DNA from: a virus | Length of the DNA: 21,624 bases | Direction: 5' to 3' (one strand) | IMG/VR virus record: IMGVR_UViG_3300037628_000447 | Coordinates: 1-21,624 of that record | Shown here: positions 1-21,624 of the stretch, in pieces | Position numbering within the stretch: position 1 is the first letter of the stretch | Layout: the number at the start of each line of letters is the position of its first letter | Program-made: the position numbers and the translations under genes | Notes under the pieces: generated by a model | The model's database searches: none | What the model was told of the DNA's origin: nothing | Seen by the model: the letters and a program-made list of their open reading frames with translations, nothing else

Positions 1-734
1 GGATCAGGTTTTCCTGGAATAGTCTCTGCGTCTTGCGATACCTTTTTCAGCATCTTATTTGTAATAGCTTCTAGCGGCTTGCCTGCTTCCAATTCCTTTA
101 CGATTGGAATCTTTGCTCTTTTTACTGATTGCAGAGCCTTTTCTCCTTCTTTGATAAGTGATTCTTGAGTTTTTTTAAGCGTAGACGGTAGAGCTTTAGG
201 CTTTATCAACTTGGATACTTTCCTTCCCTCTTCTGCTATTCTTGGTAATTTAACAAGTTCTTTTATAGGAGCAGCTTTGGCTACTTGCTCAGCTTTTCCT
301 ACGCCTTTTGGACCGGGAATCGGCGTTAATAGTTGGGTTAGTGTTTCTATTTGTCTTCCAGCTTCTTCTTCCTCAGGAGTAAGGTCTCTTTCTCCTCTGA
401 TGGCTTCAGCCAGTGATACAGCTTGCCCAAGTATTCTTCTAGGATCAGGAGCCGAAGGACTAATCGCCTCTAGTAAATCTGCAAATCCAGCGGCAGGTCT
501 TCTTAGTAATTCTGATGGCCTTTTTTGTAATAAAGTTTCTATTGGTCTAGTTTCTGCTTTTCCTGTTATTATGTCTCCGAATCCTCCTTTGAATCTGCTC
601 AATTGTGGTGTTTGATCCTCAGGTGCAAATGCACCGGCACGCTGCCCTTGAGTTTCCTCAAATACGTCATCGAACACATCTGTTGCAGTCTCTTCTCCTG
701 TGGGTGCAGAAACTTCATCGAATATATCAGGCAT
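1..734 (-). CDS. Virion/ejection-type protein, 3' part cut by window edge
   Basis: The frame is open from an ATG at 734 to the left edge, giving 244 visible residues and no stop. It begins MPDIFDEVSAPTGEE. A strong Shine-Dalgarno, AGGAGAAG, sits just upstream and overlaps the stop of the preceding gene (9 bp spacing), which fixes the start. The N-terminus is acidic and probably disordered. The rest is helix-prone and rich in Ala, Lys and Glu, with a proline/glycine segment (TPIPGPKGVGKAEQ) near residue 145 and no Cys. It is the last visible gene of the tail/ejection block. By position and composition it may be a large internal protein delivered into the host with the DNA, comparable in place to P22 gp20/gp16. 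No domain was recognised, so the functional part of the call is inference. Confidence 0.8.
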   Translation of the reverse strand, partial: MPDIFDEVSAPTGEETATDVFDDVFEETQGQRAGAFAPEDQTPQLSRFKGGFGDIITGKAETRPIETLLQKRPSELLRRPAAGFADLLEAISPSAPDPRRILGQAVSLAEAIRGERDLTPEEEEAGRQIETLTQLLTPIPGPKGVGKAEQVAKAAPIKELVKLPRIAEEGRKVSKLIKPKALPSTLKKTQESLIKEGEKALQSVKRAKIPIVKELEAGKPLEAITNKMLKKVSQDAETIPGKPD

Positions 735-743
735 TTTCTTCTC

Positions 744-1661
744 CTAAAATGTAAAACCTTTCTCTTTAGCAAGCTCTCTAGCTTTATCTTTATCTCCTCC
801 GGCTTTTTCTAAGAAAGACTTAGCGTGAGCCTTACTTAAAGCTTGGTTAGGCTTTTGAGCTTCAGGTAATTTTATCTTAGCTACTTTTGAGCCTCTTTGA
901 AGTATATCGAGGATCTGACCTGCATTATTTTTCATGAACTTTTTTGTTTGTCGGCGTGCTTCAAAAGGTGACTCACCCTTAGCTAATAAGTCAGAAAAAG
1001 TATCTCCCTCTAAGTCTGCTTGCTTAATCATTGAATCAATTAAATTAATAGCCTGATTAAAACCACCGGGTAATGCCCTATCTGCACTTAAATTCTTGAT
1101 TGATTGCACAAACTCCCGTTGCGTTACTCGTCCGCCAAACAATGGCTTATAAAAAGCAAAGGCTCTAGTTGCTAAATCCCCTAATGCTTTGGAAGCTTCA
1201 GTTCCAGGAATAAATCTGCTTGGAGAATCTGCAAATCTTCTAGCGTTTTCCAAAGCAGGCGTTAGTTGACCCGCGATATCTTCCCTAAGACCTAGGTTTT
1301 TTCTATATTCTTTTATCTCCGGTGATTCAAATTCTGATTTAATCCTTGCTTTTCTTAAATCGGATCGCTCAGCCTTTTCCTCTTTTTCTCTCTCCTGCTT
1401 CTCTTTAAAGGCTTGTTGCATTTGTGTCTGAATCCCTTTCTGCTTCTGCTGCAAAACCCCAATTGCTTCTTTTCTTCTAGCAGGATCTCTTATATTAGAT
1501 AAGATTTGGTTCATAGCATTATCTAAAGCGTTTGGGTCTTCTGATTGAGCTGCTCCTTGGAGTATTTCATCCAACGCAGATACATCCTGGCTCTCTTGTA
1601 CCGCTCCTAAAAAGCCTCCACCTGCTGCCTTACCTATTTCAAATGAACTTGGTGTTGTCAT
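744..1661 (-). CDS. Putative internal/ejection virion protein
   Basis: A 305-residue protein, almost entirely predicted helix. Residues 68-110 are a highly charged, Lys/Glu/Gln-rich stretch (KQKGIQTQMQQAFKEKQERE and on) that looks like a coiled coil. The centre is rich in Arg and Phe (around residues 165-190, AFAFYKPLFGGRVTQREF). The C-terminus is a Lys/Ala segment that may form a small helical or LysM-like tail domain (SFLEKAGGDKDKARELAKE). There is no signal peptide, membrane segment or Cys. Start ATG 1661 is preceded by AGGAGAAAGAT. It lies between a glycine-rich protein and the cut gene at the left edge. The set resembles the gp7-gp20-gp16 ejection cassette of P22-like phages in position, but no homology was recognised. 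Confidence 0.8.
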   Translation of the reverse strand: MTTPSSFEIGKAAGGGFLGAVQESQDVSALDEILQGAAQSEDPNALDNAMNQILSNIRDPARRKEAIGVLQQKQKGIQTQMQQAFKEKQEREKEEKAERSDLRKARIKSEFESPEIKEYRKNLGLREDIAGQLTPALENARRFADSPSRFIPGTEASKALGDLATRAFAFYKPLFGGRVTQREFVQSIKNLSADRALPGGFNQAINLIDSMIKQADLEGDTFSDLLAKGESPFEARRQTKKFMKNNAGQILDILQRGSKVAKIKLPEAQKPNQALSKAHAKSFLEKAGGDKDKARELAKEKGFTF

Positions 1662-1672
1662 ATCTCTTTCTC

Positions 1673-2323
1673 CTATACTAGTGGTGTTTCTTCTTGCTCA
1701 AAGCCCTTTCTTGCAGGCGTTCGTCTAATAGAGTTCAAAATATCCGAAATCCCGGTTTGAAACTGAGGCGACGCTAAAAACCCACCGACTCCTTGCTGTA
1801 TGGCTTCTCCTCCCGGCTGCGTAGGTAACGCCCCCGGCTTTGCCCCCAAGATGCCGCCTATTCCCTTCAATTGTCTTTCTTGAGCGCCTTGCTGCTGCTG
1901 AGCGAATTGTTGATTTAAAAGCTGATCTAACTCAACTCCTGCTCTTGAGAGTGTGTCTTCTAGTCCAGTCCCTCTTTGCTGCCCGCCGGCTATAAAAGAT
2001 TGTTGTATTTGAGGTGCTGTCTGTGTCCTAAATCTAGATAATGCCGGATCTACAAATGACTTTTGGAATGTTCCTTCATCCATTTGGAATAGACCTGAGA
2101 ATTGACCTTGGCCTTTTAGTGAAGCTAATAATTCATCTATAAGCTCTCTTTGTTGTCCCTGTATTGGAGTTTCAGCCCCTCTCTTTCTTGACAAGAAACT
2201 GCTAAGGCCTCCTATTAATGCTCCTCCGGCTGCTCCTACACCTGTGCCTATTGGCCCAAAAGCTGATCCTATTGTAGCTCCTGTTCCTGCACCTGATAAT
2301 GCTCCTCCGCCTATTGATGACAT
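1673..2323 (-). CDS. Glycine-zipper ejection-type virion protein
   Basis: A 216-residue protein. Residues 5-45 are a long Gly/Ala stretch (GALSGAGTGATIGSAFGPIG and on) with glycine-zipper spacing and hydrophobic character, typical of phage internal proteins that insert into the host envelope during DNA delivery. A polar, Gln-rich region follows (QQQ runs near residues 138-147) with helix-prone segments. The C-terminus is short and charged. The gene follows the 87-residue gene with a 9 bp gap, and a GGAGG-type site sits upstream of ATG 2323. P22 gp7, a DNA-transfer protein, occupies the equivalent position and is also Gly/Ala-rich. The role is inferred from composition and place. Confidence 0.8.
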   Translation of the reverse strand: MSSIGGGALSGAGTGATIGSAFGPIGTGVGAAGGALIGGLSSFLSRKRGAETPIQGQQRELIDELLASLKGQGQFSGLFQMDEGTFQKSFVDPALSRFRTQTAPQIQQSFIAGGQQRGTGLEDTLSRAGVELDQLLNQQFAQQQQGAQERQLKGIGGILGAKPGALPTQPGGEAIQQGVGGFLASPQFQTGISDILNSIRRTPARKGFEQEETPLV

Positions 2324-2332
2324 AACCCCTCC

Positions 2333-2596
2333 TTATATTTCCTTCCAAGTTACAGTTGTTGACGTTGGACGTGCAACTAAAATTTCTACTTTGTTTGTGT
2401 TAGTGTTTATATTTACGCTTCCGTTAGGTAACAGAGTATCTGAGCTTTGTCCATCTGTCGGTCTCTCATATAATTCTATTTTCTTATTAAGAGCCACTGC
2501 TAAATCAGTATAAAGAACCTCTATTATCTCAAGCAAGTCCTCGATCGTTAGGTCTTCTCTAGATCCAATGTTTAATACTTCTGCTACTTTTGCCAT
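2333..2596 (-). CDS. Small conserved phage structural-region protein
   Basis: An 87-residue protein. The first half is acidic and helical (EDLTIEDLLEIIEVLYTDLA, about residues 14-33). The second half looks beta-rich, with the Asn/Thr run VNINTNTNKVEILV and the ending TSTTVTW. It sits between the large tail protein and the ejection cassette, starting 3 bp after the previous stop. The Shine-Dalgarno (AGTAGG) overlaps that stop. This kind of short acidic protein next to gp10-like genes is familiar from podovirus genomes, perhaps as a minor tail or assembly component. I cannot assign a function. Confidence 0.8.
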   Translation of the reverse strand: MAKVAEVLNIGSREDLTIEDLLEIIEVLYTDLAVALNKKIELYERPTDGQSSDTLLPNGSVNINTNTNKVEILVARPTSTTVTWKEI

Positions 2597-2599
2597 TGT

Positions 2600-4459
2600 T
2601 TACCTACTAATTGTTGCTCCAGGCTCAGTAAATATTCTTATTGAGCTTATAATTGTTTGTGTAGTAGCGCTTTCATTTCTAAATAAGAAGTTATGAAAGT
2701 CCGCTTCTTGATCTACTATGCACGTAATATATTCCCTTTTCTTTAACCCTGCTGTTGTTTGCAGTAGCACATCCTTTTTGTAAGGTGCAGCCTCTCCATC
2801 AACAGATAAGTCTACAATGATTGGCCCTCCGGCTGAGTTTAGTAACACGTCAATATGAGATACATAGCAGCGTTGCCCTTGCGCTCTAAACGGATTAAAT
2901 GGGGCCATCTTGGCCCTGAAATCTATGAGCTTTGAGACTGTTCCACCTGCTGTATAAGCTGTGAAAAGAGTGGAATCTATATTAACTGTTATACTGGTAG
3001 CACTAGCAACGGTCACAGTAGCTTTAGTATTATTTATCTCCGTCATCCCAGCAACATTCTTGATTAGAACTCTGTCGCCTGCTTTAAATGCCGATTCATC
3101 CACTGTTATCACAGCACTAGAAGCTTGTGTTATGCCACTTATGCTTACAAAATAATCGTCAAAGTCAGCATTCAGCTCATATATAAATCCGTCGTTATCA
3201 CCGGCGAGCGTTTTCTGGACGCTATCGCCTATTCCTATCTTATTCCATATTTCTTCGGTTGTGTCCCATCTCTTCCAAGAAATATCTTGTGTTTCGTCTA
3301 TTTGACTCCATATAAGGTTAGCTCCTACGTCAGTTTGTCCGAATACACTGAACCTCTGATTATTGATAGAAAAAGAGCTTTCTTCGTAGTTGTAGGCTAG
3401 CACTCTGTCTTGGGTTTGATCTGTTAAATTAGATGTTTTTCCTCTATAGGAAAATAGAAACTGTGAATTGGCTCTATCAAAGCCTCCTGATGTCAAAGGA
3501 AATAGCGTTTGGTCAACTTCATCTGAACCGAAGAACGGTACTTTATCATCGAATCTAACCGCCTTTCTTCCGTCAGTAGTAATAAGACCAGTCTTGCCTA
3601 CTGATTTGACCTCGTAGTCCCACGAAACTGCTGAAAAGCCTGCATCTGTTCCTAGGACTGAAGGTATTTTCTTCACGAAGTATGGATTAAAAGCGTCTCT
3701 TGTTTTTTCCAGTGACCATACAGATCTATTAAACTCCATTACTATTATATCGCCAAGGATCAAAGCTCCTTTCATTAACTCATATGTGTCAGCTTCTAAT
3801 AATCCTGAGCCAGAAGTGTTAAACTTGTCTCCATTTCCGGCCGTATCTCTTATTCCGGAATATAATATTCCTTGGTTGTAAGTAGTGGCTACAATCTTAG
3901 GAGCAAATAAATTGAGCCTCTCACCAAACCAAATAACGGCTGTAGCGTTTACTAATGCCCCTAGCGCCGGAGCTTGATAATCTGGGTTATCTACGACGCT
4001 GGTAAAGTCTAAAACATTTGTTCCATCATAGAAATAAACTTTGCTCATTCCTTTTCCAGTTAGAACAAAGCGCTGTTGCCCATCTTTGGTTAGATAAGTA
4101 GTTCCTGAGATATAATCCTCGTCATTAGTTATGTTAAAATTATATCCGCCAGCTAATGTTCCACCACCAGCAATTTGATTAAACGAATCTGTTCCAGAAT
4201 CATAGGAATACAGGAAGTTCTTATCTGCCACTAAAAGCTGTCTATTGGAATCTGGTAATATATTCTCGAAGATTCCCATAACACGTGTGTTGCCGGCTAG
4301 CCTTCCGTCTGAGAATCTAGTGAAACCTCTTCTAGATTTCAACTCTTGCCGGTAAACATATCCGTTTCTTAATTCCTCAAACGCATCTTTAGGATCAAGA
4401 AAATTAACCCCTGAGCTATCTAACCCGGTTTTGAATCCTATAACCTCAAACGCTTCCAT
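2600..4459 (-). CDS. Large tail/packaged-DNA stabilisation protein, P22 gp10-like
   Basis: A 619-residue, beta-rich protein. The N-terminus (FLDPKDAFEELRNGYVYRQE, residues about 20-39, then LKSRRGFTRF) is the typical opening of phage tail-hub or stabilisation proteins of the P22 gp10 type. Repeated motifs follow such as VADKNFLYSYDSGTDSF and KVYFYDGTNVLDF, consistent with a beta-propeller or barrel. Residues about 445-510 (ISGITQASSAVITV through FTAYTAGGTV) form an FCCH-like module also seen in two other virion proteins here. The C-terminal beta domain contains YVSHIDVLLNSAGGPIIVDL. It starts with a TAATG overlap on the fibre gene, so the two are likely translationally coupled. Known gp10 plugs the portal/neck and holds DNA in the capsid. 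The fold assignment is moderate and the tail role likely. Confidence 0.8.
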   Translation of the reverse strand: MEAFEVIGFKTGLDSSGVNFLDPKDAFEELRNGYVYRQELKSRRGFTRFSDGRLAGNTRVMGIFENILPDSNRQLLVADKNFLYSYDSGTDSFNQIAGGGTLAGGYNFNITNDEDYISGTTYLTKDGQQRFVLTGKGMSKVYFYDGTNVLDFTSVVDNPDYQAPALGALVNATAVIWFGERLNLFAPKIVATTYNQGILYSGIRDTAGNGDKFNTSGSGLLEADTYELMKGALILGDIIVMEFNRSVWSLEKTRDAFNPYFVKKIPSVLGTDAGFSAVSWDYEVKSVGKTGLITTDGRKAVRFDDKVPFFGSDEVDQTLFPLTSGGFDRANSQFLFSYRGKTSNLTDQTQDRVLAYNYEESSFSINNQRFSVFGQTDVGANLIWSQIDETQDISWKRWDTTEEIWNKIGIGDSVQKTLAGDNDGFIYELNADFDDYFVSISGITQASSAVITVDESAFKAGDRVLIKNVAGMTEINNTKATVTVASATSITVNIDSTLFTAYTAGGTVSKLIDFRAKMAPFNPFRAQGQRCYVSHIDVLLNSAGGPIIVDLSVDGEAAPYKKDVLLQTTAGLKKREYITCIVDQEADFHNFLFRNESATTQTIISSIRIFTEPGATISR

Positions 4460-5046
4460 TACATTGCCCAGTAAACTATTCTATATTGATATGTTCCTGC
4501 TATTCCTGAGGCTGCCAATTTAGCCCTAATAGTTAAAGCGCCGTTGTCGTTTTTAAACTCTAAAACTTTTGATGCACTTCCACTTATAATTAATTGTTGT
4601 GAATATGACTGACATACTCCACCAGCAGCTTTAAAAAAACCCGTAACTCCAGAATTACTTCCGTCTTGTATAAACATATAAATGTTTCCATAAGTATTGT
4701 TTGGCACTTCGGTTATCGTCGTATGTGAAGTTCCTGGCGTAAATGTTCCACTTAAAAATGACGGTATGAATTGATATATGCCGCTTGCGTTTCTATAGAA
4801 CCCTTCAACTCTACTATTAATCTCTTTGAAATAAATCCCTCCGTCCATTCCTGTAGAAAGAGTTAAATCTGCTGCAAGTTTAGGGGCCTGTACCTGTTTA
4901 TGAAACCCATCTTCATTAGCTCCTATATTCCAGTAATGATCGTTATTTAGAGTTGTTTCCGTATAAGTTGTATTTCCTCCAAGGATCGTATTGTTTTGTT
5001 TAACCGATTTTGACCCATCCGGGGCAACGGCATTCCACGCACACAT
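4459..5046 (-). CDS. Tail fibre/spike-like virion protein
   Basis: A 195-residue protein with no Lys/Glu-rich helices and high Gly, Ser, Thr and Asn, as in fibre and spike proteins. It opens with APDGSKSVKQNNTILGGNTT. The segment DHYWNIGANEDGFHKQVQAP (residues about 36-55) resembles the virion-attachment region of podoviral tail fibres. The C-terminal part (GSASKVLEFKNDNGALTIRA and YQYRIVYWAM) looks like a small beta-sandwich. The Shine-Dalgarno AAGGAGAATAAAT sits before ATG 5046. It is followed directly, by TAATG overlap, by the large gp10-like tail gene. It is probably a short receptor-binding or decoration protein. At 195 residues it is much shorter than full-length fibres. Confidence 0.75.
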   Translation of the reverse strand: MCAWNAVAPDGSKSVKQNNTILGGNTTYTETTLNNDHYWNIGANEDGFHKQVQAPKLAADLTLSTGMDGGIYFKEINSRVEGFYRNASGIYQFIPSFLSGTFTPGTSHTTITEVPNNTYGNIYMFIQDGSNSGVTGFFKAAGGVCQSYSQQLIISGSASKVLEFKNDNGALTIRAKLAASGIAGTYQYRIVYWAM

Positions 5047-5048
5047 AT

Positions 5049-5528
5049 TTATTCTCCTTTTTGATTAAAAGTCTTTATCTTTTGATAAATATTCTCTTTT
5101 TCGTTTCTTAGATCTTCAGGTAAAATCATAAAAGTTCCAGTTCGGCCACATTTTCTATTATTAAATTTAGTATTTGCATATTCTATAGCTAACTTGCATC
5201 TTTCTTTTTTAGTTATCATATAAGGCAATATTTCTTTGCAAAACTCTGGAATTATCGCGGTACTCAATGTGAAGGCATAAATATCTTTCCATTTTGGATT
5301 TCCTCGTGGCTTCGCGTCTGATAAGTAACACTTATAACTTTTTGAGATAACATTTTTCATCCAATTTAATGTTTTAAAACATGTCATACTTATTTTTAGC
5401 CTTAAAGTATAACTGTATTTTCCCGTATACTTTCCTTTTCTTCTTTCAATAAATTTTTCCACGTAAATACAACCCTCTCCATCTATTAGCGCTGCTATAT
5501 AAGCTAATTCTGTTTTTAATAGGACCAT
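5049..5528 (-). CDS. Free-standing LAGLIDADG homing endonuclease
   Basis: A 159-residue protein with the LAGLIDADG-type motif IAALIDGEG at residues 11-19, followed by a short strand (CIYVEK). The remainder is basic and beta-alpha in pattern (LRLKISMTCFKTLNWMK; IYAFTLSTAIIPEFCKEILP), matching single-motif LAGLIDADG enzymes that dimerise and cut about 20 bp sites. I start it at ATG 5528 because AGGAGGGTT lies directly upstream. A longer in-frame reading from 5567 adds 13 residues but lacks a ribosome site. A TATAAT box lies upstream at about 5552-5557 with no good -35, so a private promoter is only possible. The gene sits between a short lysine-rich gene and the tail fibre gene, as expected for an intron-less mobile endonuclease gene. 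Confidence 0.88.
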   Translation of the reverse strand: MVLLKTELAYIAALIDGEGCIYVEKFIERRKGKYTGKYSYTLRLKISMTCFKTLNWMKNVISKSYKCYLSDAKPRGNPKWKDIYAFTLSTAIIPEFCKEILPYMITKKERCKLAIEYANTKFNNRKCGRTGTFMILPEDLRNEKENIYQKIKTFNQKGE

Positions 5529-5563
5529 AACCCTCCTAATGGTTTGGTCTATTATACACCAGT

Positions 5564-5707
5564 TCATTTATTTTTTCTTTGCTTTTTACCTTTCCCGGCT
5601 TTAGACAGAGATATCGCAACACTCTGCTTTTGTGGGTAACCTTCATCTCTTAATTTACTAATGTTCTTTGAAACAGTCTTCTTAGACTTTCCCTTTTTCA
5701 ACGGCAT
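5564..5707 (-). CDS. 47-residue lysine-rich phage protein (DUF6496-like)
   Basis: A short gene of 47 residues starting [20 protein letters not shown], followed by [18 protein letters not shown] and a basic tail. The combination 'PLKKG-S.KT.S.NI..L...G.PQKQ.VAI.L.KAG' is a recurrent small phage protein pattern that I associate with DUF6496; its function is unknown. The charge suggests nucleic-acid or virion-DNA contact, but this is a guess. GGAGGAACAAG precedes the ATG, and the 5' end overlaps the previous gene by 26 bp. The stop lies 36 bp before the endonuclease start. Confidence 0.8.
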
Positions 5708-5978
5708 CTTGTTCCTCCTTATTAATCAAACTTAAATCTCTGTGTGTTTTTAATCCAAAAGGCCATTCTGGAGGATTCATCCAGGCAGCAATATATTTGA
5801 AGTGTTGCTCATCTTCATAATATTCCTCCCCATCTATTCCATAATTAGGATCATTAGGACTATAATAGCCATACTTTTGGGAAGTATAACATGAATAAGA
5901 ATCCCCACATTCTCGCAATGCAAACCAATAATAACCACTCTCTTCTGGTTTTTGAAGATTCCAATCAATCCATTTCAT
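5682..5978 (-). CDS. DUF551-like small protein
   Basis: A 98-residue acidic, Tyr/Trp-rich protein. It opens [19 protein letters not shown] and has [13 protein letters not shown] near residue 63. The layout (Trp-Ile near the N-terminus, then 'P...G.Y', then 'aaW.pPP.wP' at the end of the core) is that of DUF551 proteins, common in phages and of unknown function. Four genes in this window show this layout, and this is the most divergent. AAGGAA lies 10 bp before ATG 5978. The 3' end overlaps the 47-residue gene by 26 bp. Confidence 0.75.
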
Positions 5979-6054
5979 TTAACTAATTTCCTTAAAACTT
6001 CCATTATTAACAATTTGATCCTATTCCATTTTGATTGCCTATTATTTGCATGCC

Positions 6055-6309
6055 TTACATATCATCTAATGACCACGTTTTATACCCATTTTTATTTAAT
6101 TCATTGTCTAATGATTTTGGAAGAGGAATCCAATGGGTCACCACTGTCTCGTAATTGTTCCAATCATTTGGTGGTATGTCACAATCTCCGCCTTCTCCAC
6201 TCCAACAATATATTGCAGGTCTTTTGAAGCGTCCCTTTTCGTCGGATTCTAAGCATACATAAAGACCACTCTTCTTTGGCAACTCATCTTCTACGCTAAT
6301 CCAATCCAT
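6055..6309 (-). CDS. DUF551 family protein
   Basis: An 84-residue protein with a near-consensus DUF551 core: DWISVEDELPKKSGLYVCL at the N-terminus and VVTHWIPLPKS at about residues 56-66. The middle carries RPAIYCWSGEGGDCDIPP. A poorly conserved acidic tail follows. Function is unknown, though family members are frequent in phage accessory regions. It follows the zinc-ribbon gene by 1 bp. Its opening is nearly the same as those of the two DUF551-like genes at 19.3-19.8 kb, suggesting paralogues within one phage. Confidence 0.82.
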   Translation of the reverse strand: MDWISVEDELPKKSGLYVCLESDEKGRFKRPAIYCWSGEGGDCDIPPNDWNNYETVVTHWIPLPKSLDNELNKNGYKTWSLDDM

Positions 6310-6310
6310 C

Positions 6311-6508
6311 TTATAGCTCCCTGTCTAGTTCCAGCTCTGGCCTGTTAGGCCAATCATAATCGTTTGTATGACATAGGCTCTTCTTCTCTCCACATGAATC
6401 ACACTCCCCAGTATGAAAAGTCGCTACATGACAAACTGGCCATATTGCTCCGCCAAGCTCTGCGCAGTCTCTGCATATAAAGCCTGCTCCTATTTTGTTA
6501 TCTTTCAT
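6311..6508 (-). CDS. Small zinc-ribbon phage protein
   Basis: A 65-residue protein with Cys12-x2-Cys15, Cys26-His27, His32, Cys36-x2-Cys39 and Cys46-His47, enough ligands for one or two zinc sites. The order FICRDCAELGGAIWPVCHVA then GECDSCGEKKSLC resembles small zinc-binding phage proteins of unknown role. It starts directly after the TAG stop of the adaptor gene, using GAGG inside that gene's end, so it is read from the same transcript. It may be a regulator or host-interaction factor, but there is no direct evidence. Confidence 0.8.
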   Translation of the reverse strand: MKDNKIGAGFICRDCAELGGAIWPVCHVATFHTGECDSCGEKKSLCHTNDYDWPNRPELELDREL

Positions 6509-7201
6509 CTAAAACCTCGGGAATCCTCTCTGAGTTTTTAATTGATTATGGGTCCTTCCAAGCATCCTCGCTTTCTCACGCTTGTAACCTATAGTTATCT
6601 TAGCTAGACTATTCTCATCGTATCTATAATCTGAGGCGTAATCAAGCGCTGCTAGATAAGACAAATATCTTACCCAATAATCAAACGGAAGCTCAGGGTT
6701 GCCCTCTGTTGAGAACTCAGGGTTAAGCTTATATCCATATATCTTAACGTCATAACTTGTATTTGGGATCGTCCTAAATACAAACTCAGTTCCATAAAAA
6801 AGCATCTCTGTGGGATAACCGGGTATTAGGATGTCCTCGTTGTTGACGCCCCATTGCATGTAAAACAAGCCTGGATCTTGAAATATTCTAAGTCTATTCC
6901 AAGACACAGACTCACTCGGAGGATCTGTCAATGTAATGAAAGCTTCAGCACTTATAGTTCTAAAGTTATCGCTAGCTCCGACATCGTTAAACGTATATAC
7001 ACCTGTAGTATTTGTTTCATCTATCGTAAATTCTAATGTGTCATTTAATTCAAATAATGTTACATCACCAGCCATCGATATATGTACGGCATCATTTAGA
7101 TAATTTAACATTACAGAATCGCTGGAATCCGGATCGTTTTCATTACGTCGTCCTAGTATAACTCTCATTAGAGTAAAACAATCTGAAACAAACTTAGTCA
7201 T
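6509..7201 (-). CDS. Head-tail adaptor/connector protein
   Basis: A 230-residue protein. It opens with a helix and loop (FVSDCFTLMRVILGRRNEND) then LNYLNDAVHIS, has a beta-rich centre, and ends with YWVRYLSYLAALDYASDYRY followed by a basic tail ending RTHNQLKTQRGFPRF. Phage adaptors that sit under the portal (P22 gp4-like and related podoviral connectors) share this plan: N-terminal helices, a beta insert, a long C-terminal helix and a basic end. The gene lies downstream of portal, scaffold and coat and upstream of tail genes, as expected. It starts 2 bp after the previous stop. The role is fairly likely; the exact family is uncertain. Confidence 0.72.
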   Translation of the reverse strand: MTKFVSDCFTLMRVILGRRNENDPDSSDSVMLNYLNDAVHISMAGDVTLFELNDTLEFTIDETNTTGVYTFNDVGASDNFRTISAEAFITLTDPPSESVSWNRLRIFQDPGLFYMQWGVNNEDILIPGYPTEMLFYGTEFVFRTIPNTSYDVKIYGYKLNPEFSTEGNPELPFDYWVRYLSYLAALDYASDYRYDENSLAKITIGYKREKARMLGRTHNQLKTQRGFPRF

Positions 7202-7203
7202 TA

Positions 7204-7728
7204 TTAATCCTTATATATTGGTCTTATTGAAAACCTGTTGTTCTTTCCTACAATCCTTGTTTCTCTAGAACCGTCAGGATTATCTACCCATTCCCAAACT
7301 GCTGTCCCTTTATCTGCTAGATGTTCTACTACACATCTAGGTAGGTCATAGATTTTCCCAGGAACAAGTTTTTTTTCAAAATGAATCATATCATTGGATA
7401 GATGGACTGTCAGCGGATTAGTTGGTTGGTCATTCCTACCGAATCTTATTCTTTCTTTAGGGTGAAGCTCTTCCGGACATTGCTTTATTTCATATGGTGT
7501 TTCTTTTAGACGCTTGTCTAGCTTCTTAGCCATTTTTGTTAATCTTCTAGTTTCTTCGTTATATCTCATATAATCACCAAGACTATTGAGAGGCATATCT
7601 TCTAACTTTGTTTTTTCCGCTTTAGGCGATTTGTTGATTATATCGTCTATTTCCGTTTGAACTAGTGGGTGATCTGATTTTATTTCTGCTTTTAAGTTTG
7701 GCTTTGCTCTTGGGGTCGGTTTTGGCAT
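7204..7728 (-). CDS. Conserved podovirus structural-region protein
   Basis: A 174-residue protein. The N-terminal half is basic and probably extended or helical (PKPTPRAKPNLKAEIKSD; RRLTKMAKKLDKRLKE). The C-terminal half is a compact beta domain with PKERIRFGRNDQPTNPLTVH, PGKIYDLPRCVVEHLADKG and WEWVDNPDGSRETR. This C-terminal pattern is familiar from podovirus morphogenesis blocks next to adaptors, probably as a virion component. I use ATG 7728, preceded by AAAGGAGAAAAT overlapping the stop of the previous gene. A longer in-frame start at 7755 lies upstream of that site and is less likely. Confidence 0.78.
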   Translation of the reverse strand: MPKPTPRAKPNLKAEIKSDHPLVQTEIDDIINKSPKAEKTKLEDMPLNSLGDYMRYNEETRRLTKMAKKLDKRLKETPYEIKQCPEELHPKERIRFGRNDQPTNPLTVHLSNDMIHFEKKLVPGKIYDLPRCVVEHLADKGTAVWEWVDNPDGSRETRIVGKNNRFSIRPIYKD

Positions 7729-7738
7729 ATTTTCTCCT

Positions 7739-8056
7739 TTATGAACTATACACAAATGTTGTTTCTACTAAATTTACATTACCACCTGTTACATATGGTG
7801 TAAAGTTTGTTGAATCTATGTTTTCAAATGTTATCGGATCTTGGATAGCAAAGTTAGTGGTGTCTAGGACTATTACCCTAAATCTTTTTCCATCTATTTG
7901 ATCAACACCTCTAGGCGTAGGCATACGGCCGTCTATATCCATTATTCTGACAAAGTCAAAGGTTGAGAAGTCATGGTCTGTAGAAGTGGTTACAACACAT
8001 GGGTCGGCTGAGCTTATATTGCTTATATCGAATCTGTGTTCTTCTTGACCTGACAT
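7739..8056 (-). CDS. FCCH-like domain virion protein
   Basis: A 105-residue protein that is essentially one domain: FDISNISSADPCVVTTSTDH, then DFVRIMDIDGRMPTPRG, then VIVLDTTNFAIQDP and FTPYVTGGNVNL. This pattern (Ala-Asp-Pro-x-Val-Val-Thr-x-Thr, 'G...V.I', 'Y.sGG.v') matches the FCCH-type beta domain that also occurs in phage tail proteins. It is closely similar to residues 102-191 of the next upstream protein. I start it at ATG 8056 with AAGGAATAACA upstream. A TTG reading from 8083 would begin inside a hairpin stem. It is probably a minor capsid or neck protein. Confidence 0.75.
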   Translation of the reverse strand: MSGQEEHRFDISNISSADPCVVTTSTDHDFSTFDFVRIMDIDGRMPTPRGVDQIDGKRFRVIVLDTTNFAIQDPITFENIDSTNFTPYVTGGNVNLVETTFVYSS

Positions 8057-8075
8057 TGTTATTCCTTGTTTTAAT

Positions 8076-8106
8076 CCCAGCAAGTCCTCTTTTGGAACTC
8101 ACTGGG
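8076..8106 (-). terminator. Stable intercistronic hairpin after the capsid genes
   Basis: On the minus strand the 12-base arms CCCAGTGAGTTC and GGACTTGCTGGG pair fully (nine Watson-Crick pairs and three G-T pairs) around a 7-base loop. It lies in the 90 bp gap between the 249-residue virion gene and the small FCCH gene, just before that gene's ribosome site. There is no U-run after it, so it may be a leaky terminator, an mRNA processing site or a 3' stabiliser for the abundant coat transcript rather than a standard intrinsic terminator. Confidence 0.45.
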
Positions 8107-8146
8107 AAATTGACTTAAACTCAATTACTAATTAGAGAACTTAGAG

Positions 8147-8896
8147 CTATCCAATGTCCCCAAGGTCATAAAATTGTCCATACTTTATAACTTCGATACG
8201 GAAAATATCTCCATCCGTACCCATCACTGAGGTACCGACCGTTAGTCTATACTCAATTGGGTCATATGTGTATGGATTCTCAGTATAAGGCGTCGCCAAC
8301 GGATTGTTGGGTCTGATTACTCTAGTCTCTAGAACAACACTACCACCAGATACATAAGCAGTAAACGCAGTAGAGTTTATTGCCTCGTCGCTAATAGGGT
8401 CTTTCAATGAGAATGAAGTTGTATCAATAACAACAATTCTAAACCTCAGGTTGTTCAATTGGTCCATTCCACGAGCTGTAGGCATATCAGGCCCTAAGTC
8501 GGTTATTCTCACCAACTGATTTGTCTGAAAACCATGCGTTGTGGATGTTGTTACAACACAAGGATCAGCCTGAGTTATACCTGAAATAGCTTCTCTAAAT
8601 TCAGTTACACCACCACTAGTATTAGCTGGCGTGAAACCGTTAGTCGCTGTATCCAAGAAGTTAAAAGAAGACCCTGCGTTTGTGTCTATAACCGCTTGTT
8701 GATACGCGTGTGCTGCTGTAGTCTGGCCTTTAAACCATACAGAAATAGGCAGATTACCCGCTGTAGCTGTCCAATCTGTTAGGTTATAAAAGATAGCCTT
8801 ATCAGCATCAAAGTTGAATTGAAACGTATGCTCAGCACCACCGGAAATAAACTTGTAGGCCTCAGTCATAGTTTGTCCATGAAATAAATCAGTCAT
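8147..8896 (-). CDS. Virion protein with FCCH-like domain
   Basis: A 249-residue protein immediately downstream of the coat gene. Residues 1-100 are a beta domain (YKFISGGAEHTFQFNFDADK; LPISVWFKGQTTAAHAYQQA). Residues about 102-191 are an FCCH-like module (ISGITQADPCVVTTSTTHGF through FTAYVSGGSVVL). The C-terminal piece (YTYDPIEYRLTVGTSVMGTD, then FRIEVIKYGQFYDL) is again beta. AAGGAGGTAAAAT precedes ATG 8896. Its place after the major capsid gene suggests a capsid decoration or head-completion protein. The central module is shared with the next gene, which looks like a stand-alone copy. Confidence 0.75.
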   Translation of the reverse strand: MTDLFHGQTMTEAYKFISGGAEHTFQFNFDADKAIFYNLTDWTATAGNLPISVWFKGQTTAAHAYQQAVIDTNAGSSFNFLDTATNGFTPANTSGGVTEFREAISGITQADPCVVTTSTTHGFQTNQLVRITDLGPDMPTARGMDQLNNLRFRIVVIDTTSFSLKDPISDEAINSTAFTAYVSGGSVVLETRVIRPNNPLATPYTENPYTYDPIEYRLTVGTSVMGTDGDIFRIEVIKYGQFYDLGDIG

Positions 8897-8907
8897 ATTT
8901 TACCTCC

Positions 8908-9843
8908 TTACGCTGCTTTAGTTGATAGTAATGTTACAATATGAGAATCATCTAGAATTGCAGCATTGAAATAAGCTGTGAAGCCCATTGACTGAAATCT
9001 ATTTAGATAATCATTGAAACCAAGAGGTTTTAGTATCATTTCTGTTGATACTTCATCTAATCCGATATAGCCATATGCGTTCTTGCCTACATATGTGTTG
9101 CTAAATACTGCCGGATCATCTGTTGTTACATCAATAAGTGTTGATGTAACTATTCTAGCTTCATCTAATGAACCATATTCAGCTTGTAAGATTGATTCTT
9201 GAGACCCGTATTCTTTTGTCGCCAAGAATGAATCAATGTTCCTGTAATCCGGTTTTAGTTTTACGTGAGCCGCAATCCAGAATGCTGCATCCACAGGCCC
9301 AGTTCCGAAACGAGATGTTCCTGGTACTGTAGGTGTCATCTTCTCTGTATTATTCTCATCAAGATAAGCTACCGCTCTTTCATGATCTTTTTGAGTAGTT
9401 TCCGTAATGGCATTACCGTTAGTTCCGTTAAGAGCTGAGATTTCAGGAACGCTTGATGCCCAAACTCCCCCCGTTACCTTATCCAGCATAGTATGCATGG
9501 CTTGAGATAAGTTATCTGCTGTCTCAAATGCTGTGTCATCTTCAACGACTAGAAGTACTTTTCCAGATAGAAGAACAACTTTACCAAACTCTTGAACTGT
9601 AACGTTAACGTCGGATTTCAAGATTTGCTCTGGTGCTGGATCTCCATCTTCTGGAAGTACAACTGGATCTGAATTTAAATTCTCTTGGCGTCTCATTGCC
9701 ATTGTCTGAGTGTTCTTTTGTGGTAGCGTAAAAGATCTACCAAAAAGATTACGGACGTTGTGAGGTTTTGATCTCTGCAACAAGGCTCGGTGCGCCCATG
9801 TGTCAGACATTGAACCGTAAGTACTGGTTGTTGTTACTGTCAT
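8908..9843 (-). CDS. Major capsid protein, N4-gp56 type
   Basis: A 311-residue protein matching the N4-gp56 family layout, an HK97-fold coat. It has an N-terminal strand-rich region with WAHRALLQRSKPHNVRNLFG, then RSFTLPQKNTQTMAMRRQEN and the 'LpEdGdPAP' loop (about residues 60-70). A spine helix follows (FETADNLSQAMHTMLDKVTG), then a segment with FGTGPVDAAFWIAAHVKLKP. The C-terminal part contains VGKNAYGYIGLDE and a final strand, IVTLLSTKAA. I use ATG 9843, preceded by AAGGAGAAAAAAT. The longer reading from 9894 runs back into the scaffold gene. It lies directly after the scaffold gene, and the pair forms the procapsid shell. Confidence 0.87.
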   Translation of the reverse strand: MTVTTTSTYGSMSDTWAHRALLQRSKPHNVRNLFGRSFTLPQKNTQTMAMRRQENLNSDPVVLPEDGDPAPEQILKSDVNVTVQEFGKVVLLSGKVLLVVEDDTAFETADNLSQAMHTMLDKVTGGVWASSVPEISALNGTNGNAITETTQKDHERAVAYLDENNTEKMTPTVPGTSRFGTGPVDAAFWIAAHVKLKPDYRNIDSFLATKEYGSQESILQAEYGSLDEARIVTSTLIDVTTDDPAVFSNTYVGKNAYGYIGLDEVSTEMILKPLGFNDYLNRFQSMGFTAYFNAAILDDSHIVTLLSTKAA

Positions 9844-9863
9844 ATTTTTTCTCCTTATATGAC

Positions 9864-10496
9864 CTAACGACCTCTGCTTTTTGACTTCCTCCACGCTAGA
9901 AATTCAGAATCATCCATTCCCATAAGGTTGGCACTTTGAGCCAATCCTGCTGCCTTCGATACACCAGACGGTGATCCTGGGGCTTCCCTTTCTTGCTTTA
10001 CCTGCTTCTTTTCTACAGGCTCTCGGCTAGGAGTTAATTTATCCAAAAACTCAAATGCTTCTTCATATCTATTTGTGGCTGTCGATATTGCAGTTGTTAA
10101 ATTAGGTCTTTCTTTTAAAAAATCTTTTAACCTTTCGTTTACTATTGCAGCTTTTTCTGGATTTTCTTTAATCCAGCGCTTTTCTTCTACAGCTTGGATA
10201 ATTGCTAACTCATGTTTCCCCATATCTCCCTTTGTTACGGGATCATATTTGGACTCGTCCTCTTCTTGAGGTTGCGACTGCATTTGTTTTAGCTGAGCCT
10301 CTCTATAGGCTTTATTCTCTTCTTCAGCTTCTTGCCTCTTTCTTCTCTCCTTTTGGAGAGCCGATAAAGGTACGGTCTTTTCCTCTTGGACTTGTTTAGC
10401 CTCTTGCGGCTGCTCTTCTTGGCTCTGTACTTCTTGTACAGGGGTTTCTTGAGCTTCCGCTTTATCCTCTACTGCTACAGATTCGGTATCTGTCAT
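9864..10496 (-). CDS. Capsid scaffolding protein
   Basis: A 210-residue, highly charged protein without Cys. The first 40 residues are Glu/Gln-rich and probably disordered (EVQSQEEQPQEAKQVQEE). TVPLSALQKERRKRQEAEEE starts a long helix or coiled coil, and residues about 85-160 are further helices (ELAIIQAVEEKRWIKENPEK). The C-terminus is basic (FLAWRKSKSRGR), as in scaffolds that dock on the coat protein through a positively charged end. GGGAGACAATAT precedes ATG 10496. Position directly before the coat gene, composition and length all fit a scaffold. Sequence similarity was not tested. Confidence 0.82.
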   Translation of the reverse strand: MTDTESVAVEDKAEAQETPVQEVQSQEEQPQEAKQVQEEKTVPLSALQKERRKRQEAEEENKAYREAQLKQMQSQPQEEDESKYDPVTKGDMGKHELAIIQAVEEKRWIKENPEKAAIVNERLKDFLKERPNLTTAISTATNRYEEAFEFLDKLTPSREPVEKKQVKQEREAPGSPSGVSKAAGLAQSANLMGMDDSEFLAWRKSKSRGR

Positions 10497-10529
10497 ATAT
10501 TGTCTCCCGATTTGACGTAAGATAGCCTC

Positions 10530-10913
10530 TTACGATGGCATTGCACCCTTTGCTTGTAGGTAGGCGACACCTTTTTTGTTAAATTCTACTTTTAGTTTCT
10601 CCCCTTTTCTCTTCGGGGTCACCATCCATAACATTTCATTAAACCCACGCTGGTTACATACGTACCAAACTATGGAGTTAGAAACGAATGGAGGAAGTTT
10701 TGTTGTTATCTTCGGTGCATCTATGCAAAAACGATCCGGTTGTTGTGGATCAAATTTAGCGTGAAACGTCAAAAAATAAGGCTTACTTATATTCTGATGT
10801 TCCCTTATAGCCTTATCTACCCAATCGTCTATTGATTTTTTTAAGGACTGTTTCTCGTCCACAAACTTTTGAGGTAGAATTAACCCGCTAACCGGACATT
10901 TCGACATTCGCAT
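10530..10913 (-). CDS. Conserved capsid-region protein of unknown function
   Basis: A 127-residue protein. It opens MRMSKCPVSGLILPQKFVDE, followed by a helical segment (KKSIDDWVDKAIREHQNISK). A beta-rich core follows with PYFLTFHAKFDPQQPDRFCI, VSNSIVWYVCNQRGFNEMLW and KGEKLKVEFNKKGVAYLQAK. Three Cys (positions 6, 63 and 86) do not form an obvious zinc site. The start ATG overlaps the previous stop by one base (TAATG), so the two genes are probably coupled. An alternative start is Met3. It lies between a Tad2-like gene and the scaffold. It could be a head-assembly or host-takeover protein; I cannot decide. Confidence 0.78.
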   Translation of the reverse strand: MRMSKCPVSGLILPQKFVDEKQSLKKSIDDWVDKAIREHQNISKPYFLTFHAKFDPQQPDRFCIDAPKITTKLPPFVSNSIVWYVCNQRGFNEMLWMVTPKRKGEKLKVEFNKKGVAYLQAKGAMPS

Positions 10914-11137
10914 TATGTACCTATATATATTTCCCAGTCTTCACCGAACAAATCGCCTTGTGAGGCAAGCCAAGGAATTAACTTATCCTGAGCGTTCTTA
11001 ATGTAAATAAAAGGAAGTTGCATTTTTGAGTCCTCAGAAGGAAGCTGCATTTCAATATATTGATTCACACAGTTCCAACCTGACCTAAATAGCCTTTCTT
11101 TCTCTTTTATTTTATTCAATGCTTTAGAAAAATTCAT
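10913..11137 (-). CDS. DUF2829/Tad2-like protein (candidate anti-Thoeris)
   Basis: A 74-residue protein with the DUF2829 layout: MNFSKALNKIKEKERLFRSG, then WNCVNQYIEMQLP, then LPFIYIKNAQDKLIPWLASQ, then GDLFGEDWEI. The opening 'MNF..AL..IK......R.GWN' and the end 'PWLASQ.D....DWEI' are the family's signature. Tad2, a DUF2829 protein, is known to bind and sequester the glycocyclic ADP-ribose messenger of Thoeris defence. At 74 residues this copy is short because the loop between the two halves is reduced. It is embedded between portal and scaffold, so it would be made late with virion proteins, which is odd for a defence blocker. Family membership is fairly sure; the anti-defence role is inferred. 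Confidence 0.8.
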   Translation of the reverse strand: MNFSKALNKIKEKERLFRSGWNCVNQYIEMQLPSEDSKMQLPFIYIKNAQDKLIPWLASQGDLFGEDWEIYIGT

Positions 11138-11139
11138 AG

Positions 11140-11331
11140 TTACATTCCGCTTTTGCCTCTTAAAGAATCTTTTTCAGCTTCAGCTTTTTTCATCATTCTA
11201 TTGACTTTTTGCTGATCTGGATTTGATCCTGGACCTGCTTCCGGCGCAACTCTTTTTGCATTTGGTAACGGATTATCCTTTGAAGAATAAAGTCCTTTAC
11301 CTGAGTTCATTGAACCTCTTTTTTCAGGCAT
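11140..11331 (-). CDS. Small basic protein following the portal
   Basis: A 63-residue, hydrophilic, Gly/Pro/Lys-rich protein (MNSGKGLYSSKDNPLPNAKR; EAGPGSNPDQQKVNRMMKKA) that is probably disordered except for a C-terminal helix. GGGAGGTTAGAA precedes its ATG and overlaps the portal stop codon, so translation is linked to the portal. Short proteins with 'NPLPNAKRV' occur next to P22-like portals, but I do not know a function. Portal assembly or internal head protein are possible. Confidence 0.75.
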   Translation of the reverse strand: MPEKRGSMNSGKGLYSSKDNPLPNAKRVAPEAGPGSNPDQQKVNRMMKKAEAEKDSLRGKSGM

Positions 11332-11333
11332 TT

Positions 11334-13451
11334 CTAACCTCCCTGTGTTAGTTGTAATTGTTGAGTTTGTGATTTGTCTTCAACTGCTGATTCAACTTGT
11401 ATTTTCTCTTCTACACGTTGCCTTTCAGCCTGTTCTTGAAGATGAATTTGATTTACAAACTGTGCTACTTGCATAATTCTGTCTTCGTTAAGTTTTGAGA
11501 GTTCAACCATTGTTTTAGCCTTATCAAGCTCTGCTTGTGCTAGGTTTTGTACGCTCTCGGAAGCTCTCTCGGCAGTTAAGCCTTCATTAGCATCACCTCT
11601 AGTATCTCTTTCATGCGCTAATGAGTATTGAGATTCTTTTGTTGCATCTAGGACCTCTAGCTGTTTTAGTGCTGTCGCTGTCTGAATCTCTTCTTGTTTC
11701 TGTAGCTGTTGTTGCTGCGCTTGTTGCTGTTGCTCGATTGACTCCTTAAGGCTGCTTATGCCTGCTATTTGAAGGGCGTCTACTATCTCAGATTGAGGGA
11801 CATCAATTATTCCATCACGTTTCAAATTAACTAGCTCTGAGTAGTAAGCATCTTTTTGAGATTGGGATCTTATTCCTTCTTTTATAACTGCATCAAAATT
11901 CTCAAATTCTTGGCTATAGAACTGTTCCGTCGGTTGTTCTCCTAGTATTCTAGCTACTTTCCCAGCGGGATAATTCTTTTGTATTGCCTCTAATAATAGG
12001 CCGCCAATAACTCTTTGAGCCTCTGAAATATTATCAAACACTTTTCTGCATGATCTTAATCCCTGACCTATTCTTACTTGTGCTAGCCTTCCAGATATCT
12101 GAGTATTTCCTTTCTCATCTATTCCTAATACGGATTCAGTTACATTAGCAAGTGTTAAGCTCATTTGGTCTAGTACATTCTGGTATTCTATTAATGATGG
12201 ACTAGTAGTGCCGCCAACTAATTCTTGTACCGAATTAAGCCCGTCTCTTGCATCTTCGTTTATTCCAATGATCTTGTTTTGTCCCGATTGTCTAAGTTCA
12301 TCAGGATCGTTGATACTTCCAATGATGTATTTGTAGCCCTTAGATATGTCACTATCTATCATATCGATGATTTTCATGTGACGCTTGTTGAACTGTCTCT
12401 GATTCGAATACAGCGTTGCGGGTATTCCCTGTATTCTTTTAGAAGCCATCCAGATTGAAGGCTCAAAGTAACAAATATTAGGAGCGAAAGGATATCTTTC
12501 TGCTATTTTAGTTTGATCTTCACCGGTATAAACTGGGATTCCGTTTAACATTATGTTGAGTTCAATAAATGGTCTTTCTACATCCATTATATCGACGTCA
12601 AGTGCTAAGCCTTGTGTATTAACGAAATCTTCACTTTCTCTTAGCTGTTTTAGTCTCGGTATTCCAGCTTTTAGTTTGTCTAGTTCTTCTTTCGGTAGAT
12701 CGGTTATATCTCTATAGAATGAATTGTCTCTATTGACTAAGAACTTACGTTTTCTTGTGGTAGCTCTATAATACTGGTCGTAGGCTATTAGATTCTTAGC
12801 CTTCATCATTGTAGTAAAGTTAGGGTGGTATTGGATGAACTTATCATCTCTAAAGGAGGTGGGGATATCATCTATTACTTGTGGGTCTACAAATGGAAGA
12901 AGCTGCTTTACGGTCTCTCTATTCATTAGATCCCTAGTTATTGCGTATCCACAATCCGAAAGGTCAATATTCTCAAATGTCGGATCAAGATAAAATGAAT
13001 TATATGTTCTATTAAAAAAGACAATGTCTCCATTTACGAAGTCTTTAGAATAGTCCATTCTAAGACCACATAAAGAGATGCCGGATTTTAGGCATTCATC
13101 TGCCGAATCCAAGAACTTCTTATATCCTGAGCCTTTATCCCATCTATCATAGCCTAATTCAGTGAACTGATCGGCTGTTTTCTCATCGCTTCCCTCTACC
13201 GGTGAATAGACTATAGAATTAAGGTTGTCTCTAAGATATCCCGAATAGAACTGTAATGGCCTACGGATAATATTGAATTCAATTGGCTCTCTGCCTTCAC
13301 CTTGAAGGTTTTTAAGCTCTGCATCTGACCACGTATGACCTGAGGCTGCTAGCGTATATACTCTAGCGTTTTCATTGAATGACGCCCAGAAATCATGAGC
13401 GTATTGATAGTTGGCTTGGAATTCACTTCTTATCTCATATTCTCTAGACAT
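11334..13451 (-). CDS. Portal protein, P22 gp1-like
   Basis: A 705-residue portal. The N-terminal region has RREPIEFNIIRRPLQFYSGY-type clip/wing sequence (actual text EPIEFNIIRRPLQFYSGYLR at about residue 75). The core includes PFAPNICYFEPSIWMASKRI and QISGRLAQVRIGQGLRSC, typical of P22-like portals where a dodecamer forms the DNA entry channel. Residues from about 575 on are a Gln-rich helix (QQQQAQQQQLQKQEE) and then a long Glu/Lys/Gln coiled coil, comparable to the P22 portal barrel. Length is close to P22 gp1 (725). The start ATG 13451 has no clear Shine-Dalgarno. The 60 bp gap after the terminase gene has weak promoter-like AT-rich sequence (TTGTTT, 18 bp, TATACA) only. Confidence 0.88.
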   Translation of the reverse strand: MSREYEIRSEFQANYQYAHDFWASFNENARVYTLAASGHTWSDAELKNLQGEGREPIEFNIIRRPLQFYSGYLRDNLNSIVYSPVEGSDEKTADQFTELGYDRWDKGSGYKKFLDSADECLKSGISLCGLRMDYSKDFVNGDIVFFNRTYNSFYLDPTFENIDLSDCGYAITRDLMNRETVKQLLPFVDPQVIDDIPTSFRDDKFIQYHPNFTTMMKAKNLIAYDQYYRATTRKRKFLVNRDNSFYRDITDLPKEELDKLKAGIPRLKQLRESEDFVNTQGLALDVDIMDVERPFIELNIMLNGIPVYTGEDQTKIAERYPFAPNICYFEPSIWMASKRIQGIPATLYSNQRQFNKRHMKIIDMIDSDISKGYKYIIGSINDPDELRQSGQNKIIGINEDARDGLNSVQELVGGTTSPSLIEYQNVLDQMSLTLANVTESVLGIDEKGNTQISGRLAQVRIGQGLRSCRKVFDNISEAQRVIGGLLLEAIQKNYPAGKVARILGEQPTEQFYSQEFENFDAVIKEGIRSQSQKDAYYSELVNLKRDGIIDVPQSEIVDALQIAGISSLKESIEQQQQAQQQQLQKQEEIQTATALKQLEVLDATKESQYSLAHERDTRGDANEGLTAERASESVQNLAQAELDKAKTMVELSKLNEDRIMQVAQFVNQIHLQEQAERQRVEEKIQVESAVEDKSQTQQLQLTQGG

Positions 13452-13511
13452 AGTACCACTAAAATTTTTAATGCTACCATTACTAAACCATGTATATTTT
13501 TTATTTGCAAA

Positions 13512-15794
13512 TTAAAACAATCGATTACGCCTTTGAACGGCTTTCTTATGCTTTTGTAGCGCTGCCCTGTTACCTCCTACTGCTTCAATGTGAGTCACCG
13601 CCTGCATCGCATATATAAACGAATCTGCGTGGTGTGTGGCATCGTTTTTACAAGGCTCGTCAAGGTATTTTCCGTATTGCTCAGACCATTTCTTTCGATA
13701 CTTATTTATCACATCTATAAAAGGTTTAACCTTTTTAACGTTGAATACGCATCTAGAGAATTTTATTTTAGCATTGGATATGTTTAGGTTCTTGTCTGTT
13801 CTTGGAAGGACAATAAACTTTGTTTCCGTATGCTGGAAATATCTTCTAAAGTCTCGCTCATATGTGTTCTCTACAACAATGCCATCTCTATGTGCTGCGT
13901 CGTGGGGCAAGAACACCGTATTATAAATATAAGGCTTATCTTGGAGTAGAAAGTTAGAGTAAAAATCAACGCCTTTGTTGTTATCTTCATAGTAATCTAT
14001 GATTCTTATCTCTCCGTGGACAATTTGAAAGAATGTTATCACCGTTAGATCGTTAACTCCGATATCCATAGCTATATAAACTTGCTCTATAGCGTCGTAT
14101 AAAGAGTTGTAAACGCACCGCTTCTCTTGATAGGCTAGTTCTATGCATTGCTGGAAGTAGTAAGCGTCAGAGCTTGACAAGAATGCCTCTGACACTGTCG
14201 ATGGGAACTCTTGCCTCATCTTATCGCCTTGATCTAAGCGCTTTTCTGCGTACCAGTTTCTTTGCTGTTGAGTAATCTTTGTGTTAAGTTTTTTCTCTAG
14301 ATCATCAAAGTAATCCGTTAAGGCTACTTCATATTCTATCTTTTTGTTTGAAACATATGAGTCTTCCTCGAGCCAGTTAAAAAAGAATAGCTTGTATTGC
14401 AAAGGCGACAGGTCTTTATTCTCATGTTGAGACGCTATATTTACCATGTCGGTATAGTATCCTTCATTTCCTTCCCCCGTGCTTTCTATAATACAAGTAC
14501 TGTCTTTGGAAATAGCATTTAATGTGCCGGTTACAACTTCTTGAGCTTTTAGAGGATTTCTAGCACATGTCTTTCCGAATTCAGATACTAACACAAGCTG
14601 ATAAGCACCACCTCTGAGTGTCGTATCTACTCTAAGTGTTGAGCCATTCTTGAATGTGATTTCTTTTGTTGATCGCTGTACAACGCCTGCTAGCTCTCTT
14701 GCCATTGGCCTTAACTCATCGACTGCATGCCCGATGATTTTCTTAAAGATATGCTCAGCATGATCTCTTGAATAACTAACGATTCCTGCCGTAAGATTAT
14801 TATTAAATATAGCTTCGTCTAAGATGTAGAGTACGGCGAATGTTGAATTATGAGAAACATATCCGTCTGCTATATAAGTTTTAATAGAGGTTTGTAAGTC
14901 AACAACTTCCCTTTCTCCAATGCTTTCAATCTTTATAATTGTTGAGTAATTACCTTCTACTACAAGAGGAACTTTCTTTCCCTCCCACCAATCTCTATCT
15001 AAAAATCTTGACGGCCTAGTTATTCCGATTAGTTTCATGACCTCGCTAACATGAGCGACCACTATCTTATTTACCGGTTTCTTTCCGAACTTAGAAGGAC
15101 GGTCGGCCTTATCGACCTCAATCCTATAATTATAACCCCTAGAACCGAAATAAGCTTCTAGTCTGTCAAAGACTGCTCCCTGTATTTGGCTTACGTTTAT
15201 ACTACCGCCTAATCTACTTTTTTTAGCAAGAGAGCCTTCTCCATCAAGCATGCCGCCCATCCACCCGTCTTCAAAACTTCCTTTTTCCCAAGTATCTGCT
15301 GTGATTCGTCTAATCCGGTTGCCAAGCTTAAGCTCTTTCTTTCCCAGGCCTTCAATGCTTCTCCAATGGTAGTCTGTCATCGTATTTCTTGCTAACCACC
15401 TGTGCTGACCTGTGCAAATTAAAGTTTTACCGTTCTCGAAAGTAATGCGGTAAGCTTTTTCAAGTCTCCTAAAAACCCCTTCTACCGTACCTTTTCTTAA
15501 TTTCCTTGCACTCCCCTGACATCTAGGAGTTTCATCTACACCTATAATCTCATCGCCGGCTTTCATATCCCCGATTCTAACCCAAGTAAAATCTGATTTT
15601 AAAATCTTAGTATTTGGATCTAAACACATGCCTAATTGGCGAGCTTTTAGGATTATATTGCGATTATGGAAGCCGGAAAGCACTTTTGCTTGAACTTTAT
15701 TTAACCTGAAGGGGATTGAATTTCCGTCTCTATCAACAATTCTATAGAGATTGTTCATTCTCCAAGTCTTATCAGCTAGAAGTTCTATGCTCAT
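13512..15794 (-). CDS. Terminase large subunit interrupted by an intein
   Basis: A 760-residue precursor: 500 residues of terminase and a 260-residue intein at residues 57-316. The flanking sequences join as KARQLGM + STFAV, restoring the ATPase P-loop. Further ATPase motifs are VLVSEFG (about 401-407) and IESTGEG (436-442). The C-terminal nuclease has AMDIG (Asp577), LPHDAAHR (Asp632) and HHADS (Asp724), the acidic set of the RNase H-like fold. The spliced enzyme would cut and pump phage DNA into the procapsid through the portal. The start overlaps the upstream stop (ATGA), so translation is coupled. Order TerS-small gene-TerL-portal is that of P22-like phages. Confidence 0.93.
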   Translation of the reverse strand: MSIELLADKTWRMNNLYRIVDRDGNSIPFRLNKVQAKVLSGFHNRNIILKARQLGMCLDPNTKILKSDFTWVRIGDMKAGDEIIGVDETPRCQGSARKLRKGTVEGVFRRLEKAYRITFENGKTLICTGQHRWLARNTMTDYHWRSIEGLGKKELKLGNRIRRITADTWEKGSFEDGWMGGMLDGEGSLAKKSRLGGSINVSQIQGAVFDRLEAYFGSRGYNYRIEVDKADRPSKFGKKPVNKIVVAHVSEVMKLIGITRPSRFLDRDWWEGKKVPLVVEGNYSTIIKIESIGEREVVDLQTSIKTYIADGYVSHNSTFAVLYILDEAIFNNNLTAGIVSYSRDHAEHIFKKIIGHAVDELRPMARELAGVVQRSTKEITFKNGSTLRVDTTLRGGAYQLVLVSEFGKTCARNPLKAQEVVTGTLNAISKDSTCIIESTGEGNEGYYTDMVNIASQHENKDLSPLQYKLFFFNWLEEDSYVSNKKIEYEVALTDYFDDLEKKLNTKITQQQRNWYAEKRLDQGDKMRQEFPSTVSEAFLSSSDAYYFQQCIELAYQEKRCVYNSLYDAIEQVYIAMDIGVNDLTVITFFQIVHGEIRIIDYYEDNNKGVDFYSNFLLQDKPYIYNTVFLPHDAAHRDGIVVENTYERDFRRYFQHTETKFIVLPRTDKNLNISNAKIKFSRCVFNVKKVKPFIDVINKYRKKWSEQYGKYLDEPCKNDATHHADSFIYAMQAVTHIEAVGGNRAALQKHKKAVQRRNRLF
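14847..15626 (-). mobile_element. Intein with LAGLIDADG endonuclease in the terminase P-loop
   Basis: The intein covers terminase residues 57-316. It starts with Cys1 (CLDPNTKIL, block A) and has TGQHRW (block B, with the conserved Thr and His, intein residues 72-77). A single LAGLIDADG-type motif GGMLDGEG lies at about intein residues 124-131. It ends VVDLQTS then YIADGYVSHN (blocks F and G), with the catalytic His-Asn pair. The next residue is Ser, the expected acceptor. All splicing residues are present, so it should be active. It is in frame within the terminase and flanked by the P-loop halves KARQLGM and STF. The 260-residue length leaves room for a compact endonuclease with only one clear motif. 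Confidence 0.92.
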
Positions 15795-16021
15795 TCATCG
15801 TCTACTTCAATTAAACAGTAAAAGCACGCGCCTAATCTGAAGGATGGATCAGGATTATTGGCTTCTTTATAAGTCAGGTCTGAAACCTTTGTCCCCTTAA
15901 GGCCCATTTCATTTGCAAAGATGAACATTCGTTCCATGCATGCCACAACATACGGGTCAAATTCGACTTTGCGTGTAATTCCTAAAAGTGGATGTTCAAA
16001 TGTCTTTTTCTTTTTAGTCAT
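15791..16021 (-). CDS. Small protein between the terminase genes
   Basis: A 76-residue protein (MTKKKKTFEHPLLGITRKVE; FANEMGLKGTKVSDLTYKEA; RLGACFYCLIEVDDE). It is basic at the N-terminus and acidic at the C-terminus, with Cys69-x2-Cys72 near the end. The start overlaps the TerS end by 8 bp (ATGACTAA) and the end overlaps the TerL start by 4 bp (ATGA), so all three genes are co-translated. It may help terminase assembly or be unrelated; there is no recognised family. Confidence 0.8.
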   Translation of the reverse strand: MTKKKKTFEHPLLGITRKVEFDPYVVACMERMFIFANEMGLKGTKVSDLTYKEANNPDPSFRLGACFYCLIEVDDE

Positions 16022-16475
16022 CTTTTTCTTCTTGCTTAAGTAGATCTAAAAGCGATCCATCTTGAGCAGCTTTTTTAAGTTCAACGAATGTTTGAGTGAC
16101 TTGCTCTTTGTTATCTTTAGCAAGCTTTGCTTTTCTTTCTGTCTCTTCCTTGTACATCTTACAATAGATCGGCAAAACCTTTTCTCCGAAGGCAGAATTA
16201 CGGTCGCCAAGGAAGCAATGGTTGGTGATCTTTCCAGCAATTAGTTGCCTAGCAGTCTCCAGAGCCTCTTTTAATTCGGGGTGAAAATTTCCTAGATTAT
16301 ACAGCCAAAACTTAGGTCTCTTGTATTTTTCATAAACATAAGTAGCTAAATAAATACCGTCGTCGGTTTTTGCCCATGTCAACAAATCGTCTATAATTAC
16401 AGCAATTTGCTCATCTGAATATTTAGGATTGATCTTTCTATTTGCAGAGTAAGAGTTTCCTTTTGCAGCGGCGAT
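16014..16475 (-). CDS. Terminase small subunit, apparent ATC start
   Basis: A 153-residue protein if read from ATC at 16475. The N-terminus (AAAKGNSYSANRKINPKYSD, then EQIAVIIDDLLTWAKTDD) matches the 'KGN' opening and helical DNA-binding part of phage small terminases. Residues about 85-125 contain ITNHCFLGDRNSAFGEKVLP, and the C-terminus is a helical, charged tail ending EEKDD. A strong site, GAGGTGA, lies 6 bases upstream of the ATC (counting from GAGG), exactly where a start is expected. No ATG, GTG or TTG in frame follows until TTG 16385, which has no ribosome site and would remove the conserved N-terminus. It would recognise phage DNA for packaging with TerL. The start codon assignment is inference. 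Confidence 0.75.
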   Translation of the reverse strand: MAAAKGNSYSANRKINPKYSDEQIAVIIDDLLTWAKTDDGIYLATYVYEKYKRPKFWLYNLGNFHPELKEALETARQLIAGKITNHCFLGDRNSAFGEKVLPIYCKMYKEETERKAKLAKDNKEQVTQTFVELKKAAQDGSLLDLLKQEEKDD

Positions 16476-16533
16476 AAGTCACCTCGTTTCTTTTCAAGGT
16501 AAAATATTTCTTATGATAAAGCAAGAGGAAAGA

Positions 16534-16806
16534 TTATGTCTTCATATGTTTTCTGCATTCTTCATTAAATCCTTCAACTATTTCCTCTTTAGCTCTTCGA
16601 TCTAAAAGAGGATGAAACATTAAAGGCTGTTTATTTAATATTTTATTTAATTTTTCTAAAATATGCACTCGGGGTATAAGGTCTCCTTCATGATGATTAA
16701 TCATAGCAATTAACTTGATTATTTCCTCATCAACCGACTTAAAAATAGAACTCCATCTTAGATAAGACACTTCCTCTCCTGCACATTCTGGGCAATTAAC
16801 TTTCAT
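16534..16806 (-). CDS. Small protein with N-terminal CPEC motif
   Basis: A 90-residue protein opening MKVNCPECAGEEVSYLRW. The Cys5-x2-Cys8 pair suggests half of a zinc ribbon, with a lone Cys at 84. The rest is helical (KSVDEEIIKLIAMINHHEGD; HILEKLNKILNKQ). AAAGGAAG lies 9 bp before the ATG. It is the last gene before the terminase operon and is separated from it by 58 bp, which could carry a promoter for the packaging genes although no clear -35/-10 pair is visible. Function is unknown. Confidence 0.7.
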   Translation of the reverse strand: MKVNCPECAGEEVSYLRWSSIFKSVDEEIIKLIAMINHHEGDLIPRVHILEKLNKILNKQPLMFHPLLDRRAKEEIVEGFNEECRKHMKT

Positions 16807-16849
16807 TGTTGGCTTCTTCCTTTAGCTCTGCGTTTGCAGCTTTTCTGGT

Positions 16850-17374
16850 TCAATCAATAAATTCATTTTTCCCTTTAATGTTTATTTCGGCTGCTTGGGC
16901 TAGCTTGCATGCCTCTTTATGACCTATAATAGCCATTTCCTCTGTCGCATACCTTTCTTGATAGCAATGAAGCCCATGTTCTTCGTCTGAGTCGTTGAAA
17001 ATCATTGTTTCAAATATTATCGGTATATGAAACCCACCGAGGCGTCGTAGCCCAAAGCCGGAGTCTGACCCAAGCCATACAGTAGAGACGAAGAAATCGC
17101 CAAAGTAGTCTCTCTTTATAATCGTGTATTCCAAGTCCCACGAATAACCAAGATAATCCCAATAACTCATCTTATTACCATTTTTGTCATAGTAACCACT
17201 AAATCTGCATTGAGGCGGTAAGCCAAATTCCGGTAATCCTAATAATGGGTCAACACACGCTTTTTTACGCTTTTGGAGGATCTCTAATTCCGCTGTTTGT
17301 TCCACTGTCAGTTTTTCTGGGGCAATAGCTTCTAATTCTACTAGTTTTTTTGCATTATTGTGCGATTTAATCAT
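16850..17374 (-). CDS. Conserved phage protein with WLG/FETM motifs
   Basis: A 174-residue protein. The N-terminal 35 residues are helical and charged. The core has YWDYLGYSWDLEYTI, DFFVSTVWLGSDSGFGLRRL, IPIIFETMIFND and CYQERYATEEMAIIGHKEAC. The run 'GD.FVSTVWLG...G', 'P.IFETM.F' and 'ERY.TEEEA..GH' is a recurring pattern in phage and prophage proteins, without a named function that I can give. The start overlaps the previous stop by 4 bp (ATGA). A 43 bp gap follows. Confidence 0.8.
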   Translation of the reverse strand: MIKSHNNAKKLVELEAIAPEKLTVEQTAELEILQKRKKACVDPLLGLPEFGLPPQCRFSGYYDKNGNKMSYWDYLGYSWDLEYTIIKRDYFGDFFVSTVWLGSDSGFGLRRLGGFHIPIIFETMIFNDSDEEHGLHCYQERYATEEMAIIGHKEACKLAQAAEINIKGKNEFID

Positions 17375-17685
17375 TTGTTCGCCATTTTGTTGATTATAGA
17401 GATATTGTGGTTAATTCTTTCCTCTCGTATCTCTCTCATACATTTTGTGTATGCACTAACTTCTGCCTCAGATTTGGCATTAAGCATATCAGCTAAATGG
17501 CTGAAAACTGCATTTCTTTCGTCTTCCGATTTAAAAGCTAAAGTGGCGCATTCATCGTCATCTGAGCCTGAAAAGAAGACTTCGATCAGAAAAGACTCTG
17601 TATAATCTCTGTCCCGCTCACCAACTCTTATAACATCGACTCTTTCTAGATTTATCAAATTGTCTTTAATTTTAGTCCAGGTCAT
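17371..17685 (-). CDS. Small phage protein of unknown function
   Basis: A 104-residue acidic protein: MTWTKIKDNLINLERVDVIR, a beta-rich middle with SFLIEVFFSGSDDDECATLA, and helices at the C-terminus (RNAVFSHLADMLNAKSEAEV). It looks like a single alpha-beta domain. I start it at ATG 17685 because GGAG lies 6 bp upstream. Two upstream in-frame ATGs (17697 and 17691) lack a proper site. It overlaps the preceding gene by 14 bp. Confidence 0.72.
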   Translation of the reverse strand: MTWTKIKDNLINLERVDVIRVGERDRDYTESFLIEVFFSGSDDDECATLAFKSEDERNAVFSHLADMLNAKSEAEVSAYTKCMREIREERINHNISIINKMANK

Positions 17686-17941
17686 TTGCATCTCCATTTT
17701 TTCTATTTAAGTGTTTGACTGTTTCTAAGAATGGATCTATACCATCACGCATGCGGTCAACCTTGTTTTTTAAAAAAGAAGATTTTCTCTTATAAGGGAT
17801 TCTATCGTCTTCCGCTACAACTTGTAATATCATAAAAGTAAAACATGAAATCATTTCATCTATTGTTATTTTACCTGATTTTTTTTCTAAAATTGCACCT
17901 AGTTCATTTATAAATTCACTTTCTGCTTCTCTATTTCTCAT
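17672..17941 (-). CDS. Small helical protein of unknown function
   Basis: An 89-residue, mostly helical and charged protein (REAESEFINELGAILEKKSG; IDEMISCFTFMILQVVAEDD; FLKNKVDRMRDGIDPFLETV). AAGGAATATAA precedes ATG 17941. No family is recognised. It belongs to a run of small early-type genes and shares their strand and tight spacing. Confidence 0.7.
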   Translation of the reverse strand: MRNREAESEFINELGAILEKKSGKITIDEMISCFTFMILQVVAEDDRIPYKRKSSFLKNKVDRMRDGIDPFLETVKHLNRKNGDANDLD

Positions 17942-17961
17942 TTATATTCCTTATGAGGTAT

Positions 17962-18216
17962 TCAGTCATTTTCCTTATCCAATAGTTTTGTAATAGCGCT
18001 TTCAAAGAAAAAGGCTGTGAATTCAAGCAACTCTCCTCCCGTCGGCACTTTATCGCGCATCTTAAGATTAGCAAAAATATCCTCTGCCATGGCGTTCATT
18101 TTCATCATGAAATCCTCATAAGAAACCTGATTAGCACAGAAGTCTAAAGCAGCTTTGCAAAACTTGGCATATGTATCATAAAACTTGCCGTTATAATAGA
18201 ATCTTTGTTTAGTCAT
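17962..18216 (-). CDS. Small protein of unknown function
   Basis: An 84-residue protein (MTKQRFYYNGKFYDTYAKFC; KAALDFCANQVSYEDFMMKM), aromatic-rich and helical, with Cys residues at about 20 and 27. It is not recognised. The start ATGACTAA overlaps the stop of the previous gene by 8 bp, with GGAGAAAG upstream. The start region is part of a 21-base repeat found again upstream of the preceding gene. Confidence 0.72.
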   Translation of the reverse strand: MTKQRFYYNGKFYDTYAKFCKAALDFCANQVSYEDFMMKMNAMAEDIFANLKMRDKVPTGGELLEFTAFFFESAITKLLDKEND

Positions 18217-18225
18217 CTTTCTCCA
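18205..18225 (-). repeat. 21-base direct repeat, copy 1 (gene junction)
   Basis: This stretch is identical to 18587-18607. On the minus strand it reads TGGAGAAAGATGACTAAACA plus one base. It holds a Shine-Dalgarno, an ATG start and the codons for MTKQ. In the overlapping frame it encodes the end EKDD and the stop of the upstream gene. Confidence 0.9.
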
Positions 18226-18559
18226 TTTTGTTGAGTCTAATGATATCGATGAGATGCCTTTCCGCTTCTAATGCTCTCATCCATTTTTCGTATGGACTTT
18301 CCTTATCGTCGCTTTTTATTTGCGTCATATACTTATTCATTTCTTGTGTCATATGCTTATGCAATTTGAGTGTAGCATCAATTGCATCAATCGCTTGAGA
18401 TAAGCCTGCTACCATTCCGTCAATAAAACTTGGTGAATACCTATCATCCCCCTCTTCTACTAATATTTTATGATTAAGATATAATCCATGACGATAGTCT
18501 TTAATTGATTTTATCAGTCTTTCTGTCTTTAGTTCTGTTTTAAATGATTCTTCGTTCAT
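18209..18559 (-). CDS. Small charged helical protein of unknown function
   Basis: A 116-residue protein (MNEESFKTELKTERLIKSIK; AGLSQAIDAIDATLKLHKHM; YEKWMRALEAERHLIDIIRL), helical throughout and probably a coiled-coil homo-oligomer. I prefer ATG 18559, which has a textbook AAGGAGGTGGAAACG before it. An in-frame ATG at 18598 also has GGAGAAAG and would add 13 residues, but it lies in a 21-base repeat of the next gene's start. Two starts may be used. The end overlaps the next gene by 8 bp (ATGACTAA). Confidence 0.7.
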   Translation of the reverse strand: MNEESFKTELKTERLIKSIKDYRHGLYLNHKILVEEGDDRYSPSFIDGMVAGLSQAIDAIDATLKLHKHMTQEMNKYMTQIKSDDKESPYEKWMRALEAERHLIDIIRLNKMEKDD

Positions 18560-18586
18560 CGTTTCCACCTCCTTCCATATAGCTGC

Positions 18587-18607
18587 TTGTTTAGTCATCT
18601 TTCTCCA
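18587..18607 (-). repeat. 21-base direct repeat, copy 2
   Basis: This is identical to 18205-18225. It contains a ribosome site and an ATG (18598) in frame with the downstream gene, plus a residual EKDD-stop in the overlapping frame with no gene behind it (a TAA follows a few codons upstream). It looks like the scar of a lost or displaced gene junction. Confidence 0.85.
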
Positions 18608-18619
18608 GATTGCCCTCTT

Positions 18620-18640
18620 AATGTAAAGCCGCTTTACATT
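18620..18640. promoter_or_regulatory. 21-bp perfect palindrome in a gene gap
   Basis: The arms AATGTAAAGC and GCTTTACATT flank a single central base. It lies in the 90 bp gap between the 139-residue membrane protein gene and the next start. A dyad of this size is typical of a repressor operator. As RNA it could form a 9-bp hairpin with a 3-base loop, but no U-run follows, so a terminator is less likely. Confidence 0.5.
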
Positions 18641-18648
18641 GAGCTTGA

Positions 18649-19068
18649 TTATTCATAATCTTCCTCCACTGTGGCTGCACACTTCTCACACAAAAAAGAA
18701 TCTACCATTTCCCCACTAGCCCACGTTCTATATACTTTATCTTCAGGATTAGCTCCGCATTTTCTGCCTTTCATAAGTATTTTTACTTTAAGGTTGAGTC
18801 CCCTCATTTTATTCTCGATGACTTCAATTCTTTTTTCTAACTCTACTGTTATGCCTTGTACCTCGGCTATGGTTCGCTCCTGTATGTCTTTTACCCTAGA
18901 ATACAACTTCGCCGTTTCGCTCGAATATGTATTAAAAGTTTCTTCTAAGCTGTCCCTGTTTATTTTTGAGACTTGTTTTATATATTTATTAAATATATAA
19001 CCGCTGATTAAAACACCCCCCACTACCGCCCCTAGAACCTCAATTGCAATCCAAAATTCCCAACTCAT
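18649..19068 (-). CDS. Membrane-anchored coiled-coil protein with C-terminal Cys motif
   Basis: A 139-residue protein. A membrane segment lies at about residues 5-25 (WIAIEVLGAVVGGVLISGYI), followed by a coiled coil (KINRDSLEETFNTYSSETAK; IEVIENKMRGLNLKVKIL). The C-terminal domain has Cys103 and a CEKC pair near 128-131, a probable zinc ribbon. I start it at ATG 19068, 5 bases after GGAGGA and overlapping the previous stop (ATGA). A reading from 19086 would begin upstream of that site. It lies third in a coupled set of small membrane genes. A spanin or holin partner role is possible, though the Cys motif is unusual for one. Confidence 0.72.
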   Translation of the reverse strand: MSWEFWIAIEVLGAVVGGVLISGYIFNKYIKQVSKINRDSLEETFNTYSSETAKLYSRVKDIQERTIAEVQGITVELEKRIEVIENKMRGLNLKVKILMKGRKCGANPEDKVYRTWASGEMVDSFLCEKCAATVEEDYE

Positions 19069-19217
19069 TCGCATCCTCCGGCCCATTCAGGTGTATTGGC
19101 CTTTCTTTGTTCTTCTATCTCTAGAGCTATTTCCTCAGTCGGCGGTATGTGTATATCAATCGGCGGATTAAGCCCTATACCGAATCCGAACGCTATTATC
19201 ATTGGCATAAAAACCAT
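19065..19217 (-). CDS. 50-residue protein with hydrophobic N-terminus
   Basis: The short gene reads MVFMPMIIAFGFGIGLNPPI, then DIHIPPTEEIALEIEEQRKA and a Trp/Cys tail (EWAGGCE). AGGGG lies 7 bases before ATG 19217. Later in-frame ATGs (19208 and 19202) would give 47 or 45 residues; the last would overlap the previous stop as ATGA. The first 17 residues are hydrophobic (signal or membrane segment), and the rest is Pro-rich then helical. The end overlaps the next start (ATGA). No family is recognised. Confidence 0.6.
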   Translation of the reverse strand: MVFMPMIIAFGFGIGLNPPIDIHIPPTEEIALEIEEQRKANTPEWAGGCE

Positions 19218-19300
19218 AATATTACCCCTAAAAATACTAATGCTACAAATATGTGTAATGCTGTGTAAAATATATGGAATATATCTTCAGTTTGTTTCAT
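19199..19300 (-). CDS. 33-residue single-span membrane peptide
   Basis: A short gene: MKQTEDIFHIFYTALHIFVA, then LVFLGVILWFLCQ. About 20 hydrophobic residues form a likely membrane helix. GGGAG lies 8 bases before ATG 19300, inside the end of the previous gene (14 bp overlap). It overlaps the next gene's 5' end. The size and hydrophobicity would suit a small toxin-like or holin-like peptide, but there is no direct evidence. Confidence 0.55.
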   Translation of the reverse strand: MKQTEDIFHIFYTALHIFVALVFLGVILWFLCQ

Positions 19301-19517
19301 CCAAATACTCCCAATGTGTAACCTCTTGTTTTTCTCCACCCGAATCTACGTTTACTAAAAATCCAATTTTATCTTCAAAGAATCTAGCTTTGCGTGTAAC
19401 AGTAATCTGATCAACAACATTATGACCATCACCTGACATAATACATTCCATTTTAGCATATATTTTAACCAATCTTCCTTGTTCAGGTAATTCGTCCTCT
19501 ACGCTAATTCTTTTCAT
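19287..19517 (-). CDS. DUF551-like protein
   Basis: A 76-residue protein: MKRISVEDELPEQGRLVKIY at the start, VTRKARFFEDKIGFL in the middle and EVTHWEYLDE at the end. The 'ISVEDELP' opening and 'VTHW' end match DUF551. The segment coding the opening is identical over 23 bases to that of the next upstream gene, suggesting a local duplication. Only a weak ribosome site (GAGCG) is seen before ATG 19517. Confidence 0.75.
   Translation of the reverse strand: MKRISVEDELPEQGRLVKIYAKMECIMSGDGHNVVDQITVTRKARFFEDKIGFLVNVDSGGEKQEVTHWEYLDETN
19486..19508 (-). repeat. 23-base direct repeat, copy 1
   Basis: Identical to 19727-19749. On the minus strand it codes for ISVEDELP of a DUF551-like protein. It is exact over 23 bases, with the two copies 241 bp apart, one in each of two adjacent DUF551-like genes. 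Confidence 0.9.
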
Positions 19518-19524
19518 GTTTCGC

Positions 19525-19839
19525 TCATTCTTTCTCCGGCGGTTCCGGGAGTGGCATCCAGTATTTCACATCTAATAATTCTCCTTTATTACCTGCAAGA
19601 TACCAAATGTCTTCCTCAGATATAAGGGCTTTTCGTATGACTGATTTGTATACAACTCGAGTGCATCCATCTATGACAGGAAATATTTGTTTTTCTGCTT
19701 TAATTTTAACAAACTCTTCTTTTGGTGGTAATTCGTCCTCTACGCTAATCCATTGATTATCTTTTAACCATTCCCTTTTTACGCAATCACAATAACCACA
19801 TTCACTACAAGCTCCATCAATGCATTTTGCTGGTGACAC
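19525..19839 (-). CDS. DUF551-like protein with N-terminal Cys cluster, GTG start
   Basis: A 104-residue protein. Residues 1-20 contain five Cys (C6, C11, C14, C17, C19) in SPAKCIDGACSECGYCDC, a probable zinc site. Residues 30 onward are a DUF551 core: WISVEDELPPKEEFVKI, then YKSVIRKALISEEDIWYLAG and VKYWMPLPEPPEKE. The GTG start at 19839 is supported by AGAGGGA; an overlapping ATG at 19842 leads only to a 20-codon frame. It is the first minus-strand gene after the divergent gap, so its transcript may start there. Confidence 0.8.
   Translation of the reverse strand: MSPAKCIDGACSECGYCDCVKREWLKDNQWISVEDELPPKEEFVKIKAEKQIFPVIDGCTRVVYKSVIRKALISEEDIWYLAGNKGELLDVKYWMPLPEPPEKE
19727..19749 (-). repeat. 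23-base direct repeat, copy 2
   Basis: Identical to 19486-19508, in the DUF551-like gene with the Cys cluster. Confidence 0.9.
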
Positions 19840-19850
19840 ATTTCCCTCTT

Positions 19851-19862
19851 ATAGTTAACTAT
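19851..19862. promoter_or_regulatory. 12-bp palindrome in divergent gene gap
   Basis: ATAGTTAACTAT is a perfect palindrome in the 111 bp gap between the leftward DUF551-like gene and the rightward membrane-peptide gene. It could be an operator or promoter-overlapping site. For the rightward genes there is a weak promoter-like pair further on (TTGGGT at 19885, 17 bp, TATCAG at 19908), which I do not trust. Confidence 0.3.
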
Positions 19863-19950
19863 TAACAAAAATCTTTCATTTATTTTGGGTAAAAACTAAA
19901 CTGAGAGTATCAGAAATGAGGTTTTTAAGGAATTGAATAGTGAGGCAATC

Positions 19951-20064
19951 ATGAAGAAAGTTGCTAAGAAACTACATTACTCTAAAAAAGAAAGACTTAT
20001 ATTGTTGGTTATTGGAATAGCAACGACAATATTATTCTTTAAAGAAATAAGTTATTACAGATAA
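19951..20064 (+). CDS. 37-residue membrane peptide, first gene of plus-strand pair
   Basis: A short gene: MKKVAKKLHYSKKERLILLV, then IGIATTILFFKEISYYR. The N-terminus is strongly basic and residues about 16-30 form a single hydrophobic span, a simple inner-membrane anchor. GAGG lies 5 bases before the ATG. It ends 11 bp before the outer membrane protein gene, whose AAAGGAGAA overlaps its stop, so the two are an operon. No family is recognised. Confidence 0.6.
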   Translation: MKKVAKKLHYSKKERLILLVIGIATTILFFKEISYYR

Positions 20065-20075
20065 AGGAGAATTAT

Positions 20076-20624
20076 ATGAAAAAGATTTTTGGTGTTTTGA
20101 CGGCATTAAGCCTAAGTTTTTGTGCTTGTGCTTGTGGAAATACCTCTAAAGAAAAAGAAGCATATGAAATTGCTGCAAATGCATTAGAAGCTCAAGAGCT
20201 TGAAATTGAAAAGCTTATAGATATGAGAAATAAAGATGATGGATATGCTTATTTTGGTGTTCATACTCATCCTTTTCCTTTGCCTATCCCTGGAATAGAC
20301 TTAGGCTATAGATATAAGATTAATAGCTTTGCTGTTGATGTAGGGCTTAAATACACGACTGCTTTCGTTGAGCTTGACGCATGTGGTTTGAAATATATCG
20401 ACAACTTTTATCTAGGCGCAGGTATTAGAACGTCTTTTGCTTTATACAAGAAAGTTAAGTTTGGCGATTTCGGATTGATGTTCTTAGCTGGATTCGAATT
20501 TAAGCATATAGATAGAAGACCTACATTCGTTCAATTAGAAGTTTTATATCCACATTATATTTACACGCATAATATTATTTGTTTATGCCAACGATTTAAT
20601 ATCAAATATGGTTGGGGCTTTTAA
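20076..20624 (+). CDS. Secreted beta-barrel-like outer membrane protein (host-like moron)
   Basis: A 182-residue protein. The signal peptide (MKKIFGVLTALSLSFCACAC) includes a Cys-Ala-Cys-Ala-Cys run that may be a lipoprotein cleavage site. A short Glu-rich helix (residues 25-52) is followed by amphipathic strands: GYAYFGVHTHPFPLPIPGID, LGYRYKINSFAVDVGLKYTT, NFYLGAGIRTSF, FGLMFLAGFEF and FNIKYGWGF with a terminal Phe. The aromatic end is typical of beta-barrels. From memory this resembles barrel proteins of environmental Chlamydiae. AAAGGAGAA precedes the ATG. On the opposite strand to all virion genes, it looks like cargo that could alter the host surface, for example to block other phages. 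Confidence 0.75.
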   Translation: MKKIFGVLTALSLSFCACACGNTSKEKEAYEIAANALEAQELEIEKLIDMRNKDDGYAYFGVHTHPFPLPIPGIDLGYRYKINSFAVDVGLKYTTAFVELDACGLKYIDNFYLGAGIRTSFALYKKVKFGDFGLMFLAGFEFKHIDRRPTFVQLEVLYPHYIYTHNIICLCQRFNIKYGWGF

Positions 20625-20634
20625 TCACTGTAAT

Positions 20635-20664
20635 TTTGTGGGTTGTTTATCTATGACCCACAAA
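20635..20664 (+). terminator. Hairpin after the outer membrane protein gene
   Basis: A perfect 9-bp stem (TTTGTGGGT and ACCCACAAA) with a 12-base loop lies in the 45 bp gap between the ends of two convergent genes. There is no clear T-run on either side, so it may be a weak or two-way terminator. Confidence 0.5.
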
Positions 20665-20669
20665 CACAT

Positions 20670-20852
20670 TTACCACTCAAAATCCGCAAACAGCTTCACT
20701 TCCTGCATATCTTCTATTCCCGATTCATCACATGCTTTTTCTACTGAAGCTTTAAGGGCTTTATTTTCTTTAGAGAAATTATATTCATCTGGGACGAATA
20801 GAGTTTCCTCGTGCTTTTTTGTGTCGCCTTTGATTTTTATTCTTATTCTCAT
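20670..20852 (-). CDS. Small protein of unknown function
   Basis: A 60-residue protein (MRIRIKIKGDTKKHEETLFV; PDEYNFSKENKALKASVEKA; EDMQEVKLFADFEW), with a beta-strand N-terminus and a helical, acidic C-terminus. AAGGAAGCGAT precedes the ATG. It follows the mini-SPFH gene by 22 bp on the same strand and converges with the outer membrane protein gene. No family is recognised. Confidence 0.65.
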   Translation of the reverse strand: MRIRIKIKGDTKKHEETLFVPDEYNFSKENKALKASVEKACDESGIEDMQEVKLFADFEW

Positions 20853-20874
20853 ATCGCTTCCTTATAATGTAGGT

Positions 20875-21294
20875 TTAATGTTGGTCTAGTTGTTTCCATC
20901 TTCCTGCCTCGAGTATAGGCAATCCTGCCTCCGTTGGAACATATACCACGCTCATTTGGTTGGTCTGCAAACCTTGTATCCATAAGTATCTTAAATAAGC
21001 CTCATTGTCCTTTAGTGATTTCCCAATTATTTTATTTGCCTCAGCGACTCCCTTTGCTCTTTCGATCTCGGCTTGTGCGTAGTGTTTAGCTGATTCCTCG
21101 GCCGCTTTTGCTTCATACACTTTAATTTGCCTATTGTATTCCGCGTGAGCGAGTTCGGCTTGCCCATCTTTTTTACTTGCCCATACCTTATAGGTTTTTT
21201 GCCCGAAATTAATTCCCCAAATCAAAACAATAAGTAAAACCACCAACATGATTATAAATTTAGTTATCTTTTTTACGTCACCTGCATCGTTCAT
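20875..21294 (-). CDS. Membrane-anchored C-terminal SPFH-like protein
   Basis: A 139-residue protein. A membrane helix lies at residues about 9-29 (KITKFIIMLVVLLIVLIWGI). A coiled coil with AEIERAKGVAEANKIIGKSL (residues about 75-94) is followed by NEAYLRYLWIQGL and VVYVPTEAGLPILEAGR. The 'AE.ERA.G.AEA..II' helix, 'YL.YLW...L' and 'VPTEAG.PI' end are those of phage and bacterial SPFH/prohibitin-like proteins. The SPFH (Band 7) domain that normally lies between the anchor and the coiled coil is missing. AAGGACACGAA precedes ATG 21294. Possible roles are a membrane scaffold or host-protease modulation, by analogy only. Confidence 0.75.
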   Translation of the reverse strand: MNDAGDVKKITKFIIMLVVLLIVLIWGINFGQKTYKVWASKKDGQAELAHAEYNRQIKVYEAKAAEESAKHYAQAEIERAKGVAEANKIIGKSLKDNEAYLRYLWIQGLQTNQMSVVYVPTEAGLPILEAGRWKQLDQH

Positions 21295-21309
21295 TTCGTG
21301 TCCTTTTTT

Positions 21310-21624
21310 TCATTTAACCACCTTTATTTCTATTGGATATAATGCTTCTACTAAACGTTTCTTACTTCTAAAAGGCTTAATGCCTTTTTCCATTTCTTGG
21401 TGTCTATGTAATCTTACATGAATGGACGGAGACAATAATTGTAAATTTTCTATTCTATTGTCATCTTTTATTCCATTTATATGGTGCACAACTTCATTTT
21501 TTGAATCTATTTTTCTGTTAAGTTCTTTTTCCATTATTTGAATATGTTCTTTTTTTCCTTTCCCATTTTCGGCATATATAACTTTATATCCATTTTCATA
21601 CCAGAATCCAGGGTGTTCTTTATG
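21310..21624 (-). CDS. HNH homing endonuclease, 5' end cut by window edge
   Basis: The frame is open to the right edge, with 104 visible residues. The visible part begins HKEHPGFWYENGYKVIYAEN, then EHIQIMEKELNRKIDSKNEV and the HNH core VHHINGIKDDNRIENLQLLS with HVRLHR. This is the classic phage HNH endonuclease arrangement (H-H, N, H). An internal ATG at 21534 would start inside the conserved domain, so the true start is beyond the window. Such genes are mobile and often sit between unrelated genes. Confidence 0.88.
   Translation of the reverse strand, partial: HKEHPGFWYENGYKVIYAENGKGKKEHIQIMEKELNRKIDSKNEVVHHINGIKDDNRIENLQLLSPSIHVRLHRHQEMEKGIKPFRSKKRLVEALYPIEIKVVK

Follow-up and report, generated by a model that had tools for sequence, protein, structure and literature searches.

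The large terminase subunit (TerL) gene of an uncultured phage, contained in the 21,624-nucleotide stretch of viral DNA analyzed here (the window), carries a 260-residue insert in the P-loop of its ATPase. We regard it as very probable that this insert is a splicing-competent class 1 intein that is probably also a mobile homing element.

TerL P-loop inteins are a known class (Kelley 2016, PMC5050341), as the original prediction had stated. They have so far come mainly from mycobacteriophages, in which the TerL1-a type lies at the classic P-loop site between the Lys and Thr of Walker A. Assays have demonstrated splicing by the TerL inteins of phages BAKA, Bethlehem, Gaia, Chandler, and ScottMcG, and cleavage of intein-free DNA by two of these; the BAKA TerL1-b intein spliced and cut the intein-free allele (PMC5050341). 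TerL1-a and TerL1-b share the Walker A location with the window intein, and the TerL1-a bond is equivalent to the window bond M56^S317 (here and below, ^ marks a junction). Unlike BAKA TerL1-b and Bethlehem TerL1-c, for each of which blocks C and E are reported as two LAGLIDADG motifs, the window intein has one in 260 residues, and it resides in an uncultured phage, whereas the TerL1-a and TerL1-b hosts are mycobacteriophages. The compact single-motif architecture is already known as well. The TerL-like intein of Mycobacterium phage ET08 gp239 is a full-length relative (31% identity, E 1e-30) with the same block order, a single DGEG motif, and 269 residues, but it is inserted at ...LASSPY^S, outside the P-loop; it is apparently the Pham3880-g type of cluster C1 phages. 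Our literature search returned nothing directly on single-motif LAGLIDADG inteins.

What is added here is the breadth and strictness of the P-loop site across divergent terminases, together with direct evidence of turnover: one compact single-motif family occupies the exact site in many uncultured phages. Lateral movement and apparent replacement under a nearly unchanged TerL open the homing cycle, and the target tolerance at an essential codon junction, to direct testing. The insert also has to be allowed for in annotation and in phage classification based on terminases.

The TerL gene and its insert

The TerL gene has small ORFs upstream and a P22-type portal gene (PF16510, E 3e-48) as its other neighbor. 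Its parts were delimited from the ORF list and translation of the window, from family profiles, from alignments to empty sites and to T4 gp17, and from an AlphaFold model:

15794-13512, minus strand: TerL ORF, 760 residues (ORF list and translation)
15627..15794, minus strand: N-extein, TerL residues 1-56, ending ...LKARQLGM in the Walker A loop (sequence, empty-site and T4 gp17 alignments)
14847..15626, minus strand: intein, 260 residues (TerL residues 57-316), 780 nt (Pfam/NCBIfam, empty-site alignment, AlphaFold)
15588..15626, minus strand: splicing block A with Cys1, CLDPNTKILKSDF (sequence, 27-row alignment)
15390..15431, minus strand: splicing block B, GKTLICTGQHRWLA, whose TxxH is T72 and H75 (27-row alignment)
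14949..15386, minus strand: single-copy LAGLIDADG homing endonuclease domain, intein residues 81-226 (AlphaFold, fold search)
15234..15260, minus strand: LAGLIDADG motif MGGMLDGEG, intein residues 123-131, with acidic E130 (27-homologue alignment)
14847..14912, minus strand: splicing blocks F/G, ...DLQTSIKTYIADGYVSHN, with penultimate His259 and Asn260 (27-row alignment)
13512..14846, minus strand: C-extein, starting with Ser(+1)-Thr-Phe, remaining ATPase and nuclease (sequence, PHROGs, empty-site alignment)

The ORF reads ...KARQLGM^CLDPNTKIL...TGQHRW...GWMGGMLDGEGS...YIADGYVSHN^STFAVLY.... The insert placed by the original prediction between KARQLGM and STF is exactly residues 57-316 (15626-14847), both in the sequence and in flush empty-site alignments. 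Scanning viral contigs yielded 35 loci with TerL relatives. When the window TerL is compared with about two dozen intein-free relatives (52-70% identical), its residues up to 56 and those from 317 onward align to directly adjoining parts of the subject, without a subject gap between them; in L004, for example, 5001-5165 is directly followed by 5166-6488. The flanks are thus seamless in insert-free homologues, as is typical of a class 1 intein, and removal of residues 57-316 leaves a continuously aligning protein of 500 residues, as anticipated. A profile of ten intein-free TerL relatives retrieved T4 gp17 from the PDB, and the hmmsearch alignment places ARQLGM^ST of the window opposite SRQLGK^TT of T4 gp17. 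With this T4 stretch taken as the Walker A motif, the intein lies between the equivalents of the Walker A Lys and the next Ser/Thr (M56^S317), the a-site of TerL P-loop inteins, which bears out the predicted splitting of the P-loop and puts the junction at the Lys^Thr bond.

The C-terminal extein matched phrog_26724 and phrog_2472, both without stated function, and weakly phrog_5989 (terminase large subunit). The sole PHROGs match of the insert was a family named DNA primase, which is taken to be intein-bearing. Rfam at gathering cut-offs gave no match in the window, and a group I intron or other RNA family was rejected on that ground.

Splicing and endonuclease domains

Cys1, T72-G-Q-H75, and His259-Asn260 followed by Ser+1 together make up the class 1 intein residue set. 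All of them had been named from the sequence beforehand, and they proved to be conserved among homologues: C1, H75, H259, and N260 are invariant across 27 rows, and T72 is conserved at 90% or more in a 10-row alignment. The comparison with intein databases that had been proposed gave matches to three models. Pfam Intein_splicing covers insert residues 11-260 with an E of 8e-7, yet its 29.4 bits fall below the curated gathering cut-off of 35.8, a point that we count against our reading. NCBIfam intein_Nterm scored 25.8 on the excised insert, above its cut-off of 24.5. Finally, NF038136, a model of an intein-containing protein (the Rv2578c-family radical SAM protein), covers insert residues 1-260 with model positions 76-334 at an E of 4e-17; its intein is equally compact, but it occupies another host protein and host group than the window TerL.

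AlphaFold modelled the whole intein, with 27 aligned homologues, as a Hint domain plus one LAGLIDADG half (pLDDT 92, pTM 0.88). The Hint part, the fold expected of a class 1 intein, matches the gp41-1 intein 6riz with a Z of 19.0 and an rmsd of 1.6 Å over 123 residues, and 6y75 with a Z of 19.3. From the intact motifs, the confident fold, and intein frames that lie open in the essential ATPase loop at 82 of 82 related loci (described below), with internal stop codons at none, we strongly infer that the window intein is splicing-competent. The insert could instead be a non-splicing in-frame addition that TerL tolerates, whether a dead intein or a Hint-like domain that became fixed. Such a reading finds room in the Pfam score and in splicing having been deduced here, but the Walker A motif of an essential ATPase would then stay split, and the splicing residues are all intact in the window copy and its relatives, within a confidently predicted fold; we consider it barely credible. 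A splicing class 1 intein would cut itself out of the TerL precursor and ligate ...KARQLGM with STF..., so that the Walker A loop is whole again, and packaging ATPase activity should therefore require splicing.

The lone LAGLIDADG helix of the insert is GWMGGMLDGEGS, and D128-G129-E130-G131 are invariant across the 27 aligned homologues, including the conserved acidic residue of the motif. A second LAGLIDADG copy, as in two-motif single-chain enzymes, is absent from both the AlphaFold model and the sequence, so the count of one motif given in the original prediction stands. The half-domain fold order (helix, two strands, helix, two strands, helix) is present in the model and was recovered by the fold search, in which nearly all of the best 50 rows were LAGLIDADG enzymes, PI-SceI being also among the nearest. 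One monomer of the homodimeric I-CreI or I-MsoI fits the domain over 86-88 residues at 2.4-2.8 Å, with Z values of 7.5-8.0. These Z values are modest, and the domain modelled in isolation reaches a pLDDT of 78, lower than in the whole intein; both points weigh against our reading.

Because the domain is a single half of the I-CreI/I-MsoI type, a homodimer is expected, and judging from the models the endonuclease should work as one. I-CreI and I-MsoI are intron-encoded, whereas the dimer of the window domain is predicted and its target is without evident dyad symmetry: none was found at the insertion point. Target symmetry was accordingly dropped as support for the homodimer, and its lack is a further point against our reading, as a strict homodimer might show it. 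Two close pairs with enough change gave endonuclease dN/dS values of 0.03 and 0.10; by this measure, the endonuclease is under purifying selection.

Site fidelity and movement between terminase lineages

Profile scans yielded 82 related loci, 80 of them viral and two in bacterial genomes (Halomonas sp. NO4 and an Acidimicrobiales MAG), on contigs that are partly redundant and comprise 52 distinct junction DNA sequences. The intein lies in the TerL P-loop at all 82, in TerLs down to ~20% identical, and where both junctions could be read (78/82) the general pattern is K-x-x-Q-x-G-x^S/T. A 45% identical intein relative occurs on a Roseicitreum plasmid, where the host gene is unread. Being built around the LAGLIDADG motif, this first search would miss copies that lack the endonuclease. 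A second one started from the N-terminal splicing block and was inspected for its best 80 loci. Most of these were again at the P-loop site, each with a middle of endonuclease size, and the others were at slid sites and in a few other genes; no endonuclease-free copy was seen at the P-loop site among these loci. The slid inteins have Cys as the +1 residue and lie either one codon upstream (KGRQQG^CTTY; L084, which is from the first search, and L194, L197, and L205) or several residues upstream (LK^CRQVGIST; L209).

The inteins and the TerLs that carry them disagree in their relationships. The window TerL is closest to the intein-free L003 and L023 (70%), none of the 12 compared relatives with the highest identity to it has the intein, and in the extein tree it is sister to L003 (98/96). 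The nearest inteins, in contrast, are those of the uncultured viral contigs L049, L050, L053, and L054, with which the window intein groups in the intein tree (100/100). Keeping the L054 intein with its TerL kin was rejected by the AU test on the intein data (p 1.8e-5). On the extein tree, L054 beside the window TerL group was not rejected (p 0.42), which we count against our reading, and the AU test that the L049 and L050 inteins are non-sisters was not significant (p 0.12). Identities show the same conflict: the window and L054 share 35% in the extein vs 62% in the intein, L049 and L050 share 86% vs 66%, and the TerLs of L093 (1096-1875) and L095 (2501-3286) are 98% identical over 454 residues while their P-loop inteins are 55% identical. 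In this last pair, for which only protein identities are used since domain-by-domain DNA identity is blurred by free end gaps, one intein has apparently been replaced by another at the same junction. The simplest reading of these comparisons is that inteins moved between TerL lineages and replaced one another.

This pattern bears on two other accounts of the element. Endonuclease decay is common in inteins, and the window copy, whose cutting activity is deduced, might splice with a dead endonuclease and merely be inherited with its TerL gene. We judge this very unlikely given the D128-G129-E130-G131 motif invariant in 27/27 aligned copies, the dN/dS of 0.03-0.10, the strong conflict between intein and extein, and the lack of the intein in the TerLs nearest by descent (L003, L023, and L004). 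Alternatively, the intein might be kept as a regulatory switch, with delayed or conditional splicing, for example through redox at Cys1, timing the terminase to late infection. The location in a catalytic ATPase loop would suit such a role, and biased retention at such sites has been interpreted as environmental sensing (PMC5050341). The intein is nevertheless missing from most close TerL relatives, and its patchy distribution and replacement suit selfish homing better, so that we regard a switch as unlikely.

For a homing element, the LAGLIDADG half would dimerize and cut intein-free TerL genes in co-infected cells, and repair from the intein-bearing copy would put the element into the same codon junction. 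Two factors would preserve the P-loop site: its conservation across terminases, and the breakage of an essential gene upon imprecise loss. More broadly, the P-loop may be the near-universal docking site of a compact intein family, whose single-copy (homodimeric) LAGLIDADG endonuclease would tolerate an asymmetric, codon-degenerate target, move between terminases of ~20-35% identity, and even replace resident inteins, making the site a point of exchange across phages; we offer this generalization tentatively and lean slightly against it. By similarity to isolates, the closest TerL is ~35% identical, and the search with the portal matched no isolated phage; none is close enough for a host assignment.

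Other inteins and endonucleases in the window and related phages

L010, a close TerL relative, has a different intein in the TerL nuclease domain (5602-6639, plus strand, 346 residues, PF14890 E 3e-11), in which an HNH_3 ORF (5865-6581, PF13392 E 2e-17) is nested in the +2 frame within the open intein frame. The same layout occurs in Acinetobacter phage Highwayman, Tetrasphaera phage TJE1, Rhodobacteraceae phage LS06-2018-MD07, and a faecal phage. The loci of such nested-HNH inteins in the TerL nuclease domain, besides that of L010, are:

L132:2501-3481
L133:2339-3292
L134:2501-3310
L135:2501-3454
L293-L370

Among viral-contig relatives, 79 of 80 have the nested HNH, always in the +2 frame and with an intein frame free of stops, a frequency that is biased because the query contained the overlap, on contigs that are partly redundant. 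The insertion site is mostly ...NH^C-x-DAxRY, at the nuclease motif. With the HNH protein fixed and its codons redrawn, the chance of an open intein frame was <=0.0004 for L010, 0.0006 for Highwayman, and 0.05-0.12 for the other three. Changes between close pairs fall mostly at HNH third codon positions in the nested stretch and at intein third codon positions in the Hint flanks, a pattern indicating selection on the HNH frame in the middle and on the intein frame toward the ends. The closest published example is the ShiLan element, in which an HNH lies out of frame within a methylase and which the authors of that study found not to be an intein (PMC11855218); our literature search gave no precedent for an out-of-frame HNH inside a true intein, and this family is probably more novel than the P-loop intein itself. 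L371 (2001-2453) has a 151-residue version of the nuclease-domain intein that lacks the nested ORF and is possibly an endonuclease-free remnant.

Several relatives (L030:1518-3956, L031, L032, L034, and L029) have a TerL that is split near window residue 480, with spacers of very different lengths. In the L029-L032/L034 group, the long spacer (~930 nt) holds an ORF resembling HNH-type endonucleases and the short ones hold stop codons only, and M(T)(S)NITI seems to be the restart point of the second part. It looks as if insertion and decay of an endonuclease divided the terminase of these phages into two genes.

Three further ORFs of the window deserve mention. A stand-alone LAGLIDADG-type endonuclease of 172 residues is encoded at 5049-5567 on the minus strand (PF00961 E 0.004, below the cut-off; phrog_5046 E 2e-19), with 25-27% identical relatives in Caulobacter and Gordonia phages. 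An HNH_3 endonuclease ORF at 21310-21624 on the minus strand (PF13392 E 2e-10) runs past the window edge. At 20076-20624, on the plus strand and thus opposite to nearly all other genes, a 182-residue ORF starts with a lipoprotein-like signal (MKKIFGVLTALSLSFCACACGN).
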